Source: Bacteroidota bacterium (GTDB lineage Bacteria > Bacteroidota > Bacteroidia > Chitinophagales > Saprospiraceae). Taken from it: a stretch of 64,000 nucleotides of DNA. The notes below the pieces were generated by a model. It worked only from the letters and a program-made list of their open reading frames with translations. It made no database searches and had not been told where the DNA came from. How positions within the stretch are numbered: position 1 is the stretch's first letter; every line of letters starts with the position of its first letter. The stretch spans positions 1-64,000 of the forward strand of contig JAKQLF010000351.1 in assembly GCA_029567325.1 (NCBI GenBank), written 5' to 3'. The position numbers and the translations under genes were made by a program. This document shows, one piece after another, positions 1-64,000 of this stretch.

Positions 1-7
1 TTTGGTT

Positions 8-31
8 ACTTTTTTGACGGTACAAAAAAGT
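8..31. repeat. Stem-loop, 9-bp perfect arms
   Basis: ACTTTTTTG and CAAAAAAGT form perfect 9-bp arms around a 6-nt loop (ACGGTA). The flanks (GGTT before, AACC after) extend the pairing imperfectly. The word GTGACAACCC just after the stem recurs near 190-200. The rest of 1-271 shows no convincing gene. This could be a terminator for a gene left of the window or a dispersed element. Confidence 0.45.
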
Positions 32-271
32 GACAACCCCAGGCACTGGCAGTGGACTCATGATTTGGCATGTTTTCTTTTTAGTTTCTAAGTCTATTAG
101 ACTTATTTTGGTATCTGCCGTGTTTCATAATATTGCTTTTGGAATAGCAAATGACTATCTCATATTATAAAAAAAATGTTTCCTAAACAGTGACAACCCG
201 TCCAGAGCTTCCAATGCAGTGACATTGGTTGATAAAAAATAAATGAGATTACCTGTACTGCTTTTAAATGG

Positions 272-1420
272 TCAATCCATTCGGAATTGAATAACTCCAT
301 TTGGTACGGGTCTTTCATTGATTAAAAGTAATGGTTGTTTATCATCCATTTCTTGCCATTTGGATTTGCCAAAGTCTTCAAAATTTCTGTAAGATCCCAT
401 CCAATAGAAACTTTCAAAAACAAAGGGTATTCCCTCTGCTCCCAGTGGGCTGTCTGCGTCCGCAATATGAAAGTGTAAATGTGGGCCAGTAGTCTGTCCT
501 GTAAAACCCAATGCCGCAATGACTTCTCCCTTTTTCACTTTTTGGCCAGGTTTCACTCTTATGCTGTTGGGTTGGAGATGTTCATAAAAAGCAAACTGTT
601 GATTTCCAATTTTTAATGAAATATAATTTCCAGTAGCGTCCTCAACGGCGTAGTCAGGATGATCTGAAAGTGTTTTGCTTTCTGAAAAGTCGCTCCTGAC
701 TGAAGAGACCACACCATCTGCTACCGCTAACACTGCTGCACCATATCCCAAATAATCCCTGATCATATTTTCATCTCCAATCGCATACTTACCCGTTGTA
801 TCTATTTGCATAAAATCAATAGCGTATCTCCCGGGAATTCTTGTTTTACCATCCATTGCATAAATAACGCGACGATGGCCTCGTACCCAAGATGGTTCAT
901 AAATGGATGCAAAAATTCCCGAACATAGAGGCGGACCAACTACGATTGGGTTAAAAAAGTTACATGAAGATGAATCACTTTGAAGGGTTAGATTTTCAGC
1001 CTTTTTAATCTTGGTTTTTTCAAAATTAATTTGATGATAAATGGATTTAATTTGTTTATCTGGCGAAACGAATTCGATATAAATAACGGCGGTGTCTCTT
1101 GGATTAATTTGTAAATTATTGGTTTCTTCATTATTTGAATAATTACTAAAACTATTATTTAGGGATCCATTTTCAAGTGTTAAATAGGTTAATTTTTCTT
1201 CAGTATTTATAACAGATAATTGCTTTATTGTTAAAGTATCTATTCCACTATTAATTAAATAAATTTCGTAATAAGCTGTTGATTTTCCATCTATTGCAAT
1301 AAATTGAAGATTATTCGGGACAATTACATTTAATTTTTCATCAATATCATTATTACAACCAAAATTTAGTGCAATAATGGTCAAAAGAACAAAAAATAAA
1401 CTTTTGTTAGTGGAATTCAT
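272..1420 (-). CDS. M23-family peptidase-like lipoprotein
   Basis: This is a 382-residue protein with a lipoprotein signal peptide (lipobox LNFGC, Cys22), so it should sit in the periplasm or on the outer membrane. The C-terminal half is a LytM/M23 fold with GYGAAVLAVADGVV, HLQPNSIRVKPGQKV and GPHLHFHIAD. In M23 enzymes zinc is bound by a first His four residues before an Asp, and by the last His of HxH. Here the first motif reads RYAIDF, so the Asp and HLHFH are present but an Arg stands where the His is expected. It may be a degenerate LytM protein or a divergent active subfamily. The N-terminal 150 residues are a poorly conserved Asn-rich region. The start is ATG. Confidence 0.8.
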   Translation of the reverse strand: MNSTNKSLFFVLLTIIALNFGCNNDIDEKLNVIVPNNLQFIAIDGKSTAYYEIYLINSGIDTLTIKQLSVINTEEKLTYLTLENGSLNNSFSNYSNNEETNNLQINPRDTAVIYIEFVSPDKQIKSIYHQINFEKTKIKKAENLTLQSDSSSCNFFNPIVVGPPLCSGIFASIYEPSWVRGHRRVIYAMDGKTRIPGRYAIDFMQIDTTGKYAIGDENMIRDYLGYGAAVLAVADGVVSSVRSDFSESKTLSDHPDYAVEDATGNYISLKIGNQQFAFYEHLQPNSIRVKPGQKVKKGEVIAALGFTGQTTGPHLHFHIADADSPLGAEGIPFVFESFYWMGSYRNFEDFGKSKWQEMDDKQPLLLINERPVPNGVIQFRMD

Positions 1421-1550
1421 TTATACTAATTTAATTAAAACTGACATTTTGAATGATGAAGATCGCACATATGCTGATTGGAAATAGAATGGACTTCTTA
1501 CTAATTATTTGTAAGATTACTGCAAGTGTACTAAAATCAATTTCTCAGCT

Positions 1551-2039
1551 TTATAATAGGCCTTTTGTCATTTTTCCTAGATTAATACACTCGGCATTTG
1601 TAAAAGTTATATCCCTTACAACATCCATTGTACCCCAAAGATAATCATTGCCTTTTAACCATCTTGTAATCCTCATCCTTGCTTTCAATCTTTTTATTTC
1701 AACTTCTGTTGCCATCCTTTTCTCACCAAGTTGCCCATAAAGTTTTATCGCTGGATAACTTTTGAATTCCCCTATAAAAAGGGCTTTCAACCAAAACAAT
1801 GTCCCACTATTGACAATTAAAACACAGATATTTTTATTTGCAATGCTATTTTGCGGCAGTTTGGTTGGAAATTTTTCAAAATAAAACCCTGATTGATCTC
1901 GGTTGAGAAAAAGTGATCCTATCGGTGTAACCGTTGGCATCTGATTTTCATCTACCGAAGCTATAGAAGCATGGAAATTTGTACTAAAGCTATTTCTCAA
2001 ATGTTGCCTTATCTCTGGCCAATGTTCTTTTATTTCCAT
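1551..2039 (-). CDS. Pyridoxamine 5'-phosphate oxidase-like flavin split-barrel protein
   Basis: The 162-residue protein resembles the FMN-binding split-barrel (PNPOx-like) superfamily. The pattern FHASIASVDENQMPTVTPIG followed by FYFEKFPTKLPQN and NICVLIVNSG is typical of its first strands and flavin-phosphate region. These proteins bind FMN, F420 or heme, and the substrate cannot be inferred here. It has no signal peptide and is cytosolic. It lies 24 bp downstream of the esterase gene on the same strand and may be cotranscribed with it. The start is ATG. Confidence 0.72.
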   Translation of the reverse strand: MEIKEHWPEIRQHLRNSFSTNFHASIASVDENQMPTVTPIGSLFLNRDQSGFYFEKFPTKLPQNSIANKNICVLIVNSGTLFWLKALFIGEFKSYPAIKLYGQLGEKRMATEVEIKRLKARMRITRWLKGNDYLWGTMDVVRDITFTNAECINLGKMTKGLL

Positions 2040-2063
2040 TTTAAACCTCGCTTTTTAATTAGT

Positions 2064-2891
2064 TTATTGTGCATTCATAGCCCAAATAATGGCCTTTTCT
2101 TTGGTTGCCCTAAAGATGGTACTGTGCTCTTCCTTTGGCTCATCTGAATATTGCCATTTCAGGTTTTCAACCTTGGCAGTTTCTAAAACTTTTGCAAGTA
2201 ATCTCGTAGAGACATAGATATCTTCTGCGTTTGATCCGGCAAACCAATATCTTTTCTGATCGCCAGAAAATGCTGATAAATGTTTTGAAGCTTCCTTCAG
2301 AAGCTGTTTATCATTCCACCAAAGTGATGGATCAAAAGCAATATAAAAGTCAAACATTTGCGGGTAGAGCAAAAAAGTCTCAGTCACAAATAAACCTGCC
2401 AAAGACTCACCAATGATGCCCTTTTCTTTGGTTGTTCGATATTTACTGTTTATTTCAGGGATCAGTTCATTTTGAATAAAACTTCGGAATGCTTCGGAAC
2501 CTCCTACAATTGGGGCAATTTCTTTGTCTTCTTTCACATCTGTTTTCCCTGTCAAATCTCTTCTTCGCTGCGTATTTTCGATACCAACCAAAATGATGGG
2601 TTTGATTTTTTTACTTTGAATGAGTGCTGCAATCGTATTTGCAATGTGCGAAAAATCCTCTTGAATCCCGCCATCTGGCATGTATAATACAGGAAAAGCA
2701 TCCTTGCTATCATCGTAATTGGGTGGAGTCCAGATATTGATCACCCTAGTTTCGCCAACTTCCTTCGATTCCAAATTTAGGGTAGTGTGTGTTGGAATTG
2801 GATCTTGAGTTATGGCCTTATCTGTGCAACTCATGAAAAGTCCTAGAACTAAGAAAAAAAGATAAATGGCACTGTTTGTATTAGTTTTCAT
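2064..2891 (-). CDS. Exported esterase-D-like alpha/beta hydrolase (lipoprotein)
   Basis: The chosen ATG at 2891 gives a lipoprotein signal (MKTNTNSAIYLFFLVLGLFMSC); a TTG 24 bp further upstream is less likely. The body matches the putative esterase family (PF00756, IroE/Fes/EstD-like): strand VLYMPDGG, nucleophile elbow GESLAGLF with catalytic Ser, a later Asp in AFDPSLWWND, and a C-terminal His in EEHST. Family members hydrolyse carboxyl esters, including siderophore esters and feruloyl groups. The substrate here is unknown. The length (275 aa) is normal. Confidence 0.8.
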   Translation of the reverse strand: MKTNTNSAIYLFFLVLGLFMSCTDKAITQDPIPTHTTLNLESKEVGETRVINIWTPPNYDDSKDAFPVLYMPDGGIQEDFSHIANTIAALIQSKKIKPIILVGIENTQRRRDLTGKTDVKEDKEIAPIVGGSEAFRSFIQNELIPEINSKYRTTKEKGIIGESLAGLFVTETFLLYPQMFDFYIAFDPSLWWNDKQLLKEASKHLSAFSGDQKRYWFAGSNAEDIYVSTRLLAKVLETAKVENLKWQYSDEPKEEHSTIFRATKEKAIIWAMNAQ

Positions 2892-2958
2892 AATTAAATT
2901 GAAATTCGAAATCAAAAAGATAATTAGTGGGTTTTCACCCTCGAGGTTTCCTAAACCA

Positions 2959-3651
2959 CTACTTAAATTTTAGTTTTAAAAAGGTTTGTAAATCCTTATT
3001 AGATCCATACAAAACTAAAATATCATGTTGTTGTATCCTATAATCCCCTGAGATAACTCCAAGGATTTTAGTAACCGTTTTGGTTTTACCCAAAATACTT
3101 TTTTCCTCTTCTTTTTTAATCACTGTGAGTGCCAATAGCCTATGGTTTCTTCTGAAACTGACTTCCCGAATGGTTTTTCCGATGTATTCATCCGGCGCAA
3201 TGGCTTCAATGATGCTGAAATCTGTATTTAATTCAAATGAATCAACGACATTACTCAAGCACAATTTTTTGGCCCATCGTTCCGCGGTTTCTTCTTCTGG
3301 ATGCACAATTTCATCAACACCAATGGCCTGAAGCACTTTTTCATGCAGCGGATTGATGGCCCTACTCATCAACCTTTTGACTTCAAGATTTTTTAACAAA
3401 GCAGTTGTCATGATGTTAGCACCTTGATCTTCACCAATGGCAACTAAGACTATATCTGTCTCTTTGAGAGGGAGCCCAGAAACAGTAAATTCATCAGTGG
3501 CGTCCATACAAATGGTGTGTGAAATCTTTTCTTTATAGGCCTCAACTTTGGACATATTGGTATCAATACCGATCACCTCATTGCCTTGCGCAGTCAATTT
3601 CTGTGCAAGTGAAGCGCCAAAATTTCCAAGTCCGATGATGATGTATTTCAT
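2959..3651 (-). CDS. ktrA: K+ uptake regulatory subunit, TrkA/KtrA family
   Basis: This 230-residue cytosolic regulator has an N-terminal RCK_N Rossmann domain (nucleotide motif GLGNFG at residues 7-12, acidic residue in IGIDTN at strand beta2) and a C-terminal RCK_C domain (about residues 140-230). KtrA proteins assemble as rings under the KtrB/TrkH membrane subunit and gate it in response to ATP/ADP or NAD(H). The gene lies 12 bp after the membrane subunit gene, in the order channel then regulator, a clear operon. Confidence 0.93.
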   Translation of the reverse strand: MKYIIIGLGNFGASLAQKLTAQGNEVIGIDTNMSKVEAYKEKISHTICMDATDEFTVSGLPLKETDIVLVAIGEDQGANIMTTALLKNLEVKRLMSRAINPLHEKVLQAIGVDEIVHPEEETAERWAKKLCLSNVVDSFELNTDFSIIEAIAPDEYIGKTIREVSFRRNHRLLALTVIKKEEEKSILGKTKTVTKILGVISGDYRIQQHDILVLYGSNKDLQTFLKLKFK

Positions 3652-3663
3652 TTTTACAATTTT

Positions 3664-5412
3664 TTAATTGATGCTTATTTCCTCTTTAGGGTAACTATAG
3701 TTTTTGTGTTTTATTTTCTTGAACATGGCAATGACCAAAGAAAGCATACTAATGCGGCCAACAAACATGACTATAATGATGACCAATTTACTGGCGCTGC
3801 TCAAACTTCCGGTTATTCCCAAACTCAGACCCACAGTACTGTAGGCAGAAAAACATTCAAAAGCAATATCAACCAACTTTTTATCAGGATCAAATATGGA
3901 AATAAACATGATTGCCAAGCCAATAATGACCAAGGATAACGAGATGATGGCAAAAGCCCTTCTTACAGATATATCTGCAATTTCCCTCCTGAAAATTTCT
4001 ATTCTGGATTTGCCTTTTGCCAAACTCAGAATATTGAGTGTAGCAATGGCAAAAGTACTAGTTTTGATACCACCACCTGTAGATTGCGGTGAAGCTCCAA
4101 TCCACATCAATAAAAAGACCAACATCAGGGTTGGAAACTTCATTGCCGCCGTATCAATGGTATTGAACCCTGCAGTTCTTGGTGTCGTTGCACCAAAAAG
4201 CGCGGTGACCATTTTACCAAAACCGATGTGTTCTGATAATGTATTGTTGTATTCCAAAAAATAAAATGCAAAGAAAGCAACAGTCGAAATTGACAAGGTC
4301 GTAATGAGGGTAATTCTACTGTTGATATTCAAAACCCAGGGCCGATAAACATTTGCTCTGAATGAAGAAAAGACCAGATTAGAGATTTTATATTTCAAAT
4401 AAGTCAATAGATTAACCACTATCGGGAAACCCAATCCACCCAAGACAAAGGTTATGATAAGCACCAATTGCAAATAATAGTTGAATCTAAATCCTGAATC
4501 ATATAACCCATTGCTCAAAGTAGAAAAGCCTGCATTGCAAAAGGCAGAAATGGCGTGAAAGGCGGCAAAAAATAACTGTTCGGAATGGCTGTCAAAGTTT
4601 TTTGATTCCAAACTTGAGTAGATCAAAACACCAGAAAAAAATTCTATGCCAAAGGTGATGAGAATGATGTATTTCAAGGTTGAAAAAACTTCCCCCAATT
4701 TATTTGAATTGGTCATATCACTAAGCACCAACTGATTTTCGTAAGTCGTTCCACCTTTGAAAAAATAACTGAAATAACTCGCGAATGTCAAAATGCCCAA
4801 ACCACCAACTTGAATCAATATCATGATGATGGACTTTCCAAAAATAGTGAATTGGGTTCCAGTATCAACTACTGCAAGACCTGTCACGCATACAGCACTT
4901 GTCGATGTAAATAAAGCATCTAAATAAGAAATGCCATTATTGGTTGCATTAGGTAAGGAGAGAAGCAGAGATCCTACAAATATTATGAATAAAAAACTGA
5001 GAATAAAAATTTGTGCTGGGTTGAGCAATGCACGTTTTAGCTCAATTCTCATTTCTGAAAACTCCCGAATAAAAGTCAATAATACCGCCAGTTCAACCCA
5101 AATGGGGTTGTCAAGCATTAAGTCGGTCTTAAACGGCACACCAACAAACAAATACAAATAATATATCCAAAGTGTGAAGACAACAGAAATCAAGTCAAAT
5201 AGGAAAACCTTCTTCCTGATCAGATTAAATTTTTGAATGTATCTGGCGAAAGTAGAAATCAACCCAATGGCCAAAACAAAAAAGTAAAATCCGTCTAATA
5301 AGTTTTGTGAAAATTCTGTCTGAGAAAAGCCGAAACCAGTTATGATGGCCAACAAACCCAATAAACTGGTCCAAAAGGCAATTTTATAAAACCGTTTTAA
5401 GTCAAATTTCAT
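3664..5412 (-). CDS. ktrB: K+ uptake membrane subunit, TrkH/KtrB family
   Basis: This 582-residue polytopic membrane protein has the four pore-loop filters of TrkH/KtrB/HKT transporters: AVCVTGLAVVD, SAFCNAGFSTLS, TPRTAGFNT and SAYSTVGLSLG, each centred on the selectivity Gly. It imports K+ together with the downstream KtrA. Typical KtrB is about 450 residues. Here about 150 extra N-terminal residues carry several membrane segments ahead of the first canonical helix, including a basic segment around FIREFSEMRIELKRALL. The start is ATG. Confidence 0.93.
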   Translation of the reverse strand: MKFDLKRFYKIAFWTSLLGLLAIITGFGFSQTEFSQNLLDGFYFFVLAIGLISTFARYIQKFNLIRKKVFLFDLISVVFTLWIYYLYLFVGVPFKTDLMLDNPIWVELAVLLTFIREFSEMRIELKRALLNPAQIFILSFLFIIFVGSLLLSLPNATNNGISYLDALFTSTSAVCVTGLAVVDTGTQFTIFGKSIIMILIQVGGLGILTFASYFSYFFKGGTTYENQLVLSDMTNSNKLGEVFSTLKYIILITFGIEFFSGVLIYSSLESKNFDSHSEQLFFAAFHAISAFCNAGFSTLSNGLYDSGFRFNYYLQLVLIITFVLGGLGFPIVVNLLTYLKYKISNLVFSSFRANVYRPWVLNINSRITLITTLSISTVAFFAFYFLEYNNTLSEHIGFGKMVTALFGATTPRTAGFNTIDTAAMKFPTLMLVFLLMWIGASPQSTGGGIKTSTFAIATLNILSLAKGKSRIEIFRREIADISVRRAFAIISLSLVIIGLAIMFISIFDPDKKLVDIAFECFSAYSTVGLSLGITGSLSSASKLVIIIVMFVGRISMLSLVIAMFKKIKHKNYSYPKEEISIN

Positions 5413-5971
5413 GCTTCCTGTATGATGCTGTTTCCTTAAAGGTATAGATCATTTTTTCGCTAAAAAACAAGGAAAAACGATCGATCGTCTAAATTTTAAA
5501 GTGCATTTGAAGACCTATCGGTGGCTTTTCGAGGGACAAAATATGATTTATTTTGGGGAATAGGGTGAAAAAGTATGGATTGGATGACTTGAATAATTAA
5601 TATTGAATCTCCGCATCAATTGGATTTGGGAGGATTCATTGTTATCCTGAAGCTGAATCAACGGGTGAGTGAGGCCAGTGGTAGAAGTTATCTGAGAATT
5701 CGTGTATCTTAATTTGGGGGTCTATTTCCGAAGCTTTAGGATTGGGTTAGAGCGCTGCTGGGTGTTGTTATCTCTCGAAGCTGAACCATTGGGTTTTGTG
5801 GGGGTCGTATATCATTCGATGTGGGAGGATGACTGTTTTTGTGCGGCGCTCCAAACAAACTGAACAATCATTTCATTAACCACTGGCTTTAGCCCGTGGT
5901 TATGAACTAAACCCCAATCCTGAATACAAAAAGTATTAAAAAATAAACTAACCAGGAATCGATAAAACTAA
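5413..5971. other. Intergenic spacer with decayed repeats, no gene seen
   Basis: No open frame of interest is visible in this 559-bp spacer. It holds two imperfect direct repeats of a unit containing GTTATC..GAAGCTGAA..GGGT (about 5640-5674 and 5764-5802) and a REP-like hairpin at 5878-5901. The upstream promoter of ktrB probably lies within about 60 bp of 5412. Confidence 0.6.
5878..5901. repeat. REP-like palindrome
   Basis: AACCACTGGCT, TT, AGCCCGTGGTT: 11-bp arms with one mismatch around a 2-nt loop. GGGCTAAAGCCC-type palindromes are widespread REP elements in Bacteroidota and are often mobilised by REP-associated tyrosine transposases. No such transposase gene is in this window. Confidence 0.55.
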
Positions 5972-7450
5972 TTATACAAGGCTTTCAATAAATTGATTTG
6001 CATTTTTCAAATGAGCCACCCTTTTGCTTTCATCCATCTTATCAAACATATTTAACAGCATGCCCAACCTTGGATTCTGCAAAAAGAAAACCCTGTGTTT
6101 ATCCATAAATCTCCAGAATAAGCCGTCCCAAATCTCCTGCCAATTACCTTTTTTATAATCACTCATTTTCATCAGATAATTACTGCCACTGATGTAAGGT
6201 TTGGTGGCCATCAATCCGCCGTCCGCAAATTGGCTCATGCCATAAACATTGGGGACCATGACCCAATCATAAGCATCAATAAATAATTCCATAAACCAAC
6301 GGTAAACATCATCAGGATCAAATTCGCACAACAACATAAAATTTCCCAAAACCATCAATCGCTCTATGTGGTGACAATATCCTGTATCTAAAACTTTTTG
6401 AATGGTCATGTCCAAGGGATCAATTCCGGTGGTGGCAGTCCAAAAGGATGCAGGTATCTTTCTGGTAAAACCCCAGTGGTTTTTGGTCCGCTCTTCCACC
6501 CCTTTCAGTTCGTAAACTCCTCGGATGAATTCTCGCCAGCCTATGATTTGACGGATAAATCCTTCCAAGGAATTTAGCGGCACATGGTGGTTGCTGGCAT
6601 ATTCCAAGGCTTCATCGATGATCAATTGCGGGGTCAATAATCCAACATTGAGCATGGGTGTCAAAACGCTGTGATTCAAAATATTTTCCTTTGCTAAAAT
6701 CGCGTCTTCGTAAGCTCCAAATTCAGCAAACCTAGTCTTAAAGAAATCCTGCAACCATTGTTTGCTTTCTGCAAAAGTGACCGGATAAAGAAATTCTGAA
6801 TTGAGGCTGCCATAGTGATGCGCGAAATGCTTTTGTGTGTAGCTAATAGCCTCCTCGTGAAATGTATTGGCCTTTAAAAATTGCGTTTGGGGAGGCGTTT
6901 TATCCTTGGGATATTTGAGTCGATTTTCATCATCAAAAGTCAATTTACCACCAAGTGGTTTTTGATCGGCATCCATCAAAATATTCCTACTCTGTCGTTG
7001 ATGTTTATAAAAGTCGGTTTGAAACATCCGCTTTTTATCTGCAAAGTAATTGGCTATTTCTTCAGAGGTGTTTAAAAACATGGGGGTAGACCGCTTAATT
7101 GCATTTATTTGATGCGTTTTGCATGTGTTTTTAATCCTCTGTTCCAACCAAAAATCCGTGGTATCTATGTATTCAAAAGTGTCAATTCCCTCTGCTTTTA
7201 AATGTGGGATCAACTTTCTAATATCTGACAATTCGTTTTGAGCATCAATGTATATGACTTGGATATCTTTTGACAATAGATAGCCTTCATACATCTTCAT
7301 AGTGGCTCTGTGAAAGGCAATTTTACGCTTGTGAAAATGGTATTGGCTGAAATAAAGCCATTCTTCCACCAAATAAATGACCTCACACCTGGAAATAAGC
7401 ATGTTTTCTTCAAATAATTGATGTGGAAATAAAATGCCCACCTTTTTCAT
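5972..7450 (-). CDS. Cryptochrome/photolyase family protein (PhrB/FeS-BCP-like) lacking Fe-S cysteines
   Basis: The 492-residue protein matches prokaryotic (6-4) photolyases / FeS-BCP proteins: N-terminal GILFPHQLFEE Rossmann-like domain, FAD-binding core with GWREFIRGVYE, HHIERLMVLGNFMLL, YDWVMVPNVYGMSQFADGG and KPYISGSNYLMKMSDY. In characterised members MSDY is followed by cysteines binding a 4Fe-4S cluster. Here the same stretch reads KKGNWQEIWDGLFWRF with no Cys. The FAD core looks intact, so light-driven DNA repair is plausible, but the cluster is probably absent. It is about 130 bp upstream (by coordinate) of a second photolyase-family gene on the same strand. ATG start. Confidence 0.85.
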   Translation of the reverse strand: MKKVGILFPHQLFEENMLISRCEVIYLVEEWLYFSQYHFHKRKIAFHRATMKMYEGYLLSKDIQVIYIDAQNELSDIRKLIPHLKAEGIDTFEYIDTTDFWLEQRIKNTCKTHQINAIKRSTPMFLNTSEEIANYFADKKRMFQTDFYKHQRQSRNILMDADQKPLGGKLTFDDENRLKYPKDKTPPQTQFLKANTFHEEAISYTQKHFAHHYGSLNSEFLYPVTFAESKQWLQDFFKTRFAEFGAYEDAILAKENILNHSVLTPMLNVGLLTPQLIIDEALEYASNHHVPLNSLEGFIRQIIGWREFIRGVYELKGVEERTKNHWGFTRKIPASFWTATTGIDPLDMTIQKVLDTGYCHHIERLMVLGNFMLLCEFDPDDVYRWFMELFIDAYDWVMVPNVYGMSQFADGGLMATKPYISGSNYLMKMSDYKKGNWQEIWDGLFWRFMDKHRVFFLQNPRLGMLLNMFDKMDESKRVAHLKNANQFIESLV

Positions 7451-7581
7451 AATTCTTTATTTTCTAACTTTTAGACCACCAATATTCACAATCATACAAT
7501 TTATAATTTTGAAGCTTTCTGCCACTTCAAAAAAGACAATAGGTTAATGTAAAAAGCTATAGGATTGTTTAACCGACTCAA

Positions 7582-9093
7582 TCAACTATTTCTCGGCCTC
7601 GAAGGATTATTGACGTGTTTTTGTAAAATTCGATCTCCCTCAACCTTAACTGCTTTTGTTTTTTGGAAAGCCCAAACAATGTCACTAGCTGCCTTTCGGC
7701 TTTCATCAATATCTACAATCGGAGCAGGATAATCTTTACCGATGATGACCTTGTACATTTCTTGTTCAATGCTGGTCATTTTCCATGGTTCGTACAGAAG
7801 GGGTGTGGGAACATTTTTTAATTCAGGAATCCATGTTTTAATGAAAATACCCTCTACATCGTGTTCCTGGGCGTTTTTGATTGGATTATATATACGTATG
7901 GTATTCACGCCTGTAACACCAGACTGCATTTGCAATTGTGGATAGTGAATGCCTGGTTCATAGTCCAGAAATAGTTTGGCTAAAAAATACTTGATCTCCC
8001 GCCAATCCTGCCACAAATTGAAAACAACAAAAGAAACTACCAAGGCACGCATTCTGAAATTGATATAACCAGTTGTATGTAAACAACGTATACAAGCATC
8101 TACAATTGGCACTCCCGTGGTTCCAGTTTGCCACGCAGTTATGTACGCCTCATTTTTGGTTTTTACCATGGAGTCATAAGCTCTATTTACATTTTCGAAC
8201 TCCATACGGCACTCATCTTCAAATTTTTGCATGAAATGACAATGCCAATAAAGGCGAGAAACGAAATTTGAGAGTGCCCTTTTATTACTTGCGGTTTTGT
8301 AATGTTGCATGGTGTATTGGTAGACCATACGCATACTGATGTTGCCATAAGCCAAATAGGGCGATAGTCGACTACAGCCTTTGCGACTTAGTTGAGGTTT
8401 GGAAATGTGTTTGGAATAATTTACGTTTCGTTCTATCAAAAAACTTTGCAGGTATTTCCATGCATTGGTTTCTCCTCCTGGTTGGAAAGCAGGCTCATTT
8501 GAAGTAATTTGAATACTTAGCTCTGGTCCTTTCAAATCTTGAAAAAATGCATCATCCAAATTCATTAAATTCCATTGAGTTTCATTGACTATTTTGGGGT
8601 ATTCTTCCATTTTTTGTGTCCACCTCTGCTCCCAATTTTTTCTAGATTTGAGCCTCCTGATTACCCCATTGTGTTGATATTCAATCCATTCTATCTGCTT
8701 TTCCAAGCAAAACTTTTGAATGTCCAAGTCTCTATCATAGGTTATTTTATTCCCAATTTCCTGATGCGAATAAATGTTTTTGATGTTGTATTTTTCAGAA
8801 AGGCTCTGAAAAACCGTAGTTATGTGATTGTGAAATATATAGATTTTAGCATTCAGACCATCTAGTTTGGATTGCATATCCTGCAAAGATTGGTATACAA
8901 ACCTCCAGTGTCGCACATCACTATCTGGATAATCCATGACAGTGGGTTCGAAGCAATAAATCAACAAAATAGGCAAATTTTGCTGCTGGGCAACATAAAG
9001 CGGCTCATGGTCAGTAAAGCGTAAATCTCTTTTAAACCACACGATGACAATGTCTTGTAATGTTGGAATTTCACTAGCCGTTTGATCTGTCAA
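7582..9093 (-). CDS. Cryptochrome/deoxyribodipyrimidine photolyase (PhrB-like class)
   Basis: The 503-residue protein has an N-terminal photolyase alpha/beta antenna domain (VWFKRDLRFTDHEPL, residues about 17-150) and the FAD-binding helical domain (about 230-480): GVPIVDACIRCL, GYINFRMRALVVSF, WREIKYFLAKLFLDYEP, QMQSGVTGVNTIRIYNP. Class I CPD photolyases carry an Asn-rich FAD loop (xxNNGxWQW); here the equivalent is GIHYPQLQMQSG, which suggests a cryptochrome-like or divergent photolyase group. The start is TTG at 9093, as no in-frame ATG lies nearby and an in-frame TAA precedes it. With its neighbour it forms a blue-light DNA repair or sensing pair. Confidence 0.85.
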   Translation of the reverse strand: MTDQTASEIPTLQDIVIVWFKRDLRFTDHEPLYVAQQQNLPILLIYCFEPTVMDYPDSDVRHWRFVYQSLQDMQSKLDGLNAKIYIFHNHITTVFQSLSEKYNIKNIYSHQEIGNKITYDRDLDIQKFCLEKQIEWIEYQHNGVIRRLKSRKNWEQRWTQKMEEYPKIVNETQWNLMNLDDAFFQDLKGPELSIQITSNEPAFQPGGETNAWKYLQSFLIERNVNYSKHISKPQLSRKGCSRLSPYLAYGNISMRMVYQYTMQHYKTASNKRALSNFVSRLYWHCHFMQKFEDECRMEFENVNRAYDSMVKTKNEAYITAWQTGTTGVPIVDACIRCLHTTGYINFRMRALVVSFVVFNLWQDWREIKYFLAKLFLDYEPGIHYPQLQMQSGVTGVNTIRIYNPIKNAQEHDVEGIFIKTWIPELKNVPTPLLYEPWKMTSIEQEMYKVIIGKDYPAPIVDIDESRKAASDIVWAFQKTKAVKVEGDRILQKHVNNPSRPRNS

Positions 9094-9308
9094 GGTTGCT
9101 TTTATTTAGTCCTACATAATTGGAAGGAGATATAAACATTCATACGACAATCAAACATTCCAAAAGGTTAAACAGTTTTTGAGCGTCAATTCCCAGATGT
9201 TTTCAAAATAAAATGGATTGATCGAAAAACTTCAAGTTTCTACAAATCAACCCACCCTATTTATTATTCTAATTCTGAATTATTTCAATGCACTGGACTA
9301 GTCAACTT

Positions 9309-10079
9309 TTATAATTTTATTTCTTTAGAATCACTATAAAAAATACCAAATCGCCCAAATACATCACCATCAAAATTGGTCTTTGGATTATATGCCAATT
9401 CTAGATTTTCCGACATTTCTAACACGTATTGATACATAACTTTATCCATAGATATCAATTCCAACACCATCGTATCGCCTTCATAAACCACAGCTGATGA
9501 TGGAAATTCAACCGTGTATCCATCAAACCATTCGTCGCCTGTGAAGTCAAAAATAGAAGCTTGAAATTTTCCATTGATGTACGATTTGACTTGGTAATAA
9601 TTTTTTACCTCAGGAAAATCTTCAATCAACAAACTGGTGAAATAGGATGGCAAAGTATCCGTTCCTGGATTAGCAAATAATTGTTTGGATATTTCGACAG
9701 CTTTTCCTGGATACGGAGTTAGCGCTTCGGCTTTATAGGTTTTGCCTTCTACGTTTTCAATCGTCAAAGTAAAATTATTACCCGGTTGTACTTTTATATT
9801 TCCAACTTCATAAATGCCTGTCGAAATCTCTGATAAATTGTACCTCAATCCATTGCCATCCACAAGAGAAACTATAGCATTGGAAATTTTATCAAAGTCT
9901 GTCTTTTGATAAAATCCGCCAGTTTTGGTCAAAACCACTTTACAGATACCTGTTGAAGCATTGAGTGTAGCATCAATGACAGGTTTTTGCGAGGCGGTAT
10001 CTAATTCCAGAGTGATGACTTCCGTACAAGAGGTCACGAATAATAATAGTATTGCATATAATGGATAAATAAATTTCAT
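9309..10079 (-). CDS. DUF4249 lipoprotein partner of TonB receptor
   Basis: The 256-residue lipoprotein has signal MKFIYPLYAILLLFVTSC, followed by the typical DUF4249 opening (EVITLELDTASQKPVIDATL) and Ig-like beta-rich repeats. DUF4249 proteins are found immediately downstream of TonB-dependent receptors with a carboxypeptidase-like N-terminal domain, as here (30 bp after the receptor gene). They are thought to be surface lipoprotein accessories of the receptor. Substrate unknown. ATG start. Confidence 0.88.
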   Translation of the reverse strand: MKFIYPLYAILLLFVTSCTEVITLELDTASQKPVIDATLNASTGICKVVLTKTGGFYQKTDFDKISNAIVSLVDGNGLRYNLSEISTGIYEVGNIKVQPGNNFTLTIENVEGKTYKAEALTPYPGKAVEISKQLFANPGTDTLPSYFTSLLIEDFPEVKNYYQVKSYINGKFQASIFDFTGDEWFDGYTVEFPSSAVVYEGDTMVLELISMDKVMYQYVLEMSENLELAYNPKTNFDGDVFGRFGIFYSDSKEIKL

Positions 10080-10109
10080 TGTGTTTATTTTATTGAATGA
10101 TTGAAAAGA

Positions 10110-12428
10110 TTAATACCTGAAATTCCAAGTAATCGAAGGGATGATGCCAAATAAGGATGTCTTCACAGCTTGTGTTTCCCCCGGGCTATTTTCTACTTCT
10201 TCGAAAGTGATGCTGTAGGCATTTTTGCGATGATAAACATTGTAAATAGAAAAGCTCAAATCCGAATATCTGTCTTTTGTGTCTTTGCGCACCCAAGTAA
10301 GCCCAAGGTCGGCTCTGTGATAGGCCGGCATTCTATATCCATTTCTACTGGAATAAAGATTGAGATTGACTCCGTCGATGTTGTATTTACCCGTCGGAAA
10401 ACTTACTGCATCTCCGGTACTGTACACCCAAGTTCCAGATAGGGTGATTTTTTTGCTCAGTTGGTAGGTACCAACAATGGAGAAATCATGCGTCCTATCT
10501 TGGCGAGCTGAATACCAATTTCCGTTGTTTATGCCAGGAATTTTTCTTTCTGTTTTTGAAAGTGTATATCCGATCCATCCTGTAAAAGAGCCCAAATTTT
10601 TCCTTATCAATAATTCAGCACCATAAGCTCTGCCTGTACCATTTAATAAATCAGCTTCCACATCTGGATTGAGTACCGTGTTGGCGCCTTCTTTATAGTC
10701 TAGCTGATTTTTCAACCATTTGTAATAAGTCTCAACACTAAATTCAAACATATTATCATTGAAATTTCTGAAATAACCAATGGATACTTGATCGGCAGTG
10801 ATAGGTTTTATATTAGGAGATGAGGTAATCCACGAATCAGTTGGTGAGCCAGAAGTATAATTGGTGAGTTGGTGCAAGTATTGATAATTTCTATTGTAGG
10901 CACTTTTGATAGATGATTTTTCTGAAAGCACATATGTAGCACTGGCCCTTGGTTCCAGACCTGAATAGGTGTTGAAAAATTTGTTTTTCTCATGTTTTAT
11001 TGTGCTTATTACGTTTCCGTTGTCGTCGTAAGTCTTCACTTCCTGAGGTCCTACATTGTTAAACATGCTCATACGTAAGCCATAATAAACAGAAAGTCTT
11101 TTGTTTATTTTTTGGTCATTTGCAAGGTAAAGGCCACTCTCTAAGGAGTTTTGTTTTTGCAATTTTACATTGACTGGCACTTCCAATTCTCCTGTAATTT
11201 TGAGATTTCCAGGTTTGATGTAGTGATTGATCACATTCCATCCAAAAGTGATGGTGTTGTTGGGATTGACATAATAATTATAATCTTGTTTCAAATTATA
11301 ATCATATATCCCAGAATTGACATCGAAATTCTGCTTACTGAAATTGGCATTGATTCCGTAATCATATTGGCTGGAAATGAGGGTGGTGTTGAGAAACATT
11401 TTTTGATTGAAATTGTGATTCCATCTCAATGAATTGGTATTATTTCCCCAATCAAAGCCAAATTCTTTGGTACCAACGACATCTCTTCCCAGATAACCTG
11501 AATAATAAATTCTATCTTTATCAGAGAAGGTATAATTGGCTTTGATGTTGAAATCATAAAAATATAATTGACTGTCATCAATTCTATTGGACACCGTTTT
11601 AAACAATAAGTCAGCATAAGTACGCCTTCCAGAAACGATGATGGAACTTTTATCTTTGACAATAGGCCCTTCAACTGTCAATCTAGAAGAAATGAGTCCA
11701 AGGCCACCAGAAGCGGTCCACTTTTTGGCATTGCCATTTTTCATGCGGATATCAAGTACTGAAGATGCTCTCCCACCATACTGCGCTGGCATGCCACCTT
11801 TATACAATTTTACGTCCTTGAGTGCGTCTGAATTAAACACAGAAAAGAAGCCGAGTAAATGAGATGCGCTATAAACTGGCGCTTCATCTAACAATACAAG
11901 ATTCTGATCCGCATTTCCGCCTCTCACATAAAAACCAGATCCACCTTCACCGCCACCCTTTACACCTGGCAATAATTGAATGGTTTTCAAAATGTCTTGC
12001 TCTCCAAAAATCACAGGTATTTTTTTTGCTTCGACCATATTGAGTTCGACAACGCTCATTTGGTTGGTGGATACATTTTTATCTTTTGCTTCGGCTGTGA
12101 CAACGATTTCCTCCATGACTTGAGCATTGGGTGAAAGTAGTATGGTCAATTCGTGATCGCTTTCCAAATTAAGTGGCCTTTCTATCGTTTGGTAACCCAA
12201 ATAAGAATAAACCAAATGATACTTTCCTTCTGGTAGCGTAAGTGAATAAAAACCATAAAGATTGGTCGTTGTACCTGTTTGATTTTCTATTACTTGGACA
12301 GTCGCATACAAAAGTTCTTCTCCAGAACTGGCATCTCTAATGTATCCGCTTAGTGTGAAATCTTTCTGAGCATATCCTGCACTTGTAAAGAGGACTGTCC
12401 AAAAAAGGGTCAATAAAATTCTATTCAT
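10110..12428 (-). CDS. TonB-dependent receptor with carboxypeptidase-like regulatory domain
   Basis: The 772-residue outer-membrane receptor has signal peptide MNRILLTLFWTVLFTSAGYAQ, then a CarboxypepD_reg-like domain (about 23-105: SGYIRDASSGEELLYATVQV), a plug (about 125-235: GGGEGGSGFYVRGGNADQNLVLLDEAPVY) and a 22-strand barrel ending in an aromatic residue (TWNFRY). It takes up an unidentified ligand with TonB/ExbBD energy. It forms an operon with the downstream DUF4249 lipoprotein, which replaces the SusD type of partner. ATG start. Confidence 0.93.
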   Translation of the reverse strand: MNRILLTLFWTVLFTSAGYAQKDFTLSGYIRDASSGEELLYATVQVIENQTGTTTNLYGFYSLTLPEGKYHLVYSYLGYQTIERPLNLESDHELTILLSPNAQVMEEIVVTAEAKDKNVSTNQMSVVELNMVEAKKIPVIFGEQDILKTIQLLPGVKGGGEGGSGFYVRGGNADQNLVLLDEAPVYSASHLLGFFSVFNSDALKDVKLYKGGMPAQYGGRASSVLDIRMKNGNAKKWTASGGLGLISSRLTVEGPIVKDKSSIIVSGRRTYADLLFKTVSNRIDDSQLYFYDFNIKANYTFSDKDRIYYSGYLGRDVVGTKEFGFDWGNNTNSLRWNHNFNQKMFLNTTLISSQYDYGINANFSKQNFDVNSGIYDYNLKQDYNYYVNPNNTITFGWNVINHYIKPGNLKITGELEVPVNVKLQKQNSLESGLYLANDQKINKRLSVYYGLRMSMFNNVGPQEVKTYDDNGNVISTIKHEKNKFFNTYSGLEPRASATYVLSEKSSIKSAYNRNYQYLHQLTNYTSGSPTDSWITSSPNIKPITADQVSIGYFRNFNDNMFEFSVETYYKWLKNQLDYKEGANTVLNPDVEADLLNGTGRAYGAELLIRKNLGSFTGWIGYTLSKTERKIPGINNGNWYSARQDRTHDFSIVGTYQLSKKITLSGTWVYSTGDAVSFPTGKYNIDGVNLNLYSSRNGYRMPAYHRADLGLTWVRKDTKDRYSDLSFSIYNVYHRKNAYSITFEEVENSPGETQAVKTSLFGIIPSITWNFRY

Positions 12429-12590
12429 AATTTTTGTTTTTCGTTTTTGAATGATGTGATTGAATCCATCTGCAATTCAAATCATGATTCAAAATTCTAT
12501 CAATTGCCAATGGTGTTTGCATTTGTGTGACCAATGTGGATGAGGTGGTGATAAAGGTGCCTAAAGGATGGATGAACTGAGTTGGTAATT

Positions 12591-12712
12591 AATGTGAGAT
12601 GTGAAATGTAAAATGTAAAATGTGTGATAGTGAATAGTGAATAGTAAATGGTGAATGGTGAATGGTGTGAGATGTGAAATGTGAAATGTGAAATGTGAAA
12701 TGTGAAATGTAG
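12591..12712. repeat. Degenerate short-word tandem repeat (GTGAAAT / GTGAATG words)
   Basis: Words such as GTGAAATGT, GTGAATAGT and GTGAATGGT follow one another in blocks. The last block has five consecutive GAAATGT units just before 12712. Because the 7-nt period is not a multiple of three, all frames stay open and produce false ORFs on the minus strand. Confidence 0.85.
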
Positions 12713-12713
12713 G

Positions 12714-12823
12714 ATGGAACCACAGGCAGGGGAAGGCGCTCATGCCTTCCCGCAATGCACCAATATAAAATAGGACTTGTCGTAAAGAAGGCATTTATGC
12801 CTTTCTTCTCAACACGAATGTCA
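12714..12823. repeat. 110-bp hairpin repeat, copy 1
   Basis: This is the first of two 110-bp copies. It begins ATGGAACCACAGGC and ends GAATGTCA. It holds a perfect stem GGGAAGGC/GCCTTCCC with a 6-nt loop (12730-12751) and a second palindrome AAGGCAT-TT-ATGCCTT (12788-12803). The two stems share the AAGGC core. It looks like a non-autonomous REP/BIME-type element. Confidence 0.85.
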
Positions 12824-12838
12824 GATGTGAAATGCAAT

Positions 12839-12948
12839 ATGGAACCACAGGCATGGGAAGGCCCACATGCCTTCCCACAATGCACCAATATGGAATAGGA
12901 CCCCTCGTAAAGAAGGCATTTATGCCTTTCTTCTCAACACGAATGTCA
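12839..12948. repeat. 110-bp hairpin repeat, copy 2
   Basis: The second copy lies 15 bp after the first in the same orientation. Stem GGGAAGGC/GCCTTCCC (12855-12876) is unchanged while the loop differs (CCACAT against GCTCAT). The AAGGCAT-TT-ATGCCTT palindrome lies near 12913-12929 and is identical to copy 1. Stem conservation with loop change suggests that the fold matters, or that the copies spread as folded units. Confidence 0.85.
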
Positions 12949-12975
12949 TACGTTCTTTAACTGAGAACCCTCATA

Positions 12976-13572
12976 TTACTTGGCAAATCTCCCAAACCGC
13001 AATGCTGCAGAAAAGATAGGACTATTGGTTTCATTGTTTTTGTAGAACGTGTTTGATCTATTGGTAAATCGATAGCCTATGCCCAAGCTTAGTTTTATGG
13101 CTCTTGTGAGATTGAGCTCTGCTTCTACTTGCGGCGTCCACACAAATGCATCATCACTGATGATGGTTGCTGGAGTGCTATTATCTTCGACGTGGACGCC
13201 TCCAAATTTAGAACTTACAACTACGTGGATGGCCCTGTATGGTTTGAATATATAACTCAATTTTCCGCCACCTTCAAAAAAAGTTAAGGATTCCAAATTG
13301 GGATTTACACCACCATCCCACGCGATTCTTTCGGGAGTTGTGAGACTGCCCATGGCGTAAAATTCAATAGAAACTCTCTTGTTAAAGATTAAACCAGCAC
13401 CCGCTCCAAGTGAAGACAATGCTGACTGATTGACCTCTGACGTCTCATAGTGTAGTGCGAATTGCCCCCTCACTTTCAATTTAAAATCTTTCAACAATGT
13501 CTGTGTTGAATCTGATTGCCCATTGAGCATTGTGCCTATTAACAAGCCTAAAAAGATGAGTGTTTTTTTCAT
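12976..13572 (-). CDS. Small outer-membrane beta-barrel-like protein (paralogue 1)
   Basis: From the ATG at 13572 the protein is 198 residues, starting with a signal peptide (MKKTLIFLGLLIGTMLNGQ). Alternating hydrophobic strands follow, for example KLSYIFKPYRAIHVVVSSKFGG and KLSLGIGYRFTN, ending with an aromatic-flanked strand (AALRFGRFAK). It is probably an 8-stranded outer-membrane barrel of unknown role. It resembles its upstream neighbour, with both sharing the AIH..S.F.GG and GIGYRF patterns, so the pair is a tandem duplication. The ATG lies 1 nt after the upstream stop codon, showing translational coupling. Confidence 0.7.
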   Translation of the reverse strand: MKKTLIFLGLLIGTMLNGQSDSTQTLLKDFKLKVRGQFALHYETSEVNQSALSSLGAGAGLIFNKRVSIEFYAMGSLTTPERIAWDGGVNPNLESLTFFEGGGKLSYIFKPYRAIHVVVSSKFGGVHVEDNSTPATIISDDAFVWTPQVEAELNLTRAIKLSLGIGYRFTNRSNTFYKNNETNSPIFSAALRFGRFAK

Positions 13573-13573
13573 T

Positions 13574-14221
13574 TTATCTGATTCTTCCAAAATTAATACC
13601 TATTTGAAAAATGGCCCCGTTTAAGTCTTTTGCCATATTCACACCAAAAGCTTCCTTGTTTTGACTAAACCTGTAACCGATCCCACCATATACAGAAATC
13701 CATGACATCAAATTAGCCTCAACTTTTACCATTGGGTTTATGGTAAAACCACAAGAGAAGGATGATTTGTATTGATTACTTCCTACCAATTCCAATTCCT
13801 GTAAAAGTAAACCCCCAGTAAAAACTGAATAAGCCATATGAATCGCTTTCTCAGGTCTATGCCGATACGTACTGTTTAAGCCAAACATCATCGCTGACCT
13901 GGAATTATCAGGATCAATGACAACATTTGATCCAAAATCGTCTCCAAACTCTGCTACTGACCTTACAGAAAGTCCAATGGAAAGTTTCTTTTTGATGTTG
14001 AGGCCACCTTCTATACCGCCTCCGTTGAAATGATGAGTTTTATTAGTGGCAAAAACAGGATGATAGGCATGCATAATTGTCGCATAACCTCTCACGCCAC
14101 TACCATTTCTATTAGCTCTTTTGCTGAAAATAGTTTGATATTCTGGTTCTTGAGATTGAGCATTCATGTCACTCAAAAACAATAAGGCTAAAAATATGAT
14201 GAGTACATTCCTTTTCATCAT
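13574..14221 (-). CDS. Small outer-membrane beta-barrel-like protein (paralogue 2)
   Basis: The 215-residue protein has a signal peptide (MKRNVLIIFLALLFLSDMNAQ) and beta-strand-rich sequence (GGIEGGLNIKKKLSIGLSVRS, SVYGGIGYRFSQN, FQIGINFGRIR). It has the look of an outer-membrane protein beta-barrel family member. It is a diverged paralogue of the next gene. The start overlaps the stop of the DUF6134-like gene (ATGATG with TGA), so the three genes form a tight operon running away from the LytS/LytTR pair. Confidence 0.7.
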   Translation of the reverse strand: MMKRNVLIIFLALLFLSDMNAQSQEPEYQTIFSKRANRNGSGVRGYATIMHAYHPVFATNKTHHFNGGGIEGGLNIKKKLSIGLSVRSVAEFGDDFGSNVVIDPDNSRSAMMFGLNSTYRHRPEKAIHMAYSVFTGGLLLQELELVGSNQYKSSFSCGFTINPMVKVEANLMSWISVYGGIGYRFSQNKEAFGVNMAKDLNGAIFQIGINFGRIR

Positions 14222-14850
14222 TTTGATTTTAATTTCATGGTCATTGATTGAATATTTCCAACACTTTCAATTAATACACATTTTCCGCGGTCATAATGGT
14301 AAACCGTACTTCCGCCAGTAGGTAAAACTATTTCATAAGTGCTTGTTTTTAAGACCTTTATCTTACATTTTTCGCCATACCTTTCTGAAAAAACAGATAA
14401 AATACCAACAGGCTCTTTATAAAATAATTCAGCCATTGTCATAGAAATGCCTTCCTGCATAACCAAAGGATTCTCGTTCCTGCGGCTGACTAAATACCGA
14501 CTATTGTCATATTTTACAATCACTTGTTCTTTAATTCTCCGATTGCGCTCAACCACACTTTCTGAATCTGTAAGTGTCCCTTTTTTAAAATACGTGGTCG
14601 AATAAATTTCAATTTCATTGGTACCAATGCCTCCTACTTTCATTTTTGATGAAAGGTCAATGACCGCTCCTCCATTGACATATGTACTTTTTGAAACTTC
14701 CATTTTGCCTGCCTTAACATCATCAATATAAATATCATAATTATACACTTGGGCATGCACATTACTGGGTATGACCAATAGCCATACCAAACAGACCCAC
14801 GCCAAGGGCTGGATATTTTTCAATCTCCCTGATTCCAAATATTCGATCAT
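14218..14850 (-). CDS. DUF6134-like exported protein
   Basis: From the ATG at 14850 the protein is 210 residues with an N-terminal hydrophobic signal (WVCLVWLLVIPSNVHA). The mature part (VYNYDIYIDDVKAGKMEV, then EVEIYSTTYFKKGTL-like strands and a YHYDRGKCVLIES end) resembles the DUF6134/DUF3108-like fold, a beta-rich periplasmic protein of unknown function. It is first in an operon with two small barrels and diverges from the sensor kinase gene, so it is a likely target of that LytTR system. Confidence 0.6.
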   Translation of the reverse strand: MIEYLESGRLKNIQPLAWVCLVWLLVIPSNVHAQVYNYDIYIDDVKAGKMEVSKSTYVNGGAVIDLSSKMKVGGIGTNEIEIYSTTYFKKGTLTDSESVVERNRRIKEQVIVKYDNSRYLVSRRNENPLVMQEGISMTMAELFYKEPVGILSVFSERYGEKCKIKVLKTSTYEIVLPTGGSTVYHYDRGKCVLIESVGNIQSMTMKLKSK

Positions 14851-15018
14851 AAGTGTCGACAAAAATAGTTTGCTTGATCAAATCTGGAGCAAGATGCTTC
14901 AATCAACCGCTCATTTCAAAAAATTATGGTTGAATCTGATCAATTTAATGACAAACTGGGCAAAAAGAAGGGTGTAATTGATAAATGTAATTTATTTGAG
15001 GAATGCGAAAGGGTCCTG

Positions 15019-15026
15019 TATTTTTG
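15019..15026 (+). promoter_or_regulatory. Bacteroidota -7 promoter element for the sensor kinase
   Basis: TATTTTTG matches TAnnTTTG exactly, and a TTTG (14995-14998) lies 20 nt upstream as the -33 element. The predicted start of transcription falls at or next to the A of the ATG at 15031, so the mRNA would be leaderless or nearly so. This supports 15031 as the true start codon. Confidence 0.6.
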
Positions 15027-15030
15027 CATC

Positions 15031-16029
15031 ATGGAAGTAAAATCAATTGTATCTAAAGAATCATGGGCCAACTTCATCGCTATATTTTTAGTGTTGATAT
15101 TTATGATCATCCAGTATTTATCAAGTGAAAATATATTTGAACATACCTGGTTACAGGCATTTTTTTACATCATACCAACCATTGTGCTAGTCGTATTTCA
15201 CAACTTAGTGATGATACCTTATTTATTTGACCGGCAAAAATATGGCTTGTACGCATTCAGTATTTTGATACTCATACTTTTGACTCAAGCCATCACTGGA
15301 TATTTTACTTATGCCCATTATTTCAATTATCAAATTGGCATATTGATTTTAGATTTTGGGAGATATTTTATTACCACTTCAGCGGTATTTGGTTTCATCG
15401 GTTTGCAAAGATTAGCAGCTCAAACAAATCGTAATTATGAACAACAATTACTCATCAGACAGTCAGAACTCAAATCTTTGAAAAGTCAGATCAATCCTCA
15501 TTTCCTATTTAATAATCTCAATAACATTTATTACTTGTGTTTAGAAAGATCTGAAAAGGCAGCTGATGTTGTTGAGAAGCTTTCTTCGCTGCTGAGATAT
15601 TCTCTTGAGCAAACAGATAAAGAATTTGTACCCTTGGAGAAAGAATTCCAATTCATTGACAATTACATCAACTTGGAAAAAAGTCGGCTTCCTGATAATG
15701 GTAAAATTACTTTGGAAAGACATGGAGAATTTGCAAACCTCAAAATCGCTCCCCTTATTTTAATTACATTTGTAGAGAATTGTTTCAAACACGGCGCTAA
15801 TCGCAACTCCAAAGATCCTTATGTTGATATACTGCTCGAAGTCAATAACGGTGTCTTGAGTTTTTCTTGTGAAAATAATGTATCTGGTTCGAATTTGGAA
15901 CGTGAAAAACTCGGTACTGGTCTCAACAATGTGAAAAAAAGATTACAATTGATTTATCCAAAAAGACACCAATTGCAGATTAACACCTCTGAAAATCGAT
16001 ATTCAGTAAAATTATCCATTCAATTATGA
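15031..16029 (+). CDS. LytS-type sensor histidine kinase
   Basis: From ATG 15031 the protein is 332 residues: four predicted membrane helices (about 10-135), a short coiled linker, then a His_kinase domain (PF06580) with the phospho-acceptor in INPHFLFNNLNNIYYL and an ATPase domain (ITFVENCFKHG, GTGLNNVKKRL). The membrane part has no large extracytoplasmic domain, so the signal is probably sensed in the bilayer. It overlaps the LytTR regulator gene by 4 bp (ATGA) and forms its two-component pair. An upstream in-frame ATG at 14926 would add 35 non-membrane residues and is less likely given the promoter. Confidence 0.9.
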   Translation: MEVKSIVSKESWANFIAIFLVLIFMIIQYLSSENIFEHTWLQAFFYIIPTIVLVVFHNLVMIPYLFDRQKYGLYAFSILILILLTQAITGYFTYAHYFNYQIGILILDFGRYFITTSAVFGFIGLQRLAAQTNRNYEQQLLIRQSELKSLKSQINPHFLFNNLNNIYYLCLERSEKAADVVEKLSSLLRYSLEQTDKEFVPLEKEFQFIDNYINLEKSRLPDNGKITLERHGEFANLKIAPLILITFVENCFKHGANRNSKDPYVDILLEVNNGVLSFSCENNVSGSNLEREKLGTGLNNVKKRLQLIYPKRHQLQINTSENRYSVKLSIQL

Positions 16030-16751
16030 AAATAAAAACAATCATTGTCGATGACGAACCTATGGCACGTGGCATCATCAAAATGCATTTATCAAAATTA
16101 CATGCATTTGAAGTGGTCAAAGAATGCAGTAATGCCATAGAAGCCATCAACATATTACAAAAACAACCTGTGGATTTACTCTTTCTAGACATTCAAATGC
16201 CAGAATTAACTGGTCTTGATTTTTTAAAAACCATCAAAAATCCTCCACTTGTTGTTTTGGCTACTGCCTATTCTGAATATGCAGTCGACAGTTATGAATT
16301 TGAAAATGTGGTTGATTATCTTTTAAAACCTATCACATTTGAACGTTTTTTAAAGACTGCCAATCGCATCTTTGAAAAGTTAAAACTCGACCCCCCTGCT
16401 GAACAAACTGCCATCGTCAAAGAAGAAACAGAACCTTTGATCGATTACATTTTTCTCAAAGCCGATAAAAAAATTCACAAGGTCAATCACAGTGACATCA
16501 TTTATTTTCAGGGTTATGGAAATTATGTGAAAGTATTTACCAAGACCCAAGGAATGGTCATGGTATTACAAAAAATACAAGAATTTGAAGATGCACTACC
16601 TGAATCAAAATTCATCAGAATTCACAAATCCTACATCATCAGTTTGGCATCTATTTCGACAATTGAAGGAAATAGGCTTTGGTTGGATAAGTCAGAAATT
16701 CCAATTGGTAGCACCTACAAATACAAAATTGATCATCTTTCCAAAAAATAA
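16026..16751 (+). CDS. LytTR response regulator
   Basis: The 241-residue regulator has an N-terminal receiver (VDDEP acidic pocket, phospho-Asp in LLFLDIQMPELTG, switch Lys in LLKPITF) and a C-terminal LytTR DNA-binding domain (about 140-241, with IYFQGYGNYVKVFT and FIRIHKSYIISL). It is the partner of the kinase encoded just upstream. LytTR proteins bind paired direct repeats; candidate targets are the divergent barrel operon at 14850 and its own promoter. The last 19 bp overlap the tail of the truncated AraC-like gene on the other strand. Confidence 0.92.
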   Translation: MKIKTIIVDDEPMARGIIKMHLSKLHAFEVVKECSNAIEAINILQKQPVDLLFLDIQMPELTGLDFLKTIKNPPLVVLATAYSEYAVDSYEFENVVDYLLKPITFERFLKTANRIFEKLKLDPPAEQTAIVKEETEPLIDYIFLKADKKIHKVNHSDIIYFQGYGNYVKVFTKTQGMVMVLQKIQEFEDALPESKFIRIHKSYIISLASISTIEGNRLWLDKSEIPIGSTYKYKIDHLSKK

Positions 16752-17305
16752 AATTGTCGATCATAAAATCGGACACAATAATTGAGCAATAACTCCAAAT
16801 TGGAAATAATCAAAGTCTGACTGTGAGCATCCAGGTTAGTGCTGTATTCCCTTTCTATTTTTTCTGCAAGTTCTGTAACCGTCTGCCGCTCATCATCTGA
16901 TAGATGCAAGGCTTCATTGGAGGCATAGTCAAAGAATGTAAAACGACTAATCTTATTACCAAGTTCAGCCTTTCTGATCAAATTTGGGTGAAAAACCAAT
17001 GACCAACCATTATCCTCTTCCACAGTTTCTGCCTTCTTAAAAGATAAGATTTGTTCAGGTGCTGTAAATACCATTGTGCCTTCCTGAAAATCATAAGAAT
17101 TTCTCCCATAATTTATGATGGTGTAAGGGCAATTATCTTTCAAACTGATCTGATACAAACCCAAGACATATTTGATGTCATCCATTGCCAAGTCCCTCAA
17201 AACTTTTCCAATTCGCAATAGAGAAATCATTGGATGTTTAGGTTTATCAAGGCCCAAAAAGTGATGCACTTCAGAAATAGTTTCTAACCGAATGATTTCT
17301 TTCAT
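16733..17305 (-). pseudogene. AraC-family regulator lacking its DNA-binding domain
   Basis: The 190-residue product matches the N-terminal cupin-like sensing part of Bacteroidota AraC regulators that neighbour short-chain dehydrogenases (MVFTAPEQILSF, GWSLVFHPNLIR, FFDYASNEALHLSDDE, LELLLNYCVRFYDRQF). Relatives continue after RQF with two helix-turn-helix motifs of about 100 residues. Here the frame stops five codons later, inside the 3' end of the LytTR gene, so the DNA-binding part is gone. Probably a deletion relic. The adjacent dehydrogenase gene is also broken. It could still act as a stand-alone sensor domain, but that is less likely. Confidence 0.7.
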
Positions 17306-17339
17306 TTCCTTTTATTTGATCATTACTTTTGAATGGCAA

Positions 17340-18144
17340 TTATTTAATTTGAGTTGCTAAGATTTTATCAAATAATCGATCACCAAGATAAACACGCATC
17401 CAAACCATTGGCTTTGCCCACTTACCAACCCTATATCTTGTTTTTGGCCGCTGTGCATTCACAATTTTAACAATGGTTTCTGTAATTACTGAAGTTGGCG
17501 AAGAGTTTTTTTCATTTCCATAAAATGCAGTTGTAGATCTTGCAACCGTAATTGCCATATTTTCGTATACACTACCTTTGGATCGCTCAAGCATCGGAAT
17601 ATTCATCACATCTCCAAATTCCGTTCTAATGGCTCCTGGTTCAAGTATGAGGTTTTAGTTCCAATCTCAGGCAATCGCTCCAACCTTCCATGGCGTGTTT
17701 AGTCGCATGATACCATGCACCCAACAATGTATACATTTTGCCTCCCATCGAAGAAGTATTGATGATTTTACCTGACTTAGCTGATCTCATATGAGGTATG
17801 ACCTTTTGAGTGAGATTGGCCATGCCAAATAAATTGACATCAAATTGTCTTTTCGCTTCTTCCATGGAAATGTCTTCCACGGAGCCATAAAGGCCATAAC
17901 CGGCATTGTTCCACAATATGTCAATTTTGCCTTCTTTGGCTATGATTTGGTTGACAACATTTTGAACATCTTCGTCATTGGACACATCCATTTGAATGGG
18001 AAAACCACCCAATTGCTCCAAGTCTTGCATTTTTTCAATCCTTCTTGCTGCCGCGTATACTTTGTGTCCTTCTTTGATCAATCTAATGGCCGCATCTTTA
18101 CCCATTCCTGAGGATGCGCCCGTAATCAAAATAACTTTGCTCAT
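17340..18144 (-). pseudogene. Short-chain dehydrogenase/reductase, frameshifted
   Basis: The 5' part (start ATG 18144) encodes a classical SDR: cofactor motif TGASSGMGKDAA, NNAG, catalytic Ser (INTSSMGG), and YHATK with the Tyr and Lys, then LELKPHT and a stop at 17641. The remainder of the family sequence (LEPGAIRTEFGDV, then MLERSKGSVYENMA to the end at 17340) continues in another frame. Comparing with the usual LKP..D.....EPG spacing, about 17 nt seem deleted near 17645-17655. A 17-nt loss is hard to explain as a base-calling error. The C-terminal substrate lid is thus cut from the catalytic part. Confidence 0.8.
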
Positions 18145-18422
18145 TTTTATGAATTTATTTGTTTGCAATTTATAATGGTACAAAAGTATGTGCCTTCCTT
18201 TCTTCCATTGTATGCAAATTGCTGATGATTAAATGCTTTTTGCTGAATTTTGCATCCATCATTTTTTTGAAACATAAAGCATTTAATTGAAGTCATATTT
18301 TCTTAAAATGCTTCAAGGCCTTTTGTGTGATGTAGAAGCCATAAATTAAAAGCATCATTCAGAAACTTCCTGAATGATGCAGAAGAAAAACAATTAAAAA
18401 CAAACTATATTTTGAAGGCTTA

Positions 18423-20654
18423 TTAAAAATCTAATTTCACCCCTATGTTTGCATTTAAAGGCATATTTGGCCTGTAGCCATTTGGTAGGTTTGAAGAGAT
18501 GCTATTGCTATTTGTTATATTATTGAGTGTTGTAAAAGCTGTCAAGTACTTACTAAACTGGTAGTTGGCTGTGAAATCCAAAAGTAAAAATCCCGCTATT
18601 GCATTTACATCATTGTAATTTACACCACTAGCAGGAATTATAGTTTCCTCTTGACCTGGTTTGGTTCTGGTCTCACCTACGTATCGACTTACAATTGTGG
18701 CATTCAATTTATTGCAAGTGATTCCCAAACTTGCAGAAAGTAAGTGTGGGGTAACAAATGGAATTAAATCTGCACGATTGATTTGTCCACTGCCCCAATC
18801 TCCACCTGCATTTACAAATACATCTTGGAATCTTGCATCTGTATAAGTGTAGGTAATATTCAAAGGAAGCTTAATTAATGAATTATTGTCTTCTTTATAT
18901 AGCAAGTCATACTCAAAACTTAGTTCTAAACCTTTGGTTAATGCATTTCCGGCATTAAACATATCTCCACTTCCTGCACCACCGCCAGAGACATTATCGG
19001 AGCCCAAAATGTTTTTATAATTATTGATAAAACCAACAACTTGAAAATTCAATCCTCGTTTTTCATAACGATAACCCAATTCATAGTTGGTGGCCGTCTC
19101 TTCTTTTGCCTGTCCTGTTGTGGAAGTTACAGATGGCATTCCTGGAGGAGAAAATCCTTTGTGTACTCCTGCGAAAGCACTTGCATAACCATTGAAATCA
19201 TATTTCAAACCTATTCCAGGCAGTAAAATACCCAAGTCATTTGATGCAGTTTTAAGCGCGCTTCCAAGTCTGCCATTGTCAGCGTTGCCATAGTTTTCAA
19301 ATTCAAAATTGATATTTTCATACCGCACTCCTGGACTTAACTTCAACCCTTTAAACATAATGTCGTAATGAATATACGTAGCAAAGGCAGTTGCATTTCT
19401 GATTTGATTTTCTTGATTTCCTTTTATGCCTGCATTTGTCAAAATCATGGTGCCATTTGACATGGCATAGACCGATTTGGTAGAATATCTATCTGCCTGA
19501 TCTGCGTGATATCTGATTCCAACCTGAATCTTATGAAAAACATCCTTTGTATTAAATGCATATTGCGCATTGGATTGTATGCCTTTCGAAAAATAAGTTC
19601 TTGCTGCACTTTGATAATCAATGTTTCCATCTGCCTGCCCAATCATTATTTGATAAGCCATTTGGTTAGCAATCGGGTTGCCAAGAATGTTATTGAGACC
19701 TTGACCTCCGATGGTATTGACTCTTGCCCAATCTCTGAAAGTAGTAGAATAATAACCAACTGTACTGATGGTAAAACCTTTGGCCGGAGCAATGGTATGG
19801 TTTAAAGAGATATGACTGTGTTTCAAATCCAAAAGATCGTTTTGAGTTGCCGCATATCTCCTCAATGGATTTTCTAAATAGTCATCATATGTTAACCCCA
19901 AATAACTTTCATTACCTTCTTCGGTGGTATTTAGGAACTTAAATGTCAAAGATTGTGGAATATTTGCGGTTTCTGAGGTATGCCACCTCAACTTACCCAT
20001 CACGTCTCTCCTATCAAATCCAGTTTTTCCACCATTGTCAAGTTCTTTAAAACCATTACTGGCCAACCTATTTACTTCAAAAACATAATCAAAATTTGAT
20101 CTGCTGTCGCCTACCCAAACTCTTTGTTGGTTGGTTCCAAAACTACCGTATGAGAGCTGAGCAAATCCTTTAAAGGTTTTTGGTATGGCGGTTGAAATAA
20201 GATTTACCGCACCGCCAACAGTATAAGGACCATATTTGATCTGGCTGCTTCCTTTCAAAACCTCTACTGCTTGCATCCTTGCGAATGTAGGAAAATAATA
20301 GGCAGACGGGTCAGCATAAGGAGCTGGAGCAATGAGTATGCCATCTTCCATCAAGGTGATTTTCGCACTTCGATTTACGGAAGTTCCTCTCAATCCTATG
20401 TTTGGTCTCAATCCAAAACCTTCCTCATCTCTGATGTTTACACCTGGTATTGACCTCAATACGTGATTGACATTTGGTTGATTGAGCAGCGATAATTGAC
20501 GCGCGCTGATGTATTGACCTGATCCCGGAATGGTTTTAGCTTTATTTCCTACTATCCCAATTTCTGGCAAGTGCTGGATAGAGTCCAATGTTGATTCTTG
20601 CGAATTAGCAACAAAACCAAGAAGTAATAATGGTAAAAATAGATAGCTTTTCAT
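18423..20654 (-). CDS. FecA-like TonB-dependent receptor
   Basis: From ATG 20654 the protein is 743 residues: signal peptide (MKSYLFLPLLLLGFVANSQ), plug (about 30-165: LRSIPGVNIRDEEGFG, IGLRGTSVNRSAKITLMEDG, VEVLKGSSQIKYGP) and barrel ending in Phe (NIGVKLDF). It lacks the carboxypeptidase-like domain of the other receptor. The plug pattern with PYADPSAYYFP is that of ferric-citrate receptor-like (FecA) proteins, so an iron chelate is a reasonable guess. Two operator-like boxes and a promoter element lie just upstream, suggesting metal regulation. A longer frame to 20759 has no supporting features. Confidence 0.88.
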   Translation of the reverse strand: MKSYLFLPLLLLGFVANSQESTLDSIQHLPEIGIVGNKAKTIPGSGQYISARQLSLLNQPNVNHVLRSIPGVNIRDEEGFGLRPNIGLRGTSVNRSAKITLMEDGILIAPAPYADPSAYYFPTFARMQAVEVLKGSSQIKYGPYTVGGAVNLISTAIPKTFKGFAQLSYGSFGTNQQRVWVGDSRSNFDYVFEVNRLASNGFKELDNGGKTGFDRRDVMGKLRWHTSETANIPQSLTFKFLNTTEEGNESYLGLTYDDYLENPLRRYAATQNDLLDLKHSHISLNHTIAPAKGFTISTVGYYSTTFRDWARVNTIGGQGLNNILGNPIANQMAYQIMIGQADGNIDYQSAARTYFSKGIQSNAQYAFNTKDVFHKIQVGIRYHADQADRYSTKSVYAMSNGTMILTNAGIKGNQENQIRNATAFATYIHYDIMFKGLKLSPGVRYENINFEFENYGNADNGRLGSALKTASNDLGILLPGIGLKYDFNGYASAFAGVHKGFSPPGMPSVTSTTGQAKEETATNYELGYRYEKRGLNFQVVGFINNYKNILGSDNVSGGGAGSGDMFNAGNALTKGLELSFEYDLLYKEDNNSLIKLPLNITYTYTDARFQDVFVNAGGDWGSGQINRADLIPFVTPHLLSASLGITCNKLNATIVSRYVGETRTKPGQEETIIPASGVNYNDVNAIAGFLLLDFTANYQFSKYLTAFTTLNNITNSNSISSNLPNGYRPNMPLNANIGVKLDF

Positions 20655-20663
20655 CACTCGCTT

Positions 20664-20680
20664 ATTTAGACTAATTAAAA
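20664..20680. promoter_or_regulatory. Operator-like half box (TTTAGAC)
   Basis: ATTTAGACTAATTAAAA contains the same TTTAGA half-site as the palindromic box 40 bp away (centre to centre). It lies between the promoter and the start codon of the FecA-like receptor. Binding here would block elongation or initiation. Confidence 0.4.
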
Positions 20681-20687
20681 ACAGTGG

Positions 20688-20695
20688 CAAATATA
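20688..20695 (-). promoter_or_regulatory. -7 promoter element of FecA-like receptor
   Basis: On the minus strand TATATTTG matches TAnnTTTG exactly. The start site would be about 20683, giving a leader of about 30 nt to ATG 20654. The expected -33 position falls within the palindromic box at 20704-20720. Confidence 0.5.
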
Positions 20696-20703
20696 TGCAA
20701 ATG

Positions 20704-20720
20704 TTTAGAATAAGTCTAAA
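20704..20720. promoter_or_regulatory. Operator-like palindrome TTTAGA-N5-TCTAAA
   Basis: TTTAGAATAAGTCTAAA has perfect 6-bp arms with a 5-bp spacer. Its form (TTAG...CTAA) resembles boxes of DtxR/IdeR/MntR-type iron or manganese repressors, and it overlaps the predicted -33 region of an iron-receptor-like gene. The assignment of the regulator family is inference. Confidence 0.5.
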
Positions 20721-20806
20721 TAGAAATAAATAAACTAAAAATAATTTAAAGACAAACATCGCTTGAATCTCAGCTGTCTAAAAAATGGAAAGTATAGCAA
20801 AAACAC

Positions 20807-23317
20807 TTAATCTACTTTACTGGAATTTATGCGCTTAAACAGTTTAGCAAACTCAAACCAAATCACGGTAACAAAACCTATCGCAAAGCTTATCGATAAT
20901 TGCACAGGATTCAAAGATTCAAATTCAAAGAAATTTGTGAGTGGTTTTATGTAAAGGATCAATGCTACCATAGCCACGGTGATAAAAACGATGTACAAAA
21001 CCATGTTGTTTTTGTATTTTAATGTGGTGATTATGGAATAATAAAATGAACGGTTTATCAAGGTTAGAAAAATATTTGCGGTGATCAAAACCGTAAAAAC
21101 CATAGTCCTGGTCAATTCCTCTCCATAACCATTTCGAATCGAATATTGGTACACAAACAATGTCCCTATTGTAATCACCAAGCCTTGAATAATACTCGTA
21201 GATAATTCCTTCCAATTGAAAAATGTGGTGCTCATTGGTTTGGGCTTTTGCGACATCGTATTTTTTTCCATAGGTTCATTTTCATAAATAATAGAACATG
21301 TGGGTCCCATGATTATCTCTAAAAATATGACGTGTATAGGTGAAAAAATATTAGGATAAATCCAACCCAAAGCCAAGGGAATGAATACTGTAAGTATAAT
21401 TGGAATGTGAATGGAAATGATGTACTGAATGGCTTTTTTCAGATTGGTATAAATCTTTCTACCCATTGCGATGGCATCAACCATTTTGGATAAATCATCC
21501 TTCAATAAAATCAATGAAGCTGCTTGTTTGGCTATTTCTGTTCCCTTTTTCCCCATTGCAATTCCAATATGTGCTGCCTTTAATGCTGGTCCATCGTTGA
21601 CCCCATCGCCTGTCATGGCTACAATCTCGTTATTGGATTTGAGGGCATTGATTATTTTTAGTTTAGCCTCCGGAAACATCCGTGTGAAGATAGAGGTATT
21701 CGTAACGCATGATTTTAAAGCCGCTTCATCCAACTTCATCAATTCATCTCCTGTAATGCTGTTTTCATAGCCGCGAAATCCAATTTGCTTTGCAATAGAA
21801 CCAGTAGTTTCAGCATTGTCTCCAGTTATTATTTTTACAGAAATGCCGGCCGTATAAAAATCCTCCAATACCTTTTGAATGTTCTGCTTTGGTGGATCAT
21901 AAAAGGCTACAATTCCAATGAATTTAAATGGTAAATCTTGTTGTAATTTTGGATAGTCACTACCCTCAAAGGTGGATATGCCTACGCCCAATACACGATA
22001 GCCCTCATTAGCCAAAAGTCTTATGGCTTCTTTTATTTGCTGCTTTTCTTCGTCTGAAAGGTTAGAAACGTTCATCAATGCTTCGGGTGCGCCCTTTGCT
22101 GCAATGACCCGATTGCCAGATTTCTCTTCAAATACGTGGGTCATCATAGGTGGCTTACCGCCTAATGGATATTCAAAGACAAGTTTATAATTTGGTCGTA
22201 AGTCTGTGGGGAAAATATCTTGATATGTTTGGTGTAATGCTATTTCCATTGGGTCAAATGGTATGGGTTCGCTTGCCCACATCGATATTTCAACCAATTG
22301 TTTTTCATCGTCTGTCAATTCTTCTTCGGGTTGGGAAATCTTATTGGATGACAATAAATATAACTTTGCCAAACTCATTTTATTTTCAGTAATGGTCCCG
22401 GTTTTATCCGTACAAATTACTGTGGCGCTGCCCAATGTTTCAACTGTTTTCATTTGTTTGACGACAATGCCCATTTTCATCAGACGCCATGCTCCTAAGG
22501 CCATAAAAGTAGTAAAAGCAACTGGTATTTCTTCCGGTAAGATGCTCATAGCCAAAGTAAGCGACTGCAATAAACTGGATAAGATATTATGAGAAAGACT
22601 GTAATTGATAGCCCAGACAATTACAAATACTACCGCACCTGCAATAGCCATCTTCTTTACGAAATTGGCAATTTGAATTTCTAGGGGTGTTTTTTCTTCC
22701 TTGATGCTTTCTAAACTAGTGCCAATTTTGCCCAATTTGGTTTCATTACCAATGGCATTTATTTCTGCGATTGCCAAACCACTCGCTACTGTTGTACCAC
22801 TATAAATAAAATTGTCTTCTTTACTTTTATCTTTAAATACGGAAAGTGACTCTCCTGTGAGAATGGATTCATTGACTGAAAAATCGTTGGATTGTACAAT
22901 CAAACCGTCAGCAGTTATGGATGTGCCTTCTTCCACGATCAAAAAGTCTCCTACCACAAGGTCTTCGCTTTTTATTGCTACTTCAGCGCCATTGCGAATG
23001 ACTTTACAATTTGGTTGGGAATAGTCTTTTAATTTCTCTAATGCATTTTTGCTCCTTGAATCTTGAAATAAAGAGATGGATGCTTGGAAGATAATGGCAA
23101 CTGTCATGAAAATTCCATCACCCCATTTGCCGCTGATGAAGTAAATAGAGGAGGCAACAAGTAACAAAATCATCATTGGCTCTTGGGCTATCCGCAAAAC
23201 GGTATCCAAAAATCCGTTTTCCTTTTTATAGTCTAATTTGTTTCTTCCAAATTTTGCTCTTGCAGCGGTGACCTGCTCATCATTGAGACCTGATATGTTG
23301 TAATTATTTGTGGGCAT
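20807..23317 (-). CDS. P-type ATPase, calcium/cation transporting (P2 type)
   Basis: From ATG 23317 the protein is 836 residues. Order of domains: cation ATPase N-terminus (LNDEQVTAARAKFGRNKL), A domain with the dephosphorylation TGES, TM helix 4 with LPEEIPVAF (PEEIP ion-site motif), phosphorylation site CTDKTGTITENK, and P domain TGDGVNDGPALK, then C-terminal membrane helices. This is the SERCA/PMR1-like group, exporting Ca2+ or Mn2+. TTG and GTG codons just upstream are less likely starts. A TAnnTTTG element sits only 4 bp from the ATG. Confidence 0.9.
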   Translation of the reverse strand: MPTNNYNISGLNDEQVTAARAKFGRNKLDYKKENGFLDTVLRIAQEPMMILLLVASSIYFISGKWGDGIFMTVAIIFQASISLFQDSRSKNALEKLKDYSQPNCKVIRNGAEVAIKSEDLVVGDFLIVEEGTSITADGLIVQSNDFSVNESILTGESLSVFKDKSKEDNFIYSGTTVASGLAIAEINAIGNETKLGKIGTSLESIKEEKTPLEIQIANFVKKMAIAGAVVFVIVWAINYSLSHNILSSLLQSLTLAMSILPEEIPVAFTTFMALGAWRLMKMGIVVKQMKTVETLGSATVICTDKTGTITENKMSLAKLYLLSSNKISQPEEELTDDEKQLVEISMWASEPIPFDPMEIALHQTYQDIFPTDLRPNYKLVFEYPLGGKPPMMTHVFEEKSGNRVIAAKGAPEALMNVSNLSDEEKQQIKEAIRLLANEGYRVLGVGISTFEGSDYPKLQQDLPFKFIGIVAFYDPPKQNIQKVLEDFYTAGISVKIITGDNAETTGSIAKQIGFRGYENSITGDELMKLDEAALKSCVTNTSIFTRMFPEAKLKIINALKSNNEIVAMTGDGVNDGPALKAAHIGIAMGKKGTEIAKQAASLILLKDDLSKMVDAIAMGRKIYTNLKKAIQYIISIHIPIILTVFIPLALGWIYPNIFSPIHVIFLEIIMGPTCSIIYENEPMEKNTMSQKPKPMSTTFFNWKELSTSIIQGLVITIGTLFVYQYSIRNGYGEELTRTMVFTVLITANIFLTLINRSFYYSIITTLKYKNNMVLYIVFITVAMVALILYIKPLTNFFEFESLNPVQLSISFAIGFVTVIWFEFAKLFKRINSSKVD

Positions 23318-23320
23318 CAC

Positions 23321-23328
23321 CAAAGATA
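23321..23328 (-). promoter_or_regulatory. -7 element next to ATPase start codon
   Basis: Minus strand TATCTTTG matches TAnnTTTG exactly and ends 4 nt before the ATG at 23317. If used, the ATPase mRNA would be leaderless. I see no convincing -33 element at 19-21 nt. Confidence 0.4.
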
Positions 23329-23339
23329 ATCATTTGCAA

Positions 23340-23900
23340 GTTAAGTGTTTAGATTTGAGCTATTTGCTTTGAGTTTTCAGCGCTCAGTTTTCAGCTTTCA
23401 GTTTTCAGCGAAAAAAAACACTGATAACTGAACACTGATTGCCACGAATTCAATCTGCATTCTGGCCAATTCAACCCCAATTCGGAGTTGATGGATTTGA
23501 TGTTCTATTTCCCCGAGTTGCATCTGGGGTTATGCACATTCAACCCTTCGGCTTCTACAAACTAAGGATCTCGCATAAAACTTACTGATACCCATTAGCA
23601 AAAAAATACAGAATGGAATCTTGCATACTATTTACAATTGCCCATGTGTCCCTGCTTATTGCAAGCCATCCGGTTCTCCCGTTTCCGGTTTCCGGTTTCC
23701 CCAAAGCGGCTCAAAGCTCGATGCAAGACACCTGACTGCTGATAACTAAAAGCTGACCACTGATAGCCACGAATTCACGAATTGTCCTCAGATGTCTGTT
23801 CTCAGCATTCAGCAAAGTCCTATAGCGCAATTGCCAGGTTTTTGAAGCAAACTCACTGCTCGAGGCTCGAAGCTCGAGGCAAAACACACCAATATAATTT
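23340..23900. repeat. Intergenic mosaic of degenerate repeats
   Basis: No gene is seen in 23324-23911. The spacer contains TTTTCAG/GCTCAG words (23373-23410), CTGATAACTGA words (23420-23438), a nested hairpin region (ACCCC.. and CCCCGAG..CTGGGG, 23473-23530), GGTTATGCACATTCAACCC (23528-23546), GTTTCCGG repeats (23670-23700), CTGAC/CTGAT words (23732-23765), GCCACGAATTCACGAATT (23766-23783) and GCTCGAGGCTCGAAGCTCGA (23858-23877). Several of these recur in spacers near 41.0-41.4 and 58.2-58.4 kb. Confidence 0.8.
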
Positions 23901-23911
23901 CGAAATAAAAA

Positions 23912-25063
23912 CTATTTTAAATATTTCTGAGTATTTGGATGAAACGTTTGCCAACTGTGCCAATATTCTTGATAACTATTTATTTGTTTTAAATTTTTTC
24001 CTTGGCCATCCAAGCTTTTCCCAATAAAATTATAGCTGTTTTCTACACCATTTAATGTATCATTTTCAACCTCAAAAGTTTGTTCCTGGCTTAATCTTTC
24101 CAACACAACAAAACTGTTGCTGTCCTGAGATAAAACAACAACAATTGGAGTTTGATCAATGATATCATAAACAACTCTTTCCTTTTGCAACAAATTCCAA
24201 TCATATGCCTTGGATGATTTGCCAACTTCAACTCCCACTATCCATGATTTATTTTGCCAGGAAAGTGTATCTCTTCGTGTCAATTTTCCAATTAATTTGC
24301 CTTTTTCATAAGTTTTCATGCTGTCGTATTGCTCTTGGAAATATTCATCTGGTTGCATGACTAAGGAATTCGGATACAATTCAATCCACTTTTTTAAGGT
24401 TGTTTGCATTGATGGAAACTCAGGTAAGGTCTGACCTTTTAGACTACCTGTGATTGCTTCACCAGTTGCTTGCCGCCACCAACTTTTAGTAGATTTGTCT
24501 TCAAACATGGCATTGAAGTGATCCATACCTACCAATCTAAACTCTTCATTTTTACCATTTACAATTGGCTCAAAAACTCGACCTGTCCGACAAACTGTAC
24601 AATAGGTTACCATGATAGGTTTACTCCCAATGCTGTCCCGGACTTGATGATGATAACCTAAATACTGAATTGGATAAGCCTTTGCTTGACCTTCAAAAGT
24701 AACCCCAATGATTAATCTATCCATGGTTACATTATTCTCATTTATATCCTTAACTGCAAGTGTCTTAGGTTGATAAAACATCGCATCAGCTGCCATGTAA
24801 AAATTAGTCATATAAATAATCGCGGATAATAAGAGCAGAGCGATAATTGGCAACCATTTCTTCTTTATGAAAACTGATTTCAACCCTAAAATAATCAGGA
24901 TAGCGAAAATGCCTCTGAATATCCAACGCCATGAGTACAAGGTATAGGCCAAATCAATGCTATTTATTTCTTGACTTCCGCCAGGCATTGGCATGATGAA
25001 GTAAACATTGGCAACTTCAAATAATGTGAGGCATATAATACCTATATAAAATAATTTTTTCAT
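23912..25063 (-). CDS. DUF3179 domain protein with N-terminal membrane segments
   Basis: From ATG 25063 the protein is 383 residues, with three or four N-terminal hydrophobic helices (about 1-105) and a C-terminal DUF3179 domain: GQAKAYPIQYLGYHHQVRD, MVTYCTVCRTGRVFEP (CxxC), DHFNAMFEDKSTKSWWRQ and TGEAITGSLKGQTLPE. The function of DUF3179 is not established. The conserved Cys pair and His residues suggest metal or redox chemistry in the periplasm. It is followed closely by the repeat-filled spacer. Confidence 0.85.
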   Translation of the reverse strand: MKKLFYIGIICLTLFEVANVYFIMPMPGGSQEINSIDLAYTLYSWRWIFRGIFAILIILGLKSVFIKKKWLPIIALLLLSAIIYMTNFYMAADAMFYQPKTLAVKDINENNVTMDRLIIGVTFEGQAKAYPIQYLGYHHQVRDSIGSKPIMVTYCTVCRTGRVFEPIVNGKNEEFRLVGMDHFNAMFEDKSTKSWWRQATGEAITGSLKGQTLPEFPSMQTTLKKWIELYPNSLVMQPDEYFQEQYDSMKTYEKGKLIGKLTRRDTLSWQNKSWIVGVEVGKSSKAYDWNLLQKERVVYDIIDQTPIVVVLSQDSNSFVVLERLSQEQTFEVENDTLNGVENSYNFIGKSLDGQGKNLKQINSYQEYWHSWQTFHPNTQKYLK

Positions 25064-25156
25064 ACACAATCCACAATTTTAGATACACCTGAAATTTTGT
25101 TGTGAAATCAAAATTCCCGCAATATGCTTTTGGGCCATGTTGCATTAAAATATTAT

Positions 25157-26404
25157 TTATTGCTCATTTAATGGCAATAAATGCTCTTCATATATAATTG
25201 TATCCCTTTCTTTTCTTTTTTGAAAGAAAACAACTATAAAACCTATGATAAAAATAAATGAAAAATAAAAAAGTGCATTTCCATATCCATTCAAACTTTG
25301 AACTAACCAGCCAACGAAAAATACAACCGTAGCAGTAAATAGGCGACTAATGTTAAAACATATACCCGTAGAAGTTGACCTTATTGGCGTTGGGAACAAA
25401 TCTGGAATGTATCCATTTAATACGCCTTGGCTGACTCCAAAACACAAAGCAATAATGGCCATACAAAAATAGGTAAATACTGTCAAACTTGTTGTGAACT
25501 TAAATAAGATCAGGCTTATAAGAAATGCCCCAGCAAAACACCACAACATCACCTTTTTGATACCAAAATAATTACAAATCCAACCTGATAAAAAGCCGCC
25601 CAATAAACCTCCTGAAGCAAAAATCATCATGCTTATACCTCGTTCTTGTTGCCCATCTGAATCAACAACAATGGTTTGGACCCAAGTGGGAAGCCATGCA
25701 AAAACTGCCCATAATCCTATCAACATACTTCCATAAATAAGGCTTCCACTGAGGATAACTCTAAACATTTCGCGATCATTGATTGCACTGGGTTGGATTT
25801 TATTTTGAATCTTGCCTTCCAGCCATTTTCTTGATTCCTTCATAAAAAAATAGATTAGTAAACCTATGATCAAAGGCAATATTCCTGCAAAAAAAGCCGT
25901 CCGCCAATTAGAAACATTGTAGGTGATGATACCCGCTGAAAATATGCCTACAGGAAAACTTATAGATAAAATCCCTAAAGCAATACTTTTTGTTTGCTCA
26001 TTCCATTCTTCCGAAATTATAACGGCAGTTATCAAGAGAATTCCTCCTACTCCAAATCCCGTCATAAATCTGAATAACACCAACCACATCCAAGTATTTA
26101 CAAAAGCCGAAAGCAGCATGAAAACCCCAATACTGAAAACAGCACTTAGATAGCTCATTTTTCTTCCCCATCTATCACTGATTAAGCCAAGCAATATTCC
26201 TCCAAACAACATTCCATAAATAAAAACCGCATTCACGATTGCTCCTACCCCTTCTACATTTTCGGTAGTAAACTCTTTGATCAATGTTGGTAAGTAGGAG
26301 GGAACTATTGTAGAAGTTAGACCACCAATTGAGCCACTTATAAAACAAATAAAAAATAAAAAATATTGATAGGTGCTGGTTTTTTTAGGGCTATTTTCAT
26401 TCAT
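25157..26404 (-). CDS. MFS transporter (sugar porter/aromatic acid symporter-like)
   Basis: This 415-residue transporter has 12 predicted helices, the loop 2-3 signature GLISDRWGRKMS, and a long central loop with KESRKWLEGK, typical of the AAHS/sugar-porter branch of the major facilitator superfamily. The start overlaps the end of the AhpD-like gene by 8 bp, so the two are cotranscribed. Pairing with a carboxymuconolactone decarboxylase-fold protein may hint at aromatic acid uptake, but this is weak inference. Confidence 0.85.
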   Translation of the reverse strand: MNENSPKKTSTYQYFLFFICFISGSIGGLTSTIVPSYLPTLIKEFTTENVEGVGAIVNAVFIYGMLFGGILLGLISDRWGRKMSYLSAVFSIGVFMLLSAFVNTWMWLVLFRFMTGFGVGGILLITAVIISEEWNEQTKSIALGILSISFPVGIFSAGIITYNVSNWRTAFFAGILPLIIGLLIYFFMKESRKWLEGKIQNKIQPSAINDREMFRVILSGSLIYGSMLIGLWAVFAWLPTWVQTIVVDSDGQQERGISMMIFASGGLLGGFLSGWICNYFGIKKVMLWCFAGAFLISLILFKFTTSLTVFTYFCMAIIALCFGVSQGVLNGYIPDLFPTPIRSTSTGICFNISRLFTATVVFFVGWLVQSLNGYGNALFYFSFIFIIGFIVVFFQKRKERDTIIYEEHLLPLNEQ

Positions 26405-26969
26405 AGGATTTATGCTTTAAATCATCATAACCCAACTTGGGTCTAAAGTAACCCGTTTCTTTCAACCTCTTCGCCATTTCAGCATAATACACGGGATCAC
26501 TAGGGGCAAATGTGTTTAAACCATCTACATATCTATTGTAAAAGCAAAATAAAGCGGCAATCATAACCGTATCATGGATTTCCATGTCGCTCGCACCAAA
26601 ACTTTTAGCACGATCTATCGACTGCTTAGTGACATTTTTCCCACTTTCTTGGACGTATAATGCGATTGTCAATAATGCTTTCATCTTATCACTGATGGGA
26701 GCAGTTTCAATATCTTTTTTTACATTTTCACTTAGGTGATTGTCGCCATAATAAGCATCTGCGGCTGCGGCGTGTGATGTAGTACAATAAACACACTCAT
26801 TTTTATTTGACACTACTACTGCAATTAATTCTCTTTCTGCTTCAGTCAGGGTATTTGGACCTCGCAGTAATAGCTGTGTCAATTCTCGTAATGGTTGTGA
26901 CGCATCTTTTCGAAATTCCAGTAACCCCGTAACTCCAGGTAGATGATCTTCTACTTTTATATGTGCCAT
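26397..26969 (-). CDS. AhpD-like / carboxymuconolactone decarboxylase-fold peroxidase-related protein
   Basis: The 190-residue protein shows the CMD/AhpD pattern: LTEAERELIAVVVSNKNECVYCTTSHAAAA, i.e. the E...CxxC...H proton-relay set, and KMKALLTIALYV. Members of the peroxidase-related branch reduce peroxides through the CxxC pair. Cytosolic, first gene of a two-gene operon with the MFS transporter. ATG start. Confidence 0.85.
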   Translation of the reverse strand: MAHIKVEDHLPGVTGLLEFRKDASQPLRELTQLLLRGPNTLTEAERELIAVVVSNKNECVYCTTSHAAAADAYYGDNHLSENVKKDIETAPISDKMKALLTIALYVQESGKNVTKQSIDRAKSFGASDMEIHDTVMIAALFCFYNRYVDGLNTFAPSDPVYYAEMAKRLKETGYFRPKLGYDDLKHKSYE

Positions 26970-27161
26970 TTAATGAATTGAATTAAATAATGTGGAAATA
27001 TACCAATCTGGAATAGAATTGCCCAACAAACTAATGTTAAAAGTTTAAAATTCAATTCATTAGTGACGGCAAAACATAATTGCTGTATTGAGCAAATAAT
27101 AGATTTTCTACAGAAAATCGATGTGGATATATGGATTTTGAATTTGGTTTTTTGCCTTGAT

Positions 27162-27464
27162 TTACTTACTATTTAGTTTTGCAATCAATTTTGTTGAAGC
27201 TGTATCTGCGTAAATGCCGTATGCGTTTACAAGCAAACCTTTCAGATTATTTTCAGTTGATGAAATTGCGTACAAAATACTCTCATTATCCACATCCGAC
27301 ATTTCTTGAAAGCGAAATACTTCGTCAATTTCAAATTCATCTGGTTGGAGTTGTAAATTGTTTTCAGCACACTCAATACAATCACTTTTGATATTGAAGT
27401 TGTACGTGTAACCCAATTTTGTCAAATCATTTATTGCTTCGGATAGAGTTGTATATGTTTTCAT
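27162..27464 (-). CDS. Small conserved protein, database name phosphoribosylpyrophosphate synthetase-like
   Basis: The 100-residue protein is of a small Bacteroidota family (opening MKTYTTLSEAINDLTKLGYT, then FEIDEVFRFQEMSDVDNESILYAI and GLLVNAYGIYAD). The family is sometimes labelled phosphoribosylpyrophosphate synthetase, but the sequence is far too short and has none of the PRPP-binding or flexible-loop motifs, so that label should not be trusted. Function unknown, cytosolic. Confidence 0.7.
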   Translation of the reverse strand: MKTYTTLSEAINDLTKLGYTYNFNIKSDCIECAENNLQLQPDEFEIDEVFRFQEMSDVDNESILYAISSTENNLKGLLVNAYGIYADTASTKLIAKLNSK

Positions 27465-27518
27465 TTTTTTATTTGAGGTGGTTTATAAACTATTTTTCAG
27501 AGCGATTAAATTGACAAA

Positions 27519-27938
27519 TTATTTATTTCTATATATCAATTGATCAATGGAGAATTTTCCAGCACCCGTAAGCGCAATTCCAAAATAAATGGTGGCGTAA
27601 AGTAGAGGCAATTCTTGTTTTCCAAAACCATCATTTGCATGAACAATGAGAGCAGCAACCAACATGGTTATGAGCAAAGGAATGGCTACAAGCCTGGTAG
27701 AAAATCCCAAGATTAAAAATATGGCACAGAAAACTTCTGCAAAAACGGCTAAAATTAAAGATGGTACTTCCCCAATTCCAATTGGATCTCCAAATTTTAT
27801 TGGCTCTTCACCAAATAATTTTGCAAATTTACCCGCACCATGAACAATCATAAATCCCCCAGATATGATTCTAAGTAAGAGTAATAAAAAATCTATGTTT
27901 TTAGGGTAATTACCTGGATTAAAAATTGCTTTTATCAT
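27519..27938 (-). CDS. DoxX family membrane protein
   Basis: The 139-residue protein has four transmembrane helices with the DoxX opening (LLLLLRIISGGFMIVHGAGKF) and the conserved AVFAEVFCAIFLILGFSTRL second helix. DoxX proteins are linked to redox balance and terminal oxidase or sulfur chemistry in other bacteria. No specific partner is nearby. ATG start. Confidence 0.88.
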   Translation of the reverse strand: MIKAIFNPGNYPKNIDFLLLLLRIISGGFMIVHGAGKFAKLFGEEPIKFGDPIGIGEVPSLILAVFAEVFCAIFLILGFSTRLVAIPLLITMLVAALIVHANDGFGKQELPLLYATIYFGIALTGAGKFSIDQLIYRNK

Positions 27939-27975
27939 TTTTTATGATTTGGTGAATGATTACTAAAATGTCTTC

Positions 27976-29802
27976 TTACTTCTTTTGTTTTAAATACGCC
28001 ATAATATTTTCTTCCAAAACATCCAATGGTACAGAGCCGCTCTCCAAAACAACACGATGAAACGCTTGTAAATCAAACTTTACCCCCAGGGTTTCTTTTG
28101 CTTTCGCTCTCAATTCCAAGATTTTCATCATACCAATTTTATAAGCACACGCTTGACCTGGCCATACGATGTACCTTTCGATTTCTGTTGTTGCTTCGCT
28201 TTCTGAATTTCCTGTGTAATCTACCATGTATTTGATCGCCTGTTCGCGTGTCCATTTCTTGGAATGAATGCCAGTATCCACAACCAACCTACATGCACGA
28301 AACATTTCTGCTTGCAATCGCCCTAGATTGCCAAATGGGTCATTGTCATAAAATCCTAACTCATAAGCTAATTGCTCGCTGTACAAAGCCCAGCCTTCTC
28401 CATAAGCTGTAAAAGGAACAACTGTGCGGAAAATCGGCAAACCTTTCAATTCCGTCTGAATTCCTAGTTGAAAATGATGCCCTGGTACTCCTTCATGATA
28501 GGCCAGCGTTTTCATTGTAAATTTTGGATGTTCGGAGACCTTCCTGACATTAGCCCAGAATACACCACCTCTTGAACCATCCATAGCAGGTAAAGTATAT
28601 CTGCCTTTTGCCTCGCCTTTTTCTTGAAATTCTGGAACTCGCTCCACAGAAATGGAAGCCTTCGGGCGGATGTCAAATGCTTTGTCTAACTTCGCATTCG
28701 CCTCATCAATTATCCGCTTATACTCTGCCAGTAACATCGTTTTCCCAGAATCACTCTCTGGATATAAAAACCGCTCTTCTCTACTCAAACTATCCACCAT
28801 GAAACCAATGGTTTTGGTCGTATCCGTATATCCTTCATTTTGGAGAATGGCCCACATTTCTTTTTCAATTCGATTTACTTCTTTCAGTCCTATTTGATGG
28901 ACTTCCTCTGGGCTTAAGTCAGTAGTCGTACTTATTTTCAATTGATGGCGGTAAAAGGCATCTCCATTGGGCAACTTCCAAACACCATCATCTGTTGTGG
29001 CCTTTTCATACAATGCTTCCTGATAATTTATGAGTTTCTGATAAGCAGGAATTACCGCTTTCGTTATTGCATCTGCTACTTGTTGCGTAAACTCTGACTT
29101 TTGCTCATCAGACAAGCCATCGATTTTACCAAGCTTTTCAGTAAAATTTGTATACAAAACATTCTTTTCAACACCTCCTCCAATAAATCCTGTCATTTCA
29201 TCTATGACCCGTTTAATCACAAATTTTGGAGGAATAATTCCCTTTTCTTCCCTTATCCGAAGGCCCTCAAGTACTTGATCAAATTTTATACCTATAGATT
29301 TCAATCGAGTTATATATGCTTTGATGTCACTTTTATCTTCCAATTGGTGACTATTTGTTAGCAAATTTGGAACTCCACTTTGTATGCCTTGTAATTGATT
29401 GAGCGGATAATCATGATAGAAAAAGGGTTCACCATCGACAGCACTTTTCATGAAAGAGCGCAGTATTTTAGTATTCAATTGGTTTTCTGGAGATTGGCCA
29501 TCAAAATCATAACTCATTAGGGTCTCATAGTCCTTTTTAGTTTGTTTGAAATTCTCCCGTAGTTTGGCATCTGATACATCATCCCATTTGTCCTTTGTCC
29601 AATCATACAAAACAGGAATGCCAAGTTGGGTTACCGTCTCTGGGCTTTTCAGGGCAAATAATACAAACGTTCGGTCATAAAAATGGCGGATATTCAATGG
29701 GCGAAACCATATCAAGTTGATAAGCCAGACAGCACCAATCAGGAACAATACTAATAGGGTTCTAAAAATCCAGAATTTCCAAGTTCGTTTTTTCTTAATC
29801 AT
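27976..29802 (-). CDS. DUF885 family metallopeptidase-like protein, membrane anchored
   Basis: The 608-residue protein has one N-terminal membrane anchor (about 10-28) and a long helical DUF885 domain with the zinc motif HEGVPGHH, preceded by MKTLAYHEG and followed by EGWALYSEQLAYELG and AMEGGSRG-type substrate-loop equivalents. DUF885 proteins are M32/M3-like peptidases or dipeptidyl carboxypeptidase relatives. The catalytic domain should face the periplasm. ATG start, normal length. Confidence 0.85.
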   Translation of the reverse strand: MIKKKRTWKFWIFRTLLVLFLIGAVWLINLIWFRPLNIRHFYDRTFVLFALKSPETVTQLGIPVLYDWTKDKWDDVSDAKLRENFKQTKKDYETLMSYDFDGQSPENQLNTKILRSFMKSAVDGEPFFYHDYPLNQLQGIQSGVPNLLTNSHQLEDKSDIKAYITRLKSIGIKFDQVLEGLRIREEKGIIPPKFVIKRVIDEMTGFIGGGVEKNVLYTNFTEKLGKIDGLSDEQKSEFTQQVADAITKAVIPAYQKLINYQEALYEKATTDDGVWKLPNGDAFYRHQLKISTTTDLSPEEVHQIGLKEVNRIEKEMWAILQNEGYTDTTKTIGFMVDSLSREERFLYPESDSGKTMLLAEYKRIIDEANAKLDKAFDIRPKASISVERVPEFQEKGEAKGRYTLPAMDGSRGGVFWANVRKVSEHPKFTMKTLAYHEGVPGHHFQLGIQTELKGLPIFRTVVPFTAYGEGWALYSEQLAYELGFYDNDPFGNLGRLQAEMFRACRLVVDTGIHSKKWTREQAIKYMVDYTGNSESEATTEIERYIVWPGQACAYKIGMMKILELRAKAKETLGVKFDLQAFHRVVLESGSVPLDVLEENIMAYLKQKK

Positions 29803-30113
29803 TCAATCTTTGTTTTACCGCTTTGATTTTTAATCTTCTATTAAGAATAAAGCTAATAAATACTGTTTATAAATCTTAGATTTATAAGATTGATTTGATT
29901 TTTGACTGTTTGCTTCGTTTAATTACTTAAAAATTAGATCAAAAATTAATACGAAGGTTTAGAAATTAGAGTGCAGATTAAGATTCGCACATCAAATTAA
30001 TGAATAAAGGTAACTATTTAGCCATTCGCTTTTTTTTTGATGCAAGATAAGTTCAGAACTAAATAGTTTATCAGAGAAAGTTAAAAACACTTTCACTTTA
30101 AATATTTTGTTTA
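29803..30113. other. Intergenic spacer with inverted repeat
   Basis: No gene is seen here. AACTATTTAG (30012-30021) and CTAAATAGTT (30059-30068) are a perfect 10-bp inverted pair 37 nt apart, with a nine-T run between. A weaker stem GAAAG/CTTTC (30076-30094) lies directly after the stop of the IPTL-CTERM gene. Either could end its transcript. Confidence 0.45.
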
Positions 30114-30941
30114 TTAACTATTTTTCTTTTGCCAAACAAATGAATTTTTAATTGCTAAAATAGATACAATCATCATTCCTAAAGCAAGGATGATAAGACC
30201 CCACTCACCAAGCGTTGGAATTGGAGCAATTGGTTCAGCACCATAAACCTCAAACGAGCTAATACGCATTCTACCAAAGAAAAAGTTTGTGAAAATGCCT
30301 ACTTTTTCAATAGGTCCTGATGGAAGGGGTTGAAAATTTGGCACTGCTGGAAATCTAGGCCCAATATCTGTTGGTTGATCTAATGTCATTGCTGTCTATA
30401 AAGAGCCAGACAAGTTAAGTACTTCATCCTCAAAAGTATTGGCGGCAGTATTGTTAACATTGACTGTTGTTTGCGATGCATACCAAATACCGTTAACATA
30501 GACCAAACCTCTCCAATCGTTATTTGTTGGATTACCAGGTCCGCTATTGTTGTTCCTATTTCGCCATCTCAATTCAAGCAAATCATCAGAACTGTAACCA
30601 AGGGATCCAAATTCGTTACTGTAAATGGCAACTCCTGAAACCCCATCTGGACCCCAAAATGCATATCCTGGAAGACCAAAAATTGGATCAGAATTTATTG
30701 GTTCTAGTAGAGCATCAGTTGGCGCACCATTAAATATACTCAATTGGCCTTCGCCAGGATTATCACCATTTCGAGTGCCTTCCCAGCCTTCATCTAATGC
30801 TCTTTGCAATTGACTCCCTTGCAAAGTGTCAAAGGAAAAAACTTCCCGATAAATAAGTTCTTGAGCTGAAATGCTATTTAATGAAAAAGCCAACCAAATG
30901 GATAATAATACCTTGATAGATTGCTGTGTTAGTTTACGCAT
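30114..30941 (-). pseudogene. IPTL-CTERM surface protein interrupted by in-frame TAG
   Basis: From ATG 30941 there is a signal peptide (MRKLTQQSIKVLLSIWLAFS..ISAQ) and a beta-rich domain for 181 residues, ending NLSGSL and TAG (30396-30398). The same frame then continues without interruption: T-A-M-T-L-D-Q and on to a C-terminal IPTL-CTERM signal (IPTLGEWGLIILALG, a hydrophobic helix and a basic tail). One base change (TAG to TGG, Trp) would restore a protein of about 275 residues. The stop separates the export signal from the sorting/anchoring signal. Alternatives are a sequencing error, a recent nonsense mutation, or readthrough. Confidence 0.8.
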
Positions 30942-31036
30942 GGGAATTGATTTGGATAATTGAGTTAAAATTAAATGATAGCTAAACAATCATAAGCGTC
31001 ATTTTTCAATTTTAACACTTTTTAGTTTATAAAATA

Positions 31037-31942
31037 TTAAAATTCAGCTTCTATCATTAAATTATTTACTACAACACCCGCCATGCTTCCAGTCGCCACC
31101 GCATTTGCTACAGACCGCATTGGACTGGTATTATCTCCACATGCAAATACATTTGGCACGTTGGTTTTCTGGAACATATCTACTTTAAGGAAACCTTGTT
31201 CTGTCAATTCACAACCCAACATTTCAGGAATTTTGCAATGTTGCTCAAAGTCGGGCCGAGAATATATGGCTTTCATTGACATTGATGTTTTGTCTTTGAA
31301 AAAAATTTGCTCAACTAGACCATTTTCGTGTTTTAGGTAATTTATTTCCTTTTCAATGATTTGAATGTTGTGCAGCTCAATTTTCGCTTCCTGTTCTGGA
31401 GTAAGCGTAGATGTTCCATTTGTAAAAACGGTCAAGTCTTTCGTCCAGTGATTTATTAATTGTGCATAATGAGCAGCAAAATTCCCGTTAGCAATAATGC
31501 CCGTTATTTCGCCCTTCACCTCATATCCATGACAATACGGGCAGTGAATAACTGAGATTCCCCAGCATTCAGCGAATCCAGGAATTTCAGGCATTTTATC
31601 CTTCACACCTGTTGCAAAAATTAATTTTTTTGCAGTAAATTTTTCACCATTTTGACAGATAATTTCAAAGCCATCTTCTTTTTGTATTCCACTCACAGCT
31701 AGTCCATTGTAGAATTTTACTGTTTGATATTGCTCTAATTGTTGCTTTGCAATTGTTGAAATCTCTTTCGGAGTTTTGCCATCCTGTGTTAAAAAGTTGT
31801 GTGAATGTGGAGTTTGTCTATTACAAGGCAAACCGCTATCAATGATCAAAACTTTCCGCAATGCTCGACCCAATGCCAAAGCTGCTGACAAACCCGCATA
31901 ACTTCCTCCTATGATAATTACTTCATAATTGTCTTCGCCCAT
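31037..31942 (-). CDS. Thioredoxin reductase-like NAD(P)/FAD oxidoreductase
   Basis: The 301-residue flavoprotein has FAD motif GGSYAGLSAALALG near the N-terminus, a CPYCHGYE redox CxxC at about residue 134, and a C-terminal FACGDNTSPMRSVANAVATG FAD-binding segment. The NADPH-domain GxGxxA motif is weak (IANGNFAAHYA), so substrate or cofactor use may differ from true TrxB. An 11-bp-arm palindrome lies about 90 bp upstream and may be its operator. ATG start. Confidence 0.85.
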   Translation of the reverse strand: MGEDNYEVIIIGGSYAGLSAALALGRALRKVLIIDSGLPCNRQTPHSHNFLTQDGKTPKEISTIAKQQLEQYQTVKFYNGLAVSGIQKEDGFEIICQNGEKFTAKKLIFATGVKDKMPEIPGFAECWGISVIHCPYCHGYEVKGEITGIIANGNFAAHYAQLINHWTKDLTVFTNGTSTLTPEQEAKIELHNIQIIEKEINYLKHENGLVEQIFFKDKTSMSMKAIYSRPDFEQHCKIPEMLGCELTEQGFLKVDMFQKTNVPNVFACGDNTSPMRSVANAVATGSMAGVVVNNLMIEAEF

Positions 31943-32030
31943 ATGATACTATTTCTTTAAATTATTTGATTTGAAAAACTTGTATGTTTTGTATTTTTAA
32001 ATCCTCATGCAACATTAAGCAATTAAATTA

Positions 32031-32053
32031 TAAATGCAACAATGTTGCATTTA
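32031..32053. promoter_or_regulatory. Perfect palindrome TAAATGCAACA-A-TGTTGCATTTA
   Basis: Arms of 11 bp flank a single base. A further ATGCAACATT half-site occurs at 32007-32016. It lies 89 bp upstream of the start of the thioredoxin-reductase-like gene. The form (ATGCAAC..GTTGCAT) suggests a dimeric repressor operator, perhaps of the Fur/Zur family, but the family assignment is inference. The rest of 31943-32276 shows no gene. Confidence 0.55.
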
Positions 32054-32276
32054 ATTCTTTCTTAAATATTGAGTCTTCATAAACTTGGCTTAAGTCGAGT
32101 GGTAGTAATTTTACTTTTGGGGCCAACTTCAAAATCTATTAAATGTGATGGTGTGCAAAACAATTCGCCATACTTTCAATCAATTCAATGGTTTCATTGG
32201 TTTTGATCTTTACACAAACAAAATTTCAAATTAAATACTTCTGCATTTAGTCAGCTCGGGCTGCAAAGCTTCCATA

Positions 32277-32975
32277 TCATAAAGCTGCCAGGAGATTATT
32301 AATATTGGGATTGTCACCATGAATACAGATAGTGTCCACAGCAAGATTGATTACATGGTCTTGATTATCAATAACAAAACCAGACTTAAGGTTTTCTATT
32401 TGTCGTTTTACTTCATCAGGAGATGTGAGTAAACTTCCGGCTACAGATCTCGGGACCAATTTGGTTGCACTCTCATAAAGTCTGTCAGCGAATCCTTCTT
32501 TCCATACATCAAAACCTTTTTGCATGCCATAAAAAGCCAAAGCTGAGTCCGCCATTGCCATGATGGCCGCATTAGGAAAGACCATTTCCATTGCTTCAAT
32601 GGTCGTTTTTGCCACTGCTTCATTGAGCATAGCTTCATTATAAAGAGCTCCATGCAACTTCACATGTAGGACTGGCATTCGAATAAATTTGGCAATAGAC
32701 TTAAAGGCTGCCAATTGGTAGATGAGGTGACATAACAATTCTTTGGGAGGTAAATGCATGATTTCCCTCCCAAAGTTAGATCTGTCTGGATATGAAGGAT
32801 GTGCACCAATGGACACATCATTTTCTTGGCAAAATTTTAAGGCATTAAATATGGTCGTGCCATCCCCAGCATGGTATCCACACGCAATACTGCATTGGTC
32901 TACCTTACCTACCATGGATGACTCATCAAGGTGTGCAATTTGCTCACCAAAATCCATATTTATTGCAACCTTCAA
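32277..32975 (-). CDS. pxpA: 5-oxoprolinase subunit A (LamB/YcsF family)
   Basis: The 232-residue protein matches PxpA: N-terminal INMDFGE (family: IN.D.GE), CSIACGYHAGD, GAHPSYPDRSNFGR, VKLHGALYNEA, ADRLYESATKLVPRS, and CIHGDNPN at the end. PxpA works with PxpB and PxpC to open 5-oxoproline with ATP. The other two subunits are not in this window, so the gene is an orphan here. The start is TTG at 32975, since the family's conserved opening lies before the first ATG (32957). Slightly shorter than the usual 245-250 residues. Confidence 0.85.
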   Translation of the reverse strand: MKVAINMDFGEQIAHLDESSMVGKVDQCSIACGYHAGDGTTIFNALKFCQENDVSIGAHPSYPDRSNFGREIMHLPPKELLCHLIYQLAAFKSIAKFIRMPVLHVKLHGALYNEAMLNEAVAKTTIEAMEMVFPNAAIMAMADSALAFYGMQKGFDVWKEGFADRLYESATKLVPRSVAGSLLTSPDEVKRQIENLKSGFVIDNQDHVINLAVDTICIHGDNPNINNLLAAL

Positions 32976-33180
32976 AAAAACAAATAGTCTTTATACAATT
33001 TATAAAAATTTGGTTTACAGATTATTATAATCTTTAATATAAAAGTATCCGCAAAACAACAATTTAAAACTGAGACCTTCTTGAGGGCAAAAAATATAAT
33101 ACCAGAATAATTAAATCAAAAGAAGTTGGCACCATTTGTGCAAGTGTAAGGTATATACAGCAATAGAAACAATTTAAAAC

Positions 33181-33258
33181 ATGAATCTCAAAGATAAGAG
33201 AGTCATAATTCTCATAGCCCTAGCTATGATGTTGACCATCCTTATAGTAGTTAGCTAA
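33181..33258 (+). CDS. Possible 25-residue membrane peptide
   Basis: ATG to TAA encodes MNLKDKRVIILIALAMMLTI plus LIVVS: a short basic N-terminus and one hydrophobic helix of about 18 residues. It stands in the otherwise empty spacer between pxpA and padR, and no other gene explains the stretch. Small single-helix proteins of this shape are often real but unannotated. No ribosome-binding or promoter match is clear. Confidence 0.35.
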   Translation: MNLKDKRVIILIALAMMLTILIVVS

Positions 33259-33285
33259 CACCACAGGCCGCAAGACCCTATACAC

Positions 33286-33600
33286 CTATTTCATCCAACC
33301 TTTGACTTTTTCAAAATCACTCACTAATGCATGATATTTGTTGATACCAGCATTAGACAAACTGTAAACTTTTCTTTTCTGGTTACCAGAAGTACTTTCC
33401 CAACTGCTATTGAGTAGTCCTTGTTTTCTCATCTTGTCCAATAGAGGATAAAGATAACCTTCTTCAACTTGAACGAGTCCACCTGATTCCTTCTCAATGT
33501 CCTTAATGAGTTTGTAACCGTAACTAGGGCTTTCTTTCAAGTATTTAAATACTAAACCAACAATTGCGTACGTTTGCAACTCCTTAGAAAGCTTTTCCAT
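33286..33600 (-). CDS. PadR family transcriptional regulator
   Basis: The 104-residue protein has the PadR winged helix: ILKYLKESPSYGYKLIKDIE-like N-terminus (here VFKYLKESPSYGYKLIKDI), LVQVEEGYLYPLLDKMRKQGLL and the wing WESTSGNQKRKVYSLSNAGI. It is the short form without the C-terminal dimerisation extension. Its target may be autoregulatory or one of the nearby genes. ATG start. Confidence 0.88.
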   Translation of the reverse strand: MEKLSKELQTYAIVGLVFKYLKESPSYGYKLIKDIEKESGGLVQVEEGYLYPLLDKMRKQGLLNSSWESTSGNQKRKVYSLSNAGINKYHALVSDFEKVKGWMK

Positions 33601-33757
33601 CTTTTAATAATTTTAATAATTTAAGTATATTTTATCAGCGCATCGAAATTAGCAATAATCTTCATTATTGTACCATTGGGGTTAGTATTATTTTTTAATT
33701 ACATACAAATTATCTAAAAAATTTGTCTTAGAGACAAATTTCAGAGGGTAATAAAAA

Positions 33758-35095
33758 TTATATTCCAATATCAATCAGCGCCGTTTTTATCTTAAGTACT
33801 TTTCCTTCTTGGTGTGTCCATATTGGTCGTACCTTCCCTTGCACTGCACTTATATCCGTGTAGTCACCGAAGAACACAATCTTTTCACTCAAGAAGGAAG
33901 TCTCACTTACCTTGGTATTCACAAAATCTTTTCCACCATTGGTGGTGTATGCAAGATAAACATCATTATGTGCATCTTGGTAATTTCTTCTGTCATAAAA
34001 CAACAAATATACATATCCTGAACTTTGGTCCAAATCCATACTATGGAAGAATTGATGTGCTGCTTTACCAGAATCGTTATTTACTTTGATTGCTTGTGAC
34101 CAATGCTGGCCATGGTCATCCGAATGAATGATCCATACATCTGTATTGTCCGAGCCATTTCTCTGGTCAGTCCAACTCATGTAGACTCTACCGCGGTATT
34201 TTCCGTTGCTGTGATCAACTTTCAAGATAGGAAAACCATTTGTCCTATCAATTCCTGGTATGTCCATTGACCAACCCCCAATTTGGTCTGCGATTGCCTT
34301 GTCACTTTTTAGCCAGTTTTTGCCTCCATCGGTTGACCTGTCAAACCATATTTTACTATCCCTGGCCCAGACAGCCATGATAGAGCCGTCTATGCCGACT
34401 GCTGTAAAAGCACCCTCATTAGTCAAATCATCATCCACGCAGTCACCACTGACTTCATTGATGATGATACTTTCAGACCATGTTTCCCCTTGATCTTTGG
34501 AGATTGAAAACAATACATTTGTTTTATCCCTTTCCAATTTTGAACCATACTTATCAAATTGAGTCCAGGTCATCGTCAACGATTGGTCAATTGGATTTAC
34601 CACAATCCATTGTTTGTCGTGATCCTTTTTTTTATCTGCAAGCGGAAAAGTGCCGTTTGACCAAGTATTACTTGAATTACTAAGTTTTTGTACGACGATC
34701 CGATCCAAAAACTCTTCACTGCTATAAGCCTTATTTTTGGGATTGGATAAGTGTGCATAATAGACATTTCCCAAACCATCATACCTGACAACAGGATCAC
34801 CATAAACTCCAAAAGAAGACTTTAAGATTTCCTTTCTCCAAGTTTTTCCAGCATCCTCTGAATGATAAACATTATTTAATACAGACCCAGCAGTAACTAA
34901 ATTGGGATTGACGGGTGAAATGCTGATGGAAGGTTCACACGGCGCAAAACTTCCTTGTCCTTCATCTATTGTAATGTTTACAACAACCTTATTTTGTTGC
35001 AATAAAATCTTATTCTTGGGGCTACAGGACAATGAAAATCCCAAGACCAGCAGGGAAAGACTTGCTAGACCTTTATTTCTTAGCGTATTTTTCAA
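33758..35095 (-). CDS. Asp-box (BNR/sialidase-like) lipoprotein
   Basis: From a TTG at 35095 the protein is 445 residues with a lipoprotein signal (RNKGLASLSLLVLGFSLSC). Asp-box motifs (SxDxGxTW) occur five times: SEDAGKTW, SKDQGETW, STDGGKNW, SDDHGQHW and TTNGGKDF. They indicate a six-bladed beta-propeller as in exo-sialidases. The catalytic Arg triad and nucleophile Tyr cannot be assigned, so the activity is uncertain. The start overlaps the 3' end of the M48 gene by 23 bp. The longer frame to 35173 has no signal logic. Confidence 0.78.
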   Translation of the reverse strand: MKNTLRNKGLASLSLLVLGFSLSCSPKNKILLQQNKVVVNITIDEGQGSFAPCEPSISISPVNPNLVTAGSVLNNVYHSEDAGKTWRKEILKSSFGVYGDPVVRYDGLGNVYYAHLSNPKNKAYSSEEFLDRIVVQKLSNSSNTWSNGTFPLADKKKDHDKQWIVVNPIDQSLTMTWTQFDKYGSKLERDKTNVLFSISKDQGETWSESIIINEVSGDCVDDDLTNEGAFTAVGIDGSIMAVWARDSKIWFDRSTDGGKNWLKSDKAIADQIGGWSMDIPGIDRTNGFPILKVDHSNGKYRGRVYMSWTDQRNGSDNTDVWIIHSDDHGQHWSQAIKVNNDSGKAAHQFFHSMDLDQSSGYVYLLFYDRRNYQDAHNDVYLAYTTNGGKDFVNTKVSETSFLSEKIVFFGDYTDISAVQGKVRPIWTHQEGKVLKIKTALIDIGI

Positions 35096-35915
35096 TAGCT
35101 TGTTTAATTTTTTCTCTTCTATTTTCTGGTGATGGGTGAGTTGATTGAAACTCAGGGACCCTATTCCCTCCACTTGCCTCTTCCAAAATATCCATTACTT
35201 TTATCAAATACTGTGGATTATAACCAGATTCCACCATGATGCGTACTCCAAAGTCATCACTCTGCAATTCTTGATCTCTACCATATTTCATGCTACTCAT
35301 TTGGCCAACCATATTTGCTATTTGGGCGATGGATTGACTACCACCCGATCCGATCATGACGCTCTGGATAAGCCCTTGTATGAATCCTTGGCTCGCCATA
35401 CGTTCTGCTCCATGTCTATAGACAACATGGCCAACTTCGTGACCCATTACCCCAGCTAATTGGTCATCATTTTCCAATCTGGCATAAAGCGCAGCAGTAA
35501 TAAAACACTGCCCACCAGGTAGTGCAAAGGCATTGACCACCTGATCATCAGCCAATAAATGAAAATCCCATGGATATTGAGCCTTTCCTGCGATTGTGTT
35601 GGTAACAAGTTTTCTTCCAATTGCATCTACATGCGCTTGAGCTCTTTGGTCAGGATGCAAACCTCCATATTGCTGCGCCATTTGTGGAGCTGATTGCAAA
35701 CCCAATGCTATTTCTTCCTCTGGAGTCCATTGGATTCTTTGCTCCTCGCCTGTGATGGGATTGGTCTGTGTATTGGTATAATATTTAAATGCTTGATAGC
35801 CAGCCATTGCTAAGCCCAAAATCAAAAATAATTTAAACCTACCTGTTCCAATACCTTGTCCTTGTCTGCTGTAGGGGTCTCCTGTTCCTCCGTAGTATCT
35901 TCTATTATCGCTCAT
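35073..35915 (-). CDS. M48 family zinc metalloprotease (membrane anchored)
   Basis: The 280-residue protein has a short disordered N-terminus, one membrane helix (about 28-45), and an M48 catalytic domain with HEVGH in VMGHEVGHVVYRHGAE, a third ligand region DFGVRIMVESGYNP with the preceding ELQSD, and FQSTHPSPENRREKI at the end. This is the BepA/LoiP-like periplasmic group, which handles outer-membrane protein quality control. It is in an operon-like run with the Asp-box lipoprotein. ATG start. Confidence 0.88.
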   Translation of the reverse strand: MSDNRRYYGGTGDPYSRQGQGIGTGRFKLFLILGLAMAGYQAFKYYTNTQTNPITGEEQRIQWTPEEEIALGLQSAPQMAQQYGGLHPDQRAQAHVDAIGRKLVTNTIAGKAQYPWDFHLLADDQVVNAFALPGGQCFITAALYARLENDDQLAGVMGHEVGHVVYRHGAERMASQGFIQGLIQSVMIGSGGSQSIAQIANMVGQMSSMKYGRDQELQSDDFGVRIMVESGYNPQYLIKVMDILEEASGGNRVPEFQSTHPSPENRREKIKQAIEKYAKK

Positions 35916-35934
35916 TTCGTTGTCAAATATAAAA

Positions 35935-36204
35935 TTAAAAGATAACGTCAGTGATAAGGCCTACCAAAGTCACCGCAAAGGCAGCTCTTACAGAATAGTC
36001 AATATCTGGAATCATTTTCACAAAATAACAATAGATCAAAACTGGAATGCAAGCCAAAGCAATCAAAGCTAATACAGTAAGTAAACCATAACCAAAAGCT
36101 TGCAGATAACCCACTGTGTTGAGTTCAAATCCTGCTCCACTTGCAATAAAGAAAACCATAGTCGCTATCATGAAAACGATCATGCCCCAACTACTTTTAT
36201 CCAT
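35935..36204 (-). CDS. Small membrane protein, unknown
   Basis: From ATG 36204 the protein is 89 residues with three predicted membrane helices (GMIVFMIATMVFFIASGAG, GYGLLTVLALIALACIPVLI and a final VRAAFAVTLVGLITDVIF). A TTG 18 bp upstream (36222) is possible. It lies between the M48 gene (20 bp) and the MFS gene (28-46 bp), and is probably cotranscribed. I do not recognise the family. Confidence 0.65.
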   Translation of the reverse strand: MDKSSWGMIVFMIATMVFFIASGAGFELNTVGYLQAFGYGLLTVLALIALACIPVLIYCYFVKMIPDIDYSVRAAFAVTLVGLITDVIF

Positions 36205-36250
36205 TCTCCAATCCAAAGTCAAAGATTTTTGATATTAATTAAATTTCTTC

Positions 36251-37480
36251 TTAATGTGCAACTCCTTCTTCCGGAGTGAGCCATTTTTTTCTCATGACAA
36301 ACAACACACCAAAAACGATAACCAAAATAGCTGGAAACCAAGCGATGTTGTCCAATGTTGCTTGCCCTGCAGCCAACTCAGCTGCATCTCCAGTTAGTCC
36401 GCTCGCCAGTGCATTTGCTCTTTCTGTATCCATCCATTTACCTATAATAGGTTGACAAATTGATAATCCAAACATACCCATACCTCCAATAAATGACATT
36501 CCCAGAGCGCCAGTTTTTGGTATATAAACAGCTATAAATGAAATCATATTTGGCCAGAAATAACATACACCTATTGCAAACAAAATAGCCGCAAGATAGA
36601 CCATTCCCCCAGTTGCCGTACTCATCATATAGATACCGATCAATGCAATGACAGCCGATCCCAATAATACTCCAGGAATGCTCAACTTATGAATAATTGG
36701 TCCGGCAAAAAATCTGCCCACTGCCATTAATCCTGTAACCATAAACAAAATCACCAAAGGTTGAGCACCACTATTACCCAAGATTCTTTCAACCCAACCC
36801 TGTGTTCCTAACTCCGTAGTGGCTGTCAATACCATACATACAACCATCATCCAGTAAAGTGGAGAAGCGAACATAGCTTTTATATTAGAACCAGTACTTG
36901 CCTTGTCCATTTCATTGGCAGTTTTAGGAAACTGCTGTCCGAAAAACAAAAACCCATATATAATCAATGGAATGTACATTACCGCCAATTTCATCTGCCA
37001 ACTTCCATCCATATTAGCTATACCCATTGCAATCAATGATCCTATGGCAATACCACCGGGAAACCATACGTGAAATTTATTGAGCATGCTCGCTTTATTC
37101 TCCTCGTACATATCTGATATCATAGGATTGTACGCAGCTTCTACCATACCGTTACCAAAACTGATGAAGAAAGTGGAGAAAAAAAGCGGATAGAATGATT
37201 CAGATAAAATAGAAAAAGTAATTCCTAAAAAATGACTTATAAAAGCGACCCAACCCAGTTTTTTTGGTCCTAGACTATTGTATAATGGGCCTCCAACTAA
37301 TGTTGCAACCGGAAATCCAACGATTCCCATAAAATTGAGCCACCCAAGTTGGGTATCTGTTAGACTCATGTCTTTCACTAAGTCGTTCATAATTCCTGCT
37401 CTGATACCAAATGCAAAAGCTGTGGTAATTAATGCAAAACAACTTGCTACGAATAAGCGTGATTTGTTTATTCCTGACAT
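36251..37480 (-). CDS. MFS transporter
   Basis: The 409-residue protein has 12 membrane helices of the major facilitator type, with G-rich helix pairs (GFPVATLVGGPLYNSLGPKKLG replacing the usual DRxGR loop, FFISFGNGMVEAAYNPM, ALGMSFIGGMGMFGLSICQP). The pattern is closest to the FucP/NarK-like sugar or anion group, and the substrate is unclear. First gene of a run toward the M48 and Asp-box genes. ATG start. Confidence 0.83.
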   Translation of the reverse strand: MSGINKSRLFVASCFALITTAFAFGIRAGIMNDLVKDMSLTDTQLGWLNFMGIVGFPVATLVGGPLYNSLGPKKLGWVAFISHFLGITFSILSESFYPLFFSTFFISFGNGMVEAAYNPMISDMYEENKASMLNKFHVWFPGGIAIGSLIAMGIANMDGSWQMKLAVMYIPLIIYGFLFFGQQFPKTANEMDKASTGSNIKAMFASPLYWMMVVCMVLTATTELGTQGWVERILGNSGAQPLVILFMVTGLMAVGRFFAGPIIHKLSIPGVLLGSAVIALIGIYMMSTATGGMVYLAAILFAIGVCYFWPNMISFIAVYIPKTGALGMSFIGGMGMFGLSICQPIIGKWMDTERANALASGLTGDAAELAAGQATLDNIAWFPAILVIVFGVLFVMRKKWLTPEEGVAH

Positions 37481-37661
37481 ACAAATGTAATTTTTAAAAT
37501 GTGACTTAAAACCTCTGATGTCAAATATAGAATAAAATCTAATTCTTGTTTAAGTTGGTGTAATTTTTTTGAATGTTGAGGTAATCTAGGGCCGTTTCAA
37601 GAACAGAAATAGCCCTTTTTATTCAATTTCCAACGTATAATAGATTTGAAAATTATGTAAA

Positions 37662-37701
37662 TAAAAAAGACCGCTCTCCAAATCCTTGATCTGGGGCGGT
37701 C
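37662..37701 (-). terminator. Intrinsic terminator reading the minus strand
   Basis: On the minus strand GACCGC...GCGGTC (6-bp perfect core, 21-nt interior with further pairing) is followed directly by TTTTTTAT. The orientation implies a minus-strand transcript ending here, yet no minus-strand gene is annotated between this point and the helicase start at 37858. The rest of 37481-37857 has no clear ORF with a normal start. Confidence 0.6.
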
Positions 37702-37857
37702 CTCGCTTGCTGATCTATTTACCTCTTTTGCAAGACCTTTTTATTCGGATCTTGCTTTATATTTTTTACTTAGGTTATCTTCGTTTTTATATAATCTTAA
37801 TACGGTTCTAGTCGGGCCTTTGTTGTTTAAAAATTTATTGTTAACAGTAATTTAACT

Positions 37858-40800
37858 ATGAACAGTCTTAATCAAAATATCAACATTGACGAATTTCAAA
37901 AAGCTTATGATACCCTCAATCCTGAGCAAAAAACGGCGGTTGATAAGGTTTACGGCCCAGTCATGGTCGTGGCTGGCCCAGGTACTGGTAAGACGCAATT
38001 ATTAGCAGTGAGGGTTTGTAATATTTTAAAAGAAACGGATTTACAAGCCAGCAATATTCTTTGTTTGACGTATACAGATGCTGGTTGCACCGCTATGCGC
38101 AATAGGCTCATCACTTTTATGGGCACCGATGCCTATAAAGTGGGCATATATACTTACCATGCTTTTTGCAATCTCATCATCAGAGAAAATCCAGACCATT
38201 TCAACGCTTATCGAGAGTTGTCCAATGCTTCTGATTTGGAAATTATGGAGGTTTTGACTGAACTCATAGACGGACTTCCCATGGACCATCCCCTTGCAAG
38301 AAATGCTGGGGACAATTACTATGATCGTCCTCGATACAAAACTTTGTTTAGCGTGATGAAGCGAGAAGGCTGGAGTCACGATCACATTGTAGACAAAATA
38401 GAACAATACAAAGAGGAACTTTACCAAGATGTCGATTACATCTATAAAAAGGGAGAGAAGAAGGGTACTCCAATGGAGGACAAAATCCAGAAAGAACTCA
38501 GTAGGTACGATTTTGTCAAAGAAGGAAGTAAGTTGTTAGGACAATACAATGATCTTCTGGCTAAAAGGGATCGATTGGATTTTGATGATTCCATCATCTG
38601 GGTGCTCAAAAAGTTGAAAGAAAGGCCTGATGTGTTGGCTCAATATCAAGAGCGTTTTCAATTTATTTTGGCAGATGAGTATCAGGATACCAATGGCAGT
38701 CAGAATGAATTGCTGTTTACCTTGGCAAAAAATGAATTTGATCCGCAGCCCAATCTTTTTGTTGTAGGCGATGATGACCAATCAATCTATCGGTTTCAGG
38801 GAGCCAATATGGACAACATTGTTTTGTTTATGAAAGAATTTGACCCAGATGTCATTGTATTACAAAATAATTATAGGAGCCATCAGGCAATTCTGGACAA
38901 AGCCACTTTATTGATCAATAATAATGAAGAAAGGCTTACCCATAAATTTCCCAATTTGGTAAAGCAGTTGAAAGAAAGCCGCAAAGGAACACAAGGTGGT
39001 AGTCCTGTTTTTCTGCCTTATGCTAATATGGCAAATCAGCAATGTGGAGTTGCAAAATTGGTGAAAGATCTAGCTTCTAAGGGTGTAAAATACAATGATA
39101 TTGCCATCATTTACCGCAAACACAAAGAGGCAGAGAATTTAATGAAATATTTTTCCTTGGAAGGAATTCCTGTGAGCATCAAGAAAAAAATAAATATTCT
39201 AAAGCTCAACGAAATCAAAAGAATACTCACTTTGTTGCGATACATAGATCAAGAGTATAAGGAAATCAATAGTCAAAATGCGCAACTATTTGAAATTTTA
39301 CACTATGATTTCTGGGGACTTTCTGCAAAAGATATTGGGAAAATAGCCTTATTGGCTTCTGCAAATACTGACGGAACTTCAGATGATTTAATCTGGAGAG
39401 ATGTGATTTCTGATGAGAATAAATTGCAAAAGTTTGGCATTCTTCACCCTGAATTATTCATTCACACTTCGCAAATTCTTGAAGGGCTCATCAATGATTA
39501 TAAAAATGTGACCCCACAGGTTTTGTTTGAAAAGCTTCTGACCAATACAGGTATGCTCAACCATTTTTTAGCATCGCCGGATAAAATTTGGATGTTGCAA
39601 GTGGTCAATACCCTTTTTGAATTCATCAAAACAGAAACCTCCAAAACAGAAGGTTTAGGCATTGATGAAATCTTGAGTATTTTGGACAAAATGGAAGAAA
39701 TGGGCATTGACATGTCTATCAACTACCTCAAAACAAACAATGAGGGCATCAACTTTCTTACAGCTCATGGATCCAAAGGTTTGGAATTTGACCACGTCAT
39801 CATCATCAATGCCGATGAAAAAACGTGGATTGATGATCGGGGAGCTAGGGTAAAATTTCCGCCAAATATGCTTTTTGGTGCAGGCGATGCTACCGAGGAG
39901 GATGATCGAAGACTCTTTTATGTTTCGTTGACAAGGGCAAAAAACAATGCCTATATTACATTTTCACAGCTTTCAGAAGCAGATAAAGATCAACAAGTTT
40001 CTCGATTTATCACAGAAATGGGCTACAATGTTTTGATCCCACCAATCACAAACACAGAAGAAGATTTGATCAATTTCTCAAGTACTTTGATGAAATATGA
40101 TCAGGGTCAGGTTTCTTTAATTGAGCATGAGCTCATTGATCGGGTATTGGAAAACATGCAGATGAATGCAACGGGTATTACCAAGTATCTGAATTGTCCC
40201 CGTACTTTTTATTTTGAAAATATTCTCAGGGTTCCAATGGCAAGGACCAAAAATCTGGGATTTGGAAATGCCATCCATTATGCCATGGAAATGTTTTATA
40301 GAAATATGGTTGCAAGTCCTACATTGGAAATCGGTTCATTGGAATCATTGCAGGAATTATTTAAAAAAGGGATGCGAAAATTCCATGCACATTTTACAAA
40401 ACTTGAGGCAGAACGGGCGTTGTATACTGGATTGAATATCTTGACTTTCTATTATAATAATACCATAAAAGGTTGGACTAAACCGCGGACTTTAAAAGCT
40501 GAACTGAACATCAAGGGTCACATCAAAAATATTCCAGTTTCAGGAATTTTGGATAGGATTGATGTATATGATGACCACATGACCATTTTTGATTATAAAA
40601 CAGGCAATAGAAATGGGGAGTCAGAAAAATTTAAAAAAGGGGAAGATCTAACGAGCGGCGGCGATTATTGGAGGCAAGGAATTTTCTATCAATTGCTTAT
40701 AAAATTGGAACCCAATTTACAATCCAAATTACAAACAGTAATTTTTGAATTATTAGAACAGTATGAAGAGGATAAGGCCAAGGTCAGGCGTGTGGATGTG

Positions 40801-40995
40801 GATGGAACTGACCAAGATTTGGTGATTGCCCAACTGGAATATGTTTACGAAAAAATAAAAAATCATGAGTTTGATGAGGGCTGTAATGATGAAAGATGTA
40901 AGTGGTGTGCCTTTGTAAATAGCAATATGGCTGCGTCATTGATTCCTTCTGATAGTGTGGAGGAAAATGATTCTGAAATGATGTATGGGGAGTAG
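37858..40995 (+). CDS. UvrD/Rep-type helicase fused to PD-(D/E)XK Fe-S nuclease
   Basis: The 1045-residue protein has a superfamily 1A helicase (about 20-760): Walker A AGPGTGKT (39-46), Walker B ADEYQDTN (about 271), motif III VVGDDDQSIYRFQGAN, motif V TAHGSKGLEFDHV, and motif VI YVSLTRAKN. A RecB/AddB-type nuclease follows (about 775-1025): CPRTFYFE, GILDRIDVYDDHMTIFDYKTG with the Asp, Asp and Lys of the active site, and GCNDERCKWCAF supplying the other Cys for a 4Fe-4S clasp like that of AddB and Cas4. It is likely an end-processing enzyme for recombination repair as a single chain. ATG start. Confidence 0.9.
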   Translation: MNSLNQNINIDEFQKAYDTLNPEQKTAVDKVYGPVMVVAGPGTGKTQLLAVRVCNILKETDLQASNILCLTYTDAGCTAMRNRLITFMGTDAYKVGIYTYHAFCNLIIRENPDHFNAYRELSNASDLEIMEVLTELIDGLPMDHPLARNAGDNYYDRPRYKTLFSVMKREGWSHDHIVDKIEQYKEELYQDVDYIYKKGEKKGTPMEDKIQKELSRYDFVKEGSKLLGQYNDLLAKRDRLDFDDSIIWVLKKLKERPDVLAQYQERFQFILADEYQDTNGSQNELLFTLAKNEFDPQPNLFVVGDDDQSIYRFQGANMDNIVLFMKEFDPDVIVLQNNYRSHQAILDKATLLINNNEERLTHKFPNLVKQLKESRKGTQGGSPVFLPYANMANQQCGVAKLVKDLASKGVKYNDIAIIYRKHKEAENLMKYFSLEGIPVSIKKKINILKLNEIKRILTLLRYIDQEYKEINSQNAQLFEILHYDFWGLSAKDIGKIALLASANTDGTSDDLIWRDVISDENKLQKFGILHPELFIHTSQILEGLINDYKNVTPQVLFEKLLTNTGMLNHFLASPDKIWMLQVVNTLFEFIKTETSKTEGLGIDEILSILDKMEEMGIDMSINYLKTNNEGINFLTAHGSKGLEFDHVIIINADEKTWIDDRGARVKFPPNMLFGAGDATEEDDRRLFYVSLTRAKNNAYITFSQLSEADKDQQVSRFITEMGYNVLIPPITNTEEDLINFSSTLMKYDQGQVSLIEHELIDRVLENMQMNATGITKYLNCPRTFYFENILRVPMARTKNLGFGNAIHYAMEMFYRNMVASPTLEIGSLESLQELFKKGMRKFHAHFTKLEAERALYTGLNILTFYYNNTIKGWTKPRTLKAELNIKGHIKNIPVSGILDRIDVYDDHMTIFDYKTGNRNGESEKFKKGEDLTSGGDYWRQGIFYQLLIKLEPNLQSKLQTVIFELLEQYEEDKAKVRRVDVDGTDQDLVIAQLEYVYEKIKNHEFDEGCNDERCKWCAFVNSNMAASLIPSDSVEENDSEMMYGE

Positions 40996-40997
40996 GG

Positions 40998-41070
40998 GTC
41001 AGCGGTCAGATTTCAGCTATCAGCTTTCAGATTTTTGCAACGAGCTTTGAGCCACGAGCCACGAGATTCC
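40998..41070. repeat. CTGA-word and CACGAG-word repeats
   Basis: Right after the helicase stop come GGTCAGCGGTCAGATTTCAG-type words and then GAGCTTTGAGCCACGAGCC (41042-41060). Both families are found in inverse orientation near 23.7-23.9 kb and 58.2-58.4 kb. A block GGTTTGTAGAACTC..GGGTT..AATGTGCATAACC (41074-41108) is the reverse complement of a block at about 23528-23573. Confidence 0.75.
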
Positions 41071-41154
41071 TTGGTTTGTAGAACTCAAAGGGTTTAATGT
41101 GCATAACCTCGCGTGCGCCTAGGAATGTTTATTTGTTTATGGCTGTTTAACCTA

Positions 41155-41445
41155 AAAATTCGTGAATTCGTGGCAATCAGCGGTCAGTGATCAGTGGTCA
41201 GCGATTATTTTTTTTGGTGAGGAAAATCAAATTAAAGCAATTCGTGAATTCGTGGCAATCAGGGAGTAGTTATCAGTGGTCAGTGATCAGTTTTAGAACT
41301 CAGAAGATCAAATTAAAGCAATTCGTGAATTCGTGGCGATCAGTGGTCAGTGATCAGTGGTCAGCGATTATTTTTGGTGAGGAAAATCAATTTAAAGCAA
41401 TTCGTGAATTCGTGGCAATCAGCGGTCAGATGTCAGTTTTCAGTT
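41155..41445. repeat. Four tandem copies of an approx. 80-bp unit
   Basis: The core GTGAATTCGTGGC begins at 41161, 41244, 41325 and 41404 (spacings 83, 81 and 79 bp). Between cores lie CAGTGGTCAGTGATCAG words, a T-rich piece, and AAATCAAATTAAAGCAATTC. An open frame across it (41187-41582) is a by-product of the repeat. The same core, inverted, is at 23766-23783. Confidence 0.85.
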
Positions 41446-41591
41446 CAGAAATAACTTTTGATTATTGGGAATTTGCATTGAGCAACGAGCAATGTTACAA
41501 CGAGAACTTTACGCTACTAAATGTATTGGCAAATCTTTTTCTTCTTTACCCAATAGATATAAAAAGAATATTGAGCTGTTGAAATTAATAT

Positions 41592-42320
41592 TCAATGATA
41601 TCTGATATGTATCCATTCATTAAATTTACTTTCGTTTGATATTAGATAGATATTTTTTGAACTGCCAGTGCCCATCTCAGAAAATGTTTTTTTAATGGTG
41701 TCTTCCTCATCAGTGCTCATTTTATTTGGAAAAGTAACCATTTCATTTACCTTTTCAATTTGTATGGCTGTGTACTTTTCCGATGAATTTTCATATTGGA
41801 GTACCGCTCCAGGCAAACAAAACTGTTTTTCTCCAGGAGATATGGCCAAAGGAATTTCCTCTGTAAACCATACAATGTGTTCGAGCCAAACTGCCTTAGT
41901 GCACTCCATACCCACAATTTCTTTTTTTTCATTGGTAATCTGCCAATTCCAGGTAATAGTTCTGTTTATCTGATCTTCCAATTTAATCTCCAAACAATAA
42001 CCATCCTTAAACCTCCCACTACAATTCATCCATCTGGACTCTTTGAAATCAACATACAATTCAAGTGCAGGTTGAAACTTTTTGTGCTTTGGTGGGTATG
42101 ATTTAATCATAATACTATCTAATGAAAATTTAGCTTTTTGATCAGTAATCAACAGACTATATCTATCTACTTCATCTATTTGTGCCATTGAAGGTGCTCT
42201 TTCCAAAATCATCTCAAAATTTGGGACAAAATCATAGATTATTCTGATTGATTGGCCATGACAAAAAGCATGAATCATCAAAAGAAAAATTGATGAAAAA
42301 TATTTACACTTTCGGATCAT
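41592..42320 (-). CDS. GLPGLI family protein (copy 1)
   Basis: From ATG 42320 the protein is 242 residues with a signal peptide (SSIFLLMIHAFCHGQ). It follows the GLPGLI family: strands with SIRIIYDFVPNFE, then WNWQITNEKKEIVGMECTKA, AWFTEEIPLAISPG-like and the family motif as CLPGAVLQYE. GLPGLI proteins are secreted Bacteroidota beta-rich proteins of unknown role. It is highly similar to the adjacent upstream gene, so the two arose by tandem duplication. The ATG is 17 bp from the stop of that gene. Confidence 0.85.
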   Translation of the reverse strand: MIRKCKYFSSIFLLMIHAFCHGQSIRIIYDFVPNFEMILERAPSMAQIDEVDRYSLLITDQKAKFSLDSIMIKSYPPKHKKFQPALELYVDFKESRWMNCSGRFKDGYCLEIKLEDQINRTITWNWQITNEKKEIVGMECTKAVWLEHIVWFTEEIPLAISPGEKQFCLPGAVLQYENSSEKYTAIQIEKVNEMVTFPNKMSTDEEDTIKKTFSEMGTGSSKNIYLISNESKFNEWIHIRYH

Positions 42321-42336
42321 TAAAGCTTTTTGATAT

Positions 42337-43056
42337 TTAATAAAGCCTGATAGGAATCCATTTATTAAATATGGTTTCATTGGTTACAAGGTAAATGTTG
42401 GGTGAATTATCATTACGCAAATCGAAAATATTTTTAGTTATGATGTTTTCGTCATCAGTCAAAGTTTTGTTTGGAATAATGATGGTATTGGTTACATTTT
42501 CAATTTTTATAGCTTCATAAATGCCAGTTGGATTTTCATATTTGAGAACCGCTCCAGGCAAACAAAACATTTTTATCCCAGGTGCAATGGCAAGAGGAAT
42601 TTCCTCAGTAAACCAGGCAACATTTTGTAGCCAAATTGCCTTTGTACACATTAACCCTGCAATATTCAGCTTTTCATCGGTTATCTCCCATTTCCAGGTA
42701 GTCGTACTGTTTATCTGATCTTCCAAATTATTTGCTAAACAATAGCCCTCCTTAAATTTACCGTTACAATAAACCCATTTGGACTCTTTAAAATCGGTGT
42801 ATACCTCTTGAGCAGGTAAGAAGTTTCTTTGTTTAGGAGGATATGATTTAATCATTATACTATCTAACGCAAATTTGGTTTTTTGACCGTCAATCAATAA
42901 ACTGAATCTGAAAACTTCGTCAACTTCAGCTAAAGATGGCATGATGAGCAATTCCGCTTCAAAGTTTGGGGTAAAGTCATAAATGATTCTGGTATTCTGA
43001 CTTAGTGCAAAGTTGGCGCATGTAAGGATAGAAAATAGGACGATTAAATTTCTCAC
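42337..43056 (-). CDS. GLPGLI family protein (copy 2)
   Basis: The 239-residue paralogue has signal MRNLIVLFSILTCANFALS and the same order of motifs: NTRIIYDFTPNFEAEL, TWKWEITDEKLNIAGLMCTKAIW, VAWFTEEIPLAIAPG, FCLPGAVLKYENPTG. It is the first gene of a two-gene operon with copy 1. The paired genes may encode subunits or variants of one surface factor. ATG start. Confidence 0.87.
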   Translation of the reverse strand: MRNLIVLFSILTCANFALSQNTRIIYDFTPNFEAELLIMPSLAEVDEVFRFSLLIDGQKTKFALDSIMIKSYPPKQRNFLPAQEVYTDFKESKWVYCNGKFKEGYCLANNLEDQINSTTTWKWEITDEKLNIAGLMCTKAIWLQNVAWFTEEIPLAIAPGIKMFCLPGAVLKYENPTGIYEAIKIENVTNTIIIPNKTLTDDENIITKNIFDLRNDNSPNIYLVTNETIFNKWIPIRLY

Positions 43057-43271
43057 TGAGATAGCTTTTTGGTGTTTTCTGACTTAATATATAGTTTCTA
43101 TATAACGAATACTTTTCTTTAATATTTTAAGTATAAATTATTAAGTTCTCATTCATTTTCAAATCAAAATCTTTTCTAAGTTGAAAAAAATGAACCAATC
43201 TGTCCAGATTTCCAGAATCTGATTGATATAAGAATATTAACTTTAATTAATTTATAAAAAATTACAAAAAA

Positions 43272-43625
43272 ATGGACGAATATGCATTGATCATGCGCCA
43301 CATGGATGGACAAGAAGTGGCATCACCAGAACAAATGGAAGCTTGGATGAAACAAACCATGGATTGGATTGGCGGCATTGCTGCTCAAAACAAGTTTGTA
43401 AGTGGTACAGGACTACCTTTCAAAAATGCACACGTTGTACACTCAACGGGTCTGGTAACAAATGGACCATTTGGTGATATCAAGGAAACCATTGGCGGTT
43501 TGATTGTGGTTAAAGCAGAATCAGTACAAGAAGCGATAGAATTTGCAAAGGGCAGTCCCGTTTTACAAGGCGAAGGCAATACTATTGAGGTTAGAAAAAT
43601 TGCAAAATCGGACGGCACTCATTGA
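43272..43625 (+). CDS. YCII (DGPF) family protein
   Basis: The 117-residue protein is of the YCII-related/DGPF family: MDEYALIMRHMDG, EQMEAWMKQTMDWIGGI, TNGPFGDIKETIGGLIVV, and a C-terminal AIEFAKGSPVLQGEGNTIEVRKI. Proteins of this type are dimeric alpha-beta barrels and are encoded next to ECF42 sigma factors, as here (9-bp gap). They may be targets or modulators of the sigma factor. ATG start. Confidence 0.9.
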   Translation: MDEYALIMRHMDGQEVASPEQMEAWMKQTMDWIGGIAAQNKFVSGTGLPFKNAHVVHSTGLVTNGPFGDIKETIGGLIVVKAESVQEAIEFAKGSPVLQGEGNTIEVRKIAKSDGTH

Positions 43626-43634
43626 TTGTGAAGT

Positions 43635-44891
43635 ATGCAGCATCAAGAATTAATACCACACCTTTTTCGTACGGAGCATAGCAAGATTGTTGCTGTGCTC
43701 TGTGCAAAATTTGGTTTTAATCAAATTGAAATTGCGGAAGATCTTGCCAGTGAAACTTTCGTAGCTGCATTAGAAACCTGGCCATATAAGGGCATTCCTG
43801 AAAACCCATCAGCATGGCTATTTGCAGTAGCAAAAAACAAGGCCAAAAACCATTTTGCCCGAACAGTAAATCTTGAAACAAAGATTCTCCCGGAGTACAA
43901 AAATTTGATAGAAACAGATACGATTACTCAAGATCCAATATTGACTTCCGATCAAATTGTAGATGCCCAATTGCAGATGATGTTTGCGGTCTGCCACCCA
44001 AGTTTGAGTGAAGAATCTCAAATTTGCTTAGCACTGCGAATACTATGTGGATTTGGTATAGATGAAATCTCCAATGCCTTGTTGAGTAATAAAGATACCA
44101 TCACCAAACGATTGTATAGAGCCAAGGAAAAGTTGAAGGATAACCGCATCGAATTGGAATTTCCCTCGGAAGAAGTCTGTCAATCTCGTTTAGATGGCGT
44201 GCTTACTACCTTATATTTATTGTACAATGAGGGTTATTATTCAGAAAGCAATGAAGCCATTTTGAGAGCAGATCTGTGTTTTGAGGCCATCAGGTTGACG
44301 TTTCTTTTGATTCAAAATCCTGCGACCAATGTTCCTAAAACAAATGCTTTACTTGCCTTGATGTATTTCCATTCTTCTCGATTCAATGCGCGTAAAAATA
44401 TGGGTGAAATGGTTTTGTATGCGGATCAGGATTCCAGTTTATGGGACCAAAACCTAATTTCCAAGGGGGCTTACCATCTTCATCAAGCAGCTGTGGGAAA
44501 TGAATTGACTTCTTTTCATTTGGAAGCAATGATTGCCTATTGGTATACAGTTCCCAATGAAAATGGAGAAAAATGGCAACGAATATTGGACCTTTATGAC
44601 CAATTACTTCATTTAAAAAATGTGCCAGTTGTAGCGCTGAATCGTTTGTTTGCCTATTCAAAAGTAAAGGGTAACTTAACTGCAATCAAGGAAGCAGAAA
44701 AATTAGACTTTAGAGGTAATCGTTACTACCACGCCCTTTTGGGAGAATTATATCTATCTGTAAATCTCGATCTTGCAAAAGCTCATTTTGAAAATGCGCT
44801 ATTTTACGCCAAGACACGTGCAGAAAAGGAAAGTATACGACGTAAAATAACTGCTCTTGCTATCAACAGATCACAAGATTTTGTAGGTTAA
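43635..44891 (+). CDS. ECF42-type RNA polymerase sigma factor with long C-terminal domain
   Basis: The 418-residue protein has sigma-70 region 2 (about 1-75, EDLASETFVAALETWP and NPSAWLFAVAKNKAKNHF) and region 4 (about 110-165, RILCGFGIDEISNALLSNKDTITKRLYRAKEKL). A 240-residue helical, TPR-like C-terminal extension follows (DUF6596-like, LYLLYNEGYYSES, AYWYTVPNENGEKW, NRLFAYSKVKG). Groups with such an extension lack a classical anti-sigma factor, and the tail itself controls activity. Pairing with a YCII gene is the mark of ECF42. Confidence 0.9.
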   Translation: MQHQELIPHLFRTEHSKIVAVLCAKFGFNQIEIAEDLASETFVAALETWPYKGIPENPSAWLFAVAKNKAKNHFARTVNLETKILPEYKNLIETDTITQDPILTSDQIVDAQLQMMFAVCHPSLSEESQICLALRILCGFGIDEISNALLSNKDTITKRLYRAKEKLKDNRIELEFPSEEVCQSRLDGVLTTLYLLYNEGYYSESNEAILRADLCFEAIRLTFLLIQNPATNVPKTNALLALMYFHSSRFNARKNMGEMVLYADQDSSLWDQNLISKGAYHLHQAAVGNELTSFHLEAMIAYWYTVPNENGEKWQRILDLYDQLLHLKNVPVVALNRLFAYSKVKGNLTAIKEAEKLDFRGNRYYHALLGELYLSVNLDLAKAHFENALFYAKTRAEKESIRRKITALAINRSQDFVG

Positions 44892-45117
44892 AGGTCCCTT
44901 GGCCTTTTTTCTTCCAGCTGCGTATATGTATAAGTATACTGATTTTGAATAGCTTTTGAGCTGGCGGGAACCTGCCAATGCCAATCTCATCCCAAATATC
45001 CGTATCTTACACCCCTACCCTTTACTTTGTCGGATTCTGCTCCCATATCCATCAAATCCATTTTCGAGCACAACCTTGCCTGGTTTCGGACTTTCCTTAT
45101 CAGTACAATTTTATCAA

Positions 45118-46671
45118 GTGGAAAATAATCAAACCGTAATAGAAAGCGACGTGCCATTTGCCCACAGTAAAATCTGGCAGCTCAACAGAGATTATTACCA
45201 ACATCACGGCATTGATGCATGGCGCGATGATGATGTTCCGAGTCATTTGACAACCAACGCAATGGTCGGCATGACGTACGCAAATCTGATTTTTGCATTT
45301 TTAAAAGACCTTGCATTCAATAAAAAAAGTCATGATATTGTGTATCTCTTGGAATTGGGTGCGGGACAAGGACGACTGGCTTTTCACGTACTTAAACACC
45401 TCACAGCATTGACTGAAAATTATGGGCAACCGCTTCCGCCATTCTGTTATGTATTGAGTGATATCGTTGAAGAAAATCTAAACTTCTACCTGGATCATGC
45501 TCAATTTAAACCTTACTTTGAAGCTGGCTTACTAGATGTTTGCTACTTTGATGGTGTATCATCAAAAGAAATGGATCTCAGATATAAGGCCCTCAAAATC
45601 AATCCTAAAGATCTCCAACAGCCCTTGGTTGTAATTGCAAATTACTTTTTTGATTCCATCCCAAACGATTTATTTTTCATACAAAGTGGCAATATTACAC
45701 CTTGCAGTGTGACGCTGACTACTACCAAAAAAAATGAGGAAGAAAGCCAGCTCAAAGACATTCAAATTACATATCAAAGAATGGCGGGTAAAATTCCTTT
45801 TTATAAAAATAAAGGATTTAACGACCTCATTGGAGCATATACCAAAGACTTGTCGCACACTTTTTTGTTGTTTCCACAAATGGGTTTGCAGTGCCTGCTC
45901 AATTTGGACGGATTGTCGGATCATGGCATTTTTTTAATTTCCATGGACAAGGGTTTTCATGCCATGGAAGATTTGGATAAGTTTCCTGAACCCGAACTAA
46001 TCACTCATGGAAGCGCTTCCTTTTGGGTAAATTATCATGCAATGGCTTCTTATTGTAATAATATGGGTGGCGAAGCATTATTGCCCAAAAATTCGTCCTT
46101 CAATTTGGAATTGGTGTCGCTTTTGATGACAAAAGACCATCTACAATTTCCTGAAACCAAAATGGCCTACACGCACTTTGTAAATGTTTTTGGGCCCGAC
46201 GACTTCAACACCTTGAAAAAATGGTCATTCAAACACATCGAGACTATGACACTCAAAGAATGGATTGCCATTTTGAGGTTGAGTGCTTATGATTCGGTGA
46301 TGTTTATTTCCTTATTACCTCGGTTGAAACAATTGTATCCAGAAATCAGCATCCATGAACGGCGACGAATTGCAAAAACATTCCACAAAACATGGGATAT
46401 GTATTTTGCTTTGAATGAAAATTTTGATTTAGCTTTTGCCATGGCCGGGATATTTTATGATCTGGCATATTATGAAGATGCCATCACCTTTTTCAATCAC
46501 TCCATGAATCTTTTTGGAAGCAGAGCTGACGCCCTTTACAACATTGCATTGTGTCATTATCAATTAAGACAAGATATACAATTTGAAAGCCTTCTTTTGA
46601 AAATTAAAAAAGAATTCCCCGACTTTATAAAAATCGGGGAATTGACAAATCTTGATCTTTCAGCAAAATGA
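45118..46671 (+). CDS. SAM-dependent methyltransferase-like protein with helical C-terminal half
   Basis: The chosen GTG at 45118 gives 517 residues beginning MENNQTVIESDVPFAHSKIW. A TTG at 44956 would add a poorly conserved 54-residue tail. The AdoMet motif I is LLELGAGQGRLAFHVLK, followed by CYVLSDIVEENL (acidic residue) and VVIANYFFDSIPNDLF (motif IV-like), as in large class I / MidA-like methyltransferases. The C-terminal 180 residues are helical with TPR character (LAYYEDAITFFNHSMNLF). The substrate is unknown. A perfect 10-bp-arm hairpin lies inside its last codons. Confidence 0.75.
   Translation: MENNQTVIESDVPFAHSKIWQLNRDYYQHHGIDAWRDDDVPSHLTTNAMVGMTYANLIFAFLKDLAFNKKSHDIVYLLELGAGQGRLAFHVLKHLTALTENYGQPLPPFCYVLSDIVEENLNFYLDHAQFKPYFEAGLLDVCYFDGVSSKEMDLRYKALKINPKDLQQPLVVIANYFFDSIPNDLFFIQSGNITPCSVTLTTTKKNEEESQLKDIQITYQRMAGKIPFYKNKGFNDLIGAYTKDLSHTFLLFPQMGLQCLLNLDGLSDHGIFLISMDKGFHAMEDLDKFPEPELITHGSASFWVNYHAMASYCNNMGGEALLPKNSSFNLELVSLLMTKDHLQFPETKMAYTHFVNVFGPDDFNTLKKWSFKHIETMTLKEWIAILRLSAYDSVMFISLLPRLKQLYPEISIHERRRIAKTFHKTWDMYFALNENFDLAFAMAGIFYDLAYYEDAITFFNHSMNLFGSRADALYNIALCHYQLRQDIQFESLLLKIKKEFPDFIKIGELTNLDLSAK
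46613..46643 (+). terminator. Hairpin within the 3' end of the methyltransferase gene
   Basis: AATTCCCCGA (46613-46622) and TCGGGGAATT (46634-46643) are perfect 10-bp arms with an 11-nt loop. The stem is GC-rich at its tip and looks like an intrinsic terminator, but it is followed by GACAAATCTTGATCTTT instead of a clean T-run and lies 28 bp before the stop codon. It could act in either direction, since the convergent GMC gene ends at 46677. Confidence 0.5.
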
Positions 46672-46676
46672 TGCTG

Positions 46677-48386
46677 TTATAATTCCATTTTTTTGAGTTG
46701 CTCTACGGCATAATTAGCTGCTCGAGCAGTCAAGGCCATATAAGTGAGAGATGGATTGACACAAGATGAAGAAACCATTCCCGAGCCATCTGTCACAAAA
46801 ACATTTTTAGCACCCCAAACTTGACAATTGCTATTCAATACTGAAGTTTTAGGGTCTCTGCCCATTCTTGCACTACCCATTTCGTGGATACCAATACCTG
46901 GCGCTTTCTCTTTATTGTGGAAAGTATAAATGTTTTTAACCCCTGCTTTTTCCAACATTTCAGCAGCCTCGTCAACCATGGCTTTTCTCATTTTCCATTC
47001 GTTATCACCCCAGCCAGCATCAAAGTTGATGATCGGTAATCCCCACTGATCTTTTTTGTCAGTCAATGTGAATCTATTGTTTGGATCAGGTAGCGTTTCC
47101 CCAAAGCCTCCAAAATTGATGGTCCATGGCCCTGGTGCTGTTTGCGATTCTTTGAATGCTGCTCCAAATTCTTCTTCACTTTGTTCTCCTCTTCCACGAG
47201 CAGCACCACCTTGATATCCAAATCCACGCAAAAAGTCTCTTTTATCGTTGCCCCAATTCGTAAATCTTGGAATGTAAATACCATTGGGCCTTCTGCCAAA
47301 ATAATATTTGTCATCAAAGCCTTCCACAACACCGCCAGCTCCCGCTTCCAAGTGGTGATCCATCAGGTTTCTACCCAATTGATCACTTTCGTTGCCTAAT
47401 CCATTCGGATGCGTTTTTGAAGTAGACTGCATCATGATCCAAGCCGAATTGATTGAACTTGCATTCAAGAAAATAACCTTTGCAAAATATTCTTTTTGTT
47501 CTTTGGTATTCTGATCGATAGTCCTTACTCCGGTAGCTTTGCCAGATTCATCATCAAAAATAACCTGATAAACAATTTGATCATGAATCAAGGTGAGATT
47601 TCCCGTTTTTACTGCTGCTGGCAAGGTTGCTGCTTGTGTACTGAAATAAGCACCGTAAGGACAACCTCTACTACACCTGTTTCTGTATTGGCAAGTTCCT
47701 CTACCCAATGCCAAATGCTCTTCTGTAGGAGCAGTCAAATGCGCTGCCCTACCAATGATCAATTTCCTACCCGGGAAGTTTTTCTCTAATCCTTCTTTTA
47801 CAAATTTCTCTGCACAATTGAGCTCCATAGCTGGTTGGAATACGCTGTCAGGAAGTACGTCTAGTTTTTCGTAAGACCCACTGATTCCGGCAAATTTTTC
47901 CACATAAGCATACCAAGGTTCAAGGTCTTTATACCTCAAAGGCCAATCAATACCTACGCCTTCCTCCAAGTTTGCAGTGAAGTCTCTTTCATTCCATCGA
48001 TAGGACTGTTTGCCCCACATCAAAGACCTACCACCCGTGTGATATCCACGGATCCAGTCAAATCTACGAGTTTCCTCATAGGGGTGATCCACATCTTTTT
48101 CAAATAAATGTCTGATTTCCTCATTGGCGGTATAACCTGTTCTTGTTCCAGCCCAGTATTCTTCTTTTACTGCAGCTGTAGGCTTACCTCTATGCTCAAA
48201 CTCCCATGAATCCATGGAAGCGGTTGTATATCCTGTGACGTGTTTGATCTCTCTACCACGTTCTATCATTGCTACTTTGAGCCCTTTTTCTGTTAATTCT
48301 TTTGCTGCCCAACCTCCAGATAACCCTGAACCAACTACAATGGCATCATAAGTTACCTCATCTTTTCCTTTACTTTGAAAATACAT
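46677..48386 (-). CDS. GMC family FAD oxidoreductase (large subunit)
   Basis: The 569-residue protein has the FAD dinucleotide motif VVGSGLSGGWAAKELTEKG and GMC features: YHTGGRSLMWGKQSYRW, GCPYGAYFSTQA, IHEMGSARMG (catalytic His) and SCVNPSLTYMALTARAA (catalytic His/Asn region). The Cys-rich CQYRNRCSRGCPYG segment is typical of gluconate dehydrogenase-type GMC enzymes. It oxidises a sugar or alcohol. The small subunit gene lies 34 bp upstream. No cytochrome c subunit is encoded here. Confidence 0.9.
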   Translation of the reverse strand: MYFQSKGKDEVTYDAIVVGSGLSGGWAAKELTEKGLKVAMIERGREIKHVTGYTTASMDSWEFEHRGKPTAAVKEEYWAGTRTGYTANEEIRHLFEKDVDHPYEETRRFDWIRGYHTGGRSLMWGKQSYRWNERDFTANLEEGVGIDWPLRYKDLEPWYAYVEKFAGISGSYEKLDVLPDSVFQPAMELNCAEKFVKEGLEKNFPGRKLIIGRAAHLTAPTEEHLALGRGTCQYRNRCSRGCPYGAYFSTQAATLPAAVKTGNLTLIHDQIVYQVIFDDESGKATGVRTIDQNTKEQKEYFAKVIFLNASSINSAWIMMQSTSKTHPNGLGNESDQLGRNLMDHHLEAGAGGVVEGFDDKYYFGRRPNGIYIPRFTNWGNDKRDFLRGFGYQGGAARGRGEQSEEEFGAAFKESQTAPGPWTINFGGFGETLPDPNNRFTLTDKKDQWGLPIINFDAGWGDNEWKMRKAMVDEAAEMLEKAGVKNIYTFHNKEKAPGIGIHEMGSARMGRDPKTSVLNSNCQVWGAKNVFVTDGSGMVSSSCVNPSLTYMALTARAANYAVEQLKKMEL

Positions 48387-48420
48387 CGCTTGTTAATTTA
48401 TATTTTGTGAAGAGGATTGG

Positions 48421-49077
48421 TTAAATGGCGTATGCTTTTTGGTCTGGTTTCAAATCAATGCAAGCATCATATCTACCTGGAATTGGAACATAATCCAATG
48501 CTTTAGTAGAGCCTGCTTCAGAGGTGAAATATCCAAAAAGGGTAAGTTCCTTGAGTATGTTGAAGAAAGGTGTAGGTACCTCAGCCACATCTTTTGCACT
48601 TTGGTTTTCCTTTACTGTACCGGTTTCTGAATCCACTACCTTTGCTTCCTGCTTGGCTGCATTTGCTTTAGCTTCGTCCTTTGCCATGGTACTCAACAAT
48701 TTCATGACTTGATTTTTCTGGTCAGCTGTCAGGCTCACAAATTCACCGCCCAATTTTTTAGCTTCTTCACTTGCGGTTTTTAATCCCTGCTGGAAGTGAG
48801 CTTGCTGGATCGGCGAATAACAATCTTTGAGCATCAGTTCGATGAAAGGCCCAACACCTGCTTCCTTAGCACCCGGAGTATTTGTTTTTGGAATGATGAC
48901 TTCTGCCAGCTCGGCAAGTAAATTTTGATCACTGCTGGAAAGCGAAAAAACTTCACTAGCAGTAGATGTGGATGTGGCTGCAGGTTTACAGCCCTCTAAT
49001 ACGGCAAAAACTGTCGGTGCAGAGACTACTCCCCCCATCAGCCAAGCCACTTTCTGTAAAGCGTCTCTCCTGTTCAA
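48421..49077 (-). CDS. Gluconate 2-dehydrogenase subunit 3 family protein
   Basis: The 218-residue protein has a twin-arginine-like N-terminus (NRRDALQKVAWLMGGVVSAP) followed by a Cys that may be lipidated (EGCKPA). The body (LLAELAEVIIPKTNTPGAKEAGVGPFIELML, LTADQKNQVMKLL, LTLFGYFTSEAGSTKAL) matches the small subunit of gluconate/3-ketoglycoside dehydrogenase. It likely escorts the GMC flavoprotein, which has no signal peptide of its own, through the Tat pathway. The start is TTG at 49077, because an in-frame TAA lies directly upstream. Confidence 0.88.
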   Translation of the reverse strand: MNRRDALQKVAWLMGGVVSAPTVFAVLEGCKPAATSTSTASEVFSLSSSDQNLLAELAEVIIPKTNTPGAKEAGVGPFIELMLKDCYSPIQQAHFQQGLKTASEEAKKLGGEFVSLTADQKNQVMKLLSTMAKDEAKANAAKQEAKVVDSETGTVKENQSAKDVAEVPTPFFNILKELTLFGYFTSEAGSTKALDYVPIPGRYDACIDLKPDQKAYAI

Positions 49078-49260
49078 TTTTTAACGATTTATGATTTCAA
49101 GAATATTGACAATGGTAAAATGAGATTTTTCAACCCTGATAGCCTCCTTACCTTAGTGTCAGTTTAACAATTTTGTAAATGTATCAGAAGATGCTGAAAA
49201 AGTCAAATGAAAACGAAATTTAATCTAGAAAATTGTTTTTTTGTAATACTGGTGAAGTGA

Positions 49261-49428
49261 GTTCATAAAGTTTGAAAGTTTGTCAAGTTCATAAAGTAGA
49301 AAGTTCATAAAGTAGAAAGTTTGTAAAGTGGAAAGTATTATGACTGGGTATTTGTAAAACTGCAGAACTGCTAAATTGCTGAATTGCTTAACTGCTGAAT
49401 TGCGAAATTGCTGAATTGCCAAATTGCC
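49261..49428. repeat. Short-word tandem repeats (TTCATAAAGTAGAAAG and AATTGCTG words)
   Basis: 49261-49336 is built from GTTCATAAAGTAGAAAG-like words. 49360-49428 is built from AACTGCTG/AATTGCTG words of about 8 nt. The two blocks change abruptly with no gene between. The remainder of 49078-49260 shows no gene. Confidence 0.8.
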
Positions 49429-49430
49429 TA

Positions 49431-49520
49431 TTGCTGGCGAAGCCAATTGCCCATTGCCCATTGCTGGCGCAGCCAATTGCTCATTGCCCATTGCTGGCGC
49501 AGCCAATTGCCCATTGCCCA
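49431..49520. repeat. Three tandem 30-bp units abutting a stop codon
   Basis: TTGCTGGCGCAGCCAATTGC + TCATTGCCCA repeats exactly at 49431, 49461 and 49491 with two substitutions in all. Each unit holds a GCTG-CGC-CAGC hairpin on the minus strand. The array ends 4 bp before the minus-strand stop codon of the membrane protein gene (49525-49527). The resulting open frames are artefacts. Confidence 0.9.
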
Positions 49521-49524
49521 TTGC

Positions 49525-51150
49525 TCACTCCCCAGGCAACTGCACCGATTGCCACTTTTCTCCCTTATTAAAAATAAAAATTCTACCGGGTACACTATCC
49601 TTGACTGTTACTTCAAAAGACAAATCACCGGTAACAACTTTGTACCGGTCAGATTCACTTCCATTCAATCCAGCGCCTTTTCGCCAAAACCAAGAGCCCC
49701 AACTAGCAATGTTTACCTTGATAGACTTGGGCGAAGTGATCTGTACGCCGACGCTGTCAATTGGTGAAGTGAGGTTGATTTCTGAGATATTGGTCATCTT
49801 TCCAGTGTAACTTCCTTTGCCAAGCCAGTCCAAACTTTCGTTGAATGTAACCCCGTCATTTCCATAATCGCGGAATAAATAGGCGCCATTCAAATTTTCT
49901 GGGACACACAAAAGTACCACTTCTTTATAGTCATAATAATCAAAGTCTTGGCACAAACGCTCGACAATAGTACCCGCATCTCGGGTAGTGCTGATCATCT
50001 TACTCAAGAAAAATGCATTCACCACCAAAAAGAAAATCCAAACATAAGCGTATGATTTTTTGAATGCAATGAAGAATAAGGTCGTGACGAATAAATACAT
50101 ATGCGGCGCTGCAAAGTAAGAATAGCGGTCATTTTCGTACCAGCCGATCCATACAAAAAACAAATTCAAAATGGGTAAAAGACCAAAAACAAAAGCGGCC
50201 ATGGAAGCAATCAATACTTGTTTTAATCTTTTGTATTTTGTAGTGCGGTATAACATTGCAACTAAAAGACCAATTGCAAAAAGAAAAGCCAAACTTTTCC
50301 ATAACTCAGACAAGATATTGTACCAACTTTCTTTGTAAGTAAACTTCCAAAAATGGCTTAGTAACAATATTTTGGAAACGTATTTGGCGAAGGTTGTTAT
50401 CAAAAGCGTGGGCGAGAATTTGAGATGTTGCTCAGCGCCATAATGACCAATCCAAGTACCGATGGACAACTTTGTAAGGATAAAATAAGCGACCAAGAGT
50501 ACCACATAAATCGGAACCAAACGATACCAATATCCTGCAAGTTGTTTCACATCTCCGCTTGCCCAAACTACAAGTGACAGATATATTAAAAAAATTGCAG
50601 GAGCAACCAAAGCCAGCTCTATCGTAAAAAGAGCAAGGATAAAAAACAAGAAGTGCAGATATAAAAATGGTTTTTTCTTTGTCAAATGATATCGGGTGAG
50701 GAAGTTGATGCCAAAGAAAACCAAAGCTGTACACAACAAGTAATGAAAGCAGGCATCCCAGGTGATGGGTTCAATGGCGTACGGTGAAAGTGCTGTGAAA
50801 ATACCGGTAAATAGGGCTATTAATCCAGCGTGTTCGGGGTTAACAGTCTCTACTATCAATCGGAAAGTGCGGTATACCAAATAACAAACAGAAGCGTGGG
50901 TCAAAATAAAAATCGTGCCCATCACTGCAACATTTTTGCCGATCAATTTGAATAAAATAAAGTTGATCAGGTGGAAAAACTGATGCATGCCCGGATATCC
51001 AAAACAATTCCACACATCGCTGAAACTACTATCGCGATACCGATTGAGCCAACCCAGATAATCTGTGACATAACCATAATCTTTTGTGCTTTGGAATGTC
51101 AGAAAACAGACCAGTAAAAAGACAGGGTAAATCAAAAGTCGTAGTTGCAT
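49525..51150 (-). CDS. Polytopic membrane protein, glycosyltransferase-like
   Basis: From ATG 51150 the protein is 541 residues with about ten membrane helices. The first extracytoplasmic loop contains DYGYVTDYLGWLNRYRDSSF with acidic residues, as in GT-C enzymes of the dolichyl/undecaprenyl-phosphate sugar type, and LSPYAIEPITWDACFHYLL follows. A C-terminal soluble part (about 425-541) is beta-rich and periplasmic. The family is not certain. The frame to 51318 has no additional supported sequence. Confidence 0.65.
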   Translation of the reverse strand: MQLRLLIYPVFLLVCFLTFQSTKDYGYVTDYLGWLNRYRDSSFSDVWNCFGYPGMHQFFHLINFILFKLIGKNVAVMGTIFILTHASVCYLVYRTFRLIVETVNPEHAGLIALFTGIFTALSPYAIEPITWDACFHYLLCTALVFFGINFLTRYHLTKKKPFLYLHFLFFILALFTIELALVAPAIFLIYLSLVVWASGDVKQLAGYWYRLVPIYVVLLVAYFILTKLSIGTWIGHYGAEQHLKFSPTLLITTFAKYVSKILLLSHFWKFTYKESWYNILSELWKSLAFLFAIGLLVAMLYRTTKYKRLKQVLIASMAAFVFGLLPILNLFFVWIGWYENDRYSYFAAPHMYLFVTTLFFIAFKKSYAYVWIFFLVVNAFFLSKMISTTRDAGTIVERLCQDFDYYDYKEVVLLCVPENLNGAYLFRDYGNDGVTFNESLDWLGKGSYTGKMTNISEINLTSPIDSVGVQITSPKSIKVNIASWGSWFWRKGAGLNGSESDRYKVVTGDLSFEVTVKDSVPGRIFIFNKGEKWQSVQLPGE

Positions 51151-51447
51151 AAGATAGAATCCAGACAAAGGCAAATATATAGTGAATCTTGGCCATCTGG
51201 TTATTTGCTTGAGAGAAATTCCATTTTGATTTTGTTCGGGAAGGTTCAATAGCAGACCATTGAAGCAACAATATTTGGAAAATTCAAAGAAACTGATCGA
51301 CCTACTAACCAATAACATTAAAATGCACGAACGAAGTAACCACGTAAAAGCTATTGTTCTTTTTTAATGTTTGACGAGAAACTAATAAAATACTAAAGCC
51401 CGTATATTTACCCCATTATCCAAAAGATAAAACAACATTATAAACAC

Positions 51448-51834
51448 ATGTTACAAATCCCTGGCCTCTTTATCATGGAAACACCCAATCGCGGAAAGGG
51501 TGTATTTGCTGGATTGCCCATTTCTGAAGGTGACAGCATAGAAGTATGCCACATCGTCAAGATTGCCAAAGCAGAAATTCCGATTATCCACAAAACAAGT
51601 CTTCATGATTATTATTTTTTGTGGGGTGAAGATTTGGAGGAAGCAGCCTTGGCACTTGGTTTTGGTTCATTGTACAACCATCAGTTATTTCCCAACGCCA
51701 ACTTTTTCCTCGATCTTGAGAATGAAACGATAGACATTGTGGCCATCCGAGACATTGAGCCGGGTGAAGAAATTACGATCAATTATCATGGGGAGCCTGG
51801 AGATGAGGGCGAGGTTTGGTTTGAGGTTGGGTGA
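51448..51834 (+). CDS. Small SET-domain protein
   Basis: The 128-residue protein is almost only a SET domain: ETPNRGKGVFAGLPISEGD (GxG-like motif), GFGSLYNHQLFPNANF (the NH cofactor motif of SET enzymes) and IRDIEPGEEITINYHGE (GEE..I.Y active site with Tyr). SET enzymes methylate lysines of proteins with AdoMet. Bacterial compact forms have few known targets. ATG start. Confidence 0.85.
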   Translation: MLQIPGLFIMETPNRGKGVFAGLPISEGDSIEVCHIVKIAKAEIPIIHKTSLHDYYFLWGEDLEEAALALGFGSLYNHQLFPNANFFLDLENETIDIVAIRDIEPGEEITINYHGEPGDEGEVWFEVG

Positions 51835-51913
51835 GATAATTACCAGATTGGAGCGTTTTTAAAAGATAGAAATAAAAAATTTATCGCATTCATTCAAAAA
51901 CTAGCGGCAAAAT

Positions 51914-52738
51914 ATGGCAAAAAATAAAACCATTCATGTAAAAGGCACTGAAATTACAATTTTTCTAAATGAACAGTCAGAATATATTTCACTTACTGAC
52001 ATTGCCAGATACAAGGATATTGAAAGAACTGAAACCATTATCCAAAATTGGATTAGGAACCGGAACACAATAGAGTTGCTTGGTTTCTGGGAGCAATTAT
52101 ATAATCCCGATTTTAAACACATCGAATTCGATGTGTTTAAAAAACAAGCGGGCTTAAACAGTTTTACGCTCAACCCTAAACAATGGATTGAGAAGACCAA
52201 TGCTATTGGCATTATTTCTAAGGCGGGCAGATATGGCGGAACTTTTGCACATAAGGATATTGCTTTTGAATTTGCTTCTTGGATTTCCATTGAATTCAAA
52301 TTGTATATCATCAAAGAATTTCAACGTCTCAAAGAAGATGAAAACAACAGACTACAGCTCAATTGGAACTTGCAGCGCACCCTTGCCAAAGTGAATTATC
52401 GCATTCATACAGATGCAATAAAGGATATGATCATCCCAAAATTGCTGGAACAAAAAGACATCAATTTAGTGTATGCCAACGAAGCCGACTTATTGAATGT
52501 GGCGATGTTTGGTAAAACTGCACAACAATGGAGAGATGAAAATCCTTATGCAAAAGGAAATATAAGAGACGAAGCTACTATTGAGCAATTAGTAGTGCTC
52601 TCCAACATGGAAAGTATCAATGCAGTGCTCATTCACAATGGATTAGGTCAGTCCGAAAGACTTTTGCAACTCAACAAAATGGCTATTTCACAAATGAAAT
52701 CATTGGTACAAAACTCGACGATTAAGAAATTAAAATAA
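51914..52738 (+). CDS. KilA-N domain protein
   Basis: The 274-residue protein opens with a KilA-N DNA-binding domain: ISLTDIARYKDIERTETIIQNWIRNRNTIELLGFWE, then FTLNPKQWIEKTNAIGIISKAGRYGGTFAHKDIAFEFASWIS. It ends in a helical region including VYANEADLLNVAMFGKTAQQWR. KilA-N proteins are common in phages and mobile islands, but no phage genes are nearby. It could be an isolated domesticated or anti-phage gene. ATG start. Confidence 0.85.
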   Translation: MAKNKTIHVKGTEITIFLNEQSEYISLTDIARYKDIERTETIIQNWIRNRNTIELLGFWEQLYNPDFKHIEFDVFKKQAGLNSFTLNPKQWIEKTNAIGIISKAGRYGGTFAHKDIAFEFASWISIEFKLYIIKEFQRLKEDENNRLQLNWNLQRTLAKVNYRIHTDAIKDMIIPKLLEQKDINLVYANEADLLNVAMFGKTAQQWRDENPYAKGNIRDEATIEQLVVLSNMESINAVLIHNGLGQSERLLQLNKMAISQMKSLVQNSTIKKLK

Positions 52739-52875
52739 AATTTTTAGACCGATCGTAAAACAAAAGTAAACGATCTCGTTGCATTTCCTTTATTACAAAT
52801 TTTCTGAAGCCAATCTTAAGAAACGGTTAAGCTGATATAAATCAATGCGACATCATCTTTGCAAAAATTACAAAT

Positions 52876-53343
52876 ATGATTTCTGCAACCCATTTACATG
52901 CAATGGTTGTCCATTTTCCAATTGCTTTATTAATTGTTGGCTTTTGTTTTGAGGTAGTGAGCTTGTTCTTTAAAAAGGAATTCCTCCAAAAAAATGCCTT
53001 CTTCCTACTTTTATTAGGCACGTTTGGAGCCATTGCAGCATATCTTGCGGGTAATACTGCCGGAGCAGGCTTAGAAGAAGGTTCTTTATACACTGCAATG
53101 GCATTGCATGAACAGTCAGCAACCATTTCTTTGTTGTTTGCAATGATTGCAACTTTGGTTTATTCAACCATCTTTTACTTTAAATTTCATAAGCGTTGGC
53201 TCAAAGTCATCGCTGTTTTGCTTTTTGCGGGAGTAATTGGCAGCATTAGCAGAACTGGATATTTAGGAGGTCAATTGGTATTTAAACATGGGGCAGGTGT
53301 AGAACTTGCATTACCTGATTTCTCAAATCCTGTTGAGAAATGA
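52876..53343 (+). CDS. DUF2231 membrane protein (paralogue 1)
   Basis: The 155-residue protein has four membrane helices: THLHAMVVHFPIALLIVGFCF with conserved His residues, LLLLGTFGAIAAYLAGNTAG, ALHEQSATISLLFAMIATL, and the terminal ISRTGYLGGQLVFKHGAG. DUF2231 proteins have conserved His that could bind heme or metal, but the function is unproven. It starts a block with a two-component system 33 bp downstream and shares the H..HFPI and RTGYLGGQ motifs with the gene at 56320. Confidence 0.85.
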   Translation: MISATHLHAMVVHFPIALLIVGFCFEVVSLFFKKEFLQKNAFFLLLLGTFGAIAAYLAGNTAGAGLEEGSLYTAMALHEQSATISLLFAMIATLVYSTIFYFKFHKRWLKVIAVLLFAGVIGSISRTGYLGGQLVFKHGAGVELALPDFSNPVEK

Positions 53344-53376
53344 GAAAAAGTATTAAAAGTTATTTATCTTAACATT

Positions 53377-54051
53377 ATGAGAATTTTTATAGCGGAAGAC
53401 GAAACAGCAATAGCCAGTTTTTTAAAAGAAGGACTGGAAGAAGAAGGTTTTGCTGTGGATGTTGCAATGAATGGCAGAGAAGCACTAGAATTGGCCATGA
53501 CCAATTTGAATGAGTATGACATCATCTTGCTGGATTGGATGATGCCTGGTATGAGTGGTATAGAAATATGTAGAGCTATTCGTAAAGAAAACAAAACTAT
53601 CCCGATTATTTTTTTAACTGCAAAAGATAGCGTGGATGATACCGTTTTTGGATTGGAAGTTGGTGCCAATGATTATTTAAAAAAGCCCTTTGCTTTTGAA
53701 GAATTAGTAGCTCGCATTAGAGTTTTGTTGCGTAATAAAACTGGTGAACTCAATATTTTTGAAACAGAAAATATAGTATTAAATACCGAAGCCCACCTGG
53801 TCACAAAAAATGGACAGCCCATAGAACTTACTCAGAAGGAATTTGCATTGTTAGAGTACTTACTTCGCAATAAGGGAAAGGTTTGCAGACGTTCGAGAAT
53901 CATAGAAAAAATATGGGATATTCATTTCGACAAAGACACTTCAGTGATTGATGTTTTCATCAATGCCTTGCGAAGAAAATTGGATACCAAAGACAACGAA
54001 TCATTCATTCAAACCATCCGTGGCGTAGGTTACCGGGTAAATGATCATTGA
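53377..54051 (+). CDS. OmpR-type response regulator
   Basis: The 224-residue regulator has a receiver (EDETAIA, phospho-Asp in DIILLDWMMPGMSG, TAKD, KPFAFEEL) and an OmpR/PhoB winged helix (about 128-224: LTQKEFALLEYLLRNKGKVCRR, TSVIDVFINALRRKLD, TIRGVGYRV). It is the partner of the kinase whose ATG overlaps its TGA by 1 nt. It likely controls the surrounding DUF2231 and rubrerythrin genes. Confidence 0.93.
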   Translation: MRIFIAEDETAIASFLKEGLEEEGFAVDVAMNGREALELAMTNLNEYDIILLDWMMPGMSGIEICRAIRKENKTIPIIFLTAKDSVDDTVFGLEVGANDYLKKPFAFEELVARIRVLLRNKTGELNIFETENIVLNTEAHLVTKNGQPIELTQKEFALLEYLLRNKGKVCRRSRIIEKIWDIHFDKDTSVIDVFINALRRKLDTKDNESFIQTIRGVGYRVNDH

Positions 54052-55418
54052 TGAAACTAAGTTTTAAAAAACGTATTGCACTTTTTAATACTTTGGCGGT
54101 TGCTTTAACTACAGCTATTGTTTTCATTATTATTTATGCAGTCGTGCATATAAGTTCATACCGCCATCTTGATAGTGATATTTTACTGGAAAAAGAAGAA
54201 ATATTAAGTACTCTTTACTGGAGAGGTGATAGTATCATAACCAACAAAATGCTTGAGTGGGAAGTGGTTGAGCATGAAAAAGTAGAAGTCAATCCTACTT
54301 TTATTCAAATTGTAGACAACAGAGACAGAATGATATTCAAATCTGCAAATCTCCAATCAAACCTTTTTTTATTTAATCCCAAAATTAAAAAAGAATATTT
54401 TTACAATACCGAAATAGATAATCAAAGACTTCGGCTTGGTCAATTTCCTGTAATAAATGACCAAGGAATAATAATTGGTCAAATGACTATAGGTGTATCT
54501 CAACAGGAATCTTACTATGTGATAAATAATCTACTTATTACACTCTGTATCGCATTCCCAATTTTAATACTAACCCTTTATTTGGTAATTTACTTTGCCG
54601 CCTCCAAAGCCATCGCACCTGTTCAGCAGTTAATCACTACCGCTGCTGGAATTAATGATTCTAATATAGATACACGATTGCCATTACCCGAAAATGAAGA
54701 TGAATTATACCAGTTAACAAGTACCATTAATGAATTGCTAAGCAGAATAGGCAGTAGTATGCAGCAGCAAAAACAATTCACGGCCGATGCTTCACACGAA
54801 ATAAGGACACCGCTTGCCGCGATCCGAGGCACACTTGAGGTTTTACTCCGTAAAAAAAGAGAGCCAGAACATTATGAGGAAAAAATAAAAGATGTAATTG
54901 CACAAACTGATAGACTCAATCAATTACTTGACCAATTGTTACAGCTTGCCCGACTGGAATCAAGCTCAATTAAAAAAGAAACAATTAATTTGAGTAAATT
55001 AATAAAAGATTCGGAATTAAAATTTGACAAACAATTAATGGAGAAAGCAATGCGGGTCAAGTCTTCAATAGCTGAAACTGTTACTGTTCATGCCGATGCT
55101 TTTTTCTTTTCTGTAATCATTGACAATCTCTTGAGTAATGCCATAAAATATGGAAAGCCTAATGGAGATATTAATTTTAGTTGGGAATTTGATACTAAAA
55201 CCTTCTCTATCACAAATGATGGCCCTGAAATTACGCCACAACAAATACAATTTTTATTTAATCGGTTTTATCGCACTGATGATTCAAGAAGTTCGATAGT
55301 TCCTGGAAGTGGTTTAGGGCTTTCCATTGTCAAAAAACTGGTAGACTTACAAGACATTGTAATCGATGTGAGTAACAAATCTAACAGAACTACATTTTCA
55401 CTTCAATTTCCATCATAA
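54051..55418 (+). CDS. HAMP-domain sensor histidine kinase
   Basis: From ATG 54051 (first base shared with the previous stop) the protein is 455 residues: TM1 (about 12-35), a periplasmic sensing domain (about 36-165), TM2, HAMP (to about 240), HisKA with the phospho-acceptor in ADASHEIRTPLAAIRG, and HATPase (DNLLSNAIKYG, GSGLGLSIVKKL). The overall type is CusS/BaeS-like, commonly answering metal or envelope stress. No Cys or His-rich metal cluster is evident in the sensor. Confidence 0.92.
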   Translation: MKLSFKKRIALFNTLAVALTTAIVFIIIYAVVHISSYRHLDSDILLEKEEILSTLYWRGDSIITNKMLEWEVVEHEKVEVNPTFIQIVDNRDRMIFKSANLQSNLFLFNPKIKKEYFYNTEIDNQRLRLGQFPVINDQGIIIGQMTIGVSQQESYYVINNLLITLCIAFPILILTLYLVIYFAASKAIAPVQQLITTAAGINDSNIDTRLPLPENEDELYQLTSTINELLSRIGSSMQQQKQFTADASHEIRTPLAAIRGTLEVLLRKKREPEHYEEKIKDVIAQTDRLNQLLDQLLQLARLESSSIKKETINLSKLIKDSELKFDKQLMEKAMRVKSSIAETVTVHADAFFFSVIIDNLLSNAIKYGKPNGDINFSWEFDTKTFSITNDGPEITPQQIQFLFNRFYRTDDSRSSIVPGSGLGLSIVKKLVDLQDIVIDVSNKSNRTTFSLQFPS

Positions 55419-55517
55419 TCTTTAGCGTATCTTAAGAATGCCCAAAGGCTAATCAAAGAGTAGTAATAGCACTTTTGTTTTATAAATTATTTAAAACAAA
55501 TAAAACAAAAATTAAAA

Positions 55518-56270
55518 ATGAAAAAGCTATTAATGATCCCGATTATGGTATTTACTCTTGGGGGTTTTTGGTTGACTTCTTGTCAAAATGCCAATACAGA
55601 TGCAGCAATGAAAGCCCCTGTGCAAAGCAATGAAGGAATCGCCGCTCAAAACACATCTCAAGAAAGTAATGGTGTGGAAGGAATGGAAAACGAAGAGGTG
55701 GAAATTGAAAAAACTTCCATTACAGAACCAGCTATTTCGGCTGCAAATAAAAGTGCAACCTCGAAAACTACAGATAATATGCAGAATGCCTTCAAAGGTG
55801 AAACAAATGCAAGTGCAAAGTATGCAGCATATTCCAAAAAAGCTGAACGGGAAGGATACCACCAAATTGCATTGCTTTTTAAAGCTGCTTCTACTTCAGA
55901 AAATATTCATGCCAATAATCATAAAGCAGTTTTGCAGGAATCAGGTCTTACCGTTCCAGTGATTAAACCAGCATTTACTGTTAACACCACAGAAGTCAAT
56001 CTACAGGATGCGATTGGAGGTGAATCGTATGAAATAACAACCATGTATCCGGACTTTATAACCGTTGCTAATACTGCTGGAAATCAATTGGCCATGATCA
56101 GTTTAAATTATGCTTATAAGACAGAGAAAAAGCATAAAGTATTCTATGAGGCAGCATTAATGGCTTTGCAAAACAACGATGTGAAATCCAAACCAACGGT
56201 ATTTTTGTATGTCCTACTTGTGGTAATACTTATGAAACAAAAGGGTCGGCACGTTGCGGAATTTCCATGA
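55518..56270 (+). CDS. Rubrerythrin-like ferritin-fold lipoprotein, frameshifted C-terminus
   Basis: A lipoprotein signal (GGFWLTSCQ) precedes an Ala/Glu/Thr-rich linker (about 25-85) and a ferritin-like domain (about 90-225: GETNASAKYAAYSKKAEREG, ENIHANNHKAVL with E and H ligands, YKTEKKHKVFYEAAL). The reading frame then gives a hydrophobic tail that ends at 56270. In the +1 frame the sequence gives VCPTCGNTYETKGSARCGIS and so on to TAA at 56317, a rubredoxin-like end. The shift is at the five-T run near 56200-56206, so one missing T would explain it. The exported location is unusual for rubrerythrin. Confidence 0.78.
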   Translation: MKKLLMIPIMVFTLGGFWLTSCQNANTDAAMKAPVQSNEGIAAQNTSQESNGVEGMENEEVEIEKTSITEPAISAANKSATSKTTDNMQNAFKGETNASAKYAAYSKKAEREGYHQIALLFKAASTSENIHANNHKAVLQESGLTVPVIKPAFTVNTTEVNLQDAIGGESYEITTMYPDFITVANTAGNQLAMISLNYAYKTEKKHKVFYEAALMALQNNDVKSKPTVFLYVLLVVILMKQKGRHVAEFP

Positions 56271-56319
56271 CAAGCAACGAGAAATTTATAAAAATTACTT
56301 CACAACAAAATATATAATC

Positions 56320-56811
56320 ATGAGCCAAGTACATTTGCATTTGCTGATCACACACCTTCCAATTTTCGGAAGCCTTATAGGAGCCCTCGTGTTAGGGTAT
56401 GGCCTTTGGGTAAAGAGTAATCAAACCAAAAATGCTGCATTTTTTATCTATATTATTTCTGCGATTGGAGCGGGAATCGCATACTTGACAGGCGAAGGAG
56501 CAGAAGAAGCGGTAGAAAATATTCAAGGTGTATCAGAAAATATGATAGAACTCCACGAAGAGGCTGCTATGCTTGCTTTAATAAGTTTGATTGCCTTAGG
56601 AGTCATGTCATTGGTTGCTTTATTTGTCAGCCGCTATAAAACTTCGTTGATAAAGACTGTTTCCATTGCCGTGCTTTTATTGTCACTTATAAGTTTTGGA
56701 CTCGTTGCAAGAACTGGCTATCTTGGGGGCCAAATAAGACATACAGAAATTGGCAACGTTGCTGTGCAGAGCAACGCAGGAGTGGAAAGTGGAGAAATGG
56801 ATGATGACTAG
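56320..56811 (+). CDS. DUF2231 membrane protein (paralogue 2)
   Basis: From ATG 56320 (3 bp after the restored rubrerythrin stop) the protein is 163 residues with four helices: VHLHLLITHLPIFGSLIGALVLG, IYIISAIGAGIAYLTGEGAEEAVENI, ELHEEAAMLALISLIALGVM, and LVARTGYLGGQIRHTEI at the end. It is a clear paralogue of the gene at 52876, sharing the HL..T/VH.PI and RTGYLGGQ motifs. The longer frame to 56254 overlaps the rubrerythrin reading and is unlikely. Confidence 0.83.
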   Translation: MSQVHLHLLITHLPIFGSLIGALVLGYGLWVKSNQTKNAAFFIYIISAIGAGIAYLTGEGAEEAVENIQGVSENMIELHEEAAMLALISLIALGVMSLVALFVSRYKTSLIKTVSIAVLLLSLISFGLVARTGYLGGQIRHTEIGNVAVQSNAGVESGEMDDD

Positions 56812-56848
56812 TAATTTAGCTACTTTTTAAGACCGGTACTGATGCCAT

Positions 56849-56884
56849 AAAATAAATCCTTCATTTGATTGAAGGATTTATTTT
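56849..56884. terminator. Strong terminator hairpin, 15-bp perfect stem
   Basis: AAAATAAATCCTTCA, TTTGAT, TGAAGGATTTATTTT: perfect 15-bp arms followed by ATTTTTATG on the plus strand and preceded by an A-rich run for the opposite direction. It ends the DUF2231/two-component/rubrerythrin block and separates it from the immunity genes. Confidence 0.85.
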
Positions 56885-56908
56885 ATTTTTATGATATAAT
56901 GATTGAAA

Positions 56909-56958
56909 AAAGCTAGTGCTGCAAACTAATCTGAAAGCAGCATATAGATACTAGCTTT
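56909..56958. repeat. Nested stem-loop after the terminator
   Basis: AAAGCTAGT with ACTAGCTTT (9 bp, 56909-56917 and 56950-56958) encloses GCTGC with GCAGC (56918-56922 and 56937-56941) around a 14-nt loop. The fold could be a second terminator or a small RNA. No gene is seen in 56959-57130. Confidence 0.5.
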
Positions 56959-57130
56959 CTTTAATATTGCGTTTTTTGGCCAATGTTCTCATGTAAACAA
57001 CCTAGATCTTTATGAAGATTAATTTTTATTAATGGATTAATTGGAAATTTATATTGCCTCAGAACATTCACTCCGAGAGATTTTGGTACAATTATAGTGG
57101 AAGAAAAGAAGCTTAGAATGGTATTGTATA

Positions 57131-57544
57131 ATGACAAAACTTGAAAACAATTGGAGACAAAAGTCTCTAGAGAATTTGGAAAAGGTGTATTGGGGACATC
57201 CGCAATATGACAGTCATTTAGTAATTAGATCCCATGAAATTAGAAAGTTACCGTTATCTGAATTGAATAATGACGACATAGCAATGATGATCAGGCAGCA
57301 ATTTAGCCTTGATTATCTTGTTCCTTTAGCTATTGAAAAATTAGAAGTAGACCCTTTGGCTTTTGGAGAATGCGGTACAGAAGGTGCAATCATGGAGGCC
57401 ATTCTAAAGATTGATGCTGACTTTTGGATGATCAATGAAGGGTACTGGACGATTGTAAAAAGAATATTGGACAATTATGCTGAATGCTGGAGTTTTAAAA
57501 ATCAAAATAAGTTTGAAATTGCGAATCCTAATGCAACAAAGTAA
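57131..57544 (+). CDS. Contact-dependent growth inhibition immunity protein (CdiI-like)
   Basis: The 137-residue protein resembles the CdiI_3-type immunity family: SLENLEKVYWGHPQYDSHLVI, RKLPLSELNNDDIAMMIRQQFSLDYLVPLAIEKLE, and ILKIDADFWMINEGYW. Such proteins neutralise a cognate CdiA or polymorphic toxin tip. No toxin gene is within view on either side, so it is an orphan or protects against a neighbour's toxin. ATG start. Confidence 0.75.
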   Translation: MTKLENNWRQKSLENLEKVYWGHPQYDSHLVIRSHEIRKLPLSELNNDDIAMMIRQQFSLDYLVPLAIEKLEVDPLAFGECGTEGAIMEAILKIDADFWMINEGYWTIVKRILDNYAECWSFKNQNKFEIANPNATK

Positions 57545-57573
57545 GTTTAAAACTTTATTTAACTTCACAAATC

Positions 57574-58188
57574 ATGACAGAAAAGCAAATTGAGCGCATA
57601 AAATTAAAAATTGCCAGATATAAAAAAGCGCTTGCTGAAGACAAAAAATTCTGGGGCGGATATTACCATGATGGTCGCGGTATTCGATACGAAATTCCTG
57701 CAGAATATATAAAACTGAAAGACTATAAATCAGGTTTAAGATATTTAAGATGGTTTGATAGAACTTTTCCTGATGACGCTGGTTGGCCTACTTTTTTATT
57801 TGAATTAACTTTGATCTTATTCAAATGTGGCAAATTCAAGGAAGCTGAGGAAAAAGTCAACAGAACTTTTTTTTCAAACATTTATCTTTTTGATAAATTT
57901 CTGGAAAAAGAACCTTTGCATTTTGACAAAAGTGAAGGCGCAAACAGGGATTTTGAAATGATCGAAAAGTATTTTCCTTATTCAAAAAGGGAACCTGAAT
58001 TGGAAGATTTTGCTATTTGGGTTGAAAAACTTTTGAACGAAAAAGCATTTTTAGACAAGGCAAATGAATTTTTAGAAATAGAATTCAAATTAAAAACAGA
58101 ACCTTTTGGTGAGGAAAGGACTCAATTATTAAATAGACGTGCTATAATTGTATATGGTTACCTACCCACTTATGATGAAGAAGAATAG
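57574..58188 (+). CDS. Uncharacterised TPR-like protein beside immunity gene
   Basis: The 204-residue, highly charged, helical protein (YKSGLRYLRWFDRTFPDDAGWPTFLFELTLILFKCGKFKEAEEKV gives two TPR-like helix pairs) lies 29 bp after the CdiI-like gene on the same strand. Similar proteins are found in immunity gene clusters, so a second immunity role is possible. No catalytic motif. ATG start. Confidence 0.6.
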   Translation: MTEKQIERIKLKIARYKKALAEDKKFWGGYYHDGRGIRYEIPAEYIKLKDYKSGLRYLRWFDRTFPDDAGWPTFLFELTLILFKCGKFKEAEEKVNRTFFSNIYLFDKFLEKEPLHFDKSEGANRDFEMIEKYFPYSKREPELEDFAIWVEKLLNEKAFLDKANEFLEIEFKLKTEPFGEERTQLLNRRAIIVYGYLPTYDEEE

Positions 58189-58236
58189 ACGTGATATGGT
58201 ACTCAAGGAGCAAATAAGTTTCTAAAAACCGAAAAC

Positions 58237-58371
58237 CTGAAAACTGACCACTGACCACTGAAAACTGACAGCTGACCACTGAAAGCTGAATACAATCTTT
58301 TATCTTTAACAATTTTATTTCTGGAAAATTTTTGCTCGTGGCCCGAGACTCGATGCTCGAGGCAAAAGACC
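58237..58371. repeat. CTGA-word and GCTCGAG-word repeats
   Basis: 58237-58290 is CTGAAAACTGACCACTGACC-type words. 58334-58371 is GCTCGTGGCCCGAGACTCGA followed by TGCTCGAGGCAAAAGACC. Both families match, in the same orientation, the spacer at 23.7-23.9 kb. The glycosidase gene begins 23 bp after. Confidence 0.8.
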
Positions 58372-58394
58372 TTCACCCAACATAAATTGATATC

Positions 58395-61055
58395 ATGATT
58401 AAAATACTATCCTTAATGATCGCCTCAATGGTCTTAATTTCTTGTCAAAAACAACCAAAGGAAAGTGATGTACTTTATAAATCTGATGCCTTTACATTAT
58501 ATAAAAACAAAGTTGTACAAGGAGACAATTTAGCAGAAGTTGTATCACCTACACACCTCAAATCAAATTATAGAAGTCCTGCAAGTACAACTTTTTCTAG
58601 CCTGATAAAATTCAAGTTTTCCATCAATGAAAAGGACAATGAACTCGCTCCTGGAGTAGATCATTGGGTGATTATTGACAAAAATCAAACGGAATCGGAT
58701 TTAATCAAATTTGGTGAAATACCGCAACCAACGCCTGAGAATCCCGGGACTTATTTGTCTACTAATCATAAATATACTTTCAAAGTCGATATGTCTCCCG
58801 TTTTAGAACAGTTTGAAAAGCAAGGATATTACCAAGCCTACGATGGTTCTAAAGTGGCTAAGGCTGATTTTAAAGGCTTTTATGTCGCGGGAGGTTCTGA
58901 ACCCTTGTCGTGGGACTTTGTAAATTTGGGAAATAAAGGTTTGAAATTAGAACCTACAAAAGAGGCTAATATTTATAGTTTGACCGTCACCTTCAATCCT
59001 TACAATGAAGCAGATGTGCAAGATATAGAATGGCAACTGTCTGAAGATATTTCTAGCCGTCCAAAATATAGCTCTGATCAACCAATAGTCGACGCCCTAT
59101 TTAATTTATCATTGGAGGAAGCAATCCAAAATATTGAAGCAGATAGCACGCTGAGAACCGGTGCAAAATGGGGCGGAGTTTGGACACGAGATGTGAGTTA
59201 TTCCATTTTATTGACTTTTGCCTACCACGAACCCGAAGTCGCAAAAATTAGCTTGCGAAAAAAAGTGAAACGGGGTAGAATCATTCAAGACACTGGTTCT
59301 GGTGGTGCTTGGCCTGTTTCTTCAGATAGGACTACTTGGTGTTTGGCTGCCTGGGAAATTTATAAAGCCACCGGCGATCAAGCTTGGTTAGACGAAGTTT
59401 ATCCCATCATTAAGAATAGTTTGGAAGACGATTACAAGACTATTTATGATGCTAACATTGGTATGTATTCTGGAGAATCTTCGTTTTTGGATTGGCGAGA
59501 ACAAACCTATCCCAAATGGATGGACAATCGGGATATTTATGGATCTCACAATTTGGGAACAAATGTGGTGCATTATCAGGCGCACCAGATTTTAGCTGAA
59601 ATGGCAAAACTCAAAGGCGAAAATGGAAAAATCTACAACGATAGGGCTGAAACTATAAAAAAGTCCATCAACGAATATTTCTGGATGAAAGACAAAGGGT
59701 ATTATGGGCAATATTTATTTGGCCGCTCAGATTTGATCTTGTCACCACGATATGAGGCATTGGGCGAAGCACTGGCGATTTTGTTTGACGTTGCAGACGA
59801 TGAAAAAGCGGCTTCCATTATTTCAAAATCTCCCTTAACTACATTTGGTGTTACTTGTATTTATCCACAAATTCCAGGAATTCCGCCCTATCATAACAAC
59901 GGCATTTGGCCATTCGTGCAATCTTATTGGAACTGGGCAGCTGCAAAAACGGGCAATGAGGAAGTTTTAAATCATGGTTTAGCCAGCGTTTACCGAGCTT
60001 CTGCTTTGTTTTTGACAAATTATGAAAACATGGTTGCTCAAACCGGCGACTTTTTGGGAACAGAAATCAATTCACATCGCATGTTGTGGAGCATGGCAGG
60101 CAATATGGCCATGGTTTACAGAATCTTTATGGGTTTGGAATTTCAAAATGATGGTTTGTATTTTAATCCCGTATGTCCAAAAGTTTATGGAGGCACCAAA
60201 AATTTATCCAATTACAAATATCGAAATGCCACTTTAAACATAACTGTCAAAGGACATGGCACTAAAATCAAAACGGTGACCATCAATGGCAAGCCATCAA
60301 AAGCTGCTTTTATACCAAAAGATGCCACAGGAAACCAAGAAATCATCATCGAATTGGCATATAATGAGTTTCCGAATGCTGGAATGAATATGATGGATAA
60401 TCACTTTTCACCACCAACCGTTTTGGCAAAAAAAGATGGTGCTGTTTTAAACTGGCAACCCATTGAAGATGTAAAGGAGTATCGTATTTATAAAAATGGA
60501 AAATTGCTTCAAACAACAAATGAAACTCAATTAAATATACCAGAAGAAAATTACGCATCCTACATGGTATCTGCCGTTGATGCTTTAGGTTTTGAAGGAT
60601 TTGCATGTGAACCAATGGTATTTGCAAAAAATGAAATCAAAATTGAAATAGAAAATATTGCTAGCCCATCCAAATTGCCTTATACTAATTTTTCGGGTAA
60701 AGGTTTTGTGGAAATTTCACTTTCAAAAAACAAAGAGATTACCATAAAAGTTGAAGTTGAAAAAGATGGCATGTATATTTTGGATTTCAAATATTCCAAT
60801 GGCAATGGACCTTGGAATACCGATAATAAATGTGCGATTCGCAGTTTAACGGTCAATGATCAGTATGAAGGTGTGATGGTCTTTCCACAACGAGGACAAA
60901 ATGAATGGTCAGACTGGGGGTATTCCAATGAACGGAAAGTGCATTTAAAATCAGGAACAAATATCGTAAAACTTCATTTTGAAGATTGGAATAATAATAT
61001 GAATGTTGATGTAAATACGGCCATGTTGGATTATATGAGGCTAATAAAAATTTGA
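58395..61055 (+). CDS. Six-hairpin glycosidase lipoprotein with C-terminal carbohydrate-binding module
   Basis: The 886-residue lipoprotein (signal MIKILSLMIASMVLISC) has an N-terminal beta domain (about 35-225), an (alpha/alpha)6 catalytic core (about 230-590: GGVWTRDVSYSILL, GAWPVSSDRTTWCLAAWEIY, FLDWREQTYPKWMD, NNGIWPFVQSYWNWAA), a fibronectin-like segment (about 665-745) and a CBM6/35-like end (about 755-886: NGPWNTDNKCAIRSLTVN, LHFEDWNNNMN). The core resembles GH63/GH37-type inverting glucosidases. The substrate is not resolved. It sits on the cell surface and degrades an oligo- or polysaccharide. Confidence 0.82.
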   Translation: MIKILSLMIASMVLISCQKQPKESDVLYKSDAFTLYKNKVVQGDNLAEVVSPTHLKSNYRSPASTTFSSLIKFKFSINEKDNELAPGVDHWVIIDKNQTESDLIKFGEIPQPTPENPGTYLSTNHKYTFKVDMSPVLEQFEKQGYYQAYDGSKVAKADFKGFYVAGGSEPLSWDFVNLGNKGLKLEPTKEANIYSLTVTFNPYNEADVQDIEWQLSEDISSRPKYSSDQPIVDALFNLSLEEAIQNIEADSTLRTGAKWGGVWTRDVSYSILLTFAYHEPEVAKISLRKKVKRGRIIQDTGSGGAWPVSSDRTTWCLAAWEIYKATGDQAWLDEVYPIIKNSLEDDYKTIYDANIGMYSGESSFLDWREQTYPKWMDNRDIYGSHNLGTNVVHYQAHQILAEMAKLKGENGKIYNDRAETIKKSINEYFWMKDKGYYGQYLFGRSDLILSPRYEALGEALAILFDVADDEKAASIISKSPLTTFGVTCIYPQIPGIPPYHNNGIWPFVQSYWNWAAAKTGNEEVLNHGLASVYRASALFLTNYENMVAQTGDFLGTEINSHRMLWSMAGNMAMVYRIFMGLEFQNDGLYFNPVCPKVYGGTKNLSNYKYRNATLNITVKGHGTKIKTVTINGKPSKAAFIPKDATGNQEIIIELAYNEFPNAGMNMMDNHFSPPTVLAKKDGAVLNWQPIEDVKEYRIYKNGKLLQTTNETQLNIPEENYASYMVSAVDALGFEGFACEPMVFAKNEIKIEIENIASPSKLPYTNFSGKGFVEISLSKNKEITIKVEVEKDGMYILDFKYSNGNGPWNTDNKCAIRSLTVNDQYEGVMVFPQRGQNEWSDWGYSNERKVHLKSGTNIVKLHFEDWNNNMNVDVNTAMLDYMRLIKI

Positions 61056-61159
61056 TACAGCTGAATAGTTAATTTAAAATCCACCCTAGAAAGTTATTCA
61101 ACACTAGGTAATGGCTATCTATTATCACCAATCAAAATCACAAACGTCAAAAATTACAT

Positions 61160-61167
61160 TAACTTTG
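61160..61167 (+). promoter_or_regulatory. -7 promoter element before VOC gene
   Basis: TAACTTTG matches TAnnTTTG, 19 nt before the ATG at 61187. The predicted leader is about 15 nt. No strong -33 element is visible. Confidence 0.35.
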
Positions 61168-61186
61168 ATAACTAAATTATCTAAAA

Positions 61187-61591
61187 ATGGCCAAACAAGT
61201 TTTTCTAAATTTTGCAGTACAAGACGTTCAAAAATCAATGGACTTTTATACTGCCCTAGGTTTTACAAACAACCCCCAATTTTCTGATGATTCTGGAAAA
61301 TGTATGGTGTGGAGTGATCACATTTATGTTATGTTACTCAATCATGAGAAGTTTGCTAGCTTTGCCACAAAGCCAATTGCAGACACCAAATCTAGTCTGG
61401 CAGGATTGTTTGCATTATCAGTTGAGAGCGCTGATGAAGTAAATTCTATCATGGAAAATGGACTAAAGGCAGGAGGTATAGAACCATGCGAAATTAGAGA
61501 TTATGGTTTCATGCAGCAGCGAACCATTGAAGATTTTGATGGACACACTTGGGAAATTTTCTTTATGGATATGTCAAAAATGCCGACGTAA
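61187..61591 (+). CDS. VOC family (glyoxalase-like) protein
   Basis: The 134-residue protein has the two-beta-alpha-beta-beta-beta VOC form: MAKQVFLNFAVQDVQKSMDFYTALGF at the start and GFMQQRTIEDFDGHTWEIFFMDMS at the end, with a metal-ligand-like Glu in WEIFF and His in GHTW. Members bind drugs or catalyse isomerisation. No specific role can be inferred. ATG start. Confidence 0.88.
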   Translation: MAKQVFLNFAVQDVQKSMDFYTALGFTNNPQFSDDSGKCMVWSDHIYVMLLNHEKFASFATKPIADTKSSLAGLFALSVESADEVNSIMENGLKAGGIEPCEIRDYGFMQQRTIEDFDGHTWEIFFMDMSKMPT

Positions 61592-61701
61592 GCTCCTCAG
61601 TAAAAATAGAAATCGCTTAAGCCTGTTTTAAACAAATTACTTATTCACCTCAAATTCCACATGGATTAAACACAAAAGCAATATTTGGCTTTCAACAACA
61701 G

Positions 61702-61998
61702 ATGAATAAAGACTTAATATTAAGAGAGAAATTAGCTTTACAACGGACAATACTTGCAAATCAGTCTACTTTGTTAGCTTTTCTGAGAACAGCCATGTAT
61801 TTTTTGGTTGCGGGTATCAGTATCAATAATTTTACAACTATAAAATATGGAAATTATATTGAAATCGTTTTCATAGTCGTATCAGTCTCCCTTTTTATCA
61901 TAGGCATCATCAATTACAATCGCCAAAAAAGAAAAATCATTGAAAGCGAAAAACACATAGGAGACTACAAAGTTGAATATGAAACAACAAAAGGTTAA
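61702..61998 (+). CDS. DUF202 membrane protein
   Basis: The 98-residue protein has the DUF202 pattern RTILANQSTLLAFLRTAMYFLVAGISI with two membrane helices and a polar C-terminus (YNRQKRKIIESEKHIGDYKVEY). DUF202 is related to VTC4/YidH-like small membrane proteins of unknown function. It lies 22 bp before the pirin gene. ATG start. Confidence 0.83.
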   Translation: MNKDLILREKLALQRTILANQSTLLAFLRTAMYFLVAGISINNFTTIKYGNYIEIVFIVVSVSLFIIGIINYNRQKRKIIESEKHIGDYKVEYETTKG

Positions 61999-62019
61999 GT
62001 AATAAATGAAAAAATTATT

Positions 62020-62904
62020 ATGTCAAACATTGATTTAATCATTGAAGAAAGAGCAACAGAAATTGGTAATTTTTTGGTGGGAAGACTCCTCCCATTTCGT
62101 CAAAAGCGCATGGTAGGTCCGTTCATTTACATTGACCACATGGGGCCAGTAAAATTGAATGAACGCAATAATTTTGATATATTACCTCATCCACATATTG
62201 GTCTTTCTACGCTGACATTTTTATTTGAAGGAAGTATTATGCACCGTGATTCTATTGGCAGTGCCGTAGAAATAAAACCGGGAGCAGTGAATTTGATGAC
62301 AGCAGGAAAGGGAATCGTACACAGTGAACGAAGCCCGGAACACCTTCGTGATTCTGAGACATACTTACATGGTTTGCAAATTTGGATTGCACTGTCTAAA
62401 CAACTGGAGCAAATGAATCCTGAATTTTTTCATACTTCTGCTGATGAAATTCCAACATGGGAACAAGATGATGTCCAGTTTAAATTAATTGCTGGAGAAG
62501 CATTCGGTCGCAAATCTGCAGTCCCGGTTTATAGTAAACTTTACATGATTGAGATAAAAAATAAAACGGAAAGGCAACTGGCGATTGGTAAGCATTTATA
62601 TGGTGAATCAGGTCTTTACATTCTATCTGGTGGCGTAGAAAGCGATGGAAATATTTACGAATCCAAACAAATGTTGGTGACCAAGGATAGTCAATTATGC
62701 GCATTTACCATACAGGCAGACTCAACGATTTATATTTTTGGAGGTGAACCTTTTGCCGAAGAACGTTTTATTGATTGGAATTTTGTGGCGACAAATAAAG
62801 TTTTAATTGATGAGGCTAAACAAAGGTGGAAGGACCAAAAATTTGAAAAAGTAATAGGTGACGAGTCGGAATTTATACCTTATCCAAGCTTTCCTAAAAA
62901 ATAA
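62020..62904 (+). CDS. Pirin family protein
   Basis: The 294-residue protein is a bicupin of the pirin family: VGPFIYIDHMGP, HPHIGLSTLTFLFEGSIMHRDS with the metal His pair, and MTAGKGIVHSERSP with the third His and Glu. The C-terminal half is the pirin C domain (FGGEPFAEERFIDWNFV). Some bacterial pirins have quercetinase activity. The role here is unknown. ATG start. Confidence 0.93.
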   Translation: MSNIDLIIEERATEIGNFLVGRLLPFRQKRMVGPFIYIDHMGPVKLNERNNFDILPHPHIGLSTLTFLFEGSIMHRDSIGSAVEIKPGAVNLMTAGKGIVHSERSPEHLRDSETYLHGLQIWIALSKQLEQMNPEFFHTSADEIPTWEQDDVQFKLIAGEAFGRKSAVPVYSKLYMIEIKNKTERQLAIGKHLYGESGLYILSGGVESDGNIYESKQMLVTKDSQLCAFTIQADSTIYIFGGEPFAEERFIDWNFVATNKVLIDEAKQRWKDQKFEKVIGDESEFIPYPSFPKK

Positions 62905-62987
62905 ATTTCACCTTGAAGATATGCCAGAATTATTGGATATTCTAAACCTATAATTTGTAATTCATAATAAAGAGTTCGTAATAATAA

Positions 62988-63632
62988 ATGGTAAATAATT
63001 TGCAAATAGATTTTACAATACTCTTAGACCTGATGGGCACATTTGCATTTGCAATAAGTGGAATAAGATTGGCCTCAGGTAAACATATTGATTGGTTTGG
63101 TGCGTACATCATTGGTTTGGTAACTGCAATTGGTGGCGGCACTTTGAGGGATTTATTGCTGGATGTCACTCCTTTTTGGATATTGGATGGCAAATACTTT
63201 CTTACTACAGCGGTGGCACTATTAGCAACATTGTTATTTAAAGAGAAATTATTTAAATGGGGAAGTACATTGTTTTTATTTGACACGATAGGTCTTGGTT
63301 TTGTCACCGTAGTTGGTATTACAAAAAGTATAGATGCCGGACTTCCATTTTGGGTTTGTATCATCATGGGAACTATTACAGGTTCGGTGGGTGGTGTTGT
63401 AAGAGACATTATTTTGAATGAAGTTCCTTTGCTTTTACAAAAAGATATTTACGCACTTGCCTGCGTTGCAGGAGGAGGTGTTTATTTTATTTCTAAATAC
63501 CTTAACTTCCCATCTGGAGTTACAGAAATTATTGCTGTTACAACAGTGATTGTTTTCAGGTTGGTGGCAGTGAAGTTTCATATTCATTTACCTCAATTGC
63601 AACCTATAAGCGATAAATTGAATGATGAGTGA
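62988..63632 (+). CDS. TRIC-type trimeric intracellular cation channel family (UPF0126)
   Basis: The 214-residue protein has seven predicted helices in two inverted repeats: GTFAFAISGIRLASGKHIDWFGAYIIGLVTAIGGGTLRDLLLD, and TIGLGFVTVVGITKSIDAGL with GTITGSVGGVVRDIILNE. The GGG..RD and GG.VRD motifs are the hallmark kinks of prokaryotic TRIC channels, which conduct K+ or other monovalent cations. ATG start. Confidence 0.92.
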   Translation: MVNNLQIDFTILLDLMGTFAFAISGIRLASGKHIDWFGAYIIGLVTAIGGGTLRDLLLDVTPFWILDGKYFLTTAVALLATLLFKEKLFKWGSTLFLFDTIGLGFVTVVGITKSIDAGLPFWVCIIMGTITGSVGGVVRDIILNEVPLLLQKDIYALACVAGGGVYFISKYLNFPSGVTEIIAVTTVIVFRLVAVKFHIHLPQLQPISDKLNDE

Positions 63633-63761
63633 TTATTTGAAGTTGATGAAGTCATCGATTTAAGAATTTCCAGACTATAATAAACAGATATCTCATTAAA
63701 CTTCTAATCTATCTAAAATTAAATTATTTATTTTAACGTATTTTTTGAAGTACAAAATTTG

Positions 63762-64000
63762 ATGAAAGTAATCAACATTCATAAAAGAATAATTGCTCAA
63801 CCAATTTCAGAAATTGGATTATTGCTCAATACATTGGCAACAGATAATGACCAAATTTTAGCTACTGATAAATGGCCAAGGATGAAATTGGATAATGGTT
63901 TGCACATAGGATCAAAAGGAGGGCACGGTCCAATTAAATATTTCGTTACCGATTATCAAATCAATAAATCCATTACATTTCAATTTGATATGACAGGATT
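63762..64000 (+). CDS. START/SRPBCC-like protein, cut by window edge
   Basis: ATG 63762 opens a frame that runs to the end of the window without a stop: MKVINIHKRIIAQPISEIGL and so on, with DKWPRMKLDNGLHIGSKGGHG. The alternation of strands and the KWPRMKLDNG..IGSKGGHGPI pattern resemble a Bacteroidota SRPBCC-type (START-fold) ligand-binding family. The C-terminal half is outside the window. Confidence 0.7.
   Translation, partial: MKVINIHKRIIAQPISEIGLLLNTLATDNDQILATDKWPRMKLDNGLHIGSKGGHGPIKYFVTDYQINKSITFQFDMTG

Follow-up and report, generated by a model that had tools for sequence, protein, structure and literature searches.

A recurrent Bacteroidota gene module of a two-component system, a predicted exported rubrerythrin relative and DUF2231 membrane proteins, with a possible role in envelope defence

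Rubrerythrins are cytosolic peroxidases that are fed from NADH through rubredoxin or flavoproteins. In the MsrPQ system, electrons from quinone reach an exported enzyme by way of a heme-carrying membrane partner. In Escherichia coli, a Cus-type pair (HprSR/CusSR) drives the exported methionine sulfoxide reductase of that system together with its required membrane partner (PMC9302797). MbfA combines a ferritin-like domain with VIT1, and ferroxidase and iron-export roles, a cytoplasmic location of the ferritin-like domain and control by Irr are reported for it (PMC7762939).

A literature search, with most subscription papers outside its scope, found no paper joining DUF2231 and rubrerythrin, a single paper that mentions DUF2231, and no periplasmic, secreted, exported, extracytoplasmic, membrane-bound or lipoprotein rubrerythrin. 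Among the papers listed by wider searches, no title points to a system of this kind, and a search on Ser-substituted rubredoxins found nothing useful. Here, we describe a block of five genes in a 64,000-nucleotide stretch (the window; positions 1–64,000, forward strand, of contig JAKQLF010000351.1, GCA_029567325.1) from a Bacteroidota bacterium of the Saprospiraceae. We suggest, as a reading for which the chances are about even, that the operon protects the envelope from iron and/or peroxide stress under two-component control, and that DUF2231 would be the membrane redox or metal partner of the rubrerythrin.

Gene block and its recurrence

The five genes lie on the same strand, with a terminator-like hairpin at the end:

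52804..52831, + strand, candidate response-regulator box before DUF2231a, half-sites CTGAAG-N5-CTTAAG-N5-GTTAAG with an 11-bp period
52858-52861, + strand, TTTG of the Bacteroidota -7-like element of the DUF2231a promoter, read from the sequence
52876..53343, + strand, DUF2231a, four-helix membrane protein, 155 aa (PF09990)
53377..54051, + strand, OmpR-type response regulator (RR), 224 aa (Response_reg and Trans_reg_C)
54051..55418, + strand, HAMP sensor histidine kinase (HK), 455 aa (HisKA and HATPase_c; HAMP just below cut-off)
55420..55447, + strand, candidate response-regulator box before the rubrerythrin, CTTTAG-N5-CTTAAG-N5-CCAAAG
55474-55477, + strand, TTTG of the rubrerythrin promoter
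55518..56317, + strand, predicted exported rubrerythrin-type lipoprotein, signal MKKLLMIPIMVFTLGGFWLTSC, di-iron domain at approximately 86-213, rubredoxin-like tail
56320..56811, + strand, DUF2231b, DUF2231a paralogue by homology, 163 aa
56847..56886, + strand, intrinsic-terminator-like hairpin with a T-rich tail, 17 pairs counted

DUF2231a matches PF09990 with 62.9 bits (cut-off 26.4). DUF2231b, at 24.1 bits, lies just below that cut-off and is counted as a DUF2231 relative because it matches DUF2231a (32 % identity over 162 columns, E 8e-17). Domain searches and this paralogue comparison agree with the original prediction that two paralogous DUF2231 proteins flank a two-component pair and a ferritin-fold lipoprotein. 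The predicted spacing also holds for DUF2231a and the regulator (33 bp), the regulator and the kinase (1-nt overlap) and the kinase and the rubrerythrin (99 bp, given as about 100), and has to be corrected for the last gap, where DUF2231b starts 2 nt past the stop of the frame that encodes the rubrerythrin tail. The TTG start at 56254 in the list of open reading frames, which overlaps that tail, is not believed. The hairpin said to close the block is present, with 17 pairs counted in its stem; it has the longest stem of the 4 terminator-like sites found between 50000 and 60000, a number that is not in excess of the shuffle mean of 5.9.

A lack of conservation of the gene order beyond this strain had been set beforehand as refuting the original prediction, and the outcome does not refute it. 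The genes for DUF2231, RR and HK were found directly upstream of the rubrerythrin in 36 of the 42 loci from other genomes that had enough sequence, the loci having been found from the rubrerythrin alone, and the recurrence of this order across Bacteroidota is, on the sequences compared, more than chance. The 45 loci were collected with peptide patterns of the window rubrerythrin, hence close relatives are over-represented, and they include near-duplicates (L007/L008 and L036/L044). As a DUF2231 gene lies within 300 bp downstream of the rubrerythrin in 29/43 loci and is missing from 14/43, DUF2231b is not obligatory. The evolutionary distances of the five module proteins correlate (r 0.73–0.92), which common descent alone would yield. 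The module is rare, being present in 4/199 genomes of its own family and 5/296 of the phylum, and thus cannot be a core defence.

The rubrerythrin relative and the DUF2231 proteins

The window rubrerythrin matches PF02915 with 78.9 bits (cut-off 22.8). Its open frame, 55518-56270, is an incomplete gene with the last approximately 25 codons out of frame, and another frame, 56207-56317, encodes VCPTCGNTYETKGSARCGISMTSNEKFIKITSQQNI-stop, the usual tail of the exported rubrerythrin family. Because the family tail can be read in this second frame, the gene is, as the sequence stands, broken by one nucleotide at about 56200–56207 and, unless the break is a sequencing error, the rubredoxin-like tail is cut off in this genome copy. 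Relatives carry intact copies.

At each di-iron position, 44 to 47 of the 48 rows keep the ligand, and gaps account for 11 of the 13 exceptions. In 41 of 44 family tails, and likewise in the window tail frame, Ser stands in place of the fourth rubredoxin cysteine, and Ser was found at this position in 4/4 further modules versus 0/20 ordinary rubrerythrins hand-picked from roughly one hundred match rows. Site-directed rubredoxin mutants exist, and the conserved Cys-to-Ser change is a natural counterpart. Since the broken frame scores 84.3 bits against the NCBIfam RuberyRbr equivalog, below the cut-off of 200, and the rubredoxin site has three Cys, the exported protein is filed, on sequence grounds, as a di-iron-domain relative and not as a canonical rubrerythrin. 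The relatives of known structure listed were only PDB rubrerythrins together with nigerythrin, sulerythrin and symerythrin (E down to 4e-35).

An export signal is seen in 48 of 52 rubrerythrin rows, the window included, as a lipobox scored by our own pattern (40) or a hydrophobic signal without one (8), and the 4 rows without a signal are fragments or have a start called too early. The protein is therefore predicted to be exported, as a lipoprotein in most species; a long linker follows the signal. With no cytosolic NADH reductase at hand outside the cytosol, a rubrerythrin family working there needs another source of electrons, and the co-encoded DUF2231 proteins are candidates.

The residues H8, H13, P15, G59, H78, G131 and G132 are invariant in DUF2231a. 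A lack of conservation of the DUF2231 histidines had also been set beforehand as refuting; it was not seen, as H8, H13 and H78 are present in 61 of 61 sequences from the window and the relatives' loci. In a broader set of 10 plasmid-borne and 5 module proteins, H8 and H13 are kept in 15/15 and H78 in 14/15. All 61 rows have an excess of K+R on the side opposite the conserved His, and this charge-based topology predicts that the three near-universal histidines face the periplasm. Several plasmid DUF2231 proteins have Met-rich or His-rich tails, whereas the module proteins lack Met-rich tails. A DUF2231 profile compared with PDB sequences found no match among solved structures. Fold-based identification of DUF2231a was dropped, as none of 260 Foldseek rows (E up to 10) matched at E <=0.001. 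CcmF (6zmq) gave a Foldseek E of 0.32 and, in VIA, Z 12.5 (rmsd 3.3, 125 aligned), and cytochrome b561 (4o6y) gave VIA Z 12.0 (rmsd 3.7, 140 aligned). Similar Z was reached by both de novo bundles and cytochrome c oxidase subunit III, and values of 12–14 to heme bundles are within the range that VIA warns of for helical bundles.

The gene run of the module includes a VIT1-type iron exporter gene in 18/45 loci and, in 6/45, genes for a His-rich membrane protein and a multiheme cytochrome c, one or two members of each neighbour cluster having been scanned for domains. The window copy adjoins neither. These neighbours lend support to the metal or redox part of the envelope redox or peroxide/metal role originally suggested. 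For the downstream membrane protein, a profile search of PDB sequences found no match, and the predicted model has a mean pLDDT of 67.6.

A specific proposal, which we put forward tentatively and consider unlikely, is a new type of electron-transfer pathway outside the cytoplasm, in which DUF2231 is a single-heme (or quinone-binding) protein linking the quinone pool to the exported rubrerythrin, with its Fe(Cys)3(Ser) or other metal site, as a periplasmic peroxidase of Bacteroidota, and elsewhere serves copper enzymes. It is also possible, if doubtful, that DUF2231 handles metal in the membrane, as a permease, a chaperone or a metal-ion reductase, and passes ferrous iron to a rubrerythrin acting as ferroxidase or store and not as peroxidase. 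The VIT1-type genes, the predicted periplasmic His trio and the tails of the plasmid proteins are consistent with this, as is the rubrerythrin-like N-terminal stretch, just under the Pfam cut-off, on one of two VIT1-type members scanned, which resembles MbfA (PMC7762939). However, the kept rubredoxin-like tail and the cytochromes at some loci point to electron transfer, and domain and PDB sequence searches gave no transport-protein homology for DUF2231.

The two-component pair and candidate regulator boxes

In NCBIfam, both regulators match heavy-metal families best, cztR_silR_copR for the response regulator (231.5 bits, cut-off 279.2) and cztS_silS_copS for the kinase (207.9 bits, cut-off 292.55), but both fall below the cut-offs, as does the response regulator against HprR (199.2 bits, cut-off 353). 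Copper is a serious alternative, since DUF2231 genes on plasmids are often part of copper cassettes: of the 11 plasmid records examined (17 were found), 7 have copper genes as neighbours, for multicopper oxidase, a copper-binding four-helix protein, copper ATPase or Cop proteins, and a Staphylococcus aureus plasmid has the order RR-HK-DUF2231-CDF transporter. The operon would then be a copper or heavy-metal response with a Cus/Czc-like pair, DUF2231 as a copper protein and the rubrerythrin guarding against metal-driven oxidation. We consider this improbable: the kinase sensor domain is of an acidic/His type with invariant Asp, Glu and His, it conserves no Cys and even the Met kept most often is in 28/38 rows, the recurrent neighbour is VIT1 and not a copper gene, and Met-rich tails are absent from the DUF2231 proteins of the module. 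A specific iron-sensing motif is not claimed for the kinase, although all 38 rows share an ExxE stretch, because of 11 paralogue places in the genome 4 entered the alignment and all are too distant across the sensor domain for use as a control.

Both promoters carry a candidate box of 11-bp direct repeats. It matches upstream of DUF2231a in 30/34 stretches (shuffle mean 0.06), the window's own box departing from the search pattern and being one of the 4 misses, and upstream of the rubrerythrin in 22/35 (shuffle mean 0.05). The 34 stretches come from 38 rows (L006, L021, L044 and L045 omitted) and the 35 from 46 rows (L012, L022, L030, L033, L038, L039, L042, L044, L045, L048 and L049 omitted). 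The half-site is nearly palindromic and the reverse strand also matches, in 11/34 and 4/35. The box was discovered and counted on the same loci, and the only independent tests are L078–L081, where at least one box is found in 4/4 modules, and whole genomes. The window rubrerythrin box is the sole exact match to a 28-base pattern in its own genome, versus 7 chance matches for the backward pattern, and, when five whole genomes were scanned with a 20-base pattern, all 4 perfect matches were at module promoters. As one-mismatch matches away from modules number 15 in the five genomes versus 13 for the backward control, no wider regulon is supported. Among 60 relatives, most without a known module, the strict 28-base pattern matched in 4 genomes, that of the window included, fewer than the backward control. 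Our box pattern found no box before a second rubrerythrin copy or VIT1 in the window's genome. The frame break, the Cys-to-Ser change and the regulator box are absent from the original prediction.

DUF2231a-RR-HK, lying between the two boxes, looks from this arrangement like a separate transcription unit. This shared operon and promoter, and the loci without DUF2231b, would suit DUF2231a as a co-sensor of the kinase with the rubrerythrin as sole effector, which is very improbable given that a second rubrerythrin-DUF2231b pair elsewhere in the genome lacks adjacent two-component genes, so that DUF2231 goes with the rubrerythrin independently of the kinase.

Proposed mechanism and comparison with known systems

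In the proposed envelope defence, the kinase would respond to a signal in the periplasm, which is probably an oxidant or free iron. By binding the 11-bp direct repeats at both promoters, the regulator would raise expression of DUF2231a-RR-HK, the operon that encodes it, and of rubrerythrin-DUF2231b as the effector unit, to which an iron exporter or cytochrome pair may be added in other species. The exported rubrerythrin would turn over peroxide or oxidise ferrous iron at its di-iron site, and DUF2231, through its putatively periplasm-facing histidines, would feed it electrons (or iron). If true, this would be the first function for DUF2231, a domain family of several phyla. The Cys-to-Ser rubredoxin site is open to direct spectroscopy and the regulator box to a reporter test of the stimulus. 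We regard the predicted exported rubrerythrin with this change, the 11-bp box, the DUF2231 His trio and the VIT1 and cytochrome neighbours as the new points.

DUF2231 proteins of the plasmid copper cassettes (Hymenobacter, Sphingobium and others) have H8, H13 and H78 in common with those of the module, but lie next to copper genes, and the stretches examined contain no annotated rubrerythrin. Relative to MbfA, VIT1 is here a gene of some module loci and not of the window block. With HprSR/CusSR-MsrPQ, the module has a common plan of a Cus-type pair, an exported redox enzyme and a membrane partner, and the CusR/HprR box CATTACAAAATTGTAATG differs from the 11-bp direct repeat (PMC9302797). MsrP is a different enzyme, and heme or electron flow through DUF2231 would be hypothetical, by analogy only. 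Compared with rubrerythrin and nigerythrin (PF02915; 1nnq, 1yuz and 1b71), the module protein is predicted to be exported, has mostly Ser for the fourth Cys, a long linker after the signal and, versus 1nnq, an insert in mid-domain, but the di-iron ligands and the C-terminal CxxCG...C tail are common to them, the alignment covering both domain and tail.

Organization and distribution of the module

The block in the window was built as follows.

52876-56811, forward strand: DUF2231a, an OmpR-type response regulator (RR), a HAMP histidine kinase (HK), an exported rubrerythrin-type lipoprotein and DUF2231b
56847-56886: terminator-like hairpin, after DUF2231b

The original prediction of tight spacing was borne out by measurement (33 bp, a 1-nt overlap and 99 bp). 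Genes for a SET-domain protein, a KilA-N protein and an immunity protein of the CdiI_3 type lie on the flanks (51448-52738 and 57131-57544); their presence may point to an accessory region around the block.

Scanning genome contigs with the rubrerythrin alone yielded 45 loci, all assigned to Bacteroidota in their titles, apart from one called just 'bacterium'. The gene order, proposed from a single strain, is conserved well beyond it: DUF2231-RR-HK lies directly upstream of the rubrerythrin gene in 36 of the 42 loci with enough upstream sequence, the exceptions being L022, L023, L033, L038, L042 and L049, and a DUF2231 gene is found no more than 300 bp downstream in 29 of 43. Pairwise distances for the five proteins correlate (0.73 to 0.92), as expected from joint inheritance, though plain vertical descent gives the same result. 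When an even draw of 296 genomes from the phylum was examined, only five, including the genome under study, held a member of this rubrerythrin subfamily scoring at least 290 bits, and the best match below these five scored 163 bits. Within the family, 4 of 199 genomes held it (E 1e-60). Hence, the module is patchily distributed and may be either old and often lost, or mobile.

The exported rubrerythrin and its tail

An export signal was found in 48 of 52 rubrerythrin rows, 40 with a lipobox (called with a purpose-made pattern) and 8 with a hydrophobic signal but no lipobox; the remaining four are fragments or have a start called too early. The di-iron ligands are present in 44 to 47 of 48 rows, depending on the position, and the alignment to rubrerythrins in the PDB spans the whole domain and the rubredoxin-like tail. 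However, the position of the fourth rubredoxin cysteine is occupied by Ser in 41 of 44 tails (Cys is kept in L020, L023 and L033), whereas Cys was found there in all 20 other rubrerythrins, hand-picked from the other match rows of the 296-genome draw. The same draw supplied four previously unused module loci (L078-L081), and all four have the order DUF2231a-RR-HK-rubrerythrin and Ser at this position.

The rubrerythrin frame in the window (55518-56270) ends in nonsense, and the tail typical of the family is encoded at 56207-56317 in another frame, again with the Ser. There must, therefore, be a one-nucleotide frame break at approximately 56200-56207, which is predicted to remove the tail from this protein. 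In relatives whose sequence reaches the equivalent point the tail is in frame. As the genome is a draft of 402 contigs, the break may be either a real loss or a sequencing or assembly error. In one further locus, L046, the rubrerythrin is split into two overlapping frames at a different place.

A second, two-gene copy is present in the same genome.

L052:7723-8883 (G000:C363:129722-130882): rubrerythrin-DUF2231b pair

This rubrerythrin also carries the Ser. There are no two-component genes beside the pair and no regulator box was found; the adjoining gene, on our own reading, would encode a P-type ATPase.

A candidate regulator box

A direct repeat with an 11-bp period (YTTWAG-N5-YTTWAG), often with a third half-site, lies upstream of both DUF2231a and rubrerythrin. 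It precedes DUF2231a in 30 of 34 and rubrerythrin in 22 of 35 stretches counted, where 100 shuffles gave on average 0.06 and 0.05. TTTG, part of the Bacteroidota -7-like promoter element, starts 37 bases past the box in 24 of the DUF2231a and 19 of the rubrerythrin stretches with a box, and in the window it is equally far from the middle half-site at both promoters. Eight of the 13 rubrerythrin misses (L016, L027, L031, L034, L035, L036, L040 and L050) have a box right after the kinase gene, >200 bp from rubrerythrin, and a small frame resembling a lipoprotein lies between the two. Such a frame, 71 to 87 aa long and ending in a charged E/N/K tail, was seen between the second box and rubrerythrin in 11 of 14 loci examined (L016, L027, L030, L031, L034-L036, L039, L040, L044 and L050).

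All four modules not used for box discovery have at least one box, and the pattern used was found at six of their eight promoters. In five whole genomes, a 20-base pattern had four perfect matches, all at module promoters; with one mismatch allowed, 15 matches lay away from the modules, a number close to the 13 of a backward control. In the genome under study, a 28-base pattern gave one match, at the rubrerythrin promoter, and the backward control gave seven, so that the count alone says little and it is the location that tells. The box also precedes a VIT1-type gene in L021. A further copy in L031 (L031:1960-2832) lies upstream of a gene that we read as a PAP2-type phosphatase, suggesting that the regulon could reach beyond the module.

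DUF2231, neighbouring genes and a possible function

DUF2231a was modelled as four helices (mean pLDDT 85.7), and a fold search with the model had no hit reaching E 0.001. The original prediction noted His residues shared by the two DUF2231 proteins, and H8, H13 and H78, together with P15, G59, G131 and G132, proved invariant in 61 sequences from the window and the relatives' loci. When ten plasmid-borne proteins (from Bacteroidota, Pseudomonadota and Bacillota) were compared with five from modules, H8, H13 and P15 were present in 15/15 and H78 in 14/15. Lys and Arg are commoner on the side opposite the conserved His in 61/61 rows, which, by the positive-inside rule, predicts that these His lie at the periplasmic face. 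In the model, H13 in helix 1 and H78 in helix 3 lie at similar depths, each approximately 9 residues into its helix, an arrangement that would allow them to share a ligand site.

Of 17 plasmid records with DUF2231 found at E up to 10, 11 were examined, and seven include copper cassettes. The others, one each, have ctaD with cytochrome B and CopD, a Staphylococcus aureus RR-HK-DUF2231-CDF transporter arrangement, a ferritin-like gene 1.4 kb upstream of DUF2231, and nothing telling. In three Hymenobacter plasmids (L055, L073 and L076), DUF2231 has a long Met-rich (MPGMxM) tail and directly precedes a multicopper oxidase; we regard this form as an uncharacterised copper-cassette component.

A VIT1-type gene is in the same gene run in 18 of the 45 loci. 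Both VIT1-type proteins scanned match PF01988, and one of them has, at its N-terminus, a rubrerythrin-like stretch that scores below the Pfam cut-off. A further gene pair is in the run in six of the 45.

L017:7251-8764: 190-aa membrane protein and multiheme cytochrome c (equivalents in L015, L022, L025, L029 and L040)

The membrane protein has six invariant His (H33, H78, H92, H96, H168 and H182) in the six sequences and, in the two scanned, no Pfam family above the cut-off; for the single cytochrome scanned, the matches were to the class III and c7 families. The pair looks like a membrane-to-periplasm electron module. Neither this pair nor VIT1 adjoins the copy in the window.

The common theme appears to be extracytoplasmic metal and redox stress. 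Iron or an oxidant would be the kinase's signal, the regulator would act through both boxes, and the effector would be the exported di-iron protein. DUF2231 would serve as this protein's membrane partner, handling electrons (our first choice) or metal (our second). In the sensor region of the kinase, H, D and E residues are invariant and no Cys is conserved, which might fit a hard metal more readily than copper(I); the paralogues compared were too distant in this region to act as controls.

Our literature search found no paper linking DUF2231 with rubrerythrin and, by the phrases tried, none on an exported rubrerythrin. The parts are of known kinds; within the literature searched, their combination, the tail with Ser and the box seem not to have been described. 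In Escherichia coli, according to PMC9302797, MsrPQ, an exported enzyme and its membrane partner, is driven by CusSR and HprSR. The module would share this layout, a two-component pair controlling an exported enzyme and a membrane partner, a likeness of design rather than of membership.
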